Part shown: in pieces, positions 1-64,000 of the stretch
Position numbering within the stretch: the stretch's first letter is position 1
Layout: each line of letters opens with the position of its first letter
DNA from: Alcaligenaceae bacterium
GTDB lineage: Bacteria > Pseudomonadota > Gammaproteobacteria > Burkholderiales > Burkholderiaceae_B
Length of the DNA stretch: 64,000 bases
Assembly (NCBI GenBank): GCA_947378965.1
Contig: CANCMG010000001.1
Location: 1 to 64,000, forward strand
Reading direction: 5' to 3'
Program-made: the position numbers and the translations under genes
Notes under the pieces: generated by a model
What the model was told of the DNA's origin: nothing
Seen by the model: the letters and a program-made list of their open reading frames with translations, nothing else
Database searches by the model: none

Positions 1-171
1 GGTCTTAGCAGCTAGTGCGCGCAAAGCGCCAATCAGTTCACCCTTAGCAGCGGGGGCTGCCATGAGTGGGCCGATGATCGAGAAGCGCAAGTGCGCCCAG
101 CGATCACGAGCCAAGGGATCGGTAACAGAACTCAAGGAGGTCTCCCAACGGTGCGGCACAGGGTGCGCCAC
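1..171 (-). CDS. DDE/rve-type transposase, N-terminal part (cut by window edge)
   Basis: Reading the minus strand from a GTG at 171 gives 57 open codons that run off the left edge. The segment contains DPLARDRWAHLRFSIIGPL followed by an Ala/Lys-rich helix. I recognise this as the usual start of a transposase subunit (integrase-core family) that is paired with a short zinc-finger/HTH protein, and such a protein lies directly upstream at 233-784. An in-frame stop sits 16 nt before the GTG, so the protein cannot begin much earlier; no strong ribosome binding site is visible. The catalytic DDE core would be to the left of the window. The family call rests on memory of related sequences, not on a search. 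Confidence 0.55.
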   Translation of the reverse strand, partial: MAHPVPHRWETSLSSVTDPLARDRWAHLRFSIIGPLMAAPAAKGELIGALRALAAKT

Positions 172-232
172 AATCTGGAAGTCAGGCTACAAGGCTCAGA
201 GGCAGTTGACTATTGGCATGCTCTGCGGGTGC

Positions 233-784
233 TCAGACCCCCTCGCGTTGCGTGATCGGGCAGAGAAAGACAAGCAAGCGGTGCAGAGCCTCGGTGGTTG
301 AGTCATTAAAGCGTTCAAGCAAACTTGCAGGCAATAAACTCGTCAGAACAGAGGGCATGAACCTGGCGCATTGAACCTGCCAGAAAGATGTACTAACAAA
401 CGCTTGTTGCCACCAAGTTCGCCAACGCTGGAGCGTGCGCACAGAAATACTGACCGCCTTGGAGAGTGCGTTTGCTGAAGAGTTCTGCCCGGCATGCCGG
501 GCAGACACCAACACCATCACCAGCGATAGATAAACACGTCTGCCCAGAAACCGTACCGACCTTGAGGTGGTGCGACAACGACAGCTTGCACAACAAAAAC
601 TAAAGCGTGATTCAAACTCGGCTCGCAGCTCAACGGGGCAACCGCGAGGCTTACGGGGATAGTTTGCACGGTGCAGAACGCCGCCACAGCGGCAACCCGC
701 AAGGCGGGTAGATTCTGCTAATTCTTGATCAATACAAATTAATAGTCGAAAAAACTTGGGATCTTGCTGCGGGATGTGGCACAC
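233..784 (-). CDS. IS-associated zinc-finger/HTH protein (DUF6431-like)
   Basis: A protein of 183 residues starting at a GTG. It carries a CRCGG motif (residues 31-35) and a later CCASC motif (63-67), which together suggest a zinc ribbon. A helix-turn-helix-like stretch around SVRTLQRWRTWWQ (113-125) follows. Proteins of this layout (I believe DUF6431) accompany an rve-type transposase, matching the truncated gene at 1-171 downstream on the same strand. A role as the DNA-binding partner of the transposase is inference. The reading frame is intact. The right end of the element should lie between 785 and about 970, but I cannot place its terminal repeat. Confidence 0.6.
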   Translation of the reverse strand: MCHIPQQDPKFFRLLICIDQELAESTRLAGCRCGGVLHRANYPRKPRGCPVELRAEFESRFSFCCASCRCRTTSRSVRFLGRRVYLSLVMVLVSARHAGQNSSANALSKAVSISVRTLQRWRTWWQQAFVSTSFWQVQCARFMPSVLTSLLPASLLERFNDSTTEALHRLLVFLCPITQREGV

Positions 785-854
785 TTTGGATGTCTCTTTG
801 GCTTGGTAACCAGAGACTCCTCCAAAGAGCTAGTTTAATCAACTACTCTGCGGG

Positions 855-864
855 GGGTTACCCC
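855..864. repeat. GGGTTACCCC motif, copy 1
   Basis: The decamer GGGTTACCCC occurs here inside a slightly longer G-run/C-run palindrome (852-865). Two more exact copies lie at 3863-3872 and 4273-4282 and a 9/10 match at 12598-12607, all in the accessory region. Role unknown. Confidence 0.5.
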
Positions 865-870
865 CAAACC

Positions 871-885
871 ATCACGATACGTGAT
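871..885. other. short perfect inverted repeat
   Basis: ATCACG-ATA-CGTGAT, 6-bp arms around 3 nt, in the gap between the insertion-sequence gene and the next gene. It could be an operator or part of an element end. The remainder of 785-969 shows no gene. Confidence 0.3.
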
Positions 886-969
886 CAAAAACACAACAAA
901 CACCATCACGTTCTCTGAACGCACTCATCTATCTCGACTACTTCCGATCCCGTCAGCGAAAAGTAAATT

Positions 970-1617
970 TCAAACATTGGCATAATCTTCTCCTTTGTTT
1001 GATTGATTCGAGGCAAGAATACAAAGATCTTCGTCCAAAAAATCGCTTGATTCTGTTTCTAGTCCGGCTTGAAACCGTCGAATTGAAATGGCTCCATCTG
1101 CGTACACTCGCGTTGAGTCAGAATAAAAAAAACGTCCTTCTTTCTTAACCACGCAGGCAATTTCAACCCAGCCATTATCAAGTAGCGCACTGATAGCTTC
1201 AGATGCTTCATCTAAAGCCAATGGCTTCAAATGCGTTGTAAAAATATTATCCCAGTCGTCTGAGTCCATGTCAGAGGGCTCCCTTAACTCCATTTCCCCA
1301 TCCTTTGTCAACAAAATATGGCACGCAACTTTTTTCGGCATTGAGACTGGATCTGGAGCAGACTTATAACTATCGCACGCTATAAAGCGCAATTGATCGT
1401 CGCATTTCCACATTCCACCACCAGAACTAGTCCAAAGAAAAGTATTCAATAAGTCCTTCATTTTCTCCGTATCGAAAACACAATCGGGCGATTTTGTAAA
1501 AGTAATCACTCCATATGCACCGGACATCTCCTCCTCTTCTTGATCGTGAGCAACCAAGTTCATCGTATTACTGGTGTCAACAGATACTGCTGTTTCTTTC
1601 ATTTCTGTAAATTTCAT
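970..1617 (-). CDS. hypothetical protein, 215 aa
   Basis: I do not recognise this protein. The ATG at 1617 is preceded by AAAGGA at a good distance, so translation is credible. It is acidic, with an EEEE run at residues 27-30 and a Ser/Asp-rich C-terminus (SSDFLDEDL), and has no signal peptide or membrane segment. Residues 31-160 look like a compact alpha/beta domain. The sequence is AT-rich like its neighbours and unlike the core half of the window. It stands alone between the insertion-sequence gene and a divergent hypothetical gene, so context gives no function. Confidence 0.6.
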   Translation of the reverse strand: MKFTEMKETAVSVDTSNTMNLVAHDQEEEEMSGAYGVITFTKSPDCVFDTEKMKDLLNTFLWTSSGGGMWKCDDQLRFIACDSYKSAPDPVSMPKKVACHILLTKDGEMELREPSDMDSDDWDNIFTTHLKPLALDEASEAISALLDNGWVEIACVVKKEGRFFYSDSTRVYADGAISIRRFQAGLETESSDFLDEDLCILASNQSNKGEDYANV

Positions 1618-1707
1618 TTTTTAAATCCTTTAAAAGTTCGCCGTAGCGGAATTGCTTTGGCGAGAAAAAATTTGCGCGTGCGGAATTGCCCGCGCATGGC
1701 TAGATCA

Positions 1708-1723
1708 CGCAAGAAAACTTGCG
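1708..1723. other. hairpin CGCAAG-AAAA-CTTGCG
   Basis: A perfect 6-bp stem with a 4-nt loop in the gap between the divergent genes starting at 1617 and 1855. It lies about 90 bp upstream of the 970-1617 start. It may be an operator or leader hairpin; there is no U-tract on either strand that would make it a clear terminator. Confidence 0.3.
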
Positions 1724-1854
1724 CTTTAATTCGTCGCCGTTTAGTTAGTTTTCAAGAAACCGTATGGATTTGATTTCTTAAAAGGATTATAAAATTGTTG
1801 GCAGCTAGCGTAAATTGGCATTTAATTGTGATTCTTAAATGTTAATATATATCA

Positions 1855-2709
1855 ATGAAAAATGATAAAAAGTACTTGCAGCGAAGGTCGATAGAGAGGA
1901 ACCGGCCCACGTACAGACTTCAGGATTATGTTCGCTTAATGGTTGACTACTTGCGACTTAGTCCGACTTACGAACTTGCTCGAAAGTCTCGTAACGGTGA
2001 ACTAAGTTCAGCGGAGAAACGGCTTTTACCTCCCGATTTCGATCTCGTCTTGAAAACCTATGACGAGTACGGTGATGTGGGTCCGCATAATTTTGAAGAT
2101 TGGTGGCGAAGCACTGGTCGACGGCTGTATGTGAGCGAGTTCGAGAGGCCAGTTGTCAGAAAGATCCTTGAAATTGAACAAGACGCATCTTACGAGCCGG
2201 CATTTTCCCGTGCTCTACGAAATTTCTTCAAAACAGATCGTGTACAAGAGGGTAATGGGCCCAATCTCATTCTCGCGGTGCCGTTAGGTCTGAACAAACA
2301 ACAAACTATGCGACAGATATCAAAACTAATCGATGACACTGGAATCAAGGCACCAATAAAATCAAAAAGTACGGCGCGCCCGCTCGCAGCTACACGGCTT
2401 CGCTCTGCTCCTCTAATTCGTGGCCTTAGGCTACTTACAACGAAAGCACGCGACCCCTCGCTTGAGCTATGGAGACTCGGCCTGAGAGCCAAAGTAAGCC
2501 CAAAGTATGCTGAAGAGCTGGATTTCCACGATAAGCGTTCGAATCCACGCACAGTAGATGCGCGAATACAAATGGCAAGCTTGACTAGCCGTGCCCTTAA
2601 AAAAGCGCAGTATGTCTGTGAAAACGCGGCGCGAGGTAAGTTCCCTAGTTCTGACCCGATAAAACTCCCCGTTTTTGTTTACGAGGATATCGCGCGACGG
2701 AATAAGTAA
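1855..2709 (+). CDS. hypothetical basic protein, 284 aa
   Basis: Not recognised. It is strongly basic and Arg-rich (for example RRSIERNRPTYR near the N-terminus and SARPLAATRLRSA-like segments around 170-185), which would fit nucleic-acid binding, though no named domain can be pointed to. There is no signal peptide or membrane segment. The start at 1855 follows a very AT-rich stretch without a clear Shine-Dalgarno; promoter-like TTAATATA lies about 15 nt upstream. Its neighbours are unrelated hypothetical genes, and codon use is that of the accessory region. Confidence 0.55.
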   Translation: MKNDKKYLQRRSIERNRPTYRLQDYVRLMVDYLRLSPTYELARKSRNGELSSAEKRLLPPDFDLVLKTYDEYGDVGPHNFEDWWRSTGRRLYVSEFERPVVRKILEIEQDASYEPAFSRALRNFFKTDRVQEGNGPNLILAVPLGLNKQQTMRQISKLIDDTGIKAPIKSKSTARPLAATRLRSAPLIRGLRLLTTKARDPSLELWRLGLRAKVSPKYAEELDFHDKRSNPRTVDARIQMASLTSRALKKAQYVCENAARGKFPSSDPIKLPVFVYEDIARRNK

Positions 2710-2928
2710 ATCGTTTTTATGCGGCGGGTGAACGACATGATTGTGAAAAGAGATCGCCTGCGATTGCCAAAGTATTTTTAATAGACGTTATTTTGAACAT
2801 CCGATCCAGTTAGGTATCAGCCCTGTACTCGTGGCCTTTGCGAACCGCTCCCTCGTTGCTGATAGTATTTTTTACTTGAACATCCACACCAAGCTGTTTT
2901 CACAGCAGGATAAGCTCTCTGGCTCAAG

Positions 2929-2992
2929 CAATATTTGATTTGTATTTTTGTTCGCAGAGCAGCGATAAGACAATATTTGATTTGAATTTTTG
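2929..2992. repeat. pair of 22-bp AT-rich direct repeats, 42 bp apart
   Basis: Two copies of caatatttgatttg(t/a)atttttg at 2929-2950 and 2971-2992 differ at one base and start 42 bp apart, about four helical turns. They end 18 bp before the start of the recombinase-like gene at 3011. The paralogous gene at 9949 has a similar pair. Iteron, operator or recombinase arm-type sites are possible roles. The rest of 2710-2928 shows no gene. Confidence 0.65.
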
Positions 2993-3010
2993 CGGCATAA
3001 ATAATTGAAC

Positions 3011-3511
3011 ATGATGATGCTCAGTTCACTTCCCTCAACTTCAATATCAAATATCCTCGATTACCTTTCATCGCGGCCTTCGCGATTTAGTTCACGAAAT
3101 AGATGCCTTTTTGCCCTTCGCCCATTTTTGCGTACCTACGACGTCGCCAGCCTTAGGTTACGACAGGTCATCAACCCCGCGGACGGCACTATTAATCATT
3201 ATTTTGTGTCGCGGGTAGATAGGCAGCGTTTTCACTTGAATGCCTTGACTCGTTCCGAGCTAGAACTTTATTTGCGGCAGCGGTTCGGTGTGAACTCAGA
3301 CGAATCGTTGAAACAGGTACTAAGCGTTGACCCTAACGCCCCCCTATTTCCGACGCAACAACGAAATTATTTTAGTCACAACACTCTCCAACAATTGTAC
3401 TCACACCTCAGTAAGATCGTTGATCGGCATTTCAGTACCGTCCACAAAAAAACAATACAGACTTCCAACGAAAAATGTGACGCATCCAGGAGTCACTTAC
3501 GGCTAATTTGA
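3011..3511 (+). CDS. short tyrosine-recombinase-like protein, copy 1
   Basis: Paralogous over about 135 residues to the protein at 9949-10383: both share SRNRC(L/M)FALRP(F/Y)LRT(F/Y)D, then V/ISRVDRQ, RSELELYLRQRFGV-type helices and HNTLQQLYSHLSKI(V/I)DRHF. The pattern matches the first half of the phage-integrase catalytic domain (start of the core, first Arg region, LFPTQQ strand). The protein ends before the HxxR box and the catalytic tyrosine, so it should not cut DNA by itself. In this copy the original stop is lost, and the frame runs into the conserved 66-bp element, adding about 20 residues. Start is ambiguous (TTG 3005, ATG 3011 or 3014); the paralog favours 3014. Confidence 0.55.
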   Translation: MMMLSSLPSTSISNILDYLSSRPSRFSSRNRCLFALRPFLRTYDVASLRLRQVINPADGTINHYFVSRVDRQRFHLNALTRSELELYLRQRFGVNSDESLKQVLSVDPNAPLFPTQQRNYFSHNTLQQLYSHLSKIVDRHFSTVHKKTIQTSNEKCDASRSHLRLI

Positions 3512-3540
3512 AATCGTAAATATTACGAATACCGGGGTGT
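3475..3540 (+). repeat. 66-bp conserved element, copy 1
   Basis: It starts ATGTGACGCATCCAG and ends TTACGAATACCGGGGTGT. The copy at 10417-10482 has exactly the same length and matches at most positions, including GTGACGCATCCAG and ACCGGGGTGT. Similarity also extends upstream through an A-run and ACAGACT. Here GTGAC and GTCAC form 5-bp arms (3477-3496). Both copies directly follow a recombinase-like gene, so attachment site, operator or structured RNA are candidates. Confidence 0.7.
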
Positions 3541-3587
3541 CCCTCTCCCTGAAAATTCCGTGATTCAAGGCAAGAGTATTTCAACGG

Positions 3588-3666
3588 AAAAATATTCATG
3601 GTTCTTAAACCTTAACTAAATAGTTTTGAATTCAGACACATCTGCTTGGATTCAGAAAATATTTTT
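3588..3666. other. A/T inverted repeat ahead of alpA-like gene
   Basis: AAAAATATT (3588-3596) and AATATTTTT (3658-3666) are perfect 9-bp arms enclosing about 60 nt. The right arm lies just before the AGGAG of the alpA-like gene. A comparable but stronger arrangement precedes the polymerase gene (10552-10640). Confidence 0.35.
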
Positions 3667-3677
3667 TAGGAGAAATC

Positions 3678-3863
3678 ATGAATATTTTTAAAATTAGAAA
3701 AGTACTAGAAGTTACGGGATTAGGACGCTCTTCACTCTACTCAATGGTTGGTGCGGGAACGTTTCCACAACCGATAAAACTGACGCCTAGAGCGGTTGGT
3801 TGGCTTGATACAGAAGTGCATGAGTGGATAGCTAGCCAAGCGGCAAAACGAACTAAAGCATAG
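3678..3863 (+). CDS. AlpA-family regulator / excisionase-like protein
   Basis: 61 residues forming one winged-helix-like MerR/AlpA domain: a first helix with VLEVTGLGRSSLYSM, then FPQPIKLTPRAVGWLDTEVHEWI, the standard AlpA pattern. Such proteins activate or direct excision of prophages, satellites and integrative elements by binding near an att site or integrase promoter. AGGAG lies 5 nt before the ATG. It sits immediately downstream of the short recombinase-like gene and the 66-bp element, which fits control of the local mobile module. Target and function are inferred from the family. Confidence 0.85.
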   Translation: MNIFKIRKVLEVTGLGRSSLYSMVGAGTFPQPIKLTPRAVGWLDTEVHEWIASQAAKRTKA

Positions 3864-3872
3864 GGTTACCCC
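3863..3872. repeat. GGGTTACCCC motif, copy 2
   Basis: Exact decamer beginning at the last base of the alpA-like stop codon. Identical copies occur at 855-864 and 4273-4282; the last also overlaps a stop codon. Confidence 0.5.
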
Positions 3873-3991
3873 ATTCAAATTTCTGCCGTTCCTGACCCCA
3901 CCGTACCCCCACCCCCGTAAATCGACGGCTTTGTGGTGCTGGAGCTTTGCACTATATTTCGCTCAAACGACTACATCAAAATTTGAGTCTT

Positions 3992-4016
3992 CTTGATATA
4001 AATGATTTATATCAAG
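3992..4016. promoter_or_regulatory. 25-bp perfect palindrome
   Basis: CTTGATATAAAT and its exact complement ATTTATATCAAG flank a single G, giving 12-bp arms, followed by a C-run. It lies in the 410-bp gap (3864-4275) between the alpA-like gene and the HEPN gene. The gap has no credible ORF. Length and symmetry suggest an operator for a dimeric regulator such as the adjacent AlpA-like protein, or a cruciform; there is no evidence to decide. Confidence 0.5.
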
Positions 4017-4272
4017 ACCCCCCCTTTGATATTGGAAATCAAATGCCGTGGGATATATTTTTTATGAAAATCAGCTAACACTAATTTCTTTATAGCCATT
4101 TGCCAACAATTAGCTCTCGGATAAAAATCGGTAGTGCAAACCTCTTTCTTGCTTTGCTGCTACTTCAATCGATGTATTATTTTTTTGGATAATGTTCGCT
4201 CTTTTACAGATTAAATACCGACTTCCAATATTTTTTATTCGCGCATCAAGTTCTTATGGCGATTAAGCGCAA

Positions 4273-4282
4273 GGGTTACCCC
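4273..4282. repeat. GGGTTACCCC motif, copy 3
   Basis: Exact decamer overlapping the stop codon (4276-4278, minus strand) of the HEPN gene. The spacing from copy 2 is 410 bp. Confidence 0.5.
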
Positions 4283-5268
4283 TCGATTATCTCTTTGTAT
4301 AAATCTCCTAAACCTTCGACTTCAGACAGGCACATGTTCGACATGATCATGCCGATTAAGGCGTCATCAAATTTGCCGTTTGGTTGCTTGAAAAGTTCGT
4401 TGAGATTCGAGTTTGTTAGGATAAGTAGCAGTAGCTGTCTAATGTACGAATCACATCGAAATGAAATTTCTGATAGTTCGCTAATTTTTTGAGCTGACAG
4501 AGTGGATCCATGCACGATTTTGGAGCGAACGCTATAGGCTTCCTTAACATCTTTGTAAATTTGATGGCGCTCTGATTTATTGCTCGCCAAGAAGAATGAA
4601 ATCCTCTCAGACAACTGGTGCGCGAGTTCAGTTTGCGCCGTCGACAAAAGAGTTTCAAACGCGGAGCAGTAGAGCGTTATTTTGATCGCAAGGTCACTCG
4701 CTGATCTTGCTAAGCCAATAAAAAAAATTGCTCGCTCCTCTCGAGGCGAGTCCGGGCGCATTCGAGTGTACTTCAGCGTAATGTCGACTTGCGGAGAGAA
4801 AACGGCTAACCAAAGATTTCGTATGCCTTTTAAGCGTTCTCTGGTCAACTGGACCACTTCGGCTTTGCCATTCGCATTCCTGTATTGCACTGATCGAAAA
4901 TTGCTCGTAATCCCCCAGCTATCGTTTGGTAACTGGTACGTTAAGTAACTCATTTCCGTGTTCACTGAGTGGTCTTTGGACAGCCACATAGTAAATTGAA
5001 ATGATTGCAGTTGAGCTATTCGAAGATCTAGATACTCGACTGGCGACATGTCGTTAGGCATATCCAAACTGCATATGACTACTGGATCCCCGGATAAGAG
5101 TGCGTTGGTTTCAAGTATCCCAATTTGTTCTTTAACTTCAGAACTTAACAAATCCTCGATCGTTTTCCGGTCATTAGTGATTCTGAATATTGGCCCGAGC
5201 TTATCGCCGCCACCTAAGTTTTCATTCACTTTTAAATTATGTAGCACCGTAAAAAACTTACATTTCAT
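4276..5268 (-). CDS. ApeA-like HEPN protein
   Basis: 330 residues. The C-terminal third is helical and contains FETLLST, ELAHQLSERISFFL and then VRSKIVHG, where R248 and H253 form the Rx4H motif of HEPN ribonucleases. The arrangement of an AHQLSERI-type helix before R-x4-H is that of the ApeA-like HEPN family, known from anti-phage proteins. The N-terminal 190 residues are a beta-rich region of unknown role, as in other ApeA-like proteins. It is the downstream partner of the MORN-nuclease gene (same strand, 72-bp gap), suggesting joint expression. RNase activity and defence role are inferred from the motif and context. Confidence 0.75.
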   Translation of the reverse strand: MKCKFFTVLHNLKVNENLGGGDKLGPIFRITNDRKTIEDLLSSEVKEQIGILETNALLSGDPVVICSLDMPNDMSPVEYLDLRIAQLQSFQFTMWLSKDHSVNTEMSYLTYQLPNDSWGITSNFRSVQYRNANGKAEVVQLTRERLKGIRNLWLAVFSPQVDITLKYTRMRPDSPREERAIFFIGLARSASDLAIKITLYCSAFETLLSTAQTELAHQLSERISFFLASNKSERHQIYKDVKEAYSVRSKIVHGSTLSAQKISELSEISFRCDSYIRQLLLLILTNSNLNELFKQPNGKFDDALIGMIMSNMCLSEVEGLGDLYKEIIEG

Positions 5269-5340
5269 TTTGGTCCCAGTGTCAGATTTTTTATTTGAAT
5301 AGGATGTTGTAATCTAATCAGTAGTAGCTCTATTAAAATA

Positions 5341-7398
5341 CTACTTCATCCAATCGTGTCCAGCATCCTCCATGCTCAGGACAAAATCCCATTCCGCGTC
5401 TAACATTTTTTCAATATATGGCTCGTCTCTTTGGACGACTATGTGTATTGTTGGACAATCAATGAAACCACAAAAGTAATCTATGAACGGCAGGCCAGTT
5501 ATTGCTAGGATGTGCTGAAGTTGACCATAGTGATATCCAGGGATGGTATTTGTCTTCTGAACATGTTCATAAACTTTTGCGCCAAATTTAATTTCAAAAA
5601 CTCTACTTCCATCAGCCGATATGCCATCAAGACTTGCTTTCATCCACCCCATATCAGATTCAGTAGATTGAACACACACTGGTTTAAGTGGCATGTCCAA
5701 CAATCGTTCTATGTGGGCTCTAATTATTGGCTCAAACTCTTGTCCAAGGCGAGTGGCAGCATTTCCAGCCCAAACACGAGTCTCGCCCAACTTCTCCTTT
5801 AGAAGGTACGCTTTAGACTTCCATGGATTTTCATTCATAATAACGGGAGCGTCTGATGCTCCGATACCACGCATTCTCCACTCGAGCCACTCACGGCTTC
5901 CTTGAATAAGATCCACTGTTCTATAGGATTTTAGAGGCGAATAAGAGTGGCGGATTTGCTCTACAAAATTACCTTCAAACCAATGACCTTTTTTTACGAC
6001 CGCGCCCAGTTTGTCCGTTAATACTCCTTCGCCGTGCTTTTGATTATTGCGAAACTCACCTTGAAAGATGTTGCCATTTTCAAGGGTCAATTTGCCTTTG
6101 CCGCTATAGACGCCATCTCGCCATTCGCCTTCATATTTCTGGCCGCTAGGCCAGCTGAAAACTCCCTCACCCGACCGCTTGCCGTTTTTCCAGTCGCCTT
6201 CATATTTCTGGCCGCTAGGCCAACTCATAACACCTGACCCCGACTGCTTGTCGTTTTGCCAAGTCCCCTCATATCTCTGACCATCAGCCCAAGAATAAAC
6301 ACCTTGACCCGACTTCTTGCCGTTTTTCCAGTCGCCTTCATATTTCTGGCCATTAGGCCAAGTCATAACTCCATGTCCGGAGTAACAGTCCTCCTGCCAA
6401 TTACCAAAATACTGAGCACCGCTTGATTCGATCAAGGTTCCAGTGCCGCTTTTAAGTCCTTGATGCCAATGCCCGCTATACACAGTGCCGTCTGGCCATG
6501 ACTGAACACCGTGACCCTCTATCTGATCGTCTTTCCAGCCTCCGGAATAACTTCGTCCGTCGGCAAAACGGAATGAACCAAATCCATGACGCTTTCCCAA
6601 TACCCAATCCCCAGTGTATTCAGCCCCGTTCGACCACGTGAATCTTCCGTGCCCGGAATACTGGTCGCTTTCTAGCCCACCAAAATATTTCGCGCCATCG
6701 GCTAGGAGCAAGGAGCCGGTACCCGATCTCACACCGCCTCTCCAATCACCACTATAAGTACTCCCGTTATAAAAAGTTAGCTTACCCAGCCCACTCTGTT
6801 TTCCATTAATCCACTCACCAACGTAAACATCCCCGTTCGGCCAAAGCAATTGGCCGTGACCATGTGCTTTGCCGCGATGAAACATTCCCTGGTAAACCCG
6901 TTTGTCTCGGTAGGTTAAAGTGCCATTTCCCTCGAATTTTCCCAAAAGAAATTCACCTTCATAGACCGACCCGTCCCGTGCTCTCAAAACACCATTTCCA
7001 TCAGGAAGCTCACCTGCTAATGCGCCACTGTAAAACGCTCCGTCTTTGAGTTGGGTCGGGCGCTGCAGCCGCGTTACAGAACGTCTCGCAGATAAGTAGC
7101 TCGAGAGGTAGTTGCCCCAATCAAGAGAGTTGGACCGGTCGAAAGCAATCGGCTCACCGCAATCGACAATTAAGCGCCACATATCGGCATCCGGCTCCTC
7201 ATCTGGCAACAGCGTTAGCAGAGACTCACTTTGCCGATTCATGAGCCTAGACGCATGCTGTGGACTAACAACATCGTCATAGAACTTAACAAAGAAAAAA
7301 TAGGGCTTTCGCCTATCTAGCGATTCAATAACTCCAAGTGTGCCGTCTTTGTGCGAAACCTCAAGGCCAATAAACGGAAAATAAGAATGATCGGACAT
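5341..7398 (-). CDS. MORN-repeat protein fused to YqaJ/lambda-exonuclease-type nuclease
   Basis: 685 residues in three parts. Residues 1-120 are an unassigned alpha/beta region. Residues 121-480 hold 15 MORN repeats in exact 23-residue register (aromatic-x-G at 123, 146, 169 and so on to 445), with a degenerate end unit. Residues 495-685 are a PD-(D/E)xK nuclease of the YqaJ type: EWLEWR and GIGASDA (503-517), GQEFEP (552-557), SLDG with D591, FEIK with E602 and K604, and GQLQH (625-629). All expected catalytic positions are present. YqaJ enzymes are 5'-3' exonucleases of phages and mobile elements; MORN repeats bind lipid or protein. The fusion is unusual. The promoter region has a 15-bp palindrome, and a HEPN gene follows. 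Confidence 0.85.
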   Translation of the reverse strand: MSDHSYFPFIGLEVSHKDGTLGVIESLDRRKPYFFFVKFYDDVVSPQHASRLMNRQSESLLTLLPDEEPDADMWRLIVDCGEPIAFDRSNSLDWGNYLSSYLSARRSVTRLQRPTQLKDGAFYSGALAGELPDGNGVLRARDGSVYEGEFLLGKFEGNGTLTYRDKRVYQGMFHRGKAHGHGQLLWPNGDVYVGEWINGKQSGLGKLTFYNGSTYSGDWRGGVRSGTGSLLLADGAKYFGGLESDQYSGHGRFTWSNGAEYTGDWVLGKRHGFGSFRFADGRSYSGGWKDDQIEGHGVQSWPDGTVYSGHWHQGLKSGTGTLIESSGAQYFGNWQEDCYSGHGVMTWPNGQKYEGDWKNGKKSGQGVYSWADGQRYEGTWQNDKQSGSGVMSWPSGQKYEGDWKNGKRSGEGVFSWPSGQKYEGEWRDGVYSGKGKLTLENGNIFQGEFRNNQKHGEGVLTDKLGAVVKKGHWFEGNFVEQIRHSYSPLKSYRTVDLIQGSREWLEWRMRGIGASDAPVIMNENPWKSKAYLLKEKLGETRVWAGNAATRLGQEFEPIIRAHIERLLDMPLKPVCVQSTESDMGWMKASLDGISADGSRVFEIKFGAKVYEHVQKTNTIPGYHYGQLQHILAITGLPFIDYFCGFIDCPTIHIVVQRDEPYIEKMLDAEWDFVLSMEDAGHDWMK

Positions 7399-7449
7399 TT
7401 TGATAAGTTCTCTTACCTTTGCTGCGGCGATTAGGATAGATCAGGTTAA

Positions 7450-7464
7450 ATAGGATAATCCTAT
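7450..7464. promoter_or_regulatory. operator-like palindrome upstream of the MORN-nuclease gene
   Basis: ATAGGAT-A-ATCCTAT, perfect 7-bp arms, about 50-65 bp upstream of the ATG at 7398. The position suits an operator or a site overlapping the promoter. A further half-like TAGGATAG lies closer to the gene. No regulator gene can be assigned. Confidence 0.4.
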
Positions 7465-7468
7465 AATC

Positions 7469-7620
7469 TTATCGGTTCAACACCGCGTCTAGATCAGCTA
7501 CGCGATTAACGATTTCGTCGAAATCTGTAGCCTGTTTAGTTAGGCTAGCGGTAGTTGATACTGTTGGTGCATCTTGATTAGGTTCTGCTGTGTTTAATTC
7601 AGAGAATAGCGACCTAGTGG
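7469..7620 (-). pseudogene. 3' remnant of a lost gene
   Basis: An open frame of about 50 codons ending in TAA at 7469-7471, with protein-like composition (for example KQATDFDEIVNRVADLDAVL near the end), has no ATG, GTG or TTG near its beginning and is closed upstream by a stop. It looks like the C-terminal tail of a gene cut by recombination near 7620. The rest of the 7399-7896 gap shows no gene beyond this and the palindrome at 7450. Confidence 0.3.
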
Positions 7621-7896
7621 AATATTACGGATCACTCAACCTTAATTAAATTACCTCTTTGTATATTGCTAGCGTGCACTAGGGAAAGTCACTCACCCGC
7701 CAGTGAGTGTTAAGAGCGATACCAGTAGGTAACTGCCTCATCTCCTGCAGCACCCACGAGGTACGTCAATCCCTCAATCAAGCGAATTGATCGGTATTCG
7801 GGCAGTGCGTAACTCATCAGATTGATTAGTCCAGAGCGGGTTGGCTTTCATGGTAAAGTTTTTGGCGATGTTTTTATAAACTGCCGAGAGAAAAAT

Positions 7897-8082
7897 ATGA
7901 GCAACCTGCCTAAACAGCCATCTCCAGAAGCAGTTGAGATGCTTGCGAAACTAATGTTGCGGCGAGCAATCCGAGAATCGCCTGAACGTTTTGCATGGCT
8001 GGCTAAAGGTCAAAGCATCAATGAATCAGTACGAGTTGGTGAACAGCTATCTTTGCCGTTAGTAATGCGCGCAGATGAGTAA
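7897..8082 (+). CDS. small hypothetical protein, 61 aa
   Basis: The ATG at 7897 is chosen because GAGAG lies 7 nt before it; the frame is open to an upstream ATG at 7822 that has no binding site. The product is a short, mostly helical soluble protein (PEAVEMLAKLMLRRAIRES, then FAWLAKGQSINESVRVGEQL). The size and an N-terminal helical half would suit an antitoxin or regulator, but no partner gene follows: the next 416 bp (8083-8498) show only a possible 31-codon remnant on the minus strand. Function unknown. Confidence 0.45.
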   Translation: MSNLPKQPSPEAVEMLAKLMLRRAIRESPERFAWLAKGQSINESVRVGEQLSLPLVMRADE

Positions 8083-8498
8083 ATCGATGTCACTGAACGC
8101 GGCTACTCTTTGGTTGTGCACAACTCCAGACTCCGTGGTGATGCCAATATTCAACACGGTTGATCTTCTTGAGTAACGTAACTGCATAATGAATTGCGCT
8201 GTAGCTACCGCAAGAATATCGAATCATCTGTTTCAGTATATGTAGTTGCATAATCCATTTGAGTCCTATGAAACGTTTCATTGGGGTAGCAACGGAATGA
8301 GCCCGATATCGCGAAGTCCTTGCATGAACCGATTTCGTTGCTTCTGTATCGACATCAATTCATTAAGCTGCATCGTCGCTTTCACAATCGATTCGCGCAA
8401 AGGCAAGTAGATAACTTACAAGGCGTGTAGCCTTAAAGATATGTCTTTCTGCGGCCGAACAAGCTCTTAACCCGGTCAAATCAGATAAAGGAACCTAG

Positions 8499-8987
8499 AT
8501 GTCCCTACGCGAAGACTTTGAACAGGCTTTAGCCCTTCACATTACCCATTTATTGAGGCTCGCTGCTGACCGCAGAGGCGGAGTCTATGTATTGTTAAAC
8601 GAGCTTTTTTACTCTCACACCGATCACGATCCTATGGGTGAGGTTGAAAAGAACTTGCTGTACCGAAAACGGCGAATTGAAAAGGAATTAAGCACTCCGA
8701 CCGTTGAAGTGACTCTACAAACGGTAGCGTTGGATGCTGACCTAAAACCGCGTTGGATATTCGGCGTTATGTTCAATAAGAACGAGGATTCCGTCGCATG
8801 GGAGTGGCTTATTGACAGTGTGGCTGTCACTTTAGAACCCGACGACTCTTATGGCATTGAATATTGGCGTTTTAGTCCTAAGAATCCTTGGCCTGATGAT
8901 TTTCCAGTAAATGATGAAACTTGGGGTCTATACAGGAGGCTCGTTACCGGCGACTCTTTACTCAAAACCACGGATCCGAGACTTTAG
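8499..8987 (+). CDS. hypothetical protein, tandem paralog A
   Basis: 162 residues with no recognised domain. AAAGGAAC precedes the ATG. It aligns along its whole length with the next gene (9120-9605): both begin (R/K)-x-(D/E)FE-x-AL-x-(L/V)H, share RRGGV-type and LN(E/D)LF segments, a W-x-F-x-V-x-F strand, an EPD(D/S)SY motif and a (L/F)KT-x-(D/N)P(R/Q)L ending. There is no signal peptide or membrane segment; the protein is acidic and rich in Trp. A tandem pair of diverged copies could be an immunity-type or cofactor family, but this is speculation. Confidence 0.6.
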   Translation: MSLREDFEQALALHITHLLRLAADRRGGVYVLLNELFYSHTDHDPMGEVEKNLLYRKRRIEKELSTPTVEVTLQTVALDADLKPRWIFGVMFNKNEDSVAWEWLIDSVAVTLEPDDSYGIEYWRFSPKNPWPDDFPVNDETWGLYRRLVTGDSLLKTTDPRL

Positions 8988-8988
8988 C

Positions 8989-9048
8989 GCCAGCTCCCGA
9001 GACTAAATACACTGTCAATCCAATCCTTAATAGGTAAGGTTAGCTGGC
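8989..9048. other. inverted repeat after paralog A
   Basis: GCCAGCT (8989-8995) pairs with AGCTGGC (9042-9048) directly after the stop codon. The spacer between them resembles the spacer after paralog B (a CTAA.TAC.CTGT.AATC core), so gene plus spacer appear to have duplicated as one unit. Confidence 0.45.
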
Positions 9049-9119
9049 CAGCGGGGTTGTCGCATGAAGGAACTCTGTGCCGGCATTGAAGCTGTACTGC
9101 TCTGACAATAGGATTGAAG

Positions 9120-9605
9120 ATGACTAAGCGTAAGGAATTTGAAGAGGCTCTCGTCGTACATTTAAAACAAATGATGTACAACGCTGCTGAAAAGCGTGGT
9201 GGTGTACATGAAATATTAAATGATCTCTTTTTTACCGAAACCTATTCGGAATTATTTGAGATGTCAGCAATGGTGGCATTTCAGAACAAACAGTCCATTG
9301 ACATGGATTTAACTAGTGCCAAAGTGTTGGCTAGTATTGAAAATGTTGAATTGAACGCCGAGCTTCAGCCCATTTGGACATTCCGTGTGCTGTTTCCTAA
9401 GAACGAGTGGCTAGATTGGGATTGGTGCGTAGAAGATGTCACCATTTCTATTGAACCTGATAGCTCCTATGAAATCTCAATTTTTATTATCAACGATGCG
9501 GGTGACCAGCTTATGAATCCCAAAAATGACGACCCGTTATGGGAAGATCACACCAGAGCAATCCGAGGTAATACCCTTTTCAAGACCTTAAATCCGCAAC
9601 TCTGA
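9120..9605 (+). CDS. hypothetical protein, tandem paralog B
   Basis: 161 residues from the ATG at 9120, preferred over TTG 9114 because AGGA lies 6 nt upstream and it aligns with the start of paralog A. It shares with A the FEEAL N-terminus, KRGGV, LNDLF, the WTFRVLF strand and EPDSSYEI, and ends LFKTLNPQL. Sequence identity is modest, so the duplication is old or the pair is under diversifying pressure. No function can be given. The 343-bp gap that follows (9606-9948) holds an inverted repeat and AT-rich direct repeats but no gene. Confidence 0.6.
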   Translation: MTKRKEFEEALVVHLKQMMYNAAEKRGGVHEILNDLFFTETYSELFEMSAMVAFQNKQSIDMDLTSAKVLASIENVELNAELQPIWTFRVLFPKNEWLDWDWCVEDVTISIEPDSSYEISIFIINDAGDQLMNPKNDDPLWEDHTRAIRGNTLFKTLNPQL

Positions 9606-9663
9606 TGCCACCTACGGCCTAATACGCTGTTAATCGTGTGTTTAAGGCGTAGCTGTAGGCATC
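9604..9663. other. inverted repeat after paralog B
   Basis: GATGCC + CTACG (9604-9616) pair with CGTAG + GGCATC (9648-9663), with small internal bulges, directly after the stop. It occupies the same place as the repeat after paralog A. Confidence 0.45.
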
Positions 9664-9852
9664 TAAGACAGCACCGCCGCTGTAATGCCGCAGCCTAGCG
9701 AAATTATCATCCATCCCCGACCAGCTGTTTTTGAAGTGGCTTTAATCGGTGTTCGGGTGAATAAATCCGATATCAAATATTGGCACAAAGGGCATTTCGC
9801 TAGTGTCGTGAGAAATCAGAGACGTATTTTCAGGTGAATTACGTTGAAACTT

Positions 9853-9909
9853 GAATATTTGCTTTTGATTTTCTCTCTGTAAACACAGGATGAACGAGTA
9901 TTTGCTTTT
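9853..9909. repeat. pair of AT-rich direct repeats, 43 bp apart
   Basis: ga(a/g)tatttgctttt at 9853-9866 and 9896-9909. Core (TATTTG-x-TTT), spacing (43 bp) and position ahead of a recombinase-like gene correspond to the pair at 2929-2992. Confidence 0.6.
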
Positions 9910-9948
9910 TCTCCGAGCTAAATATTGGTTTAGAGAGACTTTTCACCC

Positions 9949-10383
9949 ATGATGCTAAACAAGCTACCAGCCAATACGCCATTCGCAGACATTCTTGCGT
10001 ACCTTGCCACCGTACCGTCAAGATTCGCCTCACGAAATAGATGTATGTTCGCCTTGCGGCCGTATTTGCGGACTTTTGACATAGCTTATTTGTGGCTTAG
10101 AGATGTAATCAATCCCAAAGACGGAACCATTACGCATTCGTTCATTTCACGGGTGGATAGACAGCATTTTGAATTAAATGCCTTGTGTCGTGCTGAGCTT
10201 GAGCGTTATTTGAGACTGCGATTTGGCGTTGCGCCAGAAGAATCTCTGTTGGGGGTGCTACAGAACTCCCCCAATGACACGGTGTTCGCGTCTCAGCAGC
10301 GAGATCGTTTTAGCCCCAACACAGCACAACAACTGTTTTCCCAGTTAAGCAAGATTATTGACCGGCATTTCAGTTCCAACTAA
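9949..10383 (+). CDS. short tyrosine-recombinase-like protein, copy 2
   Basis: 144 residues, paralog of the protein at 3011-3511. It shows SRNRCMFALRPYLRTFDIAYLWLRDVINPxDGTI, the layout of the beginning of an integrase catalytic core, followed by SRVDRQHFELNALCRAELERYL, a VFASQQ strand and TAQQLFSQLSKIIDRHF. It stops before the HxxR and tyrosine motifs of active recombinases. Because both copies end near the same point, this looks like the natural length of a small family and not a random truncation. GAGAG lies upstream of ATG 9949. DNA binding without cleavage, perhaps as a repressor or accessory factor, is a reasonable guess. Confidence 0.55.
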   Translation: MMLNKLPANTPFADILAYLATVPSRFASRNRCMFALRPYLRTFDIAYLWLRDVINPKDGTITHSFISRVDRQHFELNALCRAELERYLRLRFGVAPEESLLGVLQNSPNDTVFASQQRDRFSPNTAQQLFSQLSKIIDRHFSSN

Positions 10384-10416
10384 CTCTAAAAAAAGGACAG
10401 ACTATCCGATAAAAAA

Positions 10417-10482
10417 ATGTGACGCATCCAGAGATCACTTAGGCTTAATTTGGATTTTTATAGCCTACGATTACCGGGGTGT
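10417..10482 (+). repeat. 66-bp conserved element, copy 2
   Basis: Begins ATGTGACGCATCCAG and ends TTACCGGGGTGT; same length as copy 1 at 3475-3540. It starts 34 bp after the recombinase-like stop codon and lies outside any gene, so its conservation is not due to protein coding. Confidence 0.7.
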
Positions 10483-10551
10483 AGTGCTTTTAAATTAGTT
10501 AACAATGGCCCCTATTCAGCAAAAAAAATACAACTTGAAATCCGGCACCAG

Positions 10552-10640
10552 TTGAATAAAAAAAAAATCAATGAAGATGTGGAGTGATTTCCGCTTCGCG
10601 GGACTACAACCACCACCCTATATTTTTTTTGGTTATTCAA
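10552..10640 (+). ncRNA. foldable non-coding element upstream of the polymerase gene
   Basis: TTGAATAA (10552-10559) followed by an A-run pairs with a T-run, GG and TTATTCAA (10633-10640), giving a long outer stem. Inside, GTGG pairs with CCAC and an apical CCGC-TTC-GCGG hairpin forms. The nested arrangement lies 70 bp before the polymerase start. A further 14-bp palindrome, AGATATATATATCT, sits at 10647-10660. It could be a structured RNA, a replication start or a long leader. Pairing was done by eye. Confidence 0.4.
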
Positions 10641-10710
10641 TAATTCAGATATATATATCTATAAGCGTGTGACTTTTTTAGGTCAGACAGCAACAGGGGA
10701 ATAGATAAAA

Positions 10711-12210
10711 ATGTTGGAAATTAAAGTTGATCCACGGGTACTGGTCGCAATCAAAAAGGCCTTTCCAAAGCCTGCCGGCAGGGCACAAAGAGCCTTGGAC
10801 AATTATGTAATAGCACTTAAGAACCTGTTGATTGCGTCGCTGTCTCGGGGGCAGTCAACATACGAGTCTCGTTTTAATCTTTTTAGTATTTCACTACAAG
10901 ACCTTGCCAATAAAGGCCCTCAAATTGGTGAAAAAAAGATTCGGCTACATGCGTGGCTACGAGACCAAAACTTGGCCTTAATCAGAACAGTAGAACTGGG
11001 ATCTCCTGCCACAGGTACTGTTTCTAAGGCAACTTTCACAGATCTGGCTGAATTAGACTGGCATGAACCAGAAGTTGCTGAAGATCAGGTCGCAGTTGAC
11101 GGTGTCGTACTGGACAAAACGCTGTTGGATGAGAAACCAGACTCAAACGCTGAGATCTTTAACAAGCTTTTTCATGACTACGCAGACTTAGCCGCTGCCG
11201 GTACCGCTCACGAGGTATTTGACACCACTGATGTTGACATTAAATCCCTAACAAATTACATAACGTGGCTGCGGAAAAAGCCAAAACATCTCAAGCCCAA
11301 TCAAGTTAGCTCCCAATTGCTTCAGGCACGGCTTATTTTGGCTGTCGCGCAACACACGGGTGGGAAGTATCATCAACGGAAAAAACCCAGCAATTTTGGC
11401 CGCATGTACTACCACGGCACCAGCGTACAAAATGTCAGTAAGGAGCTACGAAGAGCAATGTTGGGTAATTGCTGGGAATACGACATTCGCTCCAGTGTTG
11501 TTACTTGGAAAATGGGGTTTGCGGACGAATGGGTGAAAATACATCGGCCTAAATCAACAGTACACAAAGAGTTTGTGTACACGAAATGGTATCTTGAGAA
11601 AAAAGACGAGCTGATGCTGAATGTTCAGCACTCAGTATTTGGTAAACACAGCGGTCACAGCCCAGAGTTTCAACTTATATTGTTGAAGAAAGCCTTCACT
11701 GCGTTAAGTTTTGGCGCAAGAAAGACTGGTAACAGTTGGCAAAATGAAAATGGGGAGTGGATCCCTTCGGCATTGGCAGATATTTTTAGGATTAAAGAAG
11801 AGCGCGAACTGTTTATTGCTGATCCAATTGTCAACGGTTTCATCAAAGAACAAAAAGTCTTAGACAAGTATTTTTTTGAAGGCGTAAAAGCAATTAGCCC
11901 TGACTTGCTAACTTTGCCGCACTTACAGACAAAGAAAGGTCGCGTCAGTCAACCTAAAGTCATAGCGTACCTGTATCAGCATCAAGAAACATCTGTCATG
12001 GATATTGTCCGTGACTCGCTGCCTGCGACTCACCAGCCGCCACTAGCCAACATTCACGACGCTATTATTTTGAAGCAACGCCTATCGCTTGACGATAGAG
12101 ACGCCATTCAACAGCGTATGCGAACACAGACGCGCAATCCGTACTGGCTGCTAGGGCAAACTGAGCTAAAGCGTTGGCAGTCAGATCTTGACTGGGCAGA
12201 CGTGCTTTAA
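10711..12210 (+). CDS. putative family-A/T7-type (single-subunit) polymerase
   Basis: 499 residues. The C-terminal half shows three palm-type motifs in the right order. Motif A: CWEYDIRSS with D258. Motif B: LLKKAFTALSFGARKTG, with K326, F334 and G335 in the K-x7-(Y/F)-G spacing of T7 RNA polymerase and DNA polymerase I. Motif C: ANIHDAIIL with H449 and D450. The 124-residue distance from K326 to D450 equals that between K758 and D882 of E. coli Pol I. No exonuclease domain is visible; residues 1-230 are unassigned. An AGGGGA-like site precedes the ATG. It may copy the local element or act in defence; DNA or RNA product cannot be told. I know of no named family for it. Confidence 0.6.
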   Translation: MLEIKVDPRVLVAIKKAFPKPAGRAQRALDNYVIALKNLLIASLSRGQSTYESRFNLFSISLQDLANKGPQIGEKKIRLHAWLRDQNLALIRTVELGSPATGTVSKATFTDLAELDWHEPEVAEDQVAVDGVVLDKTLLDEKPDSNAEIFNKLFHDYADLAAAGTAHEVFDTTDVDIKSLTNYITWLRKKPKHLKPNQVSSQLLQARLILAVAQHTGGKYHQRKKPSNFGRMYYHGTSVQNVSKELRRAMLGNCWEYDIRSSVVTWKMGFADEWVKIHRPKSTVHKEFVYTKWYLEKKDELMLNVQHSVFGKHSGHSPEFQLILLKKAFTALSFGARKTGNSWQNENGEWIPSALADIFRIKEERELFIADPIVNGFIKEQKVLDKYFFEGVKAISPDLLTLPHLQTKKGRVSQPKVIAYLYQHQETSVMDIVRDSLPATHQPPLANIHDAIILKQRLSLDDRDAIQQRMRTQTRNPYWLLGQTELKRWQSDLDWADVL

Positions 12211-12312
12211 CCCGGAGGACACTGTTAAGGTCACAGACGAGAGTTGCCAGTTTTGGGTATGTTCTGAAGCGGTATGATTGGTGAGCTGATATTTCAACAG
12301 GAAATTAACGAC

Positions 12313-12525
12313 ATGGCCAACACATATATCATTCAAAGAACACGGGTTGTGCGAATACACGAGTGGTTGCGAACTCGTGCGGATAACGAAAGTGACGCCC
12401 TGTCCTTAATTGAAGCAAATGAGTATGAAACTGACGATTCGCATGAACAGGTCGAATTAGAAGCCGGTGAGGCTTCGGAAGGGACGATCATTGTTGATAT
12501 TGAAGAAGTTAAAGATGACTATTGA
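12313..12525 (+). CDS. small acidic protein, 70 aa
   Basis: The ATG at 12313 is preferred over 12274 because CAGGAA precedes it at a suitable distance. The first half is a basic strand-rich segment (YIIQRTRVVRIHEWLRTRA), the second half highly acidic (ETDDSHEQVELEAGEA, then VDIEEVKDDY). It resembles small phage or plasmid proteins with an acidic tail, such as DNA mimics or immunity proteins, but has no recognised family. It follows the polymerase gene by about 100 bp on the same strand and may be co-transcribed. Confidence 0.5.
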   Translation: MANTYIIQRTRVVRIHEWLRTRADNESDALSLIEANEYETDDSHEQVELEAGEASEGTIIVDIEEVKDDY

Positions 12526-12542
12526 AGATCAGGCTGCTCGAA

Positions 12543-12562
12543 ATGTCCTTTCAAAAGGACAT
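12543..12562. other. 20-bp inverted repeat after the small acidic gene
   Basis: ATGTCCTTT-CA-AAAGGACAT, perfect 9-bp arms, 18 bp after the stop codon at 12525. There is no following T-run, so it is not a standard terminator, although its position suits an RNA 3'-end hairpin. Confidence 0.45.
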
Positions 12563-12597
12563 AATTGAATGTGGCTAGTTGTGCGACACTGAATCTG

Positions 12598-12607
12598 CGG
12601 TTACCCC
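12598..12607. repeat. GGGTTACCCC-like motif (9/10)
   Basis: CGGTTACCCC, flanked by GC-rich bases that extend the symmetry (GCGGTTACCCCGC). Fourth member of the set at 855, 3863 and 4273. Confidence 0.3.
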
Positions 12608-12809
12608 GCGCTGAGTTTTCCTTTTGAATCTTATATTTGCGTCAAACGGCCGAAAGTCGATGACAATCCAAGCGTATCTGTAATGAACTAGCTTGAAGAT
12701 TCAAGGGCAAGATTTCCTTTGATATAGACAGAGATACGCGGCGCGAGTGGGAAACACGCTCTTGCGAGCGAAGCTTGTATTTAGAGTATCACCCTGGGAA
12801 AATCAGGTT

Positions 12810-14663
12810 ATGACCAAAAGCATCAAAAAATTGAATTGGGGACGCAGTTTCCAGCGTGCTGCTATGGAGGCGACTGGCAAAGCGTTTGATGTGGCAGTTA
12901 AAAGCGCTGAGGTAGGAAAGAAGGCTCTAGCAGAGCTAGATCACAAGGCTCACATTACTGAAGCCGTCAAAGCGATTGGTACAAAAACCATAGAAAGTTC
13001 GGTCATGATTGATGATCGATACAAAATTGGACGTAGAGTGAGTACAGCAGCATCGCGTTTTAAGCGAGCGGGTGGCGCAGCGTTGGATGCTGGGAAGCAT
13101 TTTGCAGAAATTACCGGCGCAACAAATTTAGCCGACAAGATCAAGGACAAAACACACGCGTCAATTATCGAGCCTTCCCAAAAAATTCTAAAAGAAACGG
13201 GAGTTAGCGGTGCGTTTAATTCCGTTGGTCATGTCACAGAAGTCGCATACGGAAAAACCCGAGAAGTTATCAAGCCCTACTTCACCAGCGAAGACCCACA
13301 CGAACTACTCAAAAATACACGCGCTGAACTTGCTCACATTTCTTCATGCATTATGCAGATTAACAGCAGCGAATCTGAAAAGCTGGCCGACCAATTTGGT
13401 AAGGCAATCGTATCCAAAATTTCAGGCGCTGCGGCGTCCGGAGCACTGTTATCACTCGTAGCGACCTTCGGCACCTCAGGCACTGGCACGGCGATCGCTA
13501 CGTTATCCGGAGCGGCATCAACCAGCGCCACGTTAGCTTGGGTCGGCAGCCTAGTTGGAGGCGGCATGGTGGCGGGTGCTGCACTGACTGGCGGGGTCTC
13601 GCTAGTACTCGGGCTCGCCGCATACAAGCTGCTCGGTAGCGAGCGCCGTACCTTCGAGTCACTTAGCGAGGCGGAGCAGCGGATCGTGCAGTCCTCATGG
13701 CTTGTGATGGCCATCATTGACGATTATCTAAAGAGCCCGCCTGAGCTCTTCACGCAGAAAGAGGCTGAATTACTTTTCGCCAAATTCTTTCGCCCTCTGT
13801 TATTAGAGTTAACCGATAACACCGATGCAATCTGTGAAAACCTTGACGGACGTCACGCGGTCATATTTCGGCAACACGTGTTAACAGACTTTAAACAAGT
13901 AGTGATTGCGGGGTTCGAGCGATTTATTGAGGGGTACCCGCTGAAAGGCTTTTATAACGCAGAGTATGTCATTGGCGGAGTCTTTCATGGACTGCTTACT
14001 CAAACTGCAGTAAGTAGTGATTTTGAAAGCCAACTGGTGCTGGATGCCCTGCGAAGATCGACTGGTTCTCTTTCACGCGCCACTGAGAGTCAACTCGGTG
14101 ACTATCTACGAGAGTTATCTCCCGAGGGCTTGAAAGGTGTTGGTTCGAACGTAAAGGGGATTTATCACGAATTGCTGTTCACCCACAATTACAACGATTC
14201 ACACGTTGATACATACGCTGAAATGTTCACTGAGACCAATCATCCAGGTGCAGATATTCAGATCAGGGATGCCCAGACGCAAGCGGTCATCGGAGAATAT
14301 CAGCTGAAGTCTGTTGCAGGTGCAGCGTCAATACACACGCATTTCCACAAGTACCCAGACATTCCTGTTTATGCAACTGATGAGGTAGCTCAAAAATTTT
14401 CGGGCTCGCAAGTCGAAAGCAGTGGCTTTGAAAATGAAGTGCTCAAAGCTCGTGTGCAAGACGACCTTGATTCAGTCGCCGACAATTCTTTGAACGACCG
14501 AGCATGGGATTCTTTTTTGCTTGCGGCTGGAGTTGCGTCGTCGCGGGAGTTGTTCGAGATGGTTAAGGGTGACCGTGAGTTTCCGGATGCTGTAGCAAAC
14601 GCTTGTAAGGCCGCTGGAGTTTCGAGCGCGTCTACGCTGATGGCCGCATACTTGTTTGGTTAA
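12810..14663 (+). CDS. protein with Gly/Ala-rich membrane hairpin and PD-(D/E)xK-like C-terminal domain
   Basis: 617 residues from the ATG at 12810; an upstream GTG at 12747 is possible but lacks a binding site. Residues 1-180 are basic and helical. Residues 200-275 form two hydrophobic segments rich in Gly, Ala, Ser and Thr (GAAASGALLSLVATFG and GGGMVAGAALTGGVSLVLGLAAY), as in glycine-zipper pore or membrane-insertion proteins. The C-terminal domain shows YHELLF (E454), HPGADIQI (D482) and GEYQLKS (E496, Q498, K500), a restriction-endonuclease-like pattern E...D...ExQxK. An effector that senses or perforates membrane and cuts nucleic acid is one reading. It is not a family I can name. Confidence 0.5.
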   Translation: MTKSIKKLNWGRSFQRAAMEATGKAFDVAVKSAEVGKKALAELDHKAHITEAVKAIGTKTIESSVMIDDRYKIGRRVSTAASRFKRAGGAALDAGKHFAEITGATNLADKIKDKTHASIIEPSQKILKETGVSGAFNSVGHVTEVAYGKTREVIKPYFTSEDPHELLKNTRAELAHISSCIMQINSSESEKLADQFGKAIVSKISGAAASGALLSLVATFGTSGTGTAIATLSGAASTSATLAWVGSLVGGGMVAGAALTGGVSLVLGLAAYKLLGSERRTFESLSEAEQRIVQSSWLVMAIIDDYLKSPPELFTQKEAELLFAKFFRPLLLELTDNTDAICENLDGRHAVIFRQHVLTDFKQVVIAGFERFIEGYPLKGFYNAEYVIGGVFHGLLTQTAVSSDFESQLVLDALRRSTGSLSRATESQLGDYLRELSPEGLKGVGSNVKGIYHELLFTHNYNDSHVDTYAEMFTETNHPGADIQIRDAQTQAVIGEYQLKSVAGAASIHTHFHKYPDIPVYATDEVAQKFSGSQVESSGFENEVLKARVQDDLDSVADNSLNDRAWDSFLLAAGVASSRELFEMVKGDREFPDAVANACKAAGVSSASTLMAAYLFG

Positions 14664-14887
14664 TTGCCAACGACACGTCGACCTGTAGTTAGCAATTCCA
14701 GCCCCATCAAGGCATCATCTGCACGAACGGCGAGCATTTTTTAAACAGCCCGCGTCATTTCTTAAGTACAGTTATTTTTCAGAAATATTAGCAGCATATT
14801 TTTTCTTAAAATGATCTTACGGTAATTCATCTTGGTGATTGGTTCAACAGCCACTCGCATTAAGCAAAGAATCACAACTCCTCAAAG

Positions 14888-15316
14888 TTAATACGGCCAC
14901 TTGACGGGTGGCCACTCTGGTCGGTTAAGTAACCGCCACTCTGCTCGACTCTCTATGTCCTGCTTGATGGCTAAATCGATGCGGTAAAGCATTGGATCGC
15001 TGAGTTCTACGAATTCGGAATCACTAACTTTCATAAACTCTGGATTGTGAGGAAGACTACTAATGACAAGTTTGTGTAAATAGAGTCTTCTGTAATAGAA
15101 GTCCTCCGCCATTTCAATATGCATCGAGGCCAATGCTGAAACTATGCTTTCTTGATAAAGGTCTAGTTTCTCTTTAGTCGCTTTATTCTTCAAGTGCCAA
15201 CGTACGTTGTGTACCTGCTGAGAAGGGACGCCAAGCGTAGTGACAATATTTTCAGCAGACTTACCTTGCTCAAACAAGTCACGAATTTGTTGTGTATAGC
15301 TCTTCTTCTTGGCCAT
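14888..15316 (-). CDS. hypothetical protein with N-terminal helix-turn-helix
   Basis: 142 residues from the ATG at 15316, chosen over 15361 because AGGAAG lies 9 nt upstream. Residues 5-40 (YTQQIRDLFEQGKSAENIV, then LGVPSQQVHNVRWHLK) look like a simple HTH of the type used by small phage or plasmid regulators. The rest is helical and Trp/Pro-rich at the end (EWPPVKWPY), with no known domain. It is the last gene of the accessory block before tRNA-Val. A role in regulation of the element is possible but only inferred. The 224-bp gap on its left shows nothing recognisable. Confidence 0.5.
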   Translation of the reverse strand: MAKKKSYTQQIRDLFEQGKSAENIVTTLGVPSQQVHNVRWHLKNKATKEKLDLYQESIVSALASMHIEMAEDFYYRRLYLHKLVISSLPHNPEFMKVSDSEFVELSDPMLYRIDLAIKQDIESRAEWRLLNRPEWPPVKWPY

Positions 15317-15910
15317 TTGAATGCTCTTCCTAAAATAGGAAAAATTTGGAAATTCAGTCACTTAAATTGTGGAAAATATTCAGCAAAATAGCGCAGTCTG
15401 GTTGCTCGCCAAGACCCCTGATGGTTTGGGGCAAAAACGTCTTATTCACTGCGAAACGTTTCCTAAGACGGCAACACATTGCTTAAAAGTCACATTGCCC
15501 GTCTCGCTTTGGCTGCTGTGATATCGAAACCAATGCAATCAAGCAAAAGCATCAAGTCGTTTCGCAAAACAAGAGCACACTCAACAGCGGTCAGCACCGT
15601 TGATTGCACCGTCCGCTCAACCAGCCTCCTCGGTCAGCTAGGTGATCGAAAAGTTTAACTTACAGCGCTTTGATAGCGGTAACTACATCATGACGATAAA
15701 GTCTGGGCAGACTCACGTGACCTGACTCACTTTGGACTGCTGTGGGCGTGGCAAATCCGCTCTGGACGATCTGGATGAACGTACCAAACGTTAAGCCGGT
15801 TTTATCAGGAGGATTGTGGGACGGTGATAGGCGCATATCCGTACAAAATCCGTACGCCCATGAATGGCAACGCAATTATTTTTACAAGGTATTGATTTTA
15901 TTGATATTTT
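15317..15910. other. gap between accessory block and tRNA
   Basis: Nearly 600 bp without a convincing gene. A 71-codon frame on the minus strand (15660-15875) has protein-like stretches (GTFIQIVQSGFATPT, RLYRHDVVTAI) but no supporting start signal. I see no second copy of the tRNA 3' end here or elsewhere in the left 15 kb, so any partner attachment site would lie outside the window. Confidence 0.4.
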
Positions 15911-15986
15911 TGGTGGGCGGTACAAGTTTCGAACTTGTGACCCCTGCCGTGTGAAGGCAGTGCTCTACCACTGAGCTAACCGCCCA
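15911..15986 (-). tRNA. tRNA-Val (CAC anticodon)
   Basis: On the minus strand the sequence begins TGGGCGGTTAGCTCAGTGG and ends with the complementary CCGCCCA followed by encoded CCA. Anticodon arm CTGCC-TTCACAC-GGCAG gives anticodon CAC, reading GUG. D-arm (GCTCAGTGGTAGAGC) and T-arm (GTTCGAAAC loop region) are complete. Its 3' end faces the accessory block at 1-15.9 kb, the usual geometry for a tRNA-associated genomic island. Confidence 0.95.
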
Positions 15987-16044
15987 ATCTTGACGCGAAC
16001 TTGCGATCGCTAGATTGGAATATGCCATATTGGGCACGATTCGC

Positions 16045-16050
16045 ATTATA
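16045..16050 (-). promoter_or_regulatory. -10 box of the tRNA-Val promoter
   Basis: On the minus strand TATAAT, a perfect consensus, lies about 60 bp upstream of the tRNA 5' end. A weak -35 (TTCGAC) is 15 bp further up. Confidence 0.5.
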
Positions 16051-16204
16051 CACAGCAGCAACCTTGTCGAAGCCTGCGCAGCGCCGCCACTCAGAGCGAT
16101 TCACAAAGCACCACCAGATCAGAATCCATTTCACGGACAACTCGACTCGATAGAAGTGCGCGAAATCCAGTGAAGAATCGGTAACGGCGGTTAGCCCTTT
16201 CCTG

Positions 16205-16210
16205 TACAAT
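16205..16210 (+). promoter_or_regulatory. -10 box of the Abi-linked small RNA
   Basis: TACAAT, one mismatch from consensus, placing the start of transcription near 16217, just before the structured segment. The -35 is poor. Confidence 0.4.
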
Positions 16211-16216
16211 CTTATT

Positions 16217-16277
16217 TAATAAAACCCGCCAAGGCTATGTGCGTAAGCATATCCTCAAACCGGCGGGTTACTTTTTT
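16217..16277 (+). ncRNA. small structured RNA upstream of the Abi gene
   Basis: AACCCGCC (16223-16230) pairs with GGCGGGTT (16262-16269), followed by a six-T run (16272-16277). Nested inside is a 6-bp hairpin ATGTGC-GTAA-GCATAT with a GNRA loop, flanked by pairing GG and CC. It may be simply a terminator, but the enclosed second hairpin and a -10 box in front suggest an independent small RNA. Abi_2/AbiF-type HEPN proteins have been reported with adjacent structured RNAs; I recall this without being able to check it. The gene begins 12 bp after the T-run. Confidence 0.5.
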
Positions 16278-16288
16278 GTGAAATCGAA

Positions 16289-17209
16289 TTGTGCAGTGAG
16301 CATATCCTGGTAACAACTAAACGGCCGTTCGAGAAACCCCCTACTTCTTACGCTCAACAGGCAGCTCAACTTCAGCAACGAGGCATGGAAATAAGTGACC
16401 TCTCTCAAGCTGAGTTCTACTTGCAACACCTGAATTATTACCGGTTAGGCGCTTACTGGCTGCCATTTGAGTCCGATCACACAACACACTTATTCAGATC
16501 TGGCACCAAATTTGAAGAGGTCTTGAGCCTTTACGTATTTGATCGTGAGCTCCGACTCTTGATGCTAGATGCCATTGAGAGAGTCGAAGTGTCAATCAGA
16601 AGCCAGTGGGCCTATCAAATCGCTCATTTGCACAATCCACACGGCCATTTGGACGCAACGCTGTCTGTCAATAATAGTCGTTGGCAGAAAAATCTAGCGA
16701 AACTGACAACGGAGGTAAATCGATCTGATGAAAACTTCATCAAACATTTGATAACGACGTACAGCGAAGCACTACCACCCATTTGGGCGGTCTGTGAAGT
16801 CATGTCGCTTGGCTTGTTATCACGTTGGTTTGACAATCTAAAGCCCATGAAAACCCGTCGCGCTATCGCTATGGTTTACGGTGTGGATGAGCAAGTGCTC
16901 GCGTCCTGGCTGAGGCATCTTTCCTTGGTACGCAACATCTGCGCTCATCACAGTCGTTTGTGGAATAGAGATTTCACAATAACGCCGACCCTGCCTCGCA
17001 ACAAGCCAGTCGGACTTGCTAGTCAGTGTATTCCCGGCTCACGCAAGCTCTACAACACACTGATCATTTTGCTTCACTTGATGGATATGATTGCACCAAA
17101 GCACATTTGGCGTATTCGCGTAAAAGATCTCCTGAGTGAACATGAAACTCTGGTGACCGCGATGGGTTTCCCTGCGGACTGGGTGGAAAGCAAAATCTGG
17201 AGATGCTAA
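16289..17209 (+). CDS. Abi_2/AbiF-type abortive infection protein (HEPN)
   Basis: 306 residues of the AbiD/F family. Typical marks are [21 protein letters not shown] near the N-terminus, [13 protein letters not shown] (48-60), [41 protein letters not shown], and [14 protein letters not shown], in which R215 and H220 form the HEPN Rx4H motif. Members stop phage growth, probably by RNA cleavage. The start is uncertain: the frame is open upstream, TTG 16289 is the only usual start that keeps the conserved N-terminus, and no clear binding site is seen. The structured RNA at 16217-16277 lies directly in front. The gene stands alone next to the tRNA. Confidence 0.9.
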
Positions 17210-17384
17210 GCCATGAACGGTGAAAAACCCGGCCCAACGTAGCGATTGTCAACAACCGGTTAGAGCGTGGTAATCATTAAGTGAAAAGCGCGCAGGTAAC
17301 TCGCAAACTGGTCAGACTACCTCCAGATTTATTCATTGACGGCAATCCCCGCTGCAGCAACATGGTTTGTACGACTTGTCAGCC

Positions 17385-18680
17385 TCACCCCTTCGGGCAA
17401 CCATTCTCTAATGGTTTCCCGTTGATACGATCCTTTACCCATTCAAGATACATTGGTGCAGAAACGCCCGGGGTTGAAAAGTGTGTTTGCTCACCTGGCA
17501 GCTGGACTCTTGCTACATTCGCACCCATCGCGCACATCTGCTTTTGGTAAAGCTCATGCATAACCGGAGGCACGACAGTATCTTTTGTACCCCAGTAAAT
17601 CGCGACGGGCGCGACTGGTTTTACGGGTTTGACGCTACCATCAACAAACGCCTTAATCCAAGCCGACGAGTTGCTGGCTTGGGGATTCACTAAAGATTTA
17701 TATTTATCTCCATAGGCATAGTTAAACGAATCACCCATCACATGAACACATTTGTTACTTGATAATTGATCGGCAGCCTTTGCACCCTCTTCAGTCAATA
17801 AATCAGTGAGCTTAAGCTCGGGATAGGCGGCCTGAGTGCCCCAAAGCCCCATCATAAAGTGGGTAAATAAGAATACGTTCGAGACATTCGCCTCAGTAAA
17901 CCCCTTCATAACTTTCAACGCACTAGCTTCATCGAGCGGAGCTTTTGGAAGCAGAGCTGCCAAATCTTCTGGTGCCAAGGCGACAAATCCAAGATACTGC
18001 AGGTTGTCTGCGGCAGTACCCTGTTGGGTCTGGTAGTCAGGCAGACTTGCCGCTGCAATCGTTGCCCCCCCACCCTGTGACCAACCATAAACAACTGTCT
18101 TTTTGCCCGCGCCGACTTCGGTCATAGAGCTGGCTGCTCGCGCAGAGTTAATGACATCTCTGCCATTGGTTTGCGCAACGGCATATTGATGCTTACCACC
18201 ACCGCCAAGACCTTGGTAATCAGTGGCAACAACGACATAACCTTCGTTAATAAACTCTTGACCCTTCGGAATCCCATAGTCAGTCGAAGAGTTTCCATCC
18301 ATTAGGAAGTACTCATTGAGTTCACGAGTTGGGTCGATGACTTGCGATGGGCCACAGTTTTGGGCAGAGCCTGTTGTGCCATGGGCCCAGGCCAAAATGG
18401 GTCTGCCTTCTTTAGGGGCCGGGCCAGCAGGGGCGATCACCAACGCCGTAGCGATTGTCTTACGCTCACCCACATCAGATGAAATGTAGGCAATTTTCCA
18501 AGCTTGCGCGCCTTTGAGTGAGGTTTGAATCTGCTCTTTTTTGATCACTTGGCCCAATACCCCAGTCGGGCTCATTTGTATGACTGACTCATAAAAAGGC
18601 GCAACAGGAGGCGCTGCAGACACACTAGAAAAAGCAAAACAAAAACTCGCGAGGGCTAGGTTTTGAACAAGTGATTTCAT
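17385..18680 (-). CDS. secreted lipase / alpha-beta hydrolase (LIP family)
   Basis: 431 residues with a signal peptide (cleavage after about SVSA, residue 22). AWAHGTTGS (98-105) provides the oxyanion region; YGWSQGGGAT (199-207) holds the nucleophile S201; IYWGTKDTVVP gives the acid and GEQTHFS the histidine. The order and length fit the secretory lipase family, which includes many esterases of actinobacteria and betaproteobacteria. The product should act in the periplasm or medium on esters or lipids; the exact substrate is unknown. It is monocistronic. The 175 bp between the Abi gene and its 3' end show no feature. Confidence 0.8.
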   Translation of the reverse strand: MKSLVQNLALASFCFAFSSVSAAPPVAPFYESVIQMSPTGVLGQVIKKEQIQTSLKGAQAWKIAYISSDVGERKTIATALVIAPAGPAPKEGRPILAWAHGTTGSAQNCGPSQVIDPTRELNEYFLMDGNSSTDYGIPKGQEFINEGYVVVATDYQGLGGGGKHQYAVAQTNGRDVINSARAASSMTEVGAGKKTVVYGWSQGGGATIAAASLPDYQTQQGTAADNLQYLGFVALAPEDLAALLPKAPLDEASALKVMKGFTEANVSNVFLFTHFMMGLWGTQAAYPELKLTDLLTEEGAKAADQLSSNKCVHVMGDSFNYAYGDKYKSLVNPQASNSSAWIKAFVDGSVKPVKPVAPVAIYWGTKDTVVPPVMHELYQKQMCAMGANVARVQLPGEQTHFSTPGVSAPMYLEWVKDRINGKPLENGCPKG

Positions 18681-18892
18681 AGGTCATTCCTAAGACTGTG
18701 AATTTATATCAGGGGCTTACTTGGAAAAGATAAACGTGAGCGTTGCGCGAGCTTCTCACTCAGTGGCCGAGCGTAAAGCCTGTCAATCATCTACACAATA
18801 ACGCAACACGATAACAATTACGACCGGAAAAAGTCAGCACAAAAATGTGATGGGGAAACAATTTGGCAACTTTGGTCGAATTTAACTCGCGA

Positions 18893-19042
18893 TCAAAACA
18901 TTCTCCACTGATCTAGTGGTAAGCCAGCCTCCTCAGTGTGTACATTATAAGCAGCCAAGAATTCTGCATACTCAACTTGCCAACGCCGATTTCGTTCTGG
19001 CCGGGCGAGTGCTTGCAACAATATCTCACATTCCTTTGACAT
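18893..19042 (-). CDS. short CcdA-like antitoxin, orphan
   Basis: A 49-residue frame: ATG at 19042 with GAG-type signal upstream, ending WRMF-stop. The C-terminal half, RRWQVEYAEFLAAYN followed by VHTEEAGLPLDQWRMF, follows the CcdA pattern (W-x4-E-x-AEF-x-x-YN ... E-x-x-G-x-x-L-x-x-x-R-x-F), the part of CcdA that binds CcdB. The N-terminal ribbon-helix-helix is short or degraded; the frame reads through KLRIN upstream of the ATG, a trace of it. No CcdB gene follows downstream. It is either a remnant or an antitoxin-only protein. Confidence 0.55.
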   Translation of the reverse strand: MSKECEILLQALARPERNRRWQVEYAEFLAAYNVHTEEAGLPLDQWRMF

Positions 19043-19119
19043 GTTTATTCTCAATTTGTTTGCGTGAGGGGCGATCTTTGGTCCGCATTAGCCCACCCTT
19101 TAAGGCCAGCCGTGCCCAT

Positions 19120-19395
19120 TTATTCCAAAGATCGCAAGAACATTGAGACAGACAGACCAAAGACAAAGCTTAGGGCCATGATCGCGAACAAGCCCAAAAT
19201 CCAAAGAACATATTTATGCGAACTTTTCAGAACGGCGACGTCAACATACAAGTCAGAAGATTTAGCTCTGCAACTATTAATATTGGCCTCCATCCTAGCT
19301 TTTAGATCAGCGATCTGCGCTGTTAGTTTGATTTCAAGCTGGTTTGTCTTAGCCTCAAGACGATCTGTCTGAGACAGAGAATTAGTTGTACTCAT
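19120..19395 (-). CDS. small coiled-coil membrane-anchored protein
   Basis: 91 residues from the ATG at 19395, chosen because AAGGA lies just upstream. Residues 5-45 form a heptad-type coiled coil (LEAKTNQLEIKLTAQIADLKAR). Residues 60-85 form one transmembrane helix (VLWILGLFAIMALSFVFGL). The layout matches small bacterial inner-membrane proteins with a cytoplasmic coiled coil, often annotated DUF1640 or CCDC90-like. No function is known. The gene stands alone and divergently to the enolase-superfamily gene that starts at 19629. Confidence 0.6.
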   Translation of the reverse strand: MSTTNSLSQTDRLEAKTNQLEIKLTAQIADLKARMEANINSCRAKSSDLYVDVAVLKSSHKYVLWILGLFAIMALSFVFGLSVSMFLRSLE

Positions 19396-19628
19396 CGCGC
19401 ATCCTTCAAATTGGCATAGCTGTATTAAGCCGCCTTCAAGCCTCAAATCTAAGCCGACACAAAGTCAAACGCAAGAGCTTGGACCGGACTTTTACAAACA
19501 ATTACATACGCCTGTTCTAAAGGGCTTTAAAAACGCCCTAAGCGTCTGACAACGACGCAAGTCAACATCCCATCCCAACGCAAAATCGGCCATAATCCTA
19601 ATCAAACAACATTGATACGAGACAAGCC

Positions 19629-20777
19629 TTGAAAATCACTGCAATCACTGCAATTCCCTTGTCCTTTCGACTTGACCAGGGCAAGACCGTCACGATGGGG
19701 ATTGGCAGCACGACCAAGCGCGACACGATTATTGTGCGGGTCGAAACCTCTGAAGGCATCACCGGTTACGGCGAAGCCCACCCAGGCCGCAGCCCTGGGG
19801 CCGTGGTCAGCCTGATTCACAATACGCTGGCCCCGATGCTGATCGGCATGAAAGCGACTGACGTGATTGGAGTCTGGAAGCGGGTACATCGTATGCAACT
19901 GTCAAGCCACGGGGTAGGCTCGGGCGCCTCGCTGGGCTTATCGGGCATCGACATGGCGCTTTGGGATATTCGCGGCAAAGCCGCCAAGATGCCTTTGTAC
20001 GAATTGCTGGGCGGCAGCAAGCGGCGTTTGCCCGCCTACGCCGGCGGTATCTCGTTAGGCTATCAGCCCAAAGAGTCCTTGGCAGAAGAAGCTCAAGAGT
20101 ATGTGGCGCGGGGCTATAAAGCGGTCAAACTACGGCTGGGCGATAGCGCCAAGGCAGATATTGAACGCGTGCTGCACGTGCGCAAGGTACTGGGCGATGA
20201 TATTGATATTTTGACTGACGCCAACACTGCCTACACCTTGGCTGACGTGCGGCGTGTATTGCCTGTGCTAGCAGACATCAAAGCCGGTTGGCTTGAAGAA
20301 CCCTTTGCCTGTAACGATTTTTCGTCGTACCGCGAAGCCGCAAAGATTACGTCACTTGTGCCGATCGCCGCGGGCGAAAACCATTATGGTCGCTTTGAGT
20401 TTGCGCAATTACGTGAAGCGGGTGCCGTGCAGATCTGGCAACCTGACTTATCAAAATGCGGCGGCATTACCGAGGGCTTAGCCATTGCAGCTATGGCCTC
20501 AGCCTACCGTATCCCCATGCACACCCATAGCTCAGCCACCGGCATCAACCATGCTGCCACTATTCACTTTATGGCGGCAATCGAAAATTCAGGCTACTTT
20601 GAGGCTTGCGTGTCGCACTTTAATCCCTTGCGCGATATGTTTGGCACCACCTTTGAGATTGGTGCAGACGGTTGCGTTGAACCTCTCGATAAGCCTGGGA
20701 TTGGGCTTGAGATTGATGAATCGTTATTTGCCAAGTACCCGCTAATTGATGGGCCTGGCTATGTGGTGAAATTTTAA
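19629..20777 (+). CDS. enolase-superfamily enzyme (MLE/dipeptide-epimerase-like)
   Basis: 382 residues. N-terminal capping domain, then a TIM barrel with VKLR (K167, R169) on strand 2, TDAN (D197), LEEPF (E223/E224), AAGEN (E250), PDLSKCGG (K276) and HTHSS (H298/H300). These are the metal ligands and acid/base residues of the mandelate racemase/muconate lactonizing enzyme group. The presence of both a second-strand K-x-R and a Lys after PDLS leaves racemase, dehydratase and cycloisomerase open. It is followed by a Bug receptor and a second enolase-superfamily gene, suggesting uptake and conversion of an organic or sugar acid. The substrate is not deducible. Confidence 0.8.
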   Translation: MKITAITAIPLSFRLDQGKTVTMGIGSTTKRDTIIVRVETSEGITGYGEAHPGRSPGAVVSLIHNTLAPMLIGMKATDVIGVWKRVHRMQLSSHGVGSGASLGLSGIDMALWDIRGKAAKMPLYELLGGSKRRLPAYAGGISLGYQPKESLAEEAQEYVARGYKAVKLRLGDSAKADIERVLHVRKVLGDDIDILTDANTAYTLADVRRVLPVLADIKAGWLEEPFACNDFSSYREAAKITSLVPIAAGENHYGRFEFAQLREAGAVQIWQPDLSKCGGITEGLAIAAMASAYRIPMHTHSSATGINHAATIHFMAAIENSGYFEACVSHFNPLRDMFGTTFEIGADGCVEPLDKPGIGLEIDESLFAKYPLIDGPGYVVKF

Positions 20778-20936
20778 GCCTGTGACGAATCGCGCGTAGC
20801 GTGTTGGATCTGAAGAATAAAGAATCACAACGGGCTTACATTCTGGTCTAACAACTAAATTCATACTTCTCGAATCACCGAAACAATACCTTTCAAAAGC
20901 ATCATAATAAAACTTCTCTCATCACTCGGGGGCATC

Positions 20937-21911
20937 ATGTTTAAAACAGTTGCAAAACTTTTCGCACTGCTCATTGTGGGTTTTTCAATGATCGCCACCA
21001 CTCACGCCCAAACGTTTCCAGAGCGCTCAGTCAAAATCGTAGTGCCTTATCCACCCGGTGCGTTTAACGATTCGTTGGCACGCATGTCAAGCGAGAAGCT
21101 CACCAAGCTTTGGAATCAGACGGTCGTGGTTGAAAATAAGCCAGGTGGCAACACCACCATTGGCAACAACTACGTAGCCAAGTCACCTGGTGATGGCTAC
21201 ACGATTTTAGTCACGCCCCTGCCCTTCTCGGCCTTACCAGCCCTGTACGGAAAAAAACTTCCCTACGATGCGCTGAACGATTTTCAGGCGCTGATTTTGG
21301 CCGGTGTTGCCAATAACGTACTGGCCACTCGCAAAGACCTTGGCCTTAAAAACGTCAATGAGTTGATTGCCTATGCCAAGAAGAATCCAGGCAAGCTCAA
21401 CTATGGGTCAACTGGCTCGGGCTCGTCAAACCATCTGTCGATGGAACTTCTGATGAGCATGACCGGCATCAAACTTACACACGTGCCCTACAAGGGCAGC
21501 GCCCCCGCCGTGGCTGCGCTCATGGCAGGCGAAATCGACGTGCTCTTTGACAATATCCCAAACATTATTGGGCAGATCAAAGCGGGTACAGTAACCGCGA
21601 TTGCCGTCACGGGCTTAAAGCCTTCATCGCTTTTACCTGGCATACCGACAGTCTCTGAAAGTGGTGCACCGGGGTTTGAAGTGAACGTCTGGTTTGGCAT
21701 GCAAGTGCCTGCGGCAACACCCAAACCGGTCGTTGCTCAGATCAATCGTCAACTTGCTGCAATCTTTCGCGAACCCGACATCACCAAACGTTTTACAGAT
21801 GCGGGCGTAGAGGTGGTGGCTAGCACGCCTGAAGAATTCAGCGCCTTGCTCAAAAGCGAAGTCGCTAAATGGGGCAAAGTCGTAGAAGACGCCAATATTA
21901 AAATCGAGTAA
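20937..21911 (+). CDS. Bug/TctC-family periplasmic receptor
   Basis: 324 residues with a signal peptide ending THAQ (residue 25). Typical Bug features follow: FPERSVKIVVPYPPGAFNDSLAR, the PGGNTTIGNNYVAKSPGDGYT segment, KLPYDALNDF, YGSTGSGSSNHLSME and HVPYKGSAPAVAALMAGEID. These proteins bind carboxylates in the periplasm, often without a transporter gene nearby. It lies between two enolase-superfamily genes, so the ligand is probably the acid these enzymes process. GGGGGC-like purines precede the ATG at 20937. No tctAB permease is present in the window. Confidence 0.9.
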   Translation: MFKTVAKLFALLIVGFSMIATTHAQTFPERSVKIVVPYPPGAFNDSLARMSSEKLTKLWNQTVVVENKPGGNTTIGNNYVAKSPGDGYTILVTPLPFSALPALYGKKLPYDALNDFQALILAGVANNVLATRKDLGLKNVNELIAYAKKNPGKLNYGSTGSGSSNHLSMELLMSMTGIKLTHVPYKGSAPAVAALMAGEIDVLFDNIPNIIGQIKAGTVTAIAVTGLKPSSLLPGIPTVSESGAPGFEVNVWFGMQVPAATPKPVVAQINRQLAAIFREPDITKRFTDAGVEVVASTPEEFSALLKSEVAKWGKVVEDANIKIE

Positions 21912-22038
21912 GAGCTACTGGCTGGATATCGCGAGGGTTGGTGGATACAACCCTCGACGCGGCCAGACCAATCAAGCGTTGAGAAGAAAAACCTTTTAGT
22001 CACCAAATCAACTACCCCAGCTCGAACGGTAGGGTTTC

Positions 22039-23160
22039 ATGAGCAAAATGATGAAGATTAAAGATGTCACCCTCACCTTGTTTAGCTGGGACGATATCCC
22101 CGCGACGAGCTATGGAGCACACACGGGTCGCTTCTCGGGTGGAAGCAAACTAGGCTTGCTGGCCATCACCACTGATCAAGGGATTACGGGCCACGCCTTT
22201 TTAGGCTCTGCGTTTTATCCGGCCGATATGGATGGCGCAAGCTTGATCAAGTACCTCAAGCCTATTCTGCTTAATCAAAATCCACTCGATCGCGAACGTC
22301 TTTATAAGGCGATGTGGAAGCGAGTTCGAACCACTACCGCACGCGCCATTGGTGCGATGGATGTCGCACTGTGGGACATCGCCGGAAAAATTGCAGGCCT
22401 ACCGATTCATCAATTGCTTGGATCCTATCGTGATCGTATCCCGGCCTATATCAGTTCGGCCGTGTTAGCGACACCTGAGGCTTACGCTGACGAGGCTCAG
22501 TACTACAAGTCACTGAAGATGGCCGCTTATAAGATTCATCCGCCACAAGTCTGGCGAGACGATATCAAGGTGTGCGAGGCCGTACGCAAGGCGGTCGGTG
22601 ACGACTACACCTTGATGCTGGATTCGGTCTGGAGCTACGACTACCCCGCCGCCTTGCGGGTTGGGCAGGCAATTGAAGCGCTTGATTTTTATTGGTATGA
22701 AGACCCGTTAGCCGATGCAGACATTTACAACTACCTTGAACTGAAAAAGCACCTGACAATCCCAATCATGGCAACTGAGTATCCAGCGGGCGGTTTGGAT
22801 TCGTACGCGCCTTGGATCAAAGAACGCGCCACTGATTTCTTACGCGGCGATGTCGCTGTTAAGGGTGGCATCACAACCCTGATCAAGACCGCCCATTTAG
22901 CCGAAGCCTTTCATTTAAATTATGAAGTGCACCACGGTGGCAACTCGCTGAATAACTTTGCGAATCTACATGTGATCATGGCGCTTCAAAACACCGAGCT
23001 CTTCGAAGTGTTGCTGCCAGCAGAATCCCAAAAATATGGGCTGTTGCAGGATATCGAAATCGATGCACAAGGAATGATTCACGCACCCATGGCACCAGGC
23101 CTTGGCGCGCAAATCGATTTTGAACTGATCAAACGCAAGACGCTAGGGGTGTTGACGTAA
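22039..23160 (+). CDS. enolase-superfamily enzyme (acid-sugar dehydratase-like)
   Basis: 373 residues of the mandelate racemase group. Active-site positions: YKIH (K165, H167) on strand 2, LDSVWSY (D195), WYEDPL (E221), ATEYPAGG (E247) and YEVHHGGNS (H298/H299). The layout resembles acid-sugar dehydratases, but K-x-H and the loop at 20-60 do not fix a substrate. RBS signals are weak; an ATGATG-type start within MSKMMK leaves a few residues open. The gene ends the small cluster 19629-23160, which presumably forms a catabolic operon with the Bug receptor. Confidence 0.8.
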   Translation: MSKMMKIKDVTLTLFSWDDIPATSYGAHTGRFSGGSKLGLLAITTDQGITGHAFLGSAFYPADMDGASLIKYLKPILLNQNPLDRERLYKAMWKRVRTTTARAIGAMDVALWDIAGKIAGLPIHQLLGSYRDRIPAYISSAVLATPEAYADEAQYYKSLKMAAYKIHPPQVWRDDIKVCEAVRKAVGDDYTLMLDSVWSYDYPAALRVGQAIEALDFYWYEDPLADADIYNYLELKKHLTIPIMATEYPAGGLDSYAPWIKERATDFLRGDVAVKGGITTLIKTAHLAEAFHLNYEVHHGGNSLNNFANLHVIMALQNTELFEVLLPAESQKYGLLQDIEIDAQGMIHAPMAPGLGAQIDFELIKRKTLGVLT

Positions 23161-23287
23161 CAGGATGCGTCAAGCGTCCTTGAGACCGGCGCAAGATGAT
23201 TACTGCAAACCAATTGGCTGTCATCGCACGTTACTGAAAAATAACTTTTACGAGCAATCAGGTCTTGACCTCAACGCTCTGCACCGC

Positions 23288-23989
23288 CTAATACTGGCGC
23301 CATACACAAGCGCCTTTGGCAGCTTTATCTAAAGCGGCCAAGTATTTTTCATGCGCTAGCAAATCGTCTTCGCTTGGCAAAATCACGGGCAAATTTAGTG
23401 CTTCAAGGCGCTGCTCGTTTGCCGCCACGCTGGCGGTTTCTGGCACGTCAAAGTTATCGATCATCAAACTGTCTTGACCACGCGTCATCGCCAGCCAAAC
23501 TTCGGCGAGCAGTCGCGAATCTAAGAGTGCGCCGTGCAACTGCCGGTGCGCGTTTGACACGCCGTAGCGGTCGCATAAGGCATCAAGAGAATTACGCTTG
23601 CCCGGATGCAAAGTTTTTGCATGCGCGAGCGAATCGGTGACGCCCGAGCAAAAATTCGTGACGGGTTCGCGATCGATACGTTTGAGTTCGGCATTTAAAA
23701 ACTTTAAATCGAAAGGCGCGTTATGGATGATGAGTTCAGCGCCGTCAATAAAGGCTAGAAATTCGTCGACTTGCTCTTCAAAACGCGGCTTGCTTGATAA
23801 AAAGTCTGTGGTCAGCCCGTGCACCTCAAGCGCACCCGCGTCGCTTTCACGCCCTGGGTTCAAGTAGGTATGAAAGTCGCGCCCCGTGATCCCGCGGTTC
23901 AGTACTTCAATGGCACCAATCTCAACGATACGATGCCCATAAGCAGGGTCAAGGCCTGTCGTTTCAGTATCGAGAATAATCCAGCGCAT
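23288..23989 (-). CDS. dnaQ: DNA polymerase III epsilon subunit, proofreading exonuclease
   Basis: 233 residues of a DEDD-type 3'-5' exonuclease: DTETTGLDP (ExoI), HNAPFDLKFL (ExoII) and HRQLHGALLDSRLLAEVW (ExoIII, H and D). In the replisome it corrects polymerase errors bound to alpha. The C-terminal tail after 190 is the alpha-binding segment. It is read away from the enolase gene and lies beside rnhA, as in many beta- and gammaproteobacteria. The ATG at 23989 starts directly at the domain. Confidence 0.95.
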   Translation of the reverse strand: MRWIILDTETTGLDPAYGHRIVEIGAIEVLNRGITGRDFHTYLNPGRESDAGALEVHGLTTDFLSSKPRFEEQVDEFLAFIDGAELIIHNAPFDLKFLNAELKRIDREPVTNFCSGVTDSLAHAKTLHPGKRNSLDALCDRYGVSNAHRQLHGALLDSRLLAEVWLAMTRGQDSLMIDNFDVPETASVAANEQRLEALNLPVILPSEDDLLAHEKYLAALDKAAKGACVWRQY

Positions 23990-24146
23990 CGTATGGGTGA
24001 CCTAAAAAGGGCGAGCGAACGAATGGCGATCGCTACATAAAAAAGTGCAAATCTACGGTAAACAGTCGGCGCTTAAAGCCTGGCACCGGCATTCTGTTCA
24101 AACAATCTTAACCAAGCTACAACTATAGCGTGCGCAGCTCGTCGTC

Positions 24147-24602
24147 TCACAACCGCGAGCGGGCATCCTCAACACCACGGTTGGCCAGTAAGTCGGCACG
24201 CTCGTTACCGGGATCCCCTGCATGCCCCTTTACCCAATGCCACGTGATGTCGTGCTGCGCCACTAGACCGTCTAGCAACAACCAGAGATCAGCATTTTTC
24301 ACGGGCTTTTTGTCAGCCGTGCGCCAACCGCGCTGCTTCCAGCCATGGATCCACTCTGTCATACCCTTCATGACGTATTGCGAGTCGATATGAAGGGTTA
24401 CCTTGCACGGACGCGTCAGGGCACGTAAGGCCTCAATCACGGCCATCATTTCCATGCGATTGTTCGTCGTGAGCGGCTCGCCTCCGTGCAGCGTTTTTTC
24501 AACGTTGCCGCGCTTTAACAAAACGCCCCAACCGCCTAGGCCTGGGTTGCCTTTGCATGCTCCGTCGGTCCAGATTTCTACATTGTCTTCAGTATTCATC
24601 AC
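24147..24602 (-). CDS. rnhA: ribonuclease HI
   Basis: 151 residues, the usual length. [11 protein letters not shown] carries the first catalytic Asp, [13 protein letters not shown] the Glu, LHIDSQYV the second Asp, and [12 protein letters not shown] the last Asp; the [14 protein letters not shown] segment holds the mobile His. It removes RNA from RNA-DNA hybrids in the cytoplasm. Together with dnaQ downstream and the methyltransferase upstream, all on the minus strand, it forms the conserved dnaQ-rnhA neighbourhood. Confidence 0.97.
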
Positions 24603-24724
24603 GTGTTTCTTTGGATTAGTGTTCTCGCCACCACACTGAACGAGGCTTAGTCGAGCGCGCCATGTTATTCGTTATTCGCGCTACTCATTCGGGTTCTGTT
24701 CGGGGAGGATTGTCTTGCATTCGG

Positions 24725-25516
24725 CTAAACAGATTCATCTAGCGACTTTGAGCTGGCCTTTTGCTGCAACGTTGCGCCAGCGGTTTGGCGTGCACCATTG
24801 CGCAGGGGTGCAGCGCTTTTCCAGCGTGGTGTGATGAGTCGCATGCCAGCCACGCGTTTAACTGCTGAAACGACATACACAGAACCACACACTGGCCACC
24901 ACCGGTTACCAGCCGCTTCGGCGAACGCAAAGCGATCTAGCCACTTTTGTGAGCGAAGCGGAGGAACATAACAGCCAAAGTGACCTAATTCGATTTCGAA
25001 CGACAATAACTTGAGCCAATCCTTTAACCGGGGCAGCGACACCTGAGCCTGAATCGGCCGCGGCAACCAAGGAGCTAAATAAGGGATGCGATGGCGCAAG
25101 CCCCAAAGGCTCCAAGGGTTAAACCCTGAAATCACGACTCGACCTTCGGGTACGAGAACACGCTCAACCTCGCGCAAGACTTGATGTGGGTGAGCGCTTG
25201 CTTCTAAGCCATGCGGCAAAACTAGTAGATCTACGCTTTGGGATTCAAACGGCAAGAGCTCTGGCTCGGCCAACACCATGCCAGCCCAATCTGCAGCAGG
25301 CAATATCGGCAATTCGGCACCCGCGTACGCCTTAAAGGGCATACGATTTGCACGCAAAAGATCAAGACTAGGGAGCCCCAGCTGTAACGCGTGATACCCA
25401 AACACGTCGGCGACCATCTTATCGAAGCAGGTTTGCTCAAAACGCTGAACGTACTGGCCGACTTCGCTCTGCAGCCACTGGTCAAAGTCTACAATAGGTG
25501 ATTGTGGTTTAGACAC
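24725..25516 (-). CDS. SAM-dependent methyltransferase of the rnhA neighbourhood
   Basis: 263 residues. A class I methyltransferase region with LVLPHGLEASAHPHQVLREVERVLVPEGRVVISGFNPWSLWG, the later motifs of the fold; the SAM-binding Gly-rich loop is poorly conserved (GYHALQLGLP at 40-49). This gene is commonly found between gloB and rnhA in Burkholderiales and gammaproteobacteria, and its substrate is unknown. It diverges from gloB with 13 bp between the start codons, so the promoters overlap the neighbouring gene's 5' end. Confidence 0.75.
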   Translation of the reverse strand: MSKPQSPIVDFDQWLQSEVGQYVQRFEQTCFDKMVADVFGYHALQLGLPSLDLLRANRMPFKAYAGAELPILPAADWAGMVLAEPELLPFESQSVDLLVLPHGLEASAHPHQVLREVERVLVPEGRVVISGFNPWSLWGLRHRIPYLAPWLPRPIQAQVSLPRLKDWLKLLSFEIELGHFGCYVPPLRSQKWLDRFAFAEAAGNRWWPVCGSVYVVSAVKRVAGMRLITPRWKSAAPLRNGARQTAGATLQQKASSKSLDESV

Positions 25517-25529
25517 GTGTTCTCAAAAA

Positions 25530-26348
25530 ATGAATAAAACTCAACTTCAGCCTAATTTTGTACAGCCAAGTCCGGGTATCTCTGCGATCTCGGCCTTCAG
25601 CGACAACTATATCTGGTTAGTCTCTAACGGTCGCCAAGCCTTGGTGGTTGATCCTGGTCAAGCACAGCCAGTGTTGCAAGTTCTCAAAGAGCAGCAACTC
25701 TCGCTGAGCACTATTTTACTCACCCATCACCATGATGACCACGTCGGCGGAGTCGCTGAGTTGGTGGCGCAAACGGGCGCCAAGGTTTGGGGGCCGGCCG
25801 GCGAGGTCTTGCCAGTTTGCGACGTGGCGTTAGTCGAAGGCGACACCTTCGAAGATACGTCGCTTCAGCTAAAACTTTCGGTTTTGGATATTCCTGGCCA
25901 TACTGCGGGGCATATTGCATTTTTTGGTACTTTTGGCACCACCCCAGTTGTGTTTTGTGGCGATACACTCTTTGCAGCAGGCTGTGGGCGCGTGTTTGAA
26001 GGAACCCCCGCTTTGATGGAGGCTTCACTGGCAAAACTGGCGGCGCTACCGGCGGCTTCACGGGTGTACTGCGCCCATGAGTACACACTGTCAAATATGC
26101 GTTGGGCCTGTGTCGTTGAACCCGATAACGTTGCACTACAGCGTTGGCAAGAGCACGCCAACGAGCAACGCCGCGTCAACCAACCTACCCTGCCCAGCTC
26201 GATTGAACTTGAGCTGGCCTGCAACCCATTTTTGCGTGTTCGGCAGCCCAGTGTTATGCAAGCCGCCAGCAACTGGGCGCAACGCGAACTCACCACACCT
26301 GTTGAGGTGTTCGCAGCGCTCAGAGAGTGGAAAAACAATTTTCGTTGA
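25530..26348 (+). CDS. gloB: hydroxyacylglutathione hydrolase (glyoxalase II)
   Basis: 272 residues of the metallo-beta-lactamase fold: THHHDDHVGG binds two metals, with further ligands in IPGHTAGHI and FCGDTLFAAGCGRVFEG and CAHEYTLSNMRW in the C-terminal half. It hydrolyses S-lactoylglutathione to lactate and glutathione in methylglyoxal detoxification in the cytosol. It begins 13 bp from the divergent methyltransferase gene and ends 5 bp before mltD, so the two are probably co-transcribed. Confidence 0.96.
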   Translation: MNKTQLQPNFVQPSPGISAISAFSDNYIWLVSNGRQALVVDPGQAQPVLQVLKEQQLSLSTILLTHHHDDHVGGVAELVAQTGAKVWGPAGEVLPVCDVALVEGDTFEDTSLQLKLSVLDIPGHTAGHIAFFGTFGTTPVVFCGDTLFAAGCGRVFEGTPALMEASLAKLAALPAASRVYCAHEYTLSNMRWACVVEPDNVALQRWQEHANEQRRVNQPTLPSSIELELACNPFLRVRQPSVMQAASNWAQRELTTPVEVFAALREWKNNFR

Positions 26349-26353
26349 CCCCG

Positions 26354-27688
26354 ATGCGTTTTTTTCGTTTGTTGTGCGTGCTTAGTCTGCTGGCCCTAGT
26401 TGGCTGTGCCGGTCTCGATCAAAAAGGCCGTTACGTGGCTGAGGACACCTCGCGCACCATCGACTTGACGATCCCACCCCTCGACGCCTGGGAGCGCATC
26501 CGTCGCGGTTTTGCCATACCCAACCTCAACACTCCCCTCTCGGCTAAATGGACAGCCTATTACGCCTCGCGTCCTGAAGCGATGCAACGCATGGCCGAAC
26601 GGGCTGGCAAGTACTTGTATTACATCGTTGACGAAATCAATCGACGCGGTCTGCCCACCGAGTTAGCCTTGCTGCCGTTTGTCGAAAGTGCCTATAACCC
26701 GGTCGCGTATTCAAGCGCTCGAGCCTCAGGGCTGTGGCAATTTATCCCAAGTACAGGCACGCAGTTCAAGCTTAAGCAAGACTGGTGGCACGATCAACGG
26801 CGTGACCCGATCGCTTCGACCAACGCGGCACTCGACTACCTTGAATACCTGTTTGAGTTTCAAGGCGACTGGTATCTGGCACTTGCCTCGTACAACTGGG
26901 GCGAAGGCTCGGTCAAACGCGCGGTCACGCGCAATATGGCGATGGGCAAGTCCACCGATTATCTGTCTCTTAGCATGCCTAATGAGACTCTGAACTACGT
27001 GCCCAAGCTCCAAGCGATTAAAAATATCGTAGCCGATCCCGAGCGCTACGCTGTCGTACTCCCCCAAGTCGATAACAGCCCTTACTTTGTTGCAGTGCAA
27101 AAGAAGGTCAATATCGACTTCACCGTTGCTGCGCAGTTGGCTGAAATGCCAATTGATGACTTTCACGCGTTAAACCCCTCATTTAATCAGTCGGTTATTT
27201 CAGCTCAAGAAGAGCATGCCGTGATCTTGCCCCGTAACAAAGTTGATATTTTCAATGCCAACCTTTTGCAGTACCAAGGCGAGCTCTCATCCTGGAAAAC
27301 CTACGAAGCCCAGCCAGGTGACACCTTTGGCTCAATTGCTGCCAAATTTAGGATTGCCGAGGCCCGCTTGCGTCAGGCGAACCGCATCGAACCCAACGCA
27401 CGCGTCACAGCAGAGCAAATCGTCATTATTCCTGGCCCAGCCGGGCAAGGACTGCAGCTTGCGCCGCCAAGCGCCTCGGGGGTACCGCAAGTTGCGGGGC
27501 GGCAACCCAGTGCCTCGGCCAACCCGCAAGTGCGTATCCATGTTGTACGTAAAGGCGAATCCCTCGAATCCATCGCGCGCCAATACAATACGACCATCGT
27601 GAACTTGCGCGCGCTGAACAGCCTAAAAACTGATACCGTTCAAGTCGGCGCTAAACTGCGGGTTCCCGGTACGGGTAATCGCAGCTGA
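26354..27688 (+). CDS. mltD: membrane-bound lytic murein transglycosylase D
   Basis: 444 residues from the ATG at 26354; a GTG at 26327 inside gloB is rejected because the lipoprotein signal (MRFFRLLCVLSLLALVGCAG, lipobox LVGC) begins at the ATG. The SLT domain shows ALLPFVESAYNPVAYSSARA with the catalytic Glu, GLWQFIPSTG and YNWGEG. Two LysM domains follow (about 320-365 and 395-440), each with a GD/GE-S/T motif, for peptidoglycan binding. It cleaves murein strands from the outer-membrane side, forming 1,6-anhydro ends, and appears co-transcribed with gloB. Confidence 0.95.
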   Translation: MRFFRLLCVLSLLALVGCAGLDQKGRYVAEDTSRTIDLTIPPLDAWERIRRGFAIPNLNTPLSAKWTAYYASRPEAMQRMAERAGKYLYYIVDEINRRGLPTELALLPFVESAYNPVAYSSARASGLWQFIPSTGTQFKLKQDWWHDQRRDPIASTNAALDYLEYLFEFQGDWYLALASYNWGEGSVKRAVTRNMAMGKSTDYLSLSMPNETLNYVPKLQAIKNIVADPERYAVVLPQVDNSPYFVAVQKKVNIDFTVAAQLAEMPIDDFHALNPSFNQSVISAQEEHAVILPRNKVDIFNANLLQYQGELSSWKTYEAQPGDTFGSIAAKFRIAEARLRQANRIEPNARVTAEQIVIIPGPAGQGLQLAPPSASGVPQVAGRQPSASANPQVRIHVVRKGESLESIARQYNTTIVNLRALNSLKTDTVQVGAKLRVPGTGNRS

Positions 27689-27745
27689 CACCCTACACAC
27701 GCTTTAGCAGATCCGGTTCGTTGACTTATTATTTCTAGGATTTTT

Positions 27746-28531
27746 ATGGGCTTTCTTTCTGGCAAACGCATTTTAATAACGGGCGTCATCTCTAATCGGT
27801 CGATTGCCTATGGCATTGCCAAAGCCTGCCACGAGCAAGGCGCCGAACTTGCCTTCACCTACGTTGGCGAACGTTTTGAAGCACGAGTCAAAGAATTTGC
27901 GGCCGATTTCGGTAGCAACATCGTGTTGCCCTGTGATGTTGCCGAAGACAGTCAAATCGAAGCCACCTTTACCGAGCTTGCGAAGCGCTGGGATGGTTTA
28001 GAGGGCTTGGTGCACTCTATTGGCTTTGCGCCGCGCGAAGCGATTGCCGGTGAGTTTCTAGAGGGTCTCTCGCGCGAAGCCTTTCGAATTGCCCACGACA
28101 TTTCGTCGTATAGCTTTCCGGCCTTAGCGAAGGCCGCCCGGCCAATGATGCAAGGGCGCAATGGCGCGCTGATCACGCTCACCTATCTTGGTGCCGAGCG
28201 CGTGCTGGCTAACTACAACACCATGGGGCTGGCTAAAGCCTCGCTTGAGGCCTCGGTGCGCTACTTGGCCGCTAATCTTGGGCCTGAAGGCATTCGTGCC
28301 AACGGCATTTCTGCGGGGCCCATTAAAACACTAGCCGCAAGTGGCATTAAAGATTTTTCTAGCATCTTGAAGTTTGTCGAGGCCAATGCACCCCTGCGCC
28401 GCAACGTCTCGATTGAGCAAGTGGGTAACGTAGCTGCGTTTTTACTGTCAGACTTAGCCTCGGGTGTCACGGGCGAAATTCTGCACGTCGATTCGGGGTT
28501 TTCAAACGTGGTGGCTGGTCTGGTCGAATAA
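27746..28531 (+). CDS. fabI: enoyl-ACP reductase (NADH)
   Basis: 261 residues of the FabI type short-chain reductase. [20 protein letters not shown] is the NADH-binding segment with SIA spacing; [11 protein letters not shown] and [20 protein letters not shown] carry the catalytic Tyr-x6-Lys; [11 protein letters not shown] is the substrate loop. It catalyses the last step of each fatty-acid elongation cycle and is the triclosan target. TAGGA lies 8 nt before the ATG. It is followed tail to tail by an MmgE/PrpD gene with only 17 bp between the stops and no evident terminator. Confidence 0.97.
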
Positions 28532-28548
28532 GCGTTCGATCAGCAAGA

Positions 28549-29913
28549 CTATCGAGCACCCAGCTGCAATATTTCAGCTGCGCTATTGACACTGGCCATA
28601 TCTAAACATTTGGCCAACAGTGATTGTGCACGCCGCTCACCCAACACAGGTATGACCAACTCAAGAAACTTGGCGGCGAGTTGCGCATCATTCATCGGAT
28701 TGGTCACGCTGCCCGTCGCATCATGTGTGAAGTGTTCGATTTCACGGCCATCGCGCAACCGAATCCTCACAACCGCTTGATTGTCTTGCAGGGCTGAATC
28801 TGCGACCACCTCGGCACATTCTTGCAATTGACGAACCGCAGGATCCATGACACTGCTTAACGTGCCTTGTGCAATCCCGGCTGCGCCAAACACTAGGCTG
28901 GCTCCCACCCAGTGATACAAGCTCACCTGAGCATCTAAAACGGTTTCGGGTAATTTGCGCCAACATAGTGTCAGAGCATCTGGGTGTACTCGCAACGAGA
29001 TTTTTTCAATGTCTTGATGGCGAATCTGGTGCGTGCGCTGCAAGTGCAGGCACGCGTCAATTGCAGGATGAACCACGATGCCGCAAGGGTAAGGTTTGAA
29101 AGCATTATTCAAGGATTCGAAACGCTCGCCGAGCTGATCGCGTATCAAACTCGCATCATGACCGCCCGTCAAGACTTGCAGTAACCCGTTACGACCATCA
29201 ATCGCAATGGCACTGCAAGCGTAATTAGCAGCGGCAAGATGGGCTGCCACCACGCCATCACGCGCAGCGAGCCCTGGCACAAAGGTGATGGCCATGCTGC
29301 CGTGTGCTGCACGCAGGCCACCCGCCTGACTTGCGGCGAGCCCGAGCGCCGACACCATTTGAGGCTGCGTCAAATTCAACAAGCGCCCCACTGCAGCTGC
29401 AGCGCCGATCGCCCCTGATAAACCCGTCATGTACCAACCCATATTGGCACCGCCAGCCTTGATCGCGCAGCTCACACGGCACTCGAGTTCGATGCCAATT
29501 GCCAAGGCGTTGAGCATCTGCTCACCGCTGACTGGTCGGTCGAGTTCACCAAGCTGATATGCGGTCGCGAGTATGGCTGAGGCGACGGGCCCCGTCGGAT
29601 GGGTGATGGTTGAGAGGTGCGTGTCATCATAGGTATGCGCTGAAGCGGCCAAACTACCTATCAGCGCGGCATCAGGCAAAGAGGTGCGTTCGTAGCGCCC
29701 CAAACTGGGGACATCACCCGCTCCCATCGACAATAGCCCGATCACCGCAGCGTCAACTGACGGCATCAGCGCGCCACCTGTCGCACAGGCAACAAAATTT
29801 ACCCAGGCCCGCGACGTATGCACACGCACGCCTTCAGGAAGACTGCCCCAACTTTGCGCGCACGCATAATCGGCCATGCAAAGAGTCACTGGATCTGAGA
29901 GTGTACGTGTCAT
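28549..29913 (-). CDS. MmgE/PrpD family protein
   Basis: About 454 residues from the ATG at 29913; a GTG at 29961 is possible and neither has a strong binding site. The family (2-methylcitrate dehydratase, aconitate decarboxylase, iminodisuccinate epimerase) shows in DTHLSTITHPTGPVASAILA, the Gly/Ala-rich GLSGAIGAAAAVGRLLNL and AASQAGGL helices, and KPYPCGIVVHPAIDA. It shares this fold with the protein at 52333-53739 but is not closely similar. It lies upstream of none of the usual prp genes; with the two hydrolase-type genes at 29976-31204 it may form a small catabolic unit. Confidence 0.8.
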   Translation of the reverse strand: MTRTLSDPVTLCMADYACAQSWGSLPEGVRVHTSRAWVNFVACATGGALMPSVDAAVIGLLSMGAGDVPSLGRYERTSLPDAALIGSLAASAHTYDDTHLSTITHPTGPVASAILATAYQLGELDRPVSGEQMLNALAIGIELECRVSCAIKAGGANMGWYMTGLSGAIGAAAAVGRLLNLTQPQMVSALGLAASQAGGLRAAHGSMAITFVPGLAARDGVVAAHLAAANYACSAIAIDGRNGLLQVLTGGHDASLIRDQLGERFESLNNAFKPYPCGIVVHPAIDACLHLQRTHQIRHQDIEKISLRVHPDALTLCWRKLPETVLDAQVSLYHWVGASLVFGAAGIAQGTLSSVMDPAVRQLQECAEVVADSALQDNQAVVRIRLRDGREIEHFTHDATGSVTNPMNDAQLAAKFLELVIPVLGERRAQSLLAKCLDMASVNSAAEILQLGAR

Positions 29914-29975
29914 GTTGAAACCATCGATTGTGTCTAAAAGGGTGGTCGTTTTCAGCGCCACCGCTCACCGGTTTG

Positions 29976-30824
29976 TTACTCGCTCTGGATTCGTTTGAGG
30001 ACCGGCAATAAGTACTTGCGAAATTGAGCAGGGTTTTCGCTCATCGGAAAATGCCCCACTTCAAGCATAACGGTCACCTGAGCGCCTGGTATCGACTCGG
30101 CTGTGCGAAGCGTATCTTCTGGCGTGCAAGAAAAATCGTATTCGCCCGTCAACAAATAAAGCGGACATAAGTCTGTGCGGATACCCGTCAACTTGCCACG
30201 CAAATCGCTATCAACCCGATAAAAATATAAATCGCCTTTAAAAATACCAGGGCCGCCTTGCATATATTGCCAAAGCGTTTCGTGCCGATGCACGGCTGGC
30301 GATTGTGGCGCCACCAAGCCAGACACCAACGCTGCACACACCTCACCGCCATGGACATCACCGCGATGCAACCACGACGTGTCGTACCAAGGCTGCTGGT
30401 GATCAGCGGCTTCAACGCCAATCAACGCGCGAAACTTATCCGAGTGCAGGTGGGCGAGTTGCAAAACAATTCGTCCACCAATCGAACAGCCAATCACCAC
30501 GGGGCGCTCAAGCTCGAGTGCTGCGCAAAAGGCCATCACCGTGTCAACATACAGAGCTGTCGATAACTTATATTCTGTGTCTTGCCAGCCTTCGGGTGGA
30601 TAAGACTTACCGTGCCAAGGCATGTCAAACGCAAGCACACGATAGCGCGAGGTGATCTCAGGATCATTCATCATGTGGCGATATTGACGATTGTCAGCGC
30701 CAGCAGTATGCAAACAGACTAACGGAATCCCGCTGCCTGCCTCTTCAAAGTACACACGGCATTGTTTGCCCTGGATGGCAAACGTTGTGTAACGACCAAC
30801 AATCGGTTCAAGTGTGACGCTCAT
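29976..30824 (-). CDS. alpha/beta hydrolase
   Basis: 282 residues. VCLHTAGADNRQY is the oxyanion strand, VVIGCSIGGRIVLQLA carries the nucleophile Ser in G-x-S-x-G, LLTGEYDFSCTP the acid, and EVGHFPMSENP the catalytic His. The layout fits C-C hydrolases and esterases of the MhpC or haloalkane-dehalogenase-like branch. Its start overlaps the end of the next gene upstream (30821) by 4 bp (ATGA-type coupling), so these two are translated together. The substrate is unknown. Confidence 0.85.
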   Translation of the reverse strand: MSVTLEPIVGRYTTFAIQGKQCRVYFEEAGSGIPLVCLHTAGADNRQYRHMMNDPEITSRYRVLAFDMPWHGKSYPPEGWQDTEYKLSTALYVDTVMAFCAALELERPVVIGCSIGGRIVLQLAHLHSDKFRALIGVEAADHQQPWYDTSWLHRGDVHGGEVCAALVSGLVAPQSPAVHRHETLWQYMQGGPGIFKGDLYFYRVDSDLRGKLTGIRTDLCPLYLLTGEYDFSCTPEDTLRTAESIPGAQVTVMLEVGHFPMSENPAQFRKYLLPVLKRIQSE

Positions 30825-31204
30825 GCCGCCACCTCACGTGGCGAGGCTAGCAAATCCTTAATAAATTGCAGATGTGCCATCAGCGGGTGCAAATGCCCCT
30901 CGATGGTAAATGCGCGCCGTTTATTCAACGCCAGCAGATCATGCCAACCCGCTGGAGGCGTGGGTAACCAAAACTTACTCCAGCCTTCGGCCGTCCCTTT
31001 TACCGCAAAGTCCCATGATTGCAACGCCACGCCACGCTCTACGATTTCGGCCACACGACCGTCACGAATCCGAACAATGACAGGAACATCATCGAACTGC
31101 ACAAGCATATCGACCTGCACGGGGCGAGGTTTTGCAAAGGTTGACGCGGCCTGGATAAAGCGCTGCAATAATTGCGCCCCAGTCGCAGCGGTGCTACGAG
31201 TCAT
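30821..31204 (-). CDS. SCP2-like lipid-binding protein
   Basis: 127 residues. The pattern VQVDMLVQFDDVPVIVRIRDGRV-(strand)-FAVKGTAEGWSKFW-(helix)-AFTIEGHLHPLMAHL is that of small sterol-carrier-protein-2-like domains, which bind hydrophobic substrates. The stop codon overlaps the ATG of the alpha/beta hydrolase (4 bp), implying a functional pair in which one presents the substrate of the other; that is inference. There is no signal peptide, so it is cytosolic. Confidence 0.6.
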   Translation of the reverse strand: MTRSTAATGAQLLQRFIQAASTFAKPRPVQVDMLVQFDDVPVIVRIRDGRVAEIVERGVALQSWDFAVKGTAEGWSKFWLPTPPAGWHDLLALNKRRAFTIEGHLHPLMAHLQFIKDLLASPREVAA

Positions 31205-31296
31205 GTCTCATCCTATTATTTGTAAACGTGCCGCTTGCATACGCGACCCCTCAGAGGATGTTTATAGGGCGTGGCTAGGCTGCTGTCAATTCACTT

Positions 31297-31587
31297 TTAA
31301 GCTGTCGTCAATAATCGCTCAACTCGCTCTAGGGTGGTGCCGCGCACCAAGACTCGCTTTTGACGGTTGGTGTGACCAGTCAATATTTCGATCTGCTTGC
31401 GTGGCAAGCTTAGTTGATCGGCAAGCCAAGCCACCAAGGCTTCATTGGCACGATTTTCAAGCGGCGGAGCCTGTAATTGAAGCTTGAGTCGGTCGTCGTG
31501 CAAACCGACCACCCTCGAGGCTTTTGCCCCGGGCTGGCAGTGCAGCGATAGCACCACCCCGTCGCGGGTAGCCACGAGCCAAGCCAC
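31297..31587 (-). CDS. DUF167/YggU family protein
   Basis: 96 residues from GTG 31587, whose G overlaps the stop of the upstream chrA gene; a longer frame to 31854 only shadows that gene. LSLHCQPGAKASRVVGLHDDRLKLQLQAPPLENRANEALVAWLAD and KQIEILTGHTNRQKRVLV are the YggU/DUF167 signature. The structure is known for E. coli YggU, the function is not. The overlap with chrA is probably a gene-packing effect and not evidence of a shared pathway. Confidence 0.85.
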   Translation of the reverse strand: MAWLVATRDGVVLSLHCQPGAKASRVVGLHDDRLKLQLQAPPLENRANEALVAWLADQLSLPRKQIEILTGHTNRQKRVLVRGTTLERVERLLTTA

Positions 31588-32120
31588 TAGCGAAGACCAA
31601 AAAAGTGCATTAACAGCGCACCCAAACCGCCAGCGCCCAAAATCATGAAGACCGGATTGACTCGGGTTAACAGAATCACTGCAAACGTCGCAACTGCCAG
31701 CGTGATGGTTAAGGGGCCAACAACAGCCGCCTTTGCTACGGCGTATACGCCCGAGCACATCAAACCGATAGAGATAGGCTCGAGCGCGTTTTGAACCGCG
31801 CGTCGCCAGGGGCGTTCGCCAATTTTTTGCCACAGCCGCCCCATGCTCAAACACAGTACGCTCGACGGAATAAAAAACGCCAGTAGCACAACACCCGCGC
31901 CAAGCAGCCCAGCGAGTTGAAAACCAAATACCAAGACCATCATCATGTTTGGACCTGGCGCTAGCTGCCCAATACTGTAGATATGCACAAACGCGGTGTG
32001 ATCAATATTAAATTGCTCTGCAAGCAGCGTCTGCATTTCAGGCAAAACGGCTGTGCCTCCGCCCATGGCCAGAATTGACAACATACCAAACGTTAACGCT
32101 AGCTGAAGCAAGACACTCAT
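31587..32120 (-). CDS. chrA: chromate transporter, C-terminal-type subunit
   Basis: 177 residues from the ATG at 32120, which overlaps the stop codon of the first chr gene (ATGA). About six hydrophobic segments; LAMGGGTAVLPEMQ and YSIGQLAPGPNMMMVLVFG carry the CHR-family motifs (GGG..P and G-x-x-x-PGPN). Short CHR proteins work as pairs in opposite membrane orientation to export chromate. The neighbouring gene supplies the partner. Specificity for chromate is a family inference; some homologs have no such role. Confidence 0.85.
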   Translation of the reverse strand: MSVLLQLALTFGMLSILAMGGGTAVLPEMQTLLAEQFNIDHTAFVHIYSIGQLAPGPNMMMVLVFGFQLAGLLGAGVVLLAFFIPSSVLCLSMGRLWQKIGERPWRRAVQNALEPISIGLMCSGVYAVAKAAVVGPLTITLAVATFAVILLTRVNPVFMILGAGGLGALLMHFFGLR

Positions 32121-32782
32121 GGTTGTTGCCCAGGACGATAAAGATACAAGCCAATCGGAACCATCACGATCAAAACCCATACCAGTGAAAGCTTGAATAC
32201 GCTCATCAAAACAAACGTGGACACGATCATAAACAATGACTTCATTTGTACAAAATGACGTTTGCCAATTGTGTAGGTGACCGACGCTAACAATCCCGTT
32301 GCACCAGCGGCGATTCCGGCCAGCAACACGTTAATAAACGGATGCTGACCGCCGGCACTATAGGCAACTCCAACCACCAAAACGAAAGCGCCACCCGGCA
32401 GCATCAACCCGATGGCCGCCGCCAGCGCACCCAGCGTTCCACGAAGCTGATCGCCAGCAAGCAACGCCAGGTTGACTGAATTTAAGCCTGGCATCGTCTG
32501 ACTGATGGCAAGGGTCGCCATAAAGCTATCAGCACTCAGCCATCTTCGCTTGTTGATTAACAGAATACGTTCGTACGCCACAATGCCGCCGCCAAAACTG
32601 ATGGCCCCGATCCACAAAAATTCAAAAAAAATTTGCACGAGTGTGGGCGGCACTGCAACAGGAACTTCGCCGGTCTGATGCTCAGAGGGGGCAGTCGTCG
32701 CCATCGTCGTAGCCGTATCGGCAACAATATCTGTGCCGGCAGGGGTTGCGGTGACATGAGTCTCATTCATAGTAAAAGGCAT
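32117..32782 (-). CDS. chrA: chromate transporter, N-terminal-type subunit
   Basis: 221 residues. A poorly conserved N-terminal 45 residues precede IGAISFGGGIVAYERI and LAISQTMPGLNSVNLALLAG, the CHR domain motifs, with five or six membrane helices. It forms an overlapping pair with the second half-transporter downstream. It follows the CYTH-like gene by 16 bp on the same strand, so these may share a transcript. The Thr/Ala-rich N-terminus is unusual for the family; an internal start is possible. Confidence 0.85.
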   Translation of the reverse strand: MPFTMNETHVTATPAGTDIVADTATTMATTAPSEHQTGEVPVAVPPTLVQIFFEFLWIGAISFGGGIVAYERILLINKRRWLSADSFMATLAISQTMPGLNSVNLALLAGDQLRGTLGALAAAIGLMLPGGAFVLVVGVAYSAGGQHPFINVLLAGIAAGATGLLASVTYTIGKRHFVQMKSLFMIVSTFVLMSVFKLSLVWVLIVMVPIGLYLYRPGQQP

Positions 32783-32798
32783 TGGTTCATACTGGCAC

Positions 32799-33893
32799 TT
32801 ATTCAGGTCTGCCGTATACCAGCGCAGTTTTAGTTGTGCCGCTGGCCAACCAATCTCCTATTGCCAACTGCAATTGTTTAAAAAACTTGTCAGCTTTTTT
32901 ATGCGCTTGAATATTGCCACGATTCTCATCGTTTACCCGATACGAATAGGCTAACTCACCAATGATCGGATCACCCACACTGCGCATCCAGATCCCCACA
33001 TCACAGTGTGCTTGAACGCCATCACCAAACACTAAATTACCTAGCGGCAAACAAGCCTCAAGCACCTTGTTGGTGCGCCCGCCCACGATCTGTACTGGCA
33101 ACTCGGGGGCAGCCTCAAGTTTTTTCAAATCCGGAAAGAAACCGATGACGCTCTGTAATGTTCGATCAAAAATTGAATCTACTGGAACGGTATCTAAAAT
33201 TGCATTGTTCGAATAGATCATTCGAGCCGTACCTAGCCCGTCGCCTCGAAGGATTTCTTCTTTCAACCGTAGTCGAACCTTATGGGGTACAGCAGACTTT
33301 GGGCTGTAGTGCAATGAGTCTTTTAGCGTGTGCGCGCGACACTTCAACGTGACCTCGCACCAGTCATCCACCCAGACGTTTTGGCGTGACTCGCGCACTC
33401 GTAAAATTAAGTTATTGCGTCTGAAATGCTCGCCCGGCGTATCGTAAAAAAAGACATTGCGTAAGCCCGTATTGGCGTTGTCGAGATGAAAGAACTCGAC
33501 TCTAGATTTTTGGCAAAAGGCTACCAACAAGCTGCTCAGCTGCATGATGCGACTGCGTCGGTCTAAGCCTTCAGGTTTGAGCAATAGTTTGAACTCTCGA
33601 TTGGTAATTTTTTTATCCAGACCGAGTGTTTTGTCTGCGTCAGATTTTTTTTCGCCCGAAGATTTCTTGTTAAGCACCGCAGACGCTTTCGTCTGCTTGA
33701 GATTTTTCAAAGGCTTCAACTTTATCGTTTTCTCAGTTTTCTGAACTTTCTGAACTTTCTGAACTTTCTCAGCTTTCTCAGCTTTCTCAGCTTTCTCAGC
33801 TTTCTCAGCTCTCTTAGCTTTCTTAACTTTCTGAGCTTTCTGAACTTTCTCAGCTGAGGCGACAGCTTGGCTCGTGTTTTTTTTAACAGTCAT
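32799..33893 (-). CDS. CYTH-like protein with repetitive Lys/Glu N-terminus
   Basis: 364 residues. Residues 15-65 are nearly pure Ala/Lys/Glu/Val/Gln, built from three-residue KAE, KVQ units coded by 9-bp repeats. From about 95 on, REFKLLLKPEGLDRR, FFYDTPGEHFRRNNLILRVRES and WCEVTLKCR resemble the CYTH/triphosphate tunnel fold (ExExK-type start degenerate, Y-x-D-T-P, LR-x-R, T-x-K). If correct it would bind a triphosphate or polyanion, but the first motif is weak. It lies 2 bp from the SulP gene, probably in one transcript with it. Confidence 0.5.
   Translation of the reverse strand: MTVKKNTSQAVASAEKVQKAQKVKKAKRAEKAEKAEKAEKAEKVQKVQKVQKTEKTIKLKPLKNLKQTKASAVLNKKSSGEKKSDADKTLGLDKKITNREFKLLLKPEGLDRRSRIMQLSSLLVAFCQKSRVEFFHLDNANTGLRNVFFYDTPGEHFRRNNLILRVRESRQNVWVDDWCEVTLKCRAHTLKDSLHYSPKSAVPHKVRLRLKEEILRGDGLGTARMIYSNNAILDTVPVDSIFDRTLQSVIGFFPDLKKLEAAPELPVQIVGGRTNKVLEACLPLGNLVFGDGVQAHCDVGIWMRSVGDPIIGELAYSYRVNDENRGNIQAHKKADKFFKQLQLAIGDWLASGTTKTALVYGRPE
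33735..33855. repeat. 9-bp coding repeats (Lys/Glu arm)
   Basis: More than ten tandem 9-bp units of the types gaactttct and cagctttct encode the repetitive arm of the CYTH-like protein. Because 9 is a multiple of 3, copy-number changes would alter arm length without breaking the frame. Confidence 0.8.
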
Positions 33894-33895
33894 CT

Positions 33896-35533
33896 TTACT
33901 GACTCGCAGCAAGTAAGGCGCCAGATAGCGATTCAAAGTAATGGCTGTCTGGCAACGTTTCAAATATTCCTGCCGTCCGCAATTTAAGCAAGACACGTTC
34001 ATTGGCCTCGCACAACAGCACCTTGACACCCCGTTTCTGCAACCCAGTGATTGCGTCCTCAAGGCACTGCAATCCCGTCACATCCATAAATGGCACGCGC
34101 TGCAAGCGCAGAATCAACACCTTGGGGTCTGTTGCCGTATCACGCAAGACACGTTCGAAATTATCGACCGCACCAAAAAACATGGGTCCGTTGATTTCGT
34201 ATAGCAAGGTACCGGCAGGCAAAGACGCGAGGCCGTGTCGTGCCAGCTCAGACTGTACCGAGACCTGATCGAGTTGACGCAATTCGACAGCGGCCGCCAT
34301 GCGGCGCAAAAAATGCAAAATCGCAAGGATGACACCAACATTGACTGCTACCACTAAATCCACAAATACCGTCAACAAAAAGGTGACGACTAGAATCGCA
34401 CGATCCGCATAGGGTGCCCGCATCAGCACGCGCCCAAAGCGATGCAGTTCGCTCATATTCCAGGCTACAACAAAAAGAATTGCAGCCAGCGCTGCCAACG
34501 GAATGCTTGACGCCAAGGGCGCCAACACCAGCAACACGGCAATCAGCGTGATGGCGTGCATCATCCCCGCAAGAGGGCTGGTTGCACCATTGCGGATATT
34601 GGTGGCGGTGCGCGCAATCGCCCCCGTCGCTGCAAACCCACCAAACAAAGGCGTCAACATGTTAGCAATGCCCTGCCCCACAAGCTCTTGATTAGAATCG
34701 TGCTTTGTGCCGGCCATCCCATCGGCCACGACCGCCGACAGTAATGATTCAATCGCCCCGAGCATCGCGATCGTAAAGGCAGGCCCAATCAAAGACAGCA
34801 CTTGCGACAGACTTAAATCGGGCAAGGCAAACGCAGGCAAGCCCTGTGGGACCCCGCCAAAGGCAGTCCCGATGGTCGCGACGCCCTGAAGATGCAGCGT
34901 CGACTGCAACAGTGTAGCCACGATCATCGCCACCAACGGGCCAGGGATTTTTTTTAGTGCAGCGATCTTTGGAGAAAAAATCACAATCAACAAACTTAAC
35001 AGCGCCAGCGCGAGTGTCGGCAGATGGGTTTGAGACAGCAGCGTCAGCTGGCCCCATAATTTTTCATGAAAGTGCTCAGCGGTGACTTTAGGCAGCCCTA
35101 AAAAATCCGACCATTGACCAACAAAAATAATGACACCGATGCCCGTGGTGAAACCCACAATCACGGGGGCCGGAATAAATTTGATGACCCCCCCCATTTT
35201 GGTCAGACCCATCAACAGCAGCATCACCCCAGCCATCAGCGTGGCGACCTGCAAGCCAGCCATGCCATATTTGGCAGTGATACCGGCCAAGATCACAATA
35301 AACGCACCGGTTGGCCCAGCAATCTGCACACGAGAGCCGCCCAGCAAAGTGACTAGCCCGCCACCGATGATGGCGGTATAGATGCCTTGCTCGGGTCGAG
35401 CCCCTGAGGCGATCGCAAAGGCCATCGATAATGGCAGCGCCACAATCCCGACCACGAGCCCCGCGACAATATTAGGGAGCCATTGATGTCGAGCGTAGAG
35501 GCCTGCGCGATACCCTTCAATTACTGCAATCAT
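33896..35533 (-). CDS. SulP family anion permease with STAS domain
   Basis: 545 residues from the ATG at 35533, chosen for GGAAAG upstream; a GTG at 35557 is also in frame. About eleven membrane helices, with GLVVGIVALPLSMAFAIASGA (SulP signature near the start), PTGAFIVILAGI and QELVGQGIANMLTPLFGGF. The last 110 residues form a cytoplasmic STAS domain (VLILRLQRVPFMDVTGLQCLEDAI). SulP proteins carry sulfate, bicarbonate or dicarboxylates; the substrate cannot be chosen here. It leads a block with the CYTH-like gene. Confidence 0.92.
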   Translation of the reverse strand: MIAVIEGYRAGLYARHQWLPNIVAGLVVGIVALPLSMAFAIASGARPEQGIYTAIIGGGLVTLLGGSRVQIAGPTGAFIVILAGITAKYGMAGLQVATLMAGVMLLLMGLTKMGGVIKFIPAPVIVGFTTGIGVIIFVGQWSDFLGLPKVTAEHFHEKLWGQLTLLSQTHLPTLALALLSLLIVIFSPKIAALKKIPGPLVAMIVATLLQSTLHLQGVATIGTAFGGVPQGLPAFALPDLSLSQVLSLIGPAFTIAMLGAIESLLSAVVADGMAGTKHDSNQELVGQGIANMLTPLFGGFAATGAIARTATNIRNGATSPLAGMMHAITLIAVLLVLAPLASSIPLAALAAILFVVAWNMSELHRFGRVLMRAPYADRAILVVTFLLTVFVDLVVAVNVGVILAILHFLRRMAAAVELRQLDQVSVQSELARHGLASLPAGTLLYEINGPMFFGAVDNFERVLRDTATDPKVLILRLQRVPFMDVTGLQCLEDAITGLQKRGVKVLLCEANERVLLKLRTAGIFETLPDSHYFESLSGALLAASQ

Positions 35534-35576
35534 GTCTTTCCGATGAGAAGAGAGCACATCTGGAGGTTCTTAATCA

Positions 35577-35745
35577 GTATAGCTGCAACGTCAGGCACAG
35601 CTGTAATGACCAGTCAAGCCTCAACAATGGGTATAGTTGCAATCACGAGTCAAGCCTCAACAATGGGTATAGTTGCAATCACGAGTCAAGCCTCAACATG
35701 GGCACAGCTGCAATGACGAGTCAGACAGCAACGATGGATTCAGCC
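35577..35745. repeat. tandem repeat, about 36 bp unit, four copies
   Basis: Units at about 35594, 35629, 35665 and 35700 share cagtcaagcctcaacaatg and a tatagttgcaat(c/g)ac half, with partial copies at both sides. It fills the gap between the divergent SulP and amidase genes. The array could hold regulator sites, or be replication-slippage debris like the other arrays of this window. Confidence 0.75.
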
Positions 35746-35843
35746 GTAACTTGCCTCGCCAGTCTTGTCTAAATCCACTCAAAGCAATACGCTCTGACAT
35801 TGAATATGGTCATCTCCTTCAATCCTCTTAAACACCACAGCTT

Positions 35844-37358
35844 ATGAGCCTTCCCGAACTTTCTGCAGTCGAACTTCGCCGCCTGATTGGCGCTCGCCAG
35901 GTGTCTCCCGTCGAGCTCATGGACGCCTGCATTGAGCGTATCGACGCGCTTAATCCCGCGATCAATGCAATTTGCGCCACTGATTTCGAACGCGCCCGAG
36001 CTGGCGCAAAACAAGCCGAGGCGGCTGTGATGCGCGGCGAAGCCTTAGGTCCTTTGCATGGGTTACCGCTAGGCGTGAAAGACTTGCAAGCCACCAAAGA
36101 CTTGCTCACTACATACGGCAACATTGGTTTTCGCAACAATGTGCCTGACCAAGACAACAGCCTGATTACCCGTCTGCGTGCGGCAGGTGCGATTGTGACC
36201 GCCAAGACAAACACGCCGGATATGGGTGCAGGCGCAAATACGCGCAACGCAGTCTGGGGCGCAACCGGCAACCCTTTTAATCCAACCTTAAACGCTGGCG
36301 GCTCATCGGGCGGCTCAGCTGCCGCCTTAGCAACCGACCTGCTACCGATCTGTACCGGCTCAGACACTGGCGGCTCGTTACGCATCCCCGCCGCGCTTTG
36401 CGGGGTTGTTGGCATGCGTCCCTCACCAGGTATGATTGGCAATAACGCTCGCGCGCTCGGCTGGTCAGTCATTTCGGTGCTGGGCCCAATGGGTCGTGAC
36501 GTTGCAGATACCGCCTTGTTGTTTTCGGCCAGCGTTGGGCGCGATGCGATGGATCCGCTTGTGTTTCCCAATGATCCCAAAAAGTTTTGGCCGTTGCAAC
36601 AATTTGATTTATCCAAATTGCGTATTGGTTACACCGAAGATTTCGGCGTCTGTATCGTTGACCAAGAGATCCGCAGAACCTTTCGCAAGCGTATTGAGGC
36701 CCTCTCTGCGTTGGTGGCAACCTGTGAACCCATCGAGTTTAAATTAGGCGATCCAGATCGCGCCTTTGATATCTTGCGCGCCGAAAACTTTGTATCGTCT
36801 TTTGCACACACCTATCGCACAGCGCCTGAAACACTTGGCCCAAACATCCGGGCCAACATGGAAATCGCTTCGGCGATTACGCTGGCTGACCGCGCCTGGG
36901 CGCATCTCGAGCAAACCAAGGTCACTCGCCAGTTTGCAGCGGCCACTGAAAAATACGATCTGATTTTGTCACCCGTCGTACCTGTCACTGCATTTCCGTG
37001 GACAGAACTTTATGCCGCTCAGGTAGATGGTCAAACGATGCGCAATTATTATCATTGGCTCTGCTTAACGTATGTCGTGACACTCGCAACCAACCCGACC
37101 ATTGCCCTACCTTGTGGCACCGACGAACACGGCATGCCTTTTGGCCTGCAAATGTCTGGGCGTTTATTTGCTGATGATCAGGTGTTGGCAGCTGCGCATG
37201 CCATTGAGCAAGCGTTTAAAGGCGACTCAACACTTTGCCGACCTAAGCCAGATTTGAAGGCCTTGCAGGTTGCTCGGCCAGAGCTCAAATCCATTGTGAC
37301 GCATCCCCCCATTTATGGCTCGGGGACAGCGCTCGACGCCTCGGCAGCGGCGGTGTAA
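35844..37358 (+). CDS. amidase (amidase signature family)
   Basis: 504 residues. GLPLGVKDLQATKD contains the catalytic Lys, LNAGGSSGGSAAALA the cis-Ser motif, and TGSDTGGSLRIPAALCGVVGMRPS the nucleophile Ser, all at the expected spacing. The remainder of the domain continues to DEHGMPFGLQMSGRLFADDQVLAAAHAIE. It hydrolyses an amide; a biosynthetic GatA role is unlikely because gatB and gatC are absent and the length and ending are those of catabolic amidases. The gene stands alone with tandem repeats on both sides. Confidence 0.9.
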   Translation: MSLPELSAVELRRLIGARQVSPVELMDACIERIDALNPAINAICATDFERARAGAKQAEAAVMRGEALGPLHGLPLGVKDLQATKDLLTTYGNIGFRNNVPDQDNSLITRLRAAGAIVTAKTNTPDMGAGANTRNAVWGATGNPFNPTLNAGGSSGGSAAALATDLLPICTGSDTGGSLRIPAALCGVVGMRPSPGMIGNNARALGWSVISVLGPMGRDVADTALLFSASVGRDAMDPLVFPNDPKKFWPLQQFDLSKLRIGYTEDFGVCIVDQEIRRTFRKRIEALSALVATCEPIEFKLGDPDRAFDILRAENFVSSFAHTYRTAPETLGPNIRANMEIASAITLADRAWAHLEQTKVTRQFAAATEKYDLILSPVVPVTAFPWTELYAAQVDGQTMRNYYHWLCLTYVVTLATNPTIALPCGTDEHGMPFGLQMSGRLFADDQVLAAAHAIEQAFKGDSTLCRPKPDLKALQVARPELKSIVTHPPIYGSGTALDASAAAV

Positions 37359-37433
37359 TCGGCGGATTCGTTGCGTGTAATCGGCGGATACATTGCCGTG
37401 TAGTGAGCGGATACGAGTACGGCGTAATTCGCG
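37351..37433. repeat. 22-23 bp tandem repeats across the amidase stop codon
   Basis: Three to four diverging units with core gtgtaatcggcggat(a/t)c. The first unit includes the stop codon TAA of the amidase (37356-37358). The array stops at the convergent benE-type gene. Confidence 0.6.
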
Positions 37434-37439
37434 ATGACG

Positions 37440-38600
37440 CTAAGGTGACTTGCGGTGATTTAACGCCGCAGTCACCATACCAAGCGCCAACCCCCAAAAA
37501 GCACTGTTTAAACCAAACAGCGAAAGCCCCGAAGCCGTCACCAAAAACGTAATCACAGCAGCATCACGCTCGTTGGCTTCACTGAGCGCAGTCGCCAACC
37601 CATTACCGATCGTGCCTAACAAGGCTAAGCCTGCGATGGTCACAATCAAGGCCTGCGGAAACGCCGCAAATAGGCTGACCACTGTTGCACCCAACACACC
37701 GGTGACGACATAAAAACAACCCGCGCACACTGCCGCAAGATAACGTTGTTTAGGGTCAGTATCAGCGTCTTTGCTCATGCACATGGCTGCGGTGATGGCA
37801 GCCAGGTTAAAGGAGAAACCGCCGAACGGTGCCAGTAGCAAACCAGCCAGGCCCGTGAAGCCAATCAAAGGTGAAGCCGGTGTCGTGTAGCCGTTCGCGC
37901 GCAGCACGGCCAGGCCCGGCACATTTTGTGAAGCCATCGACACGATAAATAAAGGGATCCCGACGCCAATCAGGCTTGTGACCGAAAAGGTAGGTGTCAT
38001 CCAGAGGGGCTGCGCAAACGTGAGTGCAAAATGCTGTATTTGAAACAAACCTAGCGCAGCTGTCGCGCCGAGTCCAATAAAAAAAGTCAGCGGAACTGCA
38101 TAAAGTGGCAGATAGCGTCTGGCAATTAGAAAGCAGGCAAGCATGATGCCGACTAGCCAGCCTTGCGTAGGCAACACCACAAACACGTCTACCCCAAAGC
38201 GCAACAAGACGCCCGCCAACATCGCTGCCGCAAGCGTTTTCGGAACGTAACGCATCAGGCGTTCAAACAGGCCAGAAAAGCCTGCAAGCGTGATAAGTAA
38301 AGAATTAAACAAAAAGATGCCGATGGCCTCAGACATGGATAAGCCTGCCAGGCCCGTAATCAATAACGCGGCACCCGGCGTTGACCAAGCTGTCAGGATG
38401 GGCTCTTTAAAATAGAGAGACAAGCCAATGCAGGTCAACCCCATCCCGAGACCCAAGGCCCATAGCCACGACGAGATTTCAGCGGGCGTTGCACCCGCCG
38501 CATGCGCAGCTTGAAAGACAATTGCGGCCGAACTGGTATAGCCCACTAGCACGGCGATGAAGCCCGCAGAGAGATGTGAGAGCCGCACTCGGCTCATCAT
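37440..38600 (-). CDS. benE: BenE-family benzoate/H+ symporter-like transporter
   Basis: 386 residues with about twelve membrane helices. Family marks include GFIAVLVGYTSSAAIVFQAAHAAG near the N-terminus, STPGAALLITG, GLLLAPFGGFSFNLAAITAA and a C-terminal LFGLNSAFWGLALG. BenE members import aromatic carboxylates with protons; most homologs are uncharacterised, so benzoate is a family label and not a demonstrated substrate. No benzoate-degradation gene is adjacent. It runs in the same direction as the ribA-type gene upstream. Confidence 0.85.
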   Translation of the reverse strand: MMSRVRLSHLSAGFIAVLVGYTSSAAIVFQAAHAAGATPAEISSWLWALGLGMGLTCIGLSLYFKEPILTAWSTPGAALLITGLAGLSMSEAIGIFLFNSLLITLAGFSGLFERLMRYVPKTLAAAMLAGVLLRFGVDVFVVLPTQGWLVGIMLACFLIARRYLPLYAVPLTFFIGLGATAALGLFQIQHFALTFAQPLWMTPTFSVTSLIGVGIPLFIVSMASQNVPGLAVLRANGYTTPASPLIGFTGLAGLLLAPFGGFSFNLAAITAAMCMSKDADTDPKQRYLAAVCAGCFYVVTGVLGATVVSLFAAFPQALIVTIAGLALLGTIGNGLATALSEANERDAAVITFLVTASGLSLFGLNSAFWGLALGMVTAALNHRKSP

Positions 38601-38681
38601 TGCAACACGTTAGAACATACAACCGCTGCTGGTCTGCTTGGCAGGTTAAAACCTGTGAGCCCTTTTAACCGACGTGAAGCC

Positions 38682-39770
38682 CTAAAGCATGTGGCCACTT
38701 TTGGTCGCTTTGGTGCGCAAGTAGCCATGGTTATGCTCGTTTGACGGAAAAATGTGAGCGACACGCTCTACCACTTCGATATTATGCTGCGCCAACGCGG
38801 CAACTTTTAATGGATTATTAGTCATTAACCGCACACGCGTCACACCCAACAATCGCAGCATTTGCGCAGCAGGCAAATAATTTCGCTCGTCTGAATCAAA
38901 GCCTAACTGTAAATTAGCATCAACGGTATCAAAGCCAGCGTCTTGCAACTGATAGGCGCGAAGTTTATTGACCAAGCCGATCCCGCGCCCCTCTTGTGCG
39001 AGATACAGCAAAATGCCGCTGCCAAACTTATTCATTTCGCTGATCGAACCTCGCAACTGATTGCCGCAGTCACAGCGTAACGACCCCATCAAATCACCCG
39101 TAAAGCACTCGGAGTGCAAACGAATCAAGGCGGGAACCTCTGGATTTAACTCGCCAACAATAATCGCCAAATGCTCGATACCGCCATCACGCGGCCGAAA
39201 TGCCACCACACGAGCATGCTCGGCAGCTTCGAGCGGCACGCGAGCTTCGCTGACCACGCGCAGAGAGTCTGCTGCAATATCCATGTACGCATCGATTGCA
39301 GCCACGCTCACGTTCAAGGCATCGGTCGCTGGCCCGGCTGTTGCCACAATGGCAGCTGGCAACAAGCGCGAAAGTTTGGCCAGTGTGACGCACGCTTGCT
39401 CAAGATGCCCCGCCGCTGATATTTGCAGCGACGTCAAATCGGGTGGCGTTTCAAGAGCTGAGAGCGGGTTTGCCAGATAGTCAATCACGGCCTTGTGCAG
39501 GCCGCCAGGCGTACTCACCACACAAGCCTGATGGTCGCTTTTATCAAGCCCCAAGACATTGGCACGTGTACCCGTCATCACCAGTGCAACGGGTGAATTA
39601 GCTTCAGAGGCCAACGTACGTAAGCTGTCAGCGCTGACAGCCTCGGCCGCCAACATCAATACACTCGCTTCACCAAGGTGTACCCGCACACTCGCGCCAC
39701 GGCGCAGTTCTGAGATAACACGATCAACTTCAATCAGGGGATCTGTTTGAGACACGTAGAACCTAGCCAT
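38682..39770 (-). CDS. ribA: GTP cyclohydrolase II with degenerate N-terminal domain
   Basis: 362 residues. The C-terminal 190 residues are a full GTP cyclohydrolase II: HSECFTGDLMGSLRCDCGNQL (three zinc Cys), YLAQEGRGIGLVNKLRAYQLQD and LMTNNPLKVAAL. The N-terminal 165 residues resemble a dihydroxybutanone-phosphate synthase fold (VISELRRGASVRVHL, then LVMTGTRANVLG) but lack its acidic metal motif, as in other RibBA-like proteins of secondary pathways. The enzyme opens GTP to a diaminopyrimidine. Neighbouring RibD-type, QueD-type and glycosyltransferase genes argue for a specialised route and not basal riboflavin synthesis. Confidence 0.88.
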   Translation of the reverse strand: MARFYVSQTDPLIEVDRVISELRRGASVRVHLGEASVLMLAAEAVSADSLRTLASEANSPVALVMTGTRANVLGLDKSDHQACVVSTPGGLHKAVIDYLANPLSALETPPDLTSLQISAAGHLEQACVTLAKLSRLLPAAIVATAGPATDALNVSVAAIDAYMDIAADSLRVVSEARVPLEAAEHARVVAFRPRDGGIEHLAIIVGELNPEVPALIRLHSECFTGDLMGSLRCDCGNQLRGSISEMNKFGSGILLYLAQEGRGIGLVNKLRAYQLQDAGFDTVDANLQLGFDSDERNYLPAAQMLRLLGVTRVRLMTNNPLKVAALAQHNIEVVERVAHIFPSNEHNHGYLRTKATKSGHML

Positions 39771-39846
39771 AAGTTTTTATTGGGATTGTGACCAACAATT
39801 TCAGGGTAAGCTGACACTTAGCTGAATGGTCACATAACTCGCAATT

Positions 39847-39867
39847 ATGCCATCATACCGGCATGAT
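39847..39867. promoter_or_regulatory. overlapping inverted repeats upstream of the ribA-type gene
   Basis: ATGCC...GGCAT (39847-39864) and ATCAT...ATGAT (39852-39867) overlap in the 260-bp gap between the divergent ribA- and ribD-type genes. An operator is possible. I find no FMN-riboswitch core in this gap. Confidence 0.3.
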
Positions 39868-40031
39868 ATTGGGGATTACGCTTATGTTTGTAACAACTTT
39901 TTAAGTTTCAACACCCTCTGATCCTCACCAATTCTTAACAGTCACTTTTTCGCTCTTGTTGCCAAGGCTTTTGTTATAAAAAAACTAAGCGATTTTTATT
40001 AATCTTTTTATCCATCGACTCACCGTATCTC

Positions 40032-40805
40032 ATGAACGAAATCGCGCAACAAGATTCATGGTTCAACCTGCTTGAGGCCTTTGCCCACGCGACAAGTCCA
40101 CTTCCCTCAGAGTGGGCTCCCATCTTTGGCCCGTTGCAAAGGGGTGGGTGCGACGCCCTGATGGTGGTCGGTCAATTAGGTCAAACGCTCGATGGCCGCA
40201 TTGCCACCATTACCGGTCATTCAAAATATATCAATGGGCCTGCCGGGCTTGCCCATTTGCACCGGTTGCGTGCGGTGGTCGATGCTGTCGTGGTGGGCGT
40301 GGGCACTGCGACGGCCGACAACCCTCGGTTAAATGTACGGCTTGTGACTGGCCAACACCCTGCGCGAGTCGTCATCGACCCCAAGGCTCGGCTCGATCCA
40401 GACGCGCTAGTATGGTCAGACGATGGCGCACGTCGTCTTGTCATCGTGGCCGATCAGATTAAAGCCAACACACCGCACGGGGTAGAGGTCGTCTCGCTTC
40501 AAAGCAACAATGGTCAACTAGCACCCGCCGACATCCTCAAAGCTTTATTTGACCGTGGTCTCAAACGCATCTTGATCGAAGGCGGGGCGGATACCGTGTC
40601 GCGCTTTATGCAGGCAGGCTGCCTCGATCGCCTGCACGTGATCGTGGCGCCGATCATCATGGGCTCGGGTCGCCCCGGTTTTTCTTTGCCCGCGATCGAG
40701 CACATGGATCAGGCAGTCAGAATAAAAATGCACCCTCACCCACTCGAAGATGACGAGATGCTCTTTGACTGCGACCTGTCAGCGCAGCGCGTCAGAATCG
40801 TTTAG
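40032..40805 (+). CDS. RibD C-terminal-type pyrimidine reductase
   Basis: 257 residues. VGQLGQTLDGRIATITGHSKYINGPAGL, AVVVGVGTATADNPRLNVR, RVVIDPKARL and LIEGGADTVSRFMQAGCLDRLHVIVAP are the reductase half of RibD; the deaminase half is missing. A separate reductase of this sort reduces the ribose of the pyrimidine made from GTP. It diverges from the ribA-type gene, and its 3' end overlaps the convergent glycosyltransferase gene by 27 bp. The first 40 residues are an unusual extension. Part of the probable pterin/flavin-like cluster. Confidence 0.85.
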   Translation: MNEIAQQDSWFNLLEAFAHATSPLPSEWAPIFGPLQRGGCDALMVVGQLGQTLDGRIATITGHSKYINGPAGLAHLHRLRAVVDAVVVGVGTATADNPRLNVRLVTGQHPARVVIDPKARLDPDALVWSDDGARRLVIVADQIKANTPHGVEVVSLQSNNGQLAPADILKALFDRGLKRILIEGGADTVSRFMQAGCLDRLHVIVAPIIMGSGRPGFSLPAIEHMDQAVRIKMHPHPLEDDEMLFDCDLSAQRVRIV

Positions 40806-41879
40806 CGCCGCGATGGCGCAGGTGCGCTCAACCACCTCTTCAAACAGCCGGGCACCATCAGCCCACGAAGGTTGCTGCGCGGCCGCCAACAGCGCGCCTT
40901 GCGAAAGACTCTGACGTAAAGCTTGATCTTGAATGATTTGACGCAAAGCGTTTTGCAAGCTGTTGACATCGCCTGGTTCGGCTAATAAGCCTGCGGTAGC
41001 GGGAACGGTATCTGGGATTGCGCCCGCGGTGGTGCCAATGACCGGCAAACCATGCGCGAGTGCCTCGGCATACGCCATCCCATAACCTTCAAAACGAGAC
41101 GCCAACACAAACACATCAGCCTGCGCGTAGAGCATTTGTAATTGCGCAGCGTCAATCGCACCAAGCACGCGTATGCGGCTGGATAAGTCAAACCTTTTGA
41201 GGTCGCGATGCAATTGCGCGACAGCCTCGGCGTCGCGCGTCAAGTCACCTGCGATCGTCAAGTGCCACGATAACTCTGAGAGCTGAGCCAACGCTGGCAG
41301 CAAGACATCAAAGCCCTTGCGTTTGACCACAGAGCCCACTGCTAACAACTGCAACGGGCCTTGCACTGTCGGCCTCGACACTCGCACAACAGGATCCGTA
41401 CCAGGCAAGATGCTTGTGATCGCCTGGCGCGGCACTGCAAAATGTTCGACAACGTCGTGCAGCGTAGCGGGGCTTGTCACCACCACCCCCGTGGCATGCG
41501 CAAGTGCTCGCCTCTCGGTATCTTTGAAGTGGGCCGACTGCGCTGCACTCAAGCCTGTTTCAAACGCAAGCGGGTGATGCACCAAGGCGATTAACGGGTG
41601 ACGTTGCCGTAACTGCGCGGCCACCTCAGGTAACACACCAAAAGCCAAGCCATCAATCACTACAGGCACGCCAGGCTCAAGAGCCAGCAAGCGTTCACAG
41701 GCCTGTTGCCGCGTGCCAGGCTCTGGGTACGGAAACCCATCGCCGAGCCCCAGCACCTGCACCTGCCAGCCGTTCGCTTGCAAACCCTCAATGATGTGAC
41801 GATCATAGATATAGCCGCCCGTCGCCGTGAGCAAATCACCCGGTATCGCAAACACCAAACGCTTCATGTTGTTGCTCAA
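40779..41879 (-). CDS. glycosyltransferase family 4 (GT-B)
   Basis: 366 residues. N-terminal Rossmann domain with GDLLTATGGYIYDRHIIEGL and LVHHPLAFETGL; C-terminal domain with LLAVGSVVKRKGFDVLLPALA, VFVLASRFEGYGMAYAEALAHGLPVIGTTAGAIPD, the E-x7-E nucleotide-sugar signature. It transfers a sugar from an activated donor. The surrounding genes (ribA-type, ribD-type, QueD-type, MDR dehydrogenase) suggest that the acceptor is a pterin-like molecule and not a polysaccharide; this is inference from context. It is transcribed with the next two genes upstream, 11 bp from the QueD-type gene. Confidence 0.85.
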   Translation of the reverse strand: MSNNMKRLVFAIPGDLLTATGGYIYDRHIIEGLQANGWQVQVLGLGDGFPYPEPGTRQQACERLLALEPGVPVVIDGLAFGVLPEVAAQLRQRHPLIALVHHPLAFETGLSAAQSAHFKDTERRALAHATGVVVTSPATLHDVVEHFAVPRQAITSILPGTDPVVRVSRPTVQGPLQLLAVGSVVKRKGFDVLLPALAQLSELSWHLTIAGDLTRDAEAVAQLHRDLKRFDLSSRIRVLGAIDAAQLQMLYAQADVFVLASRFEGYGMAYAEALAHGLPVIGTTAGAIPDTVPATAGLLAEPGDVNSLQNALRQIIQDQALRQSLSQGALLAAAQQPSWADGARLFEEVVERTCAIAALNDSDALR

Positions 41880-41890
41880 TCAACAGCCCT

Positions 41891-42289
41891 TTAAATTGCA
41901 GCCTCGTACCAGGCGCGCGCGACATGCGATTCAGAGATCGTAATGCGGATGGCGTGCAACTCTTTACCATCGCGACCCAACGTACCCGCGCGAGCCGCCT
42001 TGGCGAGCTGATCAAAAATGTACTTTGTTAAAAACTCAGTCGTGGTGTTCATGCCCTTAAATTCAGGATGATCGTCTAGATTTGAATAATTCAGAGGCTT
42101 GAGCGTGTCTTTGAGCACATCAAGCGCGCGACCGATATCGACAACAATGCCGTTGACATCTAAGGTTTTGGCGATAAAAGCTGCGTCAACCACAAAGGTG
42201 GCGCCGTGCAAGGCTTGAGCGGGACCAAACACTTGGCCACGAAAAGAATGGGCAATCATGATGTGATCGCGAACTTCGACTGTAAACAT
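41891..42289 (-). CDS. divergent 6-pyruvoyl/carboxy-tetrahydropterin synthase
   Basis: 132 residues of the T-fold: IAHSFRGQVFGPAQALHGATFVVDAAF, VVDIGRALDVLKDTLKPLNYSNLDD, and a final ITISESHVARAWYE. These mirror QueD/PTPS, including the Asp-Ile-G segment and the terminal Glu. The usual zinc pair H-G-H is reduced to HGA and no catalytic Cys stands before it, so the reaction may differ from that of QueD. It lies between a glycosyltransferase and a dehydrogenase in a pterin-type cluster with no other queuosine genes, which supports a separate pathway. Confidence 0.75.
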   Translation of the reverse strand: MFTVEVRDHIMIAHSFRGQVFGPAQALHGATFVVDAAFIAKTLDVNGIVVDIGRALDVLKDTLKPLNYSNLDDHPEFKGMNTTTEFLTKYIFDQLAKAARAGTLGRDGKELHAIRITISESHVARAWYEAAI

Positions 42290-42302
42290 AACGACTTCCT
42301 TA

Positions 42303-42400
42303 AGAGTAATAAATCAGCTGGCAGACAAGGCCGCTGGGTTGACCTAAATTATGAGTAATGAATAAGCTGGCAAAGAATGCCGCTTGGTTGGCCTAAAATT
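42303..42400. repeat. 49-bp tandem duplication spanning the dehydrogenase stop codon
   Basis: 42303-42351 and 42352-42400 are two copies. The second encodes the last residues of the dehydrogenase (GQPSGILCQLIHYS). The first, beyond its stop codon, still encodes GQPSGLVCQLIYYS and a stop. The 3' end of the gene was thus duplicated. Confidence 0.75.
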
Positions 42401-43350
42401 TGAGGTAACTGCTTGGGTAAATCAGCAAAGGCAACGGCCGGAGCAAGCAGGGCGTCAAGCCTTGCATCTTTCAACAGTTCAAGTGCGACACCCAGTCTGC
42501 GACGGTAGTTGTAACGCGGCCGACGCGTTGCCGAAACATGCCCAACCTGGCTGGATTGCAGCCGCAATTGCTTGCTATGAAATGCCCCGCCTAGCGGTGC
42601 ACCTACAATCTGCGTGCCGTACCAACTCAGCTCAAGTACCGTAGCTTCTTCGCCCGCAAGTCTAAGAGCCGTCACCAAACCCGCCGCCGAGGCGCTCGTA
42701 TGAAAGACCAGATCGCAGTCGAGCGGCGCGGCGGCTTCTGTCGCAAACTTCACACCAATTTGCGCTGCGAGGTCGGCGCGTTGCGGGTTGATATCGACCA
42801 ACGTGACGTCTGCCCCCGGCAGATGACCACACAAAAAGGCCACCAAACAACCCAAGACGCCCCCACCCACTACCGCGATTCGATCGCCCGGGCCTGGTGC
42901 CGCGTCCCACACCGCGTTCAGGGCGGTTTCCATATTCGCGGCCAGGACGGCTCGCTCGGGTGGGACCGCCTCGGGTAACGTCATCACCGCGTCAGCGGCT
43001 AAATTAAAATAATCTTGGTGCGGGCTCAGGCTAAATACGCAGCGATTGAGCAGCTCGGGCGGGCCACTTTGCACCCGGCCCACCGAAGCATAGCCATACT
43101 TGACCGGAAACGGAAAATCCCCGCCCATAAATGGTGCGCGCATACGCGTAAATTCAGCCTCGGGGACTTTGCCGGCAAACACCAAGGATTCGGTTCCCCG
43201 GCTCAGCGCACTGAAGAGCGTGCGGACCCTGACTTGCCCAGTCTGTGGTGCAGGCAACGGCTCGGTGCGCAGCTCGGCTACCCCGGCAGACACGTACCAC
43301 AGGGCCTGCGCCTGGCCTGATAATGAAGCATCAACGGCTGAGCTTGACAC
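42349..43350 (-). CDS. MDR-family zinc-type dehydrogenase
   Basis: 333 residues. The N-terminal GroES-like domain has SALSRGTESLVFAGKVP and FPVKYGYASVGRV; the Rossmann part shows GDRIAVVGGGVLGCLVAFL and VTLVDINPQRADLA. The catalytic-zinc Cys/His residues of classical ADH are not evident, so it may be a zinc-independent member. This type recurs beside a QueD-like gene and a GT4 gene in other bacteria, as I remember it, without known chemistry. It is the first gene of a three-gene minus-strand unit, and its 3' end is duplicated (42303-42400). Confidence 0.8.
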   Translation of the reverse strand: MSSSAVDASLSGQAQALWYVSAGVAELRTEPLPAPQTGQVRVRTLFSALSRGTESLVFAGKVPEAEFTRMRAPFMGGDFPFPVKYGYASVGRVQSGPPELLNRCVFSLSPHQDYFNLAADAVMTLPEAVPPERAVLAANMETALNAVWDAAPGPGDRIAVVGGGVLGCLVAFLCGHLPGADVTLVDINPQRADLAAQIGVKFATEAAAPLDCDLVFHTSASAAGLVTALRLAGEEATVLELSWYGTQIVGAPLGGAFHSKQLRLQSSQVGHVSATRRPRYNYRRRLGVALELLKDARLDALLAPAVAFADLPKQLPQILGQPSGILCQLIHYS

Positions 43351-43514
43351 GTAAAATCCTTGATTGTGATAACTGTGACTCGAACGCAGAGAAATTTCAA
43401 GGGTCTTGTGAATACCCTGAGCGCTCTGCCCTATACTGCGCGAGCCTTTGCAAACAGTATAAGTGAGTCAAAGGCCTTGATTCTGAAATATCAACACCCG
43501 TTTTGCCAACCCAT

Positions 43515-45269
43515 ATGCTAACAGTCAGAAGAATTATCTTTGGATCCCTTGCCATACTGAGCTTTGTGGCGATGCTCGGCCTCATGCATGCTGCGCTCAG
43601 CCCTGAATTGAGCGCGTGGGCTACCTATAGCCTACTGGCGTTATTTGCTGTGACGCTGCCCTGGACCGTCGTCGGCTTCTGGAATTCAAGCATTGGGTTT
43701 TTAGTTGGTGTGCTCGCTCGCGACCCCTTAGCCGTCCTTCTACCGCTCAGCGCGCGCGCAAGCATGACCGACCCGATCACCTCGTCTACAGCAGTTGTAC
43801 TTTGCATCCGAAACGAAACCCCCACACGCCTTGAACGCAATCTTGAAGCGATGATGCAAAGCTTGGCCGCCACGGGCTTTGGTCAACAATTGCATATCTA
43901 CGTACTGAGCGATACCAATGATGAGGTCATCGCGCAACAAGAACAACAATGCTTTGCTGCGATGGCCGCACGCTGGGCATCACGCCTCGCGCTCACCTAT
44001 CGCCGACGCGATGACAACAAAGGGTATAAAGCGGGCAACATCGCAGATTTCTGTGCGCGCTGGGGGCACCTGCATGAGTTCGTGGTGACGTTAGATGCGG
44101 ATAGCTTCATGACGGGTCGCGCCATTTTGCGTTTAGTGCGCATCATGCAGGCCAATCCAACGCTTGGGATTTTGCAAGGTCTAGTTGTTGGTTTGCCCTC
44201 TACCAGCGGCTTCACTCGGTTGTTTCAATTTGGTATGCGCTTAGGCATGCGCTCGTACACCATGGGCTCAGCCTGGTGGCAAGCAGACTGTGGGCCCTAC
44301 TGGGGGCACAACGCCGCGATTCGTATCAAGCCATTTGTTGAACATTGCGAGTTGCCGCGGTTACCTGATCACAAGGGCACACCCAGACACATCCTGAGCC
44401 ACGATCAAGTCGAGGCCGTGCTCATGCGACGTGCAGGCTTCGAGGTACGAGTGATCCCGCAAGAGGATGAAAGCTGGGAAGAAAATCCACCGACCTTAAT
44501 CGAATACATTCGCCGAGACCTGCGTTGGTGCGAGGGCAATCTGCAATACGTCTATTTATTAAGTCTTCCAGGTCTTAAGTTCTTAAGCCGCTATCAATTA
44601 TGTATCGCCATCTTGATGTTCTTAAGCTCGCCTGCCTGGATCGCCTTGCTACTACTCTCGATGGTATTGTTGTGCTTGGCACCCACCCCGGCCGCGTTTA
44701 TGCACGGCGGGCTTGGTCTCACACTGTTAAGCGCCACCCTGCTCATGTGGTACCTGCCTAAAATTGCTGGGGCAGTTGATGTGCTGCTAAGCGCTAGCGA
44801 GCGCGAGTCTTTTGGTGGTGGCCTACGTTTTGCTTTTAACTTTACCTTCGAAATGATTTTTTCGCTGTTGATGACCCCCATCACTTGGTTGAACCACACC
44901 ATTTTTATCATGGGTTTGCTCTTCGGAAAAAAATCAGGCTGGACCGGTCAAGCGCGCGACGATCATTCAGTACCACTCGCGATTGCCTGTCGGCAATTCT
45001 GGCCCCACACCCTTTCGGGCCTCGTGCTGGCTGGTGCAGTGTGGCATACCCACCCTACCACCCTACCCTACGCCTTGATTATGCTCAGTGGCTTACTCTT
45101 GTCGATCCCGATCGCCGTGCTGACCTCATGGCCAAGTTTTGGTCGCATGCTGATTCGATGGAAATTAGTCAGCTTACCCGAAGAAATTAATCCGCCCGCG
45201 GCCCTAAAACCGCTTGACCTTGAGGTCTTAAAGATGTCGCGCAAGCCTCACGACAGCCGCCAAGCATGA
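43515..45269 (+). CDS. OpgH/MdoH-like glucosyltransferase
   Basis: 584 residues from ATG 43515; TTG 43503 is an alternative. Two N-terminal membrane helices, then a GT2 domain: [26 protein letters not shown] (metal-binding D-x-D), [17 protein letters not shown], and [13 protein letters not shown] in the Q/R-x-x-R-W position. About six membrane helices follow. OpgH makes the beta-glucan backbone of osmoregulated periplasmic glucans from UDP-glucose. The protein is shorter than E. coli OpgH, and no opgG accompanies it. It diverges from the dehydrogenase gene and overlaps the ABC exporter by ATGA coupling. Confidence 0.85.
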
Positions 45270-47065
45270 CAAATTCTGGTCAAGGGAATCACCCCATCAG
45301 CTTCATTGCGCTGTATACCCGCGTATTAAAAATGCTGGGGTCAGATCGCAAGCTCGGTTGGACGCTGGCCGGCGCAAACGTCGTACTCGCGATGGCAATG
45401 TTTGGCGAACCCATTTTATTCGGCCTAGTCATCGATACGCTCTCGCGCGCTTCGCTGAACGATCCAGCAGGCATCTGGTCCTCGCTATGGCCTTTGTTGT
45501 TGACCTGGGTTGGTTTTGGTTTATTCACAATTTCTTGTGGCGCGGTGATCGCACTCTTGGCAGATCGCCTGTCGCATCGACGCAGGCACATCGTCCTGCG
45601 TGACTATTTCGAACACGTGTTGCAACTACCACTGGCACAGCAAGCTGACACCCATTCTGGCCGTCTGATGAAAACGATGCTGCAGGGGACTGATGCTTTA
45701 TGGTGGCTGTGGTTAAGTTTTTTTAGAGATCACCTTGCTGCGACGGTCGCACTCATTGTTTTGGTACCTGTTGCGCTTTATATCAATTGGCGACTCGCCC
45801 TCGTACTCATCATTCTGTGCATCGTGTTTGTTTGGCTGACGCATTTTATCTTGCGTAAAACACAGGCTCTGCAACAGCAAGTTGAAAGTCATCACTCGGA
45901 TTTAGCTGAACAGGCTTCAGATACTTTAGGCAATATTGCACTAGTGCAAAGCTTTGCTCGCATCGAGCACGAGGTCAGCGCACTCAAAAATATCAGTCAG
46001 CGCGTCTTGGGCGCTCAGATGCCGGTACTGTCTTGGTGGGCGCTCGTGAACGTGCTCACGCGTTCTGCAACCACCTTAAGCATTTTGTGTATTGTCGCGT
46101 TGGGCGCCTGGTTATTTACTAAAGGCCAGACGACTGTCGGCGCAATCGTCACTTTCATCTCTTTTTCAGGGATGGTGATTATGCGACTTGAGCAGATTGT
46201 CGGATTTGTGCATCGTCTGGCGATGGAAGCCCCCCGTCTGCAAGAATTTTTTCATGTGCTGGATACCGAGCCATCGATACATGATTCGCCGAACGCGATC
46301 GACCCGGGGCGCGCTCAGGGCGCCATTGCCTTTGAAAACGTCACCTTCGCATACGATCAAAAAAATCCGGCCGTCAAAGGTCTAAGCTTTAATCTGAAAC
46401 CCGGTACAACGATCGCCTTAGTTGGCGCCTCGGGTGCGGGTAAATCAACCGCCTTGAGTCTGCTGTATCGTGCCTTTGACCCACAGTCTGGTCGCATTAC
46501 GGTGGATGGTCATGACATTCGTGACTTACAGCTGGCCGCGCTACGCAGCAATATTGGCGTGGTGTTTCAAGAGGCGCTGCTATTCAACCGTTCAATCGCA
46601 GACAATCTAAAGGTTGGCTTACCCGAGGCAACCGACGCTCAGTTACGTCAGGCTTGTGCAAGCGCGCAAGCGCTTGATTTCATCGAACAACATCCGCAAG
46701 GTTTCGAAACCAAAATCGGCGAGCGTGGGCGCGCACTGTCAGGCGGTGAACGCCAGCGCTTATCGATTGCACGGGTTTTATTAAAAAATCCGCCAATCTT
46801 GATTTTGGATGAGGCGACCAGCGCTTTGGATAGCGCCACAGAAACAAAGCTTTTACAAGCGTTGGATGCTGTCACCAAAGACCGCAGCACGCTCGTGATC
46901 GCGCATCGACTGGCGACTATCCGTAAAGCAGACAAGATTTTAGTGATGGACCACGGCTCAATCATTGAGGCCGGTTCTTTTGACGAACTGTACGCCCAGG
47001 GTGGTCGTTTTACTCAACTGGTCAAAGAGCAATTTTCAGATGCTTCAGGAAATTTTATTTCATGA
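45266..47065 (+). CDS. ABC exporter, NdvA/ChvA-like (fused permease-ATPase)
   Basis: 599 residues. Six membrane helices (1-330) and an ATPase with GASGAGKST (Walker A), [16 protein letters not shown] (signature) and [13 protein letters not shown] (Walker B). Within the exporters it resembles the cyclic beta-1,2-glucan transporter NdvA/ChvA, for instance in [17 protein letters not shown]. Its ATG overlaps the stop of the OpgH-like gene, so synthesis and export of one glycan or glycoside are linked. Its own stop overlaps the ATG of a 47-codon repeat ORF. Confidence 0.9.
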
Positions 47066-47205
47066 GCCTCATCACTACGTCGGTTGCAGCAGACTTGAAT
47101 ACGATGACTCCCGAGTCGCTTGCTGCAGACTTGAACACTGTGACTGCCGAGTCGCTTGCTGCGGCGTTGAACAATGATTTTTTCGCATACAACTGCGAGA
47201 CCTGA
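47062..47205 (+). CDS. candidate small repeat peptide, 47 aa
   Basis: The ATG overlaps the stop codon of the ABC exporter (ATGA). The frame stays open through a 36-bp tandem repeat and ends at 47205, 11 bp before the methyltransferase ATG. The peptide has two and a half units of the form LAADLNT-x-T-x-ES and a tail [11 protein letters not shown]. Translational coupling, repeat length divisible by three and position between exporter and modifying enzyme argue for a real gene, possibly a precursor peptide. Equally, it could be another slippage array that is open by chance. Confidence 0.35.
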
Positions 47206-47216
47206 CAGAGAGAAAG

Positions 47217-48062
47217 ATGACTGGTTTTTCAGCTCAATGGCTTGCCTTACGCGAACCTGCAGATCATCGGGCGCGAGATCGCGCTTTGCAAAATAAAGTG
47301 TGCGAGCAACTCGCGAATGTGGCGCGCACTGAACAGCGCGCCGTTCGTTTGATCGATCTTGGCTGTGGCTCGGGTTCAAACCTGCGCGCATTGGCCACGG
47401 CACTACCGGCGCAACAACACTGGACCCTGGTCGACTACGATCCCTTGCTACTGGCAGCGGCGCGTACCGCACTGATTGCCTGGGCAGATCAGGTGATCAG
47501 TGACAAGACCGCACTGACTATTTGTAAAAGCGGTAAAACGATTGACATCGAGTTTGCTCAAGTCGACCTTGCGCGCGACATCGAGCGCGTGCTGGCCTGG
47601 CCTGCTGATGTCATCACTGCCGCGGCATTTTTTGATCTCGTCGCTGAGACCTGGTTGGTGCGCTTTTGTCAGGCACTGCGCACAACGCTTTATACAGTAT
47701 TGACCTACGATGGCTCTGAGCAATGGCTACCATCGCATCCCGCGGACGCCGCAATGTTGAAGACATTTCATGCCCATCAAAAAACTGACAAGGGTTTTGG
47801 CGTAGCTGCGGGCCCAGACGCCACCAGCATTATGCAGCGAGAGTTAACAGCGCGTGGATTTCAAGTGACGCTCGCGTCTAGCCCCTGGCAAAGCGACCAA
47901 ACCGAAGCTGAGTTCATACACGCCTTAGCAACAGGTAGTGCCGCGGCGGTGCGTGAAACTGGCTTGCTCAAAGAACAAGACGTCGAGCAATGGCTAGCTG
48001 CGCGCATCAGTGCGCAGCACTGTACGGTTGGTCACTGGGATATCCTAGCGACCCCTAGGTGA
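47217..48062 (+). CDS. SAM-dependent methyltransferase
   Basis: 281 residues. IDLGCGSGSNLRALATAL is the SAM-binding motif I, LVDYDPLLLAAARTAL motif II, and VITAAAFFDLVAE the motif III/IV region. GAGAGAAAG precedes the ATG. It closes the plus-strand unit OpgH-like / ABC exporter / repeat ORF and probably modifies the exported product or its precursor. The 3' end abuts the convergent FAH gene with no spacer: the two stop codons are adjacent. Confidence 0.8.
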   Translation: MTGFSAQWLALREPADHRARDRALQNKVCEQLANVARTEQRAVRLIDLGCGSGSNLRALATALPAQQHWTLVDYDPLLLAAARTALIAWADQVISDKTALTICKSGKTIDIEFAQVDLARDIERVLAWPADVITAAAFFDLVAETWLVRFCQALRTTLYTVLTYDGSEQWLPSHPADAAMLKTFHAHQKTDKGFGVAAGPDATSIMQRELTARGFQVTLASSPWQSDQTEAEFIHALATGSAAAVRETGLLKEQDVEQWLAARISAQHCTVGHWDILATPR

Positions 48063-48929
48063 TTACCCAACCGTATTTTTTAAGGTACCTACGCGCTCGA
48101 TGATCACCTCGACCGTATCACCTGACTTTAAAAATCTTGGTGGCTTGCGGCTGAAACCGACACCCTCTGGCGTACCCGTTGCGATGACATCACCGGCGCG
48201 AAGTTCTGTCACACTTGACATGTACTCAATCAGTTTTGCAACCGAAAAAATCATCGTTGAAAACGATGCATGCTGCATCGACTCACCCGACACTAAGGTC
48301 GTGAGTGAGAGTGCCTCGATTGGGCCGACCTCATCTGGGGTCACCAAGGCGGGGCCAATTGAGCTTGAGCGAAAAAAGTTTTTACCCTGATCGAGCGAGC
48401 GTTGAAACTGGTAGTCGCGCACTGAACCGTCCATAAAGCACGTGTAGCCAGCAACATAACTCAGGGCGTCGGCAGCGGCGACATTGCGTGCTGTCTTGCT
48501 TAACACGACAGCCAACTCGCCCTCAAAATCATACTCAGGCGACAAGGTTGGCTTTTCAAATACCTCGCCATGCGCCACGATTGCGGCAGAGATCTTCACA
48601 AACGTGCGTGGAAACTCAGGAAGCTTATGGCCAGCTTCTGCAGCATGCGCGGCGTAATTTAACCCAATACAGTGCATGGTCACGGGTTCAACAAACAGTG
48701 GCAAGTACTGCAGGCTAGCTTCGCTGCGGTCGGCCCGAGTGGCCGACGCAACCACCGCACGCGCCACCTCAAAGCCATTTTTTTGAATCAACTGCAGCAG
48801 GCTTGAGTATTCTTTGCCAATTTTGGTAGAAAGATCGATCACATCGCCATTGGATTGAATGACACCATACTGCGCTTGACCATCGACGAGATAACTAGCT
48901 AGCTTCATTGAAAAATTCTCCGAACTCAA
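48063..48929 (-). CDS. fumarylacetoacetate hydrolase family protein
   Basis: 288 residues. MHCIGLNYAAHAAEAGHKLPEFP is the usual entry to the FAH core; DFEGELAVVL carries two metal Glu, CFMDGSVRDYQ the metal Asp, and GTPEGVGFSRKPP the C-terminal loop. The N-terminal 70 residues match the short cap of the acylpyruvase/oxaloacetate-decarboxylase branch. Activity could be C-C bond hydrolysis, decarboxylation or tautomerisation of a beta-keto acid. It is the distal gene of the large minus-strand catabolic block (60999-48063). Confidence 0.88.
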   Translation of the reverse strand: MSSENFSMKLASYLVDGQAQYGVIQSNGDVIDLSTKIGKEYSSLLQLIQKNGFEVARAVVASATRADRSEASLQYLPLFVEPVTMHCIGLNYAAHAAEAGHKLPEFPRTFVKISAAIVAHGEVFEKPTLSPEYDFEGELAVVLSKTARNVAAADALSYVAGYTCFMDGSVRDYQFQRSLDQGKNFFRSSSIGPALVTPDEVGPIEALSLTTLVSGESMQHASFSTMIFSVAKLIEYMSSVTELRAGDVIATGTPEGVGFSRKPPRFLKSGDTVEVIIERVGTLKNTVG

Positions 48930-49064
48930 GATCGTGCTGTTAGGGGATTGAGCAAAAGCTTAGCGTAAATATTGCGGCTCTGCTTAACAGGGTAACTTTG
49001 CTTCGAGAGCTTGTTTTCCTGAACAGAGCGGTTTGCTTGAAAGGGTTGGCGCGGTTTGATCCGT

Positions 49065-49835
49065 TTACGCCGCCTTTTCAATAGGATGCCACTCTCGTCG
49101 AAACGCTTCACGGTAACTAAAGCGGTCTGCCGGATGCACACTTACCGCCAATTCAACTAAATCGTCGCGCTCATCAACATAGCGCCTAGCCACCCACAGC
49201 CCAGCACTTCGGGCTGGCGCATCGAGCCGCTTTGCAAGCGTGGCTGGCAAGAGCATCGCACGAAGCTCTTGCTGTACGGCTTTGATACGACAATCAAATT
49301 GTTGTTCAATCAATTGGTATAGCGGTTGCGTCATGCGCCCACTCACCTTCGCGAGCGAGCGAAAGCGTGGAGCAACATACACATCGGTCAAACAAATTGG
49401 TAAAGCTTGGTCTTCTATATAACGCAAGCCCTGAATATGTAGCCACGTTTCACCTTCTGTCGCCCCTAAAAGTGTTGCTTGCTCGGTGTTGATCCCTTGC
49501 ACACTGGTTTTAGCTATCTGCAGTGTGGTCTCGCTTGCGTATTGGCGCAAATCCGTGATTGCGGACATCGTCTGTGTATATTGTCCAGAAGGCGCTTGCG
49601 CCACCACACGGCTGCCGACACCGGGTTGACGCACGACTAAACCTTGATGAACCAGTTGCTTGACCGCTTCTCTGACCGTGAAACGCGAGACGCCAAACTG
49701 TGCACATAATTCAAACTCAGTCGGCAATAAATCGCCCACGAGATAGCGCTTTGAGTGAATTTCATTTAACAGGGTTTTAGCTAACTGAGCATAGCGTGGC
49801 CCCGAGCTAAATCCTTCAAAATGATATTGACTCAT
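49065..49835 (-). CDS. GntR-family regulator, HutC type (UTRA domain)
   Basis: 256 residues. The N-terminal winged helix has LLNEIHSKRYLVGDLLPTEFELCAQFGVSRFTVREAVKQL; the C-terminal UTRA domain (about 95-240) has EGETWLHIQGLRYIEDQALPICLTDVYVA and SAGLWVARRY. It should repress the local genes until it binds a pathway metabolite. It overlaps the CoA-transferase gene by 4 bp (ATGA), so it is the last gene of the operon acyl-CoA dehydrogenase / CoA transferase / gntR. A perfect palindrome at 55534 and a similar site near 52226 are candidate operators. The 135 bp after it contain no feature. Confidence 0.92.
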   Translation of the reverse strand: MSQYHFEGFSSGPRYAQLAKTLLNEIHSKRYLVGDLLPTEFELCAQFGVSRFTVREAVKQLVHQGLVVRQPGVGSRVVAQAPSGQYTQTMSAITDLRQYASETTLQIAKTSVQGINTEQATLLGATEGETWLHIQGLRYIEDQALPICLTDVYVAPRFRSLAKVSGRMTQPLYQLIEQQFDCRIKAVQQELRAMLLPATLAKRLDAPARSAGLWVARRYVDERDDLVELAVSVHPADRFSYREAFRREWHPIEKAA

Positions 49836-51022
49836 ATGACCGCGTGCTCACGCAAAAAGGCGATTTGTTGCTCTGAGAAACCCGCCTGTGTCAGCAAGGC
49901 AGTGGTGTCTGCTCCCATTGCCGGCGCAGCGCGTAAAGGTGCCGAATCGCCACTGCAGCGAAGCGGCGAGGCCACACCCAAAATCTCTTTACCTTCAGGC
50001 GTACGTGTTGTGACCACGCCTTGGCGAGAATGGACAAAAGGATTATCTAACGCCTGCGCGACGTCATATACCGGTGACGCTGGCACTTTACCCGCAAACT
50101 TTTTCATCCAGTTTGCTGTTGTATCTTTGACCATGACGCTATCAATATCAGCGTTGAATTGCTCGCGATTCTCTAGTCGATTTTTATAAGAACTGTACTC
50201 GACACGCGTTGCCCACTCAGGCTTACCGAGTTCGGTGGCCAAGATTGGCCAGAACTTTTCTTTATTACACATAATAAAGATCCACCCGTCTTGGGTTGGG
50301 TAGAGTTGACTAGGGACCAGCGAAGGATGCCCAGAACGGGGCGCTCTGCCTGTCGTGTGCGAACCATTTAAATACCAGGTCGCCAAGTAGGCTAAGTTAT
50401 GCATCGCAACATCGAACAAGCTGCAATCGACATCACGACCTACCCCTGTTTGTCGTGCACCCAGTACGGCCGAGACTAAACCGAGTGCGGCGGTAGTGCC
50501 TGTCATCAGATCAATCATCGACAGGCCAAATCGTGAAGGCGGTCCGTCGGGCTCACCGGTTAAAGACAAATAGCCTGCCTCAGCTTGCATCAGATAGTCG
50601 TAGCCGGGCCAATTCGCGCGCTCACCGTCACGGCCATAGGCAGATAGATGCACACACACAATATCTTTGCGAATATGTTTGAGGGCGTCATATGTAAGAC
50701 CCAACTTGGCAGGCAGATCGCCACGCAAGTTGTTGAATACTGCGTCGGCATGCTCAAGCAATTTATGTAAGACATCGCGACCCGCCTCTTGTTTAAGATC
50801 GAGCCTAACGCTTTTTTTATTACGATTAAACGCCTGATAGAAGTGGCTGTCGCCAGGGCCAAAATAATGAGGGCCGACTGCACGACCCACATCACCGCCA
50901 TCGTGCGGGTTTTCAATCTTAATCACCTCTGCGCCTAAATCGGCGAGGTGCTGCGTTGAAAAAGGCCCCGCACCGTATTGCTCGATGGCAAGGATGCGCA
51001 TTCCTTGTAAAGGCAAACTCAT
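49832..51022 (-). CDS. CaiB/BaiF family CoA transferase (class III)
   Basis: 396 residues. MRILAIEQYGAGPFSTQHLADLGAEVIKIENP, FYQAFNRNKKSVRLDLKQEAGRDVLHKLL, VFNNLRGDLPAKLGL and PGYDYLMQAEAGYLSLTGEPDGPP are class III features; the catalytic Asp lies in the MIDLMTG segment. It activates an organic acid by transferring CoA from another thioester. Start and stop overlap the neighbouring acyl-CoA dehydrogenase and gntR genes by 4 bp each, indicating a tight operon. Confidence 0.93.
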   Translation of the reverse strand: MSLPLQGMRILAIEQYGAGPFSTQHLADLGAEVIKIENPHDGGDVGRAVGPHYFGPGDSHFYQAFNRNKKSVRLDLKQEAGRDVLHKLLEHADAVFNNLRGDLPAKLGLTYDALKHIRKDIVCVHLSAYGRDGERANWPGYDYLMQAEAGYLSLTGEPDGPPSRFGLSMIDLMTGTTAALGLVSAVLGARQTGVGRDVDCSLFDVAMHNLAYLATWYLNGSHTTGRAPRSGHPSLVPSQLYPTQDGWIFIMCNKEKFWPILATELGKPEWATRVEYSSYKNRLENREQFNADIDSVMVKDTTANWMKKFAGKVPASPVYDVAQALDNPFVHSRQGVVTTRTPEGKEILGVASPLRCSGDSAPLRAAPAMGADTTALLTQAGFSEQQIAFLREHAVI

Positions 51023-52173
51023 ATCGGGTTCCTGGCGATCAATTGTTTCGCAATAATGATGCGCTGCATCTCGTTGGTACCTTCGCCAATAGTCAACAGC
51101 GGCGCATCGCGATAAAACCGCTCGACCAGATATTCTTTTGAATAACCATAGCCACCATGAATGCGCATCGCCTCCATGCTGTTCTCTAAGGCCGATTCAG
51201 TCGCAAATAGCTTTGCCATGCCTGCCTCCATGTCGCAACGCTCGCCACGATCGTAAGCCTCGGCCGCGCGCATGGTTAACAAGCGAGACGCTTCGGTTCG
51301 CGTGGCCATGTCACCTAGCTTTAGCTGAATCGCCTGATGCTCGCAAATCTGCTTGCCAAACGTCTTACGCTGCTGCGAATATTTAACCGCCTCGTTTTGC
51401 GCCGCCTGAGCGACACCTACACCACGCGCCGCAACGTTAATCCGACCCAGCTCAAGCCCGTTCAGAATCATCTGCAAGCCCTTGCCCTCTTTTTCGCCAA
51501 TCAACTGATTTGCAGGGACTCGGCACTGATCAAAAACCAGCTCGGCCGAGTCAATCCCTTTGTAGCCAAGTTTTTCAAGCTTTCGGCTCGCTCTAAAGGC
51601 ATCACTTTTTTCAACCAGAAATAAACTCATCCCTTTGTGACGCGGACTTGTATTCAAATCTGTTTTCACCAAGACGGCAAAACAATTGCCGTAAATGCCA
51701 TTTGAGATCCACATCTTGTTGCCATTGATGATGTAGTCGTCGCCGTCACGCACCGCCGTTGTGCGAATCGCCTGCAAGTCAGTGCCACAATCGGGCTCAG
51801 TCAACGCAATGCCACCTCGCAGTTCACCGGTTGCAAAACGGGGTAAAAACGCTTGCTTTTGTGCGGCCGTACCGTTGCGCTGCAGGGCAGCAGCCATAAT
51901 CACATGCGAATTAATAATGCCAGACACCGACATCCAAACCACTGAAATATGTTCGATGATCTTTGCGTAGGTCACCGTTGACAAACCTAGTCCACCATAC
52001 TCAGGCGCAATCAGGCAGCCAAACAGACCCATCTCTTTCATTTTTTCGACAATCTCGGCGGGATACTCATCATCATGCTCGAGTTGCCAAGCAAACGGCT
52101 TGACTTCTTTCTCTAAAAAACGATCAACCATATCTAGAATAAGTTGCTCTTGGCCTGCGTCTTGGGTGCTCAT
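51019..52173 (-). CDS. acyl-CoA dehydrogenase
   Basis: 384 residues with the three-part fold: N-terminal helices with FGCLIAPEYGGLGLSTVTYAKI, the FAD strand region GGIALTEPDCGTDLQAIRTTA and NGNKMWISNGIYGNCF, and the C-terminal helices ending IHGGYGYSKEYLVERFYRDAPLLTIGEGTNEMQRIIIAKQL. The residue region YGY...E near 353-356 matches the glutaryl/short-branched-chain type. It oxidises an acyl-CoA to the 2-enoyl form, passing electrons to ETF. It is the first gene of the three-gene overlapping operon with the CoA transferase and gntR. Confidence 0.94.
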   Translation of the reverse strand: MSTQDAGQEQLILDMVDRFLEKEVKPFAWQLEHDDEYPAEIVEKMKEMGLFGCLIAPEYGGLGLSTVTYAKIIEHISVVWMSVSGIINSHVIMAAALQRNGTAAQKQAFLPRFATGELRGGIALTEPDCGTDLQAIRTTAVRDGDDYIINGNKMWISNGIYGNCFAVLVKTDLNTSPRHKGMSLFLVEKSDAFRASRKLEKLGYKGIDSAELVFDQCRVPANQLIGEKEGKGLQMILNGLELGRINVAARGVGVAQAAQNEAVKYSQQRKTFGKQICEHQAIQLKLGDMATRTEASRLLTMRAAEAYDRGERCDMEAGMAKLFATESALENSMEAMRIHGGYGYSKEYLVERFYRDAPLLTIGEGTNEMQRIIIAKQLIARNPI

Positions 52174-52332
52174 TTATTTATCTCCAGTACTGCGCTAAAA
52201 ATAACGATCTATCTATATCAATTGAGTCTGGACAACCTCGGGCGCATCAGCTAGACAACATCTTCTCTTCGAGGCATCAGCTGACCATCATCTTTTCATC
52301 GGTCGCCCTGCGGTCAAACGTTCATATGCTAG

Positions 52333-53739
52333 TCACTCGACACGACCGAGGCATTGCGCCAAGTCACGCGCCGAGACTTTGTCAAGATTCAACACCTGCT
52401 TTTCTATTTCAAGACTGCGCGCGGTTGAAACTTGTCTGGCGGCGTTATCGCGATACTTTGTCACGATGTCTTGCTCAGTGAGCGGACGGTCAACCGAGCC
52501 TCGATTCATCGCTTCACGCTCACGAATCACTCGTCCGTCTTTCAACTCAACGATCACCTCGCCATCAAAGTATTTTGGAAATTGACTATTCGGATCAACC
52601 GAATAATCGGTGATTGCGGCAAGCGCCAATACGTGTGGATCTGAGAGCGCAGGCTCATCAATATCATCCAATGTCAGGCGCCCTTTTAACAGCGCCGTGC
52701 CCACAAGATAAGGAATGCTGAACTGTGCCTCGTACGAGTTAGCGGGCTTACGTTTGGCCTCTTCGGGCTCACAAACGGTTTTGACAGTTTCGGCGGGCAC
52801 AAGCACCTTGATCCGCTTGATCTGCTCGGCGCGAATGCCTTGTTCATAAATACGCGTTGCAGCGTCGACAGCCGCATGCGTGAAATGGCAAGCGGGCAAG
52901 GGTTTGACAGAGACCCGGTCAAGTTCCCAGACTCGTCCAAGATCCTGAGTTGCCAAATTCAAGTCATAGTCATCACGTCCAACCAAGTGGCTTGCATAGA
53001 GACCAAACCGACCCTCATAGGCTAAACGGGTTCCTGTGTAGCCATGGCGTCCAAGCGTGGCGGCCGTAACCCCGGCATAGCCCGCCCAACCTGGATGCAT
53101 GCGTTTATTCCATGCGCCATCATTTAAAAATTCTAAACTACCCGAGGCAACCGACAACGCAAGGCCCTGCGCGTCGACGTACTGCCTCTCGTTAAGCCCC
53201 AACAACCAACCCGATGCCATGGTGCAGCCAAAGGTGCCGATGAGGCCAGTTGGATGAAAACCGATTTGATGAAACCCGCCTTTGGCCACGGATCCCAATC
53301 TTGTGGCAATCTCAACACCCAGCACAAACGCAGTCAATAAATCGTCACCGCTTTTATTGTGGTGAGCGGCCATTGCCAGAGCCGTTGGTAAGGTTGAAGT
53401 GGTGGCATGAATCACGCCTTGCGCATGTGTATCGTCGTAATCCAGCCCATGAATCAAGATGCCGTTCATGAGAATTGAGTTTCGAAGGTCAAACCGTTTG
53501 TCAGAGCCCAAGACAACCGAACGACCGCCAGAATTCAATTCACTGATCGCTGCCATGGCACGCTTTGAAAAGTCGTAGCCGTGCGACGCCACTGCGATTC
53601 CAAAAGCATCTAGCATCAAAAGCTTAGCGCGTTCGCGCACCGCAGGCGGAATATCACTCGCTTTAAAATTAACTGCAAAGTTTGCAAGTTGCTCTGAAAT
53701 GGCTTGGCCAGGAGCGGGAGAGGTTTGTTGTTGTGTCAT
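52333..53739 (-). CDS. MmgE/PrpD family protein
   Basis: 468 residues. RERAKLLMLDAFGIAVASHGYD opens the helical domain; GLDYDDTHAQGVIHATTSTLPTALAMA, HPTGLIGTFGCTMASGWLLGL and KPLPACHFTHAAVDAA are family motifs. Members dehydrate, decarboxylate or epimerise tricarboxylic or similar acids. It belongs to the minus-strand block between the Bug receptor and the acyl-CoA dehydrogenase; the 160-bp gap after it holds no gene. It is distinct from the family member at 28549, so the organism has at least two such enzymes. Confidence 0.85.
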   Translation of the reverse strand: MTQQQTSPAPGQAISEQLANFAVNFKASDIPPAVRERAKLLMLDAFGIAVASHGYDFSKRAMAAISELNSGGRSVVLGSDKRFDLRNSILMNGILIHGLDYDDTHAQGVIHATTSTLPTALAMAAHHNKSGDDLLTAFVLGVEIATRLGSVAKGGFHQIGFHPTGLIGTFGCTMASGWLLGLNERQYVDAQGLALSVASGSLEFLNDGAWNKRMHPGWAGYAGVTAATLGRHGYTGTRLAYEGRFGLYASHLVGRDDYDLNLATQDLGRVWELDRVSVKPLPACHFTHAAVDAATRIYEQGIRAEQIKRIKVLVPAETVKTVCEPEEAKRKPANSYEAQFSIPYLVGTALLKGRLTLDDIDEPALSDPHVLALAAITDYSVDPNSQFPKYFDGEVIVELKDGRVIREREAMNRGSVDRPLTEQDIVTKYRDNAARQVSTARSLEIEKQVLNLDKVSARDLAQCLGRVE

Positions 53740-53763
53740 TGTCTTGATCTCGTGTTAGTCACG

Positions 53764-53947
53764 CTTGTTGTGTCAGTATTTTGGCTTAAGATTCGTCAAA
53801 CTTATTGGGTCAGTATTTTGGCTTAGGATTCGTCAATCTTGTTGACGCAATATCTTGGCTTGGGATTCGTCAAACTTGTTGACACAATCTCTTGGCTTAG
53901 GATTCGTCAAACTTATTGGGTCAGTATCGCAAATCGGATTAGTCAAC
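53764..53947. repeat. 37-bp tandem repeat, five copies, spanning the Bug stop codon
   Basis: Units start at 53764, 53801, 53838, 53875 and 53912 with core ttggctta(a/g)gattcgtcaa. The last unit includes the stop codon of the Bug receptor (53939-53941). The array fills the gap to the MmgE/PrpD gene downstream. Confidence 0.85.
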
Positions 53948-54916
53948 TTTCGCACCAGAGAGCTTCACTGCAATCGCCCAGCGCTTGAGTTCTTCTTCAA
54001 TGAAGCTGCGAAATTCACTGGGTGAGTTGCCAACCGGCACAGCACCTAAAGCCCCTAGCTTGGCAGCAAAGTCTTTTTCACGTAGCGCACTCATCGAAAT
54101 CTTTGACAGTGTTTGGATAACAGACTCGGGGGTCTTGGCTGGCGCAACCAAACCGATCCAGGCAACCGCTTGAAATCCTGGATAGCCCGACTCGGCTACG
54201 GTAGGAATATCGGGCGTTGCAGCCGCGCGCTGGGCACTTGAAACTGCGATTGCGCGCAGGCGCCCCGATTGAATATGGGGGATCGCGCCAGGGCCCGTTT
54301 CAAACATCGCCGAAATGCGCCCAGCCATCAGATCAGTCAACGCGGCAGGGCCACCTTTGTAGGGCACGTGCGTCATGTCGATATCAGACGCCTGTTTAAA
54401 TAGCTCCATGATCAGATGGTTTGTCACGCCACTGCCGCCCGAGCCATAATTGATTTGGCCCGGACTTTTCTTAGCGAGGGCAACCAAGTCTTTTATAGTT
54501 TTAATCGGCAGATCAACATTCACCACAAGATACTGCGGCACAATTGCGATCAAACTAATGGGCGCAAAATCGCGCAACACGTCATAAGGTAGATCTTTGT
54601 ACAACGCGGGGTTCACCGCAAGTGTTGCGCTCGACCCCATCATCAACGTCAAGCCGTCAGGAACCGCTGCCGCAACGATTCGACTGCCTAAGATTCCAGA
54701 GGCACCCGCACGGTTATCAACAATAAAACTGGAGCCCGGAATATTGTCTGCAAATTTTTGCGCCATATAACGCGCCACCACATCAGTCGCCTGCCCGGGC
54801 GGAAAGCCAACAATCATTTTTACCGGATTTTCTGGATACTGCGCGTGACTAACTGAGGCGATCGAAGTCAAAAGTATCGCGCCAATGGCCAAAGCAGCTC
54901 GTTTCAAAGTTTTCAT
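53939..54916 (-). CDS. Bug/TctC-family periplasmic receptor
   Basis: 325 residues from the ATG at 54916, which begins the signal peptide (MKTLKRAALAIGAILLTSIA, then SHAQ); the longer frame upstream is not credible. QYPENPVKMIVGFPPGQATDVVARYMAQ, NRAGASGILGSRIVAAAVPDGLTLMMGSS, YGSGGSGVTNHLIMELFK and HVPYKGGPAALTDLMAGRIS are typical. It binds a carboxylate in the periplasm, presumably the substrate of the surrounding catabolic genes. Its stop codon lies in a 37-bp repeat array. Confidence 0.92.
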   Translation of the reverse strand: MKTLKRAALAIGAILLTSIASVSHAQYPENPVKMIVGFPPGQATDVVARYMAQKFADNIPGSSFIVDNRAGASGILGSRIVAAAVPDGLTLMMGSSATLAVNPALYKDLPYDVLRDFAPISLIAIVPQYLVVNVDLPIKTIKDLVALAKKSPGQINYGSGGSGVTNHLIMELFKQASDIDMTHVPYKGGPAALTDLMAGRISAMFETGPGAIPHIQSGRLRAIAVSSAQRAAATPDIPTVAESGYPGFQAVAWIGLVAPAKTPESVIQTLSKISMSALREKDFAAKLGALGAVPVGNSPSEFRSFIEEELKRWAIAVKLSGAKVD

Positions 54917-55005
54917 GTTTGTCTCATTATTTTTAATTGAAAATCGAGACATTAAGTCGCTAGGTCTCGTCATTTTTTGAAACACTATCCGTTATACGGC
55001 TACTT

Positions 55006-55506
55006 TTAATCCCCAACACCATGACCACGCTTAGACACCAAGGCAGAACGAATGAAGTTCATGATCTCAACTCCGTTCTGATTAAACGCCCGTGTTTTGA
55101 CAGTCACAATACCTTGCGTCGGGCGGCTCTTAGATTCGCGAATTTCAAGCACTTCAGATTCGGCGTAGAGCGTATCGCCGGCAAAGACCGGCGCTGTCAG
55201 GTTGATTTCTTTCCAACCAAGATTTGCAACCGCCTTGGCGCTGATATCGTTAACGGTCATCCCCAAGACAACCGCAAGGGTGAGCCCACTGCTCACAAGC
55301 AATTTTCCAAATTCGCTTTTTTCAGCAAAGGCCGCATCGCAATGCATCGGATGAAAATTCATCGTGAGCAGCGAAAAATGGATATTGTCGGCATCGGTCA
55401 AGGTGCGACCAGGCCGGTGCTCGTACACTGCGCCTAACTCAAAATCCTCGAGATAGCGGCCATAGCTTGTTTGATAGCGCTTGTGACCGACTGTCTTAAT
55501 CTCCAT
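55006..55506 (-). CDS. MaoC-type hot-dog dehydratase
   Basis: 166 residues. GRYLEDFELGAVYEHRPGRTLTDADNIHFSLLTMNFHPMHCD carries the hydratase D/N-x5-H motif of MaoC proteins; VLGMTVNDISAKAVANLGWKEINLTAPVFAGDTLYAESEV and the GIVTVKTRAFNQNG strand complete the fold. It resembles mesaconyl-CoA or (R)-specific enoyl-CoA hydratases, so hydration of an unsaturated acyl-CoA is expected. It stands between the TRAP permease and Bug receptor genes and has a perfect palindrome upstream of its ATG. Confidence 0.88.
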   Translation of the reverse strand: MEIKTVGHKRYQTSYGRYLEDFELGAVYEHRPGRTLTDADNIHFSLLTMNFHPMHCDAAFAEKSEFGKLLVSSGLTLAVVLGMTVNDISAKAVANLGWKEINLTAPVFAGDTLYAESEVLEIRESKSRPTQGIVTVKTRAFNQNGVEIMNFIRSALVSKRGHGVGD

Positions 55507-55533
55507 GACTTGCCTCTTTGTACGGTTTATTTG

Positions 55534-55547
55534 TTTGTCCGGACAAA
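55534..55547. promoter_or_regulatory. 14-bp operator-like palindrome upstream of the MaoC gene
   Basis: TTTGTCCGGACAAA, perfect symmetry, 28-41 bp before the ATG at 55506. GntR-type regulators often bind such sites, and a GntR gene lies in the same block. A weaker relative, GTCTGGACAA, occurs at 52226-52235 in front of the acyl-CoA dehydrogenase operon. Confidence 0.5.
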
Positions 55548-55608
55548 GTGTCGCTTAAGTTGCGGGGGACTGTCAACTCGATTCTGAACCCCTGCACGCT
55601 GCGACAGT

Positions 55609-57624
55609 CTAAGCGGCAGCCCCTTGTCTGAGCTTTTGATGCCGTAACCATTGTGTCACTAAAACTAACCCAAAGCCTACGAACCCAATGACATCGGTCA
55701 ACCCAGAGGGGTAAGCCAACGCCACCCCCGCAACAACCATCACGGCGCGTTCAATGACGTTGGTCTTTTCGATGAACCAACCCTGTAAACCACCGGCCAA
55801 ACAGATCACGCCAACGACGGCGGTTACGCTTGTCCAAGCGATTTGCATCCAGTCTGCTTGCAGCAAACCTTTCATTGAACCCATCAATAACAGCCCAGTC
55901 CCAGTTTGATCCAGCGTAAACATGAAAGGCACCAGAATAGCTGGAGCGACGTATTTCCAAGTTTGCAGCGTTGTCTTATAAGGGTCACCTTTGCAAATCG
56001 CAGCGGCGGCAAAGGGGGATAACGCTGTCGGTGGCGATACCTCAGACAGCACCGCGTAGTAAAAGATGAACATATGCGCGGCAAAGGCAGGCACGCCTAA
56101 ATTAATCAGTGCGGGGGCTGCAATCACCGCGCAGATGATGTAAGAGGCCGTGACTGGGACAGCCAAGCCCACCACCCACACCACAAGCGCAGTGAAAATG
56201 GTGGTTAACAGCAACGAACCGCCTGCATACTCAATCACAATTGAACTGAACTTCAAACCAAGACCAGTGAGCGTCACGGTGCCAACAATCAAACCCGCTC
56301 CTGCGCAGGTGACAGCGATCGCCAACACGCCTGTGGTGCCAGAGGCCAGGGCTTTGGTGAGATTGGAGCGATACAGACCAGAGACAAAGGGCTCTTTACC
56401 CGTCAGCCAGTCCCACGACAGGATCGCAGTGTCGCGGCGCAACATGCTGCTAGCAGCGGAGACGACCGTCGCCCAAAACACTGACATCACGGGTGAAAAG
56501 CCATACAGCATGAACACCACGATCGAAATTAAAGAAAAGAAATGAAACCAGTATTTCTTTGTGAGCGACCACGCACCTTCGGCAGATTCGAAATGGATAT
56601 TTTTCATGCCGTATTTACGGACATCAATCTCAACCATCACAAACAAGCCGAGGTAAAACAAGATGGTGGGAATACACGCCATCAACAGCACATCGAGGTA
56701 AGAGATCTTTAAAAAATCGGCGATTAAGAAGGCCGCAGCGCCTAGTACGGGCGGCGAAATAATCGCGCCTAAACCACCCGCAGCTAGCAAACCACCGGCA
56801 GCATTACGCTCATAGCCAACCTTTTCGAGCATTGGGGCCGCGACCGAACCAACGGTGACTGTGGTGGCTACACCTGACCCCGAAGGGCCGCCCAATAAAA
56901 AGGATGACAGCACAATCGTACGGCCCACGCCAGACGACTTACCGCCCATCGCTGCAAACGAAAAATCAATAAAGAATTTACCCGCGCCGGTGAACTGTAA
57001 AAATGCACCAAAAATCGTGAACAAAATAATCAAGGTTGCTGAAACATCGACAGCGGTACCGAAGATACCCTCAAGCGTCATATACATGTAACCAACTAAG
57101 CGATCAATCTCGTAGCCCTTATGCGTCCAGGGTGCTGGCAGATAATTTCCCAATAGGGCATAGAGTAAAAAGCAGGCTGTGACGATCACAAGAATCATGC
57201 CATTGGTACGCCTAACAGCTTCTAAAATCATCAAAATGAAAACAACCCCCACCATGACATCGAGTTGATTAGGGGCCGTGTTACGGTCGGCGAAGTCATC
57301 GCCTCCGGTCAAAATGTAGTAAACAATATAGAGTGCAGCCAATGCAAAAACGATGTCCCACCACATCAATCTATTTTTAAACCGCGCTGTCAGCGGAAAA
57401 CTCAAATACACTAAAAATAAAACAAGCCCCACGTGAATGGTGCGCAACTCTTGTGTCGGCACGATCGAATAAGCGGCATACAGATGAAACAGAGACAAGC
57501 CGACAGCCACAAGGGTGATAAACACCGCGAGCCAGCCACGGTAATTGTTTGAATCACCCTCCTCTTGCTTAATAAATGCATCGAGTTGCTCTTGCGTCGC
57601 TGCATCGATAGAGGATTGGCTCAT
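55609..57624 (-). CDS. TRAP transporter fused permease (TAXI type)
   Basis: 671 residues from the ATG at 57624. About seventeen membrane helices; a small-permease-like first part (to about 150) and the large DctM-like part with GGPSGSGVATTVTVGSVAAPMLEKVGYERNAAGGLLAAGGLGAIISPPVLGAAAF, the core signature, and EVSPPTALSPFAAAAICKGDP near the end. The fused 4TM-12TM arrangement goes with TAXI receptors, one of which is encoded directly upstream. It imports a carboxylate with sodium or protons. Confidence 0.93.
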   Translation of the reverse strand: MSQSSIDAATQEQLDAFIKQEEGDSNNYRGWLAVFITLVAVGLSLFHLYAAYSIVPTQELRTIHVGLVLFLVYLSFPLTARFKNRLMWWDIVFALAALYIVYYILTGGDDFADRNTAPNQLDVMVGVVFILMILEAVRRTNGMILVIVTACFLLYALLGNYLPAPWTHKGYEIDRLVGYMYMTLEGIFGTAVDVSATLIILFTIFGAFLQFTGAGKFFIDFSFAAMGGKSSGVGRTIVLSSFLLGGPSGSGVATTVTVGSVAAPMLEKVGYERNAAGGLLAAGGLGAIISPPVLGAAAFLIADFLKISYLDVLLMACIPTILFYLGLFVMVEIDVRKYGMKNIHFESAEGAWSLTKKYWFHFFSLISIVVFMLYGFSPVMSVFWATVVSAASSMLRRDTAILSWDWLTGKEPFVSGLYRSNLTKALASGTTGVLAIAVTCAGAGLIVGTVTLTGLGLKFSSIVIEYAGGSLLLTTIFTALVVWVVGLAVPVTASYIICAVIAAPALINLGVPAFAAHMFIFYYAVLSEVSPPTALSPFAAAAICKGDPYKTTLQTWKYVAPAILVPFMFTLDQTGTGLLLMGSMKGLLQADWMQIAWTSVTAVVGVICLAGGLQGWFIEKTNVIERAVMVVAGVALAYPSGLTDVIGFVGFGLVLVTQWLRHQKLRQGAAA

Positions 57625-57705
57625 AGGTATATCCAAAGTCATCAAACTGGTCGTGGGAAACAATCAAACATAGGCGATCGCTTTTATCCGTAAGCGATCA
57701 GACGC

Positions 57706-58656
57706 TCAGTCGATTTTGATACCTTGCTCTGTCAAGTATTTAATCGCACCCGGATGAAAAGGAATTGGGGTGGCCGCTTGCTTCTGGTCTTTCAGCGCAA
57801 GCGTGGCGTACTCTTGATGAGTACGCACCAGTTCAGCTTTATGGTCAAACATAGCCTTCACGATTTTATAGGCCTCGTCGTCGCTCATTTTTGAGCTAGA
57901 AATCAAAATATTCGATACCGAGGCCATTTGATTATCTTTCGCCATGCCGCTGTAAGTGGCCATCGGGATCACATCTTTAAAATATAAATCGCCATACTTT
58001 TTATTCATCGCGGCGACTTCAGTCGCGTGATCGATCATGACGATTTTCATTCCTGGGCTATTAGCCAAGTCAGTCACGGCTGCCGTCGGTAAGCCTCCGA
58101 CCCAAAAAAATGCATCAATCTTGCGGTCTTTAATCGCATTGACTGATTCAGCAACACTCAGACGCTCGCGCTTAAGGTCTTTATCTTTGTTTAGGCCAGC
58201 TGCCTCGATCAAACGAAACGCCATCACTTCGGTTGCGCTACCTGGCGAACCGGTACTGACCCGTTTGCCTTTCAAGTCAGCCATTGTCTTGATGTTGGTC
58301 GACTCAACCGTCACCACATGCATACGGTTGGGATACAAAACCAATAAGGTACTCAGGCCGACTTTTTTACCGACAAACTTACCCTCGCCTACCAAAGCAT
58401 CTTTGGCTGCATCAGACATTGAAAACGCGATGTAAGGCTTGCCTGAACCAATCAAATTCAAGTTATCAACTGAGCCACCGGTGACCTCTGCCGTTGCCGA
58501 CATACCAGCAACCTGCTTTGACAGCACCGCGGCTAGACCGCCACCCATTGGGTAATACACGCCGCCAGTACCGCCTGTAGCAATCGAGAGATTTTGTGCC
58601 TGAACGGTACCGCAAGCCAACGCAAAGAAGAGCGCTAGAGTTTTGATGAGTTTCAT
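57706..58656 (-). CDS. TAXI-family TRAP substrate-binding protein
   Basis: 316 residues from the ATG at 58656 (GGAG before it); the start matches a signal peptide ending VQAQ. LSIATGGTGGVYYPMGGGLAAVLSKQV is the TAXI signature, followed by DLKGKRVSTGSPGSATEVMAFRLIEAAGL. It binds the ligand for the fused permease that follows 81 bp downstream. The TRAP pair plus the Bug receptor show that the block imports at least one organic acid. Confidence 0.94.
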   Translation of the reverse strand: MKLIKTLALFFALACGTVQAQNLSIATGGTGGVYYPMGGGLAAVLSKQVAGMSATAEVTGGSVDNLNLIGSGKPYIAFSMSDAAKDALVGEGKFVGKKVGLSTLLVLYPNRMHVVTVESTNIKTMADLKGKRVSTGSPGSATEVMAFRLIEAAGLNKDKDLKRERLSVAESVNAIKDRKIDAFFWVGGLPTAAVTDLANSPGMKIVMIDHATEVAAMNKKYGDLYFKDVIPMATYSGMAKDNQMASVSNILISSSKMSDDEAYKIVKAMFDHKAELVRTHQEYATLALKDQKQAATPIPFHPGAIKYLTEQGIKID

Positions 58657-58735
58657 TTTAAGTCTCCGGAACATAACAATGAATGACCCTGCAGGCACAA
58701 AGGCTTGCAGCAATCACAACAATACGCAGCCAAGC

Positions 58736-59539
58736 TTACTCTTTATAGCTGGGATCAGCCTTATCCAGTTGACGCAGCATCGCCGGCCATTCAAGCACAC
58801 CGTAACGGCGTGTCACACTTGGATTCCATTGCGCGTTGGCTTTTGCCACCACATCTGCAGGCGGGATAATCAACTCGGCGTTACAGGCCATGGCGTCGAC
58901 CTGAACCTTACACGCGAGTTCAAGTCGATAGATACTATTAAACGCCTCAGGAATAGAAGGCCCCAACGCTAACAACCCATGGTTGTGCAAAATCATCACC
59001 TCAGCATCGCCTAAATCACGCTGCAAACTCTTTTGCTCTGACAAATCAACCGAGATCCCCTCAAAGTGGTGATAAGCGACGTTAGCAAAACGTGTTGCCG
59101 TTTGCGTCAACGGCAACAACCCGCACTTGAGCGTCGAGACCGTCATGCCAGCACGCGTGTGGGTGTGGATGATACAAGCCGCATCGGGGCGAGCAGAATG
59201 TATGGCGCTGTGGATCACAAAGCCTGTACGGTTGATGCCGTAGTCTTCATTTGGACGATCAACAATATTGCCGTCGATATCAATTTTGATCAGGCTTGAG
59301 GCTGTGATTTCTGTGTACAGCAACCCGTACGGGTTGATCAGATAGTGATTAGGCTCGCCGGGCACCATCGCTGAAATATGATTCGCGATCATATCGGTCA
59401 TGCCGTAGAGTGCCACGAGCCGATAACAGGCGGCAAGTTCGACACGCGTTTGCCACTCTTGCGCGCTCACCCGAGCTTTCAATGGACCTGGGGGGATTTT
59501 GGCTGCACTGCTCATCATGATTGGTGAAACGGCATTCAT
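58736..59539 (-). CDS. class II aldolase/adducin family protein
   Basis: 267 residues. ACYRLVALYGMTDMIANHISAMVPGEPNHYLINPYGLLYTEI, CIIHTHTRAGMTVSTLKCGLLPLTQ with the zinc H-x-H, and MILHNHGLLALGPSIPEAF with the third His are conserved. The Glu nucleophile region is present. It could be an aldolase or a decarboxylase; this long, adducin-like form is common beside TRAP systems. Together with the lyase upstream it should perform early steps on the imported acid. Confidence 0.88.
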   Translation of the reverse strand: MNAVSPIMMSSAAKIPPGPLKARVSAQEWQTRVELAACYRLVALYGMTDMIANHISAMVPGEPNHYLINPYGLLYTEITASSLIKIDIDGNIVDRPNEDYGINRTGFVIHSAIHSARPDAACIIHTHTRAGMTVSTLKCGLLPLTQTATRFANVAYHHFEGISVDLSEQKSLQRDLGDAEVMILHNHGLLALGPSIPEAFNSIYRLELACKVQVDAMACNAELIIPPADVVAKANAQWNPSVTRRYGVLEWPAMLRQLDKADPSYKE

Positions 59540-59655
59540 ATAGATCTCCTGATTTTTTATTGAATGTTATTTTGCAGTAAAGGGTTTGCCTGATTCAGAT
59601 CGTGCTGTGTCGAGGGCGCCGCACATCGCCAGACGCTCTTGAAGCCCGTTTTCAT

Positions 59656-60999
59656 TTATTTTTTCCAAGCCCGCATACGGTCGACCATCTCAGGCGCAGC
59701 GCCTAAATAATTTGCGGGATCGCACAGGCGATCGATCGTGGCACGATCAAGCTTGCCTGCAATTTTTTCGTCGATGTACAACACTTCAGCAAGCTTGAGA
59801 CCTTTGGTCGCAGCTACCCGACAGGCGTCGTACACCACGTCATGGGCAGTTTGACGCCCGATAAAGGGAGCCAATCCCATCATCACCGCCTCGGCCACGA
59901 TCAAACCACCAGAGAGATCCAAGTTCTTGAGCATACGGGCCGTATCAACCTCTAAGCCACTGAGCATAAATTTCGCTTGATGTAAGGCCCCGGCGGTCAA
60001 AATAAATGACTCAGGGATTGCCGCCCACTCAATGTGCCACGGGCCTGTTGCACGTTCAAAGTCTTGCACCATGGCATCAAGTGCCAAGCCGGCATGCTGG
60101 CGAACCGCCTTTGAAGCGCTCAACATCAGTTCGCATGAAATCGGGTTGCGCTTTTGCGGCATGGTGCTTGACGCCCCACGCCCTTTCACGAAAGGCTCGA
60201 ACGCCTCGCCCAGTTCATTGGTCATCATCAACATAATGTCTAGAGCGATTTTGCCTAAAGACCCGGTCACTAACGCCAGAAACTGAATCGTCTCGGTCAA
60301 ACCATCGCGGGCAACATGCCAAGTTACGGGGGCCGCTTCGAGTTTGAGTTCGGTCATCAGCGCTGCGTGTACCGCCAACCCTTGCGAACCTAACGACGCG
60401 AGCGTACCCGCGGCCCCGCCAAACTGCCCAATTAATACGCGAGGCTTAAGCTGAAGCAAACGTTCACGATGCCGCCTGACCATCAATAACCACACTGCCA
60501 CTTTATAACCAAAGGTAATCGGCAAGGCGTGTTGCAGATGCGTGCGCCCAGCCATCGGCGCATCACGGTACTGCGCCGCCAACGCGTCGAGGATTTGATC
60601 AAGTTCGTTTAAATCGGTTTCAATAATTTCTAGCCCGGCCCGCACTTGCAGCACAGTCGCCGTATCCATAATGTCTTGGGTGGTAGCACCCCAATGCAGG
60701 TACTCGCCTTCGGGCCCGCACATCTTTGATAACTGGTGCACCAATGGCAAAATCGGATACCCAACGATTTCGGTTTCGCGTTTGAGTTCAACCATGTCAA
60801 GCTTGGTCGAATCAGCCTTTTGCGCGATCACGGCGGCAGCCTCTGCCGGGATCACCCCAAGCTTGCCTTGGACGTTTGCCAAGGCAACTTCAGTTTCGGT
60901 GTAGCGATACACGGTGGCGGCATCGTCAAATACCGCCCTCATCGCCGCTGTACCAAACATATCTTTAAAAATTGAAGATTCAAGCATCGAGATTGGCAT
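59656..60999 (-). CDS. fumarase/aspartase superfamily lyase (PcaB/PurB-like)
   Basis: 447 residues. HWGATTQDIMDTATVL (first His region), GRTHLQHALPITFGYKVAVWLL, and the signature FEPFVKGRGASSTMPQKRNPISCELM with the catalytic Ser on its loop are all present. It is closest in style to 3-carboxy-cis,cis-muconate cycloisomerase and adenylosuccinate lyase. A housekeeping PurB role is unlikely, given the catabolic neighbours and N-terminus; conversion of an unsaturated di- or tricarboxylate is likely. First gene of the minus-strand block. Confidence 0.88.
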   Translation of the reverse strand: MPISMLESSIFKDMFGTAAMRAVFDDAATVYRYTETEVALANVQGKLGVIPAEAAAVIAQKADSTKLDMVELKRETEIVGYPILPLVHQLSKMCGPEGEYLHWGATTQDIMDTATVLQVRAGLEIIETDLNELDQILDALAAQYRDAPMAGRTHLQHALPITFGYKVAVWLLMVRRHRERLLQLKPRVLIGQFGGAAGTLASLGSQGLAVHAALMTELKLEAAPVTWHVARDGLTETIQFLALVTGSLGKIALDIMLMMTNELGEAFEPFVKGRGASSTMPQKRNPISCELMLSASKAVRQHAGLALDAMVQDFERATGPWHIEWAAIPESFILTAGALHQAKFMLSGLEVDTARMLKNLDLSGGLIVAEAVMMGLAPFIGRQTAHDVVYDACRVAATKGLKLAEVLYIDEKIAGKLDRATIDRLCDPANYLGAAPEMVDRMRAWKK

Positions 61000-61197
61000 A
61001 GGGGTGATATTCTAAAAAGAGATGACATATAGTAGGAGGGTGCATTTGCCTCGTCAACGTCGCCGCTCAGCCACTTGTGTTGAGCAACACGGCGTTTACC
61101 CTAGTTTGCAGGTCGCCAATTAAGCAAAAGTCGGCAAACAACTGAGCCAAATGCTATAAAGAACGATTAGCACGCCGCTTGCTTCGCAATGATTCCT

Positions 61198-61344
61198 GCT
61201 TGCTTGACCCTGTCCCCTGCTTGCTTGACTCTGTCCCCTGCTTGCTTGACCCTGTCCCCTGCTTGCTTGACCCTGTCTCCTACTTGCTTGACTCTGTCCC
61301 CTGCTTGTTTGACCCTGTCCCCTGCTTGTTTGACCTTGACCCCG
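61198..61344. repeat. 21-bp tandem repeat, seven copies
   Basis: Seven units of gcttgcttgaccctgtccc(ct), with single-base variants, occupy the leader of the Bug gene at 61368. The array is open in that gene's frame and would add a CLLDPVP repeat to the N-terminus, but the signal peptide begins after it. Confidence 0.85.
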
Positions 61345-61367
61345 TTAGCCTAAAAGACTCGACTGCC

Positions 61368-62360
61368 ATGAATATTCGCTTTGCACACAAATTATTGTTA
61401 TCTGCCACTTTAAGCGCCGCAGCATTATTTCAAAGTTCTTCGGCGTTGGCGCAAGATTACCCCTCACGCAACATCACGATGGTGATGCCCTATGCTGCAG
61501 GTGGCCCAGGCGACATCATTACTCGGCTCTTCGCTTCTGCCATGCAAAAGCAATTAGGCCAAACCATTGTGGTCGACAACCCCGCGGGCGCGGGCGGCAG
61601 TATTGGTACGGCAAAGGTGGCACGGTCGGCACCAGATGGCTACACCTTGCTCATGATTCATATCAGCCACGCCACCAACGTGTTAATGATTAAAAACTTG
61701 CCCTACAGCCCGATTGATGATTTTGAACCAATTGGTCTGGCGACGGTAGGACCCATGGTGGTCACAGGTCGTAAAGACCTACCAACGAAAGATGCCAAAG
61801 AATTTATCGCTTACATCAAAGACAACGCCTCCAAGATCAGCATGGGTCATGCAGGGATTGGTTCTGCCTCGCACCTTTGCAGTCTGATGTTCATGGACGC
61901 GTTAGACGTCAAGCTCACGCTCGTGCCCTATAAAGGCGCGGCACCTGCTATTAATGATCTGATGGGTGGGCAGATTGACATCATGTGCGATCAGACCACG
62001 AGCACGCTGCCAGCCATTAGTGGCGGTCGCATTAAGGCCTACGCCGTGGCCGGCACGCAACGACTGCCAGGGTTACCAGACTTACCCGCACTCACTGAGG
62101 TTGGCGTCAAAGGCTTTGATATCAGCATCTGGTTTGGTCTGTATGCCCCTAAAGGAACACCAAAGCCAATTATTGACAAGCTCTCAGCTGCGTTAGCCGC
62201 AGCCGTCGTCGACCCCGACGTGAAAGCAAAACTCGAGAGCATCAGCACAACGGCCGTATCACCCGACCTAGCGGTACCCGCGAAGCTACGCGCTCATTTA
62301 AAAAATGAAATCGAGACGCTCGGACCGCTGCTGATTAAATCTGGAATTACACCGAACTGA
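61368..62360 (+). CDS. Bug/TctC-family periplasmic receptor
   Basis: 330 residues from the ATG at 61368. The frame continues upstream through the 21-bp array, but this ATG begins a signal peptide (MNIRFAHKLLLSATLSAAAL, then ALAQ). DYPSRNITMVMPYAAGGPGDIITRLFA, NPAGAGGSIGTAKVARSAPDGYTLLM, MGHAGIGSASHLCSLMF and LVPYKGAAPAINDLMGGQID show the family. It diverges from the catabolic block and may bind another carboxylate or the same one. Third Bug receptor of the window, in keeping with the expansion of this family in Alcaligenaceae and Comamonadaceae. Confidence 0.92.
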   Translation: MNIRFAHKLLLSATLSAAALFQSSSALAQDYPSRNITMVMPYAAGGPGDIITRLFASAMQKQLGQTIVVDNPAGAGGSIGTAKVARSAPDGYTLLMIHISHATNVLMIKNLPYSPIDDFEPIGLATVGPMVVTGRKDLPTKDAKEFIAYIKDNASKISMGHAGIGSASHLCSLMFMDALDVKLTLVPYKGAAPAINDLMGGQIDIMCDQTTSTLPAISGGRIKAYAVAGTQRLPGLPDLPALTEVGVKGFDISIWFGLYAPKGTPKPIIDKLSAALAAAVVDPDVKAKLESISTTAVSPDLAVPAKLRAHLKNEIETLGPLLIKSGITPN

Positions 62361-62417
62361 ACATAAGACATCGCAAGGCGCCTCGTTTCAAAGTCGCCCT
62401 GCGCTGATGCAGCTAGC

Positions 62418-63716
62418 TCACAGTGGCATCTTGTTTAACTCAGTGCGCACGGGCAATTGCTTAAGCAAATCTTCTTTTGAAATTCGCTGCTTCACCTCAT
62501 AACGTCCATTTTCGACACGACTAATGTAGTGATCGAGTATGCCAGCGTGATCCTCTTTACGGATAATCTTATCGCCTTGAGGATGCCCAATTGAGTTTTT
62601 CAAACTCATGCCCTCTAAGGCCTGAATCACGCCTTCAACATCTTTTCGTGATTGATAGCCAGAAGCCTCAATTGCTGCCTTTAACGCAAACAAATCCTCC
62701 CAAGATTGCCAAGCATGGCTCTTAGCCATGACGAGCTTTCCGTTTTTCTCACGAGCATAAATGTCATCGACATTCATTGCATTAATGAACTCTTGATGAA
62801 ATGCATCGTCTTTATACTTTGCCACACGAGGGAAATTTTCTAACAGATAAACACCCTCAGCCGCGCCTTGTATCTCACCAGGATCAATTGCCTCCATAGT
62901 GCCATTGACCGAATACATCTTTAGTTTTTTATCTAAGCCCATCGATTTAGCCTGAGTAAAAAAGGCAACCGAAAGCGACCCAAAGAAAATAGAGAACAGC
63001 ACCTCAGTGTCAGCAGGCACCTGCGCCAGATAAGGCACTAAATCTTTTGCGTCAAGCGGAACGGGTATACCTTTCAACCAAGTACCGCCTAAGCGCTCGA
63101 TCACGGCTTTTGCTTCGGCGTTATGGCTTTGGCCCCAGGCATAATCCGCATAGATCACGGTCCATTTTTTTCCTAAATTTTCAAGCGCCCACGGCACACC
63201 AGCTGCTGCCATCGAGTAGGTGTCGCTACCCGTTCTAAAGCTATAGCGCGTTCCTTTCGATCCCGTCGCCTCAGTGGCTTCGCCTTGCGAAAAATAGATG
63301 GTTTTAAGTTCTGTCGCAATCGGAATAGAAGCGAGCATCACGCCAGAATGAACAGACCCAACGACAAACTCAGCGTTACCACGTTGAATCAGATTACGCA
63401 GCTTTCTTGCTCCAGTCGCGGGGTTGGACTCAGTATCTTCAGTCAGCAGGGTCACCTTACGCTTCGCAATCCCACCCTCTGCATTGATCCGCTCAACGGC
63501 TTTTTTTGCACAGACATCGTGCCAATGCCCCCAAGAGGCAAAACCGCCCGTGATCTCGGCATGATGGCCAATCACAAGTGGGCCGCTCGTTTGAGCGTAA
63601 AGATCTTTCATGATGGTCATATTGGCCAAGCCCGCCGCCACTCCGCCTTTAAGCGCGAGGCTCAGCAAACTACGACGACCGGAATTAGGCGATTCTTTGT
63701 TTGCGAGATCATCCAT
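62418..63716 (-). CDS. ABC transporter substrate-binding protein (Liv/Urt type)
   Basis: 432 residues. A twin-arginine start (SGRRSLLSLALKGGVAAGLA) suggests Tat export. LVIGHHAEITGGFASWGHWHDVCAKKAVERINAEGGIAKRKVTLLTEDTESNPATGARKLRNLI is the start of a periplasmic-binding fold of the branched-chain amino acid / urea / amide type. The ligand is unknown. The livF-type ATPase gene lies upstream on the same strand (30 bp away), so the remaining transporter genes are presumably beyond the right edge. Confidence 0.88.
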   Translation of the reverse strand: MDDLANKESPNSGRRSLLSLALKGGVAAGLANMTIMKDLYAQTSGPLVIGHHAEITGGFASWGHWHDVCAKKAVERINAEGGIAKRKVTLLTEDTESNPATGARKLRNLIQRGNAEFVVGSVHSGVMLASIPIATELKTIYFSQGEATEATGSKGTRYSFRTGSDTYSMAAAGVPWALENLGKKWTVIYADYAWGQSHNAEAKAVIERLGGTWLKGIPVPLDAKDLVPYLAQVPADTEVLFSIFFGSLSVAFFTQAKSMGLDKKLKMYSVNGTMEAIDPGEIQGAAEGVYLLENFPRVAKYKDDAFHQEFINAMNVDDIYAREKNGKLVMAKSHAWQSWEDLFALKAAIEASGYQSRKDVEGVIQALEGMSLKNSIGHPQGDKIIRKEDHAGILDHYISRVENGRYEVKQRISKEDLLKQLPVRTELNKMPL

Positions 63717-63745
63717 GCTGTAGTGCTCCTGTCAGGGTTAAGAGG

Positions 63746-64000
63746 CTAAATTTTGATTTCTAGATGCTCAGAGAGGACTCGGGGGTCAGTCAAAATCGAT
63801 TGCGTACTGGCATTCATGACAATCTTGCCCTTATCCATGACTAGTATCCGCGTACACAAATCGAGGGCAGTTTTGACATTTTGCTCAACCAATAAGATTC
63901 CAATACCTTGCGCGTTAATCTTCTTGATTTCGGCTCGAATTTCAGAAACAAGCTTAGGCATAATCCCTTCAGTTGGCTCATCTAAAATAATCAGCTTGGG
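63746..64000 (-). CDS. livF: LivF-type ABC ATPase, C-terminal part (cut by window edge)
   Basis: 84 residues remain of a gene continuing past 64000. The frame enters with KLIILDEPTEGIMPKLVSEI, the Walker B and D-loop region, then GIGILLVEQNVKTALDLCTRILVMDKGKIVMN with the H-loop position occupied by Gln-Asn, as is usual for LivF (EQN). It powers import with the substrate-binding protein encoded 30 bp downstream. An internal ATG at 63961 is not the true start. Confidence 0.9.
   Translation of the reverse strand, partial: PKLIILDEPTEGIMPKLVSEIRAEIKKINAQGIGILLVEQNVKTALDLCTRILVMDKGKIVMNASTQSILTDPRVLSEHLEIKI

Follow-up and report, generated by a model that had tools for sequence, protein, structure and literature searches.

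The TV-Pol family was described by Iyer, Abhiman and Aravind in 2008 (PMC2579912). In the parts of that paper drawn on here, TV-Pol has a minimal family-A core without a nuclease, encoded by a stand-alone gene, and carries an additional N-terminal domain predicted to be all-helical. A beta-hairpin with an invariant, template-contacting arginine, two palm aspartates, RxxxK in the first fingers helix and a thumb made of two antiparallel helices belong to the family, and its genes have a D5 helicase or an integrase or resolvase gene in their neighbourhood. Family-A polymerases are also found on recombinase-bearing islands as the CcPol-MP and PolA-SSB primases, for which the passages used mention a small gene behind the polymerase, large serine recombinases and, at the PolA-SSB primases, an adjacent OB-fold SSB-like protein (PMC10061031). 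CcPol, a DNA primase-polymerase, retains E710 and F762 in the portion of its description used here (PMC7581432). Divergent family-A enzymes of tailed phages have been termed divPolA1 and divPolA2; according to the excerpts cited, divPolA2 lacks an exonuclease, has an N-terminal domain of unrelated origin and may act as an RNA polymerase (PMC11348598).

The window, as the whole stretch of 64,000 nucleotides analysed is called here, carries a polymerase ORF of 499 aa with an ATG start at 10711-12210 (+ strand, as are all its codons given below). A sequence-only reading had assigned it to a stand-alone family-A palm, and the three motifs were found where that reading had placed them. Motif A, EYDIRSS, holds D258 (codon 11482-11484), motif B, LLKKAFTALSFGARKTG, holds K326 (11686-11688) and F334-G335 (11710-11715), and motif C, ANIHDAIIL, holds H449-D450 (12055-12060). 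In an alignment of 24 rows (the window and 23 of the 24 loci of the contig scan), R231 (11401-11403), Q240, R247, D258, R260, K326, T330, F334 and G335 are invariant; Q423 (11977-11979), E426, H449, D450 and A451 are invariant in all 22 rows long enough to reach them. Conservation of this kind makes the motifs more than a chance resemblance. The spacing from the motif B Lys to the motif C Asp is 124 (450-326) as claimed. Pol I has the same spacing. The proposed resemblance of motif B to that of T7 RNA polymerase is the K-x7-aromatic-G pattern, and this is common to Pol I too. As to the reported lack of an exonuclease domain, no exonuclease family was matched in a Pfam scan of the ORF. Selection on the gene is purifying, with a median dN/dS of 0.067 (31 of 276 pairs with dS of 0.05-1.5). 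The highest dN/dS, 0.329 at dS near 1, is that of the window-L005 pair; this value of 0.33 would allow relaxed constraint in the window's lineage.

The ORF matched no family in Pfam, PHROGs or NCBIfam at E<=1, DNA_pol_A (PF00476) included, and no PADLOC model at E<=0.01. Pfam and PHROGs searches over all 24 rows gave only weak scattered matches (best E 0.0072 and 0.074), and a search of the PDB by sequence or profile returned no relevant match. The same genome also encodes an ordinary PolA, which does match the PF00476 model. The polymerase clade is thus without a name in these four family libraries, and no account of it was found in the open-access literature, subscription papers being mostly outside the search.

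Structure comparison links the enzyme to family A. The AlphaFold model (24 rows) has a mean pLDDT of 83.9 and a pTM of 0.64. Foldseek gave 73 PDB matches at E<=0.001 (best E 1.9e-7, probability 1.00). The best 50 of the 73 are Pol I/T7-type DNA polymerases (Klenow, Taq, T7), one of them titled T7 replisome, and the TM-scores to Pol I structures among these best 50 are just 0.30-0.41. This fold search supports the stand-alone family-A palm. Among viral models, the top two matches are full-length unnamed phage proteins of 25% and 21% identity; viral replication proteins come next, that of Zamilon at rank 9. By profile, the family matches three IMG/VR proteins over the full length (E 2.4e-68) and TV-Pol-like plasmid and phage proteins (E 1e-14, or E 1.1e-16 when three genome members from the phylum search were added). 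The TV-Pol-like set in turn matches the polymerase domains of nine chromosomal PolA proteins (E 2.2e-5 at probability 76, and E 4.2e-6 at probability 87), with the TGRL hairpin, motif A, the K...YG helix and the HD of motif C all in register. Direct profile comparison of the family with PolA was negative (E 0.073 and 0.13); membership in family A therefore rests on the fold and the intermediate profile set. R231 aligns to the PolA TGRL via this set, with strands predicted at 219-226 and 232-234, and helices 177-189 and 196-215, candidates for the two thumb helices of TV-Pol, are predicted ahead of the hairpin (AlphaFold). In the N-terminal part, predicted helices 62-68 and 79-85 are followed by predicted strands 91-95 and 105-109, and this order in the model suggests a winged-helix-like domain.

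The enzyme shares with TV-Pol the minimal nuclease-free core, the stand-alone gene, the additional N-terminal domain, the hairpin arginine (here R231) and the two palm aspartates (D258 and D450). Its elements may also bear recombinases: recombinase clusters 9, 10 or 41 occur in 13 of the 24 loci. It differs in the first fingers helix, where K326 is kept in 24 of 24 rows and the arginine four residues before it (position 322) is found in none; this arginine is present in 9 PolA rows and, by eye, is also missing in all six TV-Pol-like relatives. Because of the missing arginine of RxxxK the family is termed TV-Pol-like here and is not filed as a TV-Pol member. The strands in the N-terminal domain and a conserved cis element, described below, also set it apart. 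No D5 helicase was noticed in an analysis not aimed at helicases. The polymerase is a variant of the TV-Pol-like kind and probably works like TV-Pol.

The predicted fold and the motif order are those of Pol I. The differences, besides the missing DNA_pol_A match, are at the positions which we take to be those of E710 (V263), F762 (T330), Y766, E883 and R754 (the Arg at K-4) in Pol I numbering. In the 24-row alignment the E710 position is V in 23 rows and A in one, the F762 position is T, the Y766 position is F, the E883 position is A, and the R754 position is never R. As both E710 and F762 are replaced, the usual grounds for expecting ribonucleotide exclusion are missing. Loss of this exclusion is a prediction from the residues, and given the same two replacements the first strand may be DNA or RNA. 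CcPol, with both residues retained, differs from the family in this respect. The islands compare with those of CcPol-MP and PolA-SSB in carrying a family-A polymerase beside recombinases and a small gene behind it, in this case a DUF6641 gene in 15 of 24 loci; the recombinases here are of the tyrosine type in contrast to the large serine recombinases there. With divPolA2 the enzyme shares divergence, an unrelated N-terminal domain, the lack of an exonuclease match and a possible role in RNA synthesis. A difference is that among phage records tblastn matched only the two of one Desulfovibrio phage, in collections that may not hold the divPolA phages.

The homologs and their neighbourhoods support the mobile-element setting proposed from the sequence; 24 bacterial loci and 3 viral contigs were found. 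In the kinship set, 4 of 61 genomes match at E<=0.001, namely the genome of the window, G018 (58% identical), G005 (44%) and G003 (a 74-residue fragment). One contig scan gave the 24 loci, by their titles mostly Burkholderiales (Limnohabitans, Zwartia, Curvibacter and Comamonadaceae MAGs), with Rhizobiales and Legionellaceae MAGs also present; two of the loci repeat copies already named, L005 that of G018 and L020 that of G005. Limnohabitans, Zwartia, Curvibacter and Comamonadaceae are known from fresh water. The order search matched 2 of 399 genomes (the window's own and a stretch with two TGA, E 8.4e-4), the class search with a mixed profile 1 of 369 (the own one), and the phylum search 4 of 398, own included. 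The nearly empty order and class searches indicate that the family is patchy.

Two viral scans returned no polymerase relative, and a third yielded the 3 IMG/VR contigs. Searched by tblastn at E<=0.01, the collections of phages and plasmids gave no match to the window polymerase itself. A relative on the Polaromonas plasmid pW9NP1 was first met as a weak tblastn match (E 0.5), and its protein led to another on the Polaromonas plasmid pH8NP1 (E 4e-58); one in the Nitratidesulfovibrio phage SRB7757 was matched by tblastn at E 3e-4. The phage protein (L034, 7167-9470) is an unannotated TV-Pol-like protein of 767 aa with a long C-terminal extension. On pH8NP1 the polymerase gene does not adjoin repA. 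Both plasmids are classed as RepA_C plasmids by Ciok et al., and the passages used here do not discuss the polymerase gene (PMC6015842).

ORFs of the 24 loci and of 24 kb of the window were clustered. The DUF6641 (PF20346) gene lies about 0.8 kb or less downstream of the polymerase and is absent from the window; its assignment comes from the L010 copy (E 1.1e-13). From each recombinase cluster one member was compared with Phage_integrase; those of clusters 9 and 10 exceed the Pfam cut-off, and that of cluster 41 has only E 0.011. Several loci are short contigs, so gene absences there say little. The DUF6641 model (pLDDT 72.5) had no PDB fold match at E<=0.001, and an SSB-type companion of the kind found at PolA-SSB primases is thus unsupported. 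In the window, an 83-aa ORF stands instead behind the polymerase (12274-12525, +), and the same arrangement is seen in G018 (L005). The G018 copy has DctPQM genes as neighbours on a contig of 7 kb, and DNA similarity of this contig to the window is limited to the polymerase and the 83-aa ORF (11035-12531, 73%).

Upstream in the window, an ORF of 284 aa (1855-2709, +; cluster 16) has relatives in the polymerase-bearing L006, L011, L014, L025 and L026. Two truncated ORFs of cluster 9 resemble recombinases, the first at 3005-3511 (+; Phage_integrase E 0.027, below cut-off) and the second, tyrosine-recombinase-like, at 9949-10383 (+; E 0.0013, below Pfam's cut-off); by eye, the second lacks the portion that would hold the C-terminal catalytic residues. 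Each adjoins one copy of a 95-nt repeat (3446-3540 and, on the + strand, 10388-10482; 72% identical). A tRNA-Val(CAC) gene at 15911-15985 (-) lies 3.7 kb beyond the polymerase gene, and its 3' end is likely the integration site of islands in the genus. Copies of this 3' end recur in genus genomes, five over 15 kb in G005, where the polymerase lies between tRNA-Val and the first tRNA-end copy, 14.8 kb apart. The G003 fragment is 2.9 kb off tRNA-Val on the same side; in 3 of the 4 genus genomes with a match, the polymerase is on the 3' side of tRNA-Val. The window holds no second tRNA-Val end copy by 13-mers, which leaves the left end of the element undefined. The spacing of such tRNA-Val(CAC) 3'-end copies is 2-6 kb in G005, G017 and G026 (L075, L079, L084), as if small islands had been inserted in tandem. 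Integron cassettes were considered because in L020 the polymerase is preceded by a gene that, by eye, resembles an integron integrase. They were rejected: five stretches scanned for attC sites had between 0 and 2 isolated candidates apiece and no array.

In 22 of 25 loci a conserved 21-nt element with the consensus TACTATAWGNNTGTGACTTTT precedes the assumed start codon by 54-115 bp, with <=4 mismatches (four in L006). In the window it is at 10657-10677 (+) with two mismatches, the sole site in 64 kb at <=4 mismatches, and may be an origin, a start site, an operator or a promoter. L005, whose gene is short of about 80 N-terminal residues, has no match; L023 and L028, counted among the 25, have the gene start outside the locus. 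Three more matches occur elsewhere in the loci's 396 kb. The 259 kb of other loci used as control gave two matches, both in phage records carrying polymerase relatives (L030, L034). A 10-nt core is found in 18 of 22 upstream stretches as against 2.75% of shuffles. Many of the 22 loci are close kin and do not count as 22 independent observations; the element-bearing L008, L009, L011 and L014 encode proteins just 43-44% identical to that of the window.

A whole-genome search for the element covered 19 cellular genomes, all picked as polymerase carriers, and gave 40 sites at <=3 mismatches as against 12 for the reversed pattern. Of the 40, 26 precede a polymerase gene by no more than 330 bp, and seven polymerase genes were newly found through them (L100, L117, L118, L120, L124-L126). 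Eleven sites had no polymerase in the surrounding DNA seen; three of these, on two contigs, are by eye close to AAA-type ATPase genes, one is close to an integrase-like gene, and one is 11 kb off the polymerase in L006. The inspection of neighbourhoods covered 37 of the 40 sites. In L093/L113 and L122 the element (1 mismatch) has AAA-type ATPase genes close by and no polymerase nearby, and a 435-aa-type gene (cluster 118) is present on the opposite side.

The IMG/VR contig G1147 (34,030 nt) is probably circular, since its first and last 127 nt are identical. Before its polymerase gene, two inverted element copies flank three extra GGTGTGYATAT boxes in non-coding DNA, and five GTGTGYATAT boxes fall in about 230 bp (shuffle mean 0.002). 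L008 has three boxes and L007 two. The two other viral contigs lack the exact GGTGTGYATAT, so the element is not shared by the phage relatives at large. Iteron origins typically have clustered boxes next to a replication gene; those by the polymerase gene may instead be an operator or promoter. Iterons ahead of the window's polymerase gene were rejected, the 329 bp there containing no repeats.

The enzyme is probably a TV-Pol-like family-A replication polymerase or primase of a mobile element, starting at its own site. The catalytic residues are kept, a Pol I-domain fold is predicted, the gene is linked to mobile DNA, and the 21-nt site is conserved. Close relatives sit on viral contigs and in bacterial loci, a good many of which have tyrosine recombinases; remote ones are carried by two small plasmids. 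The reading also draws on the repA gene adjoining the polymerase gene on pW9NP1, the box cluster of G1147, the ordinary PolA of the window's own genome and the place of the gene between tRNA-Val and a tRNA-end copy in G005. It is weakened by the negative direct comparison with PolA, the low TM-scores, the missing arginine of RxxxK, the lack of repeats ahead of the window's gene and of a second tRNA end in the window, the distance from repA on pH8NP1, the unsupported SSB-type companion and the dN/dS of the window-L005 pair. The N-terminal part would bind the upstream element as replication origin or start site, and the polymerase domain would begin and extend a strand there as primase and polymerase, either copying the excised circle or completing a newly arrived single strand. 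A tyrosine recombinase would then put the element back, here by tRNA-Val. The sequence-only reading had proposed copying or transcribing of the element, or defence; copying is likeliest, and transcription is possible.

A bolder version, which we hold to be unlikely, makes the protein an origin-binding initiator, primase and polymerase in one. Its minimal family-A palm, joined to a winged-helix domain, would begin chains de novo at the protein's own TACTATAWG element and might use ribonucleotides for this. The enzyme would be a living intermediate between DNA polymerases of the TV-Pol type and single-subunit RNA polymerases, common to tailed phages and chromosomal islands.

An unnamed family-A clade with a candidate start site offers a compact system for testing primer-free starts by the Pol I fold. 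The clade bears on the divergence of DNA and RNA polymerases with this fold, and the findings hint at how tRNA-integrating islands in freshwater bacteria copy themselves.

That the enzyme is a single-subunit RNA polymerase, with the TACTATAWG element as its own promoter, appears quite unlikely. V263 and T330 in place of E710 and F762 agree with it, as do the position of the element ahead of the gene, its start-site-like form (a TATA-like core and a G-rich start) and the few extra copies near other genes, AAA-type ATPase genes included. We take the element to resemble published single-subunit RNA polymerase promoters. However, no T7-type RNA polymerase is among the best 50 of the 73 PDB matches, Pfam and NCBIfam give no RNA-polymerase family match, and the genome of the window has just one good element site. 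The exact phage box, found four times in G1147 (reversed, 0), is confined to one 150-bp cluster and not scattered before genes.

That the enzyme is an island polymerase for repair or lesion bypass, and the element an ordinary operator that regulates it, is improbable. Family-A enzymes often act in repair, and conservation and an inverted-repeat-like form, as in L007 and L008, would also be expected of an operator where a repressor covers a promoter; yet the element accompanies the gene both in chromosomes and in a phage, forming a cluster in the latter, and on pW9NP1 the polymerase gene stops 10 nt ahead of the annotated repA.

A defence role, as proposed earlier by analogy to retrons or DRTs, is unlikely, and a polymerase of that logic highly so: the next gene but one (12747-14663, +; 638 aa) matches the PADLOC candidates PDC-M72B (E 5.9e-25) and PDC-M09A (E 9.8e-15) and a gene beyond the tRNA (16289-17209, +) matches AbiD (PADLOC E 8.6e-75), but the polymerase itself has no PADLOC match, no ORF of the other loci clusters with the 638-aa neighbour, the relatives are on viral contigs and plasmids, and Rfam on 1-30000 gave tRNA only, with no family beside the polymerase.

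The Abi_2/AbiD-type gene at 16289-17209 (+; E 1e-58 in the Pfam scan) is also found in G004 at 90% DNA identity. Paralogous proteins of 162 and 163 aa without a family match are encoded at 8499-8987 and 9114-9605 (+). A small AlpA-like ORF (3678-3863, +; by eye) is followed by a 76-nt stretch (3895-3970, +) that occurs three times in G005 at 84% identity. An unusual fusion is encoded at 5341-7398 (-): a 685-aa protein that has MORN repeats in 14 stretches and, in addition, an exonuclease domain of YqaJ/RecE-like type.
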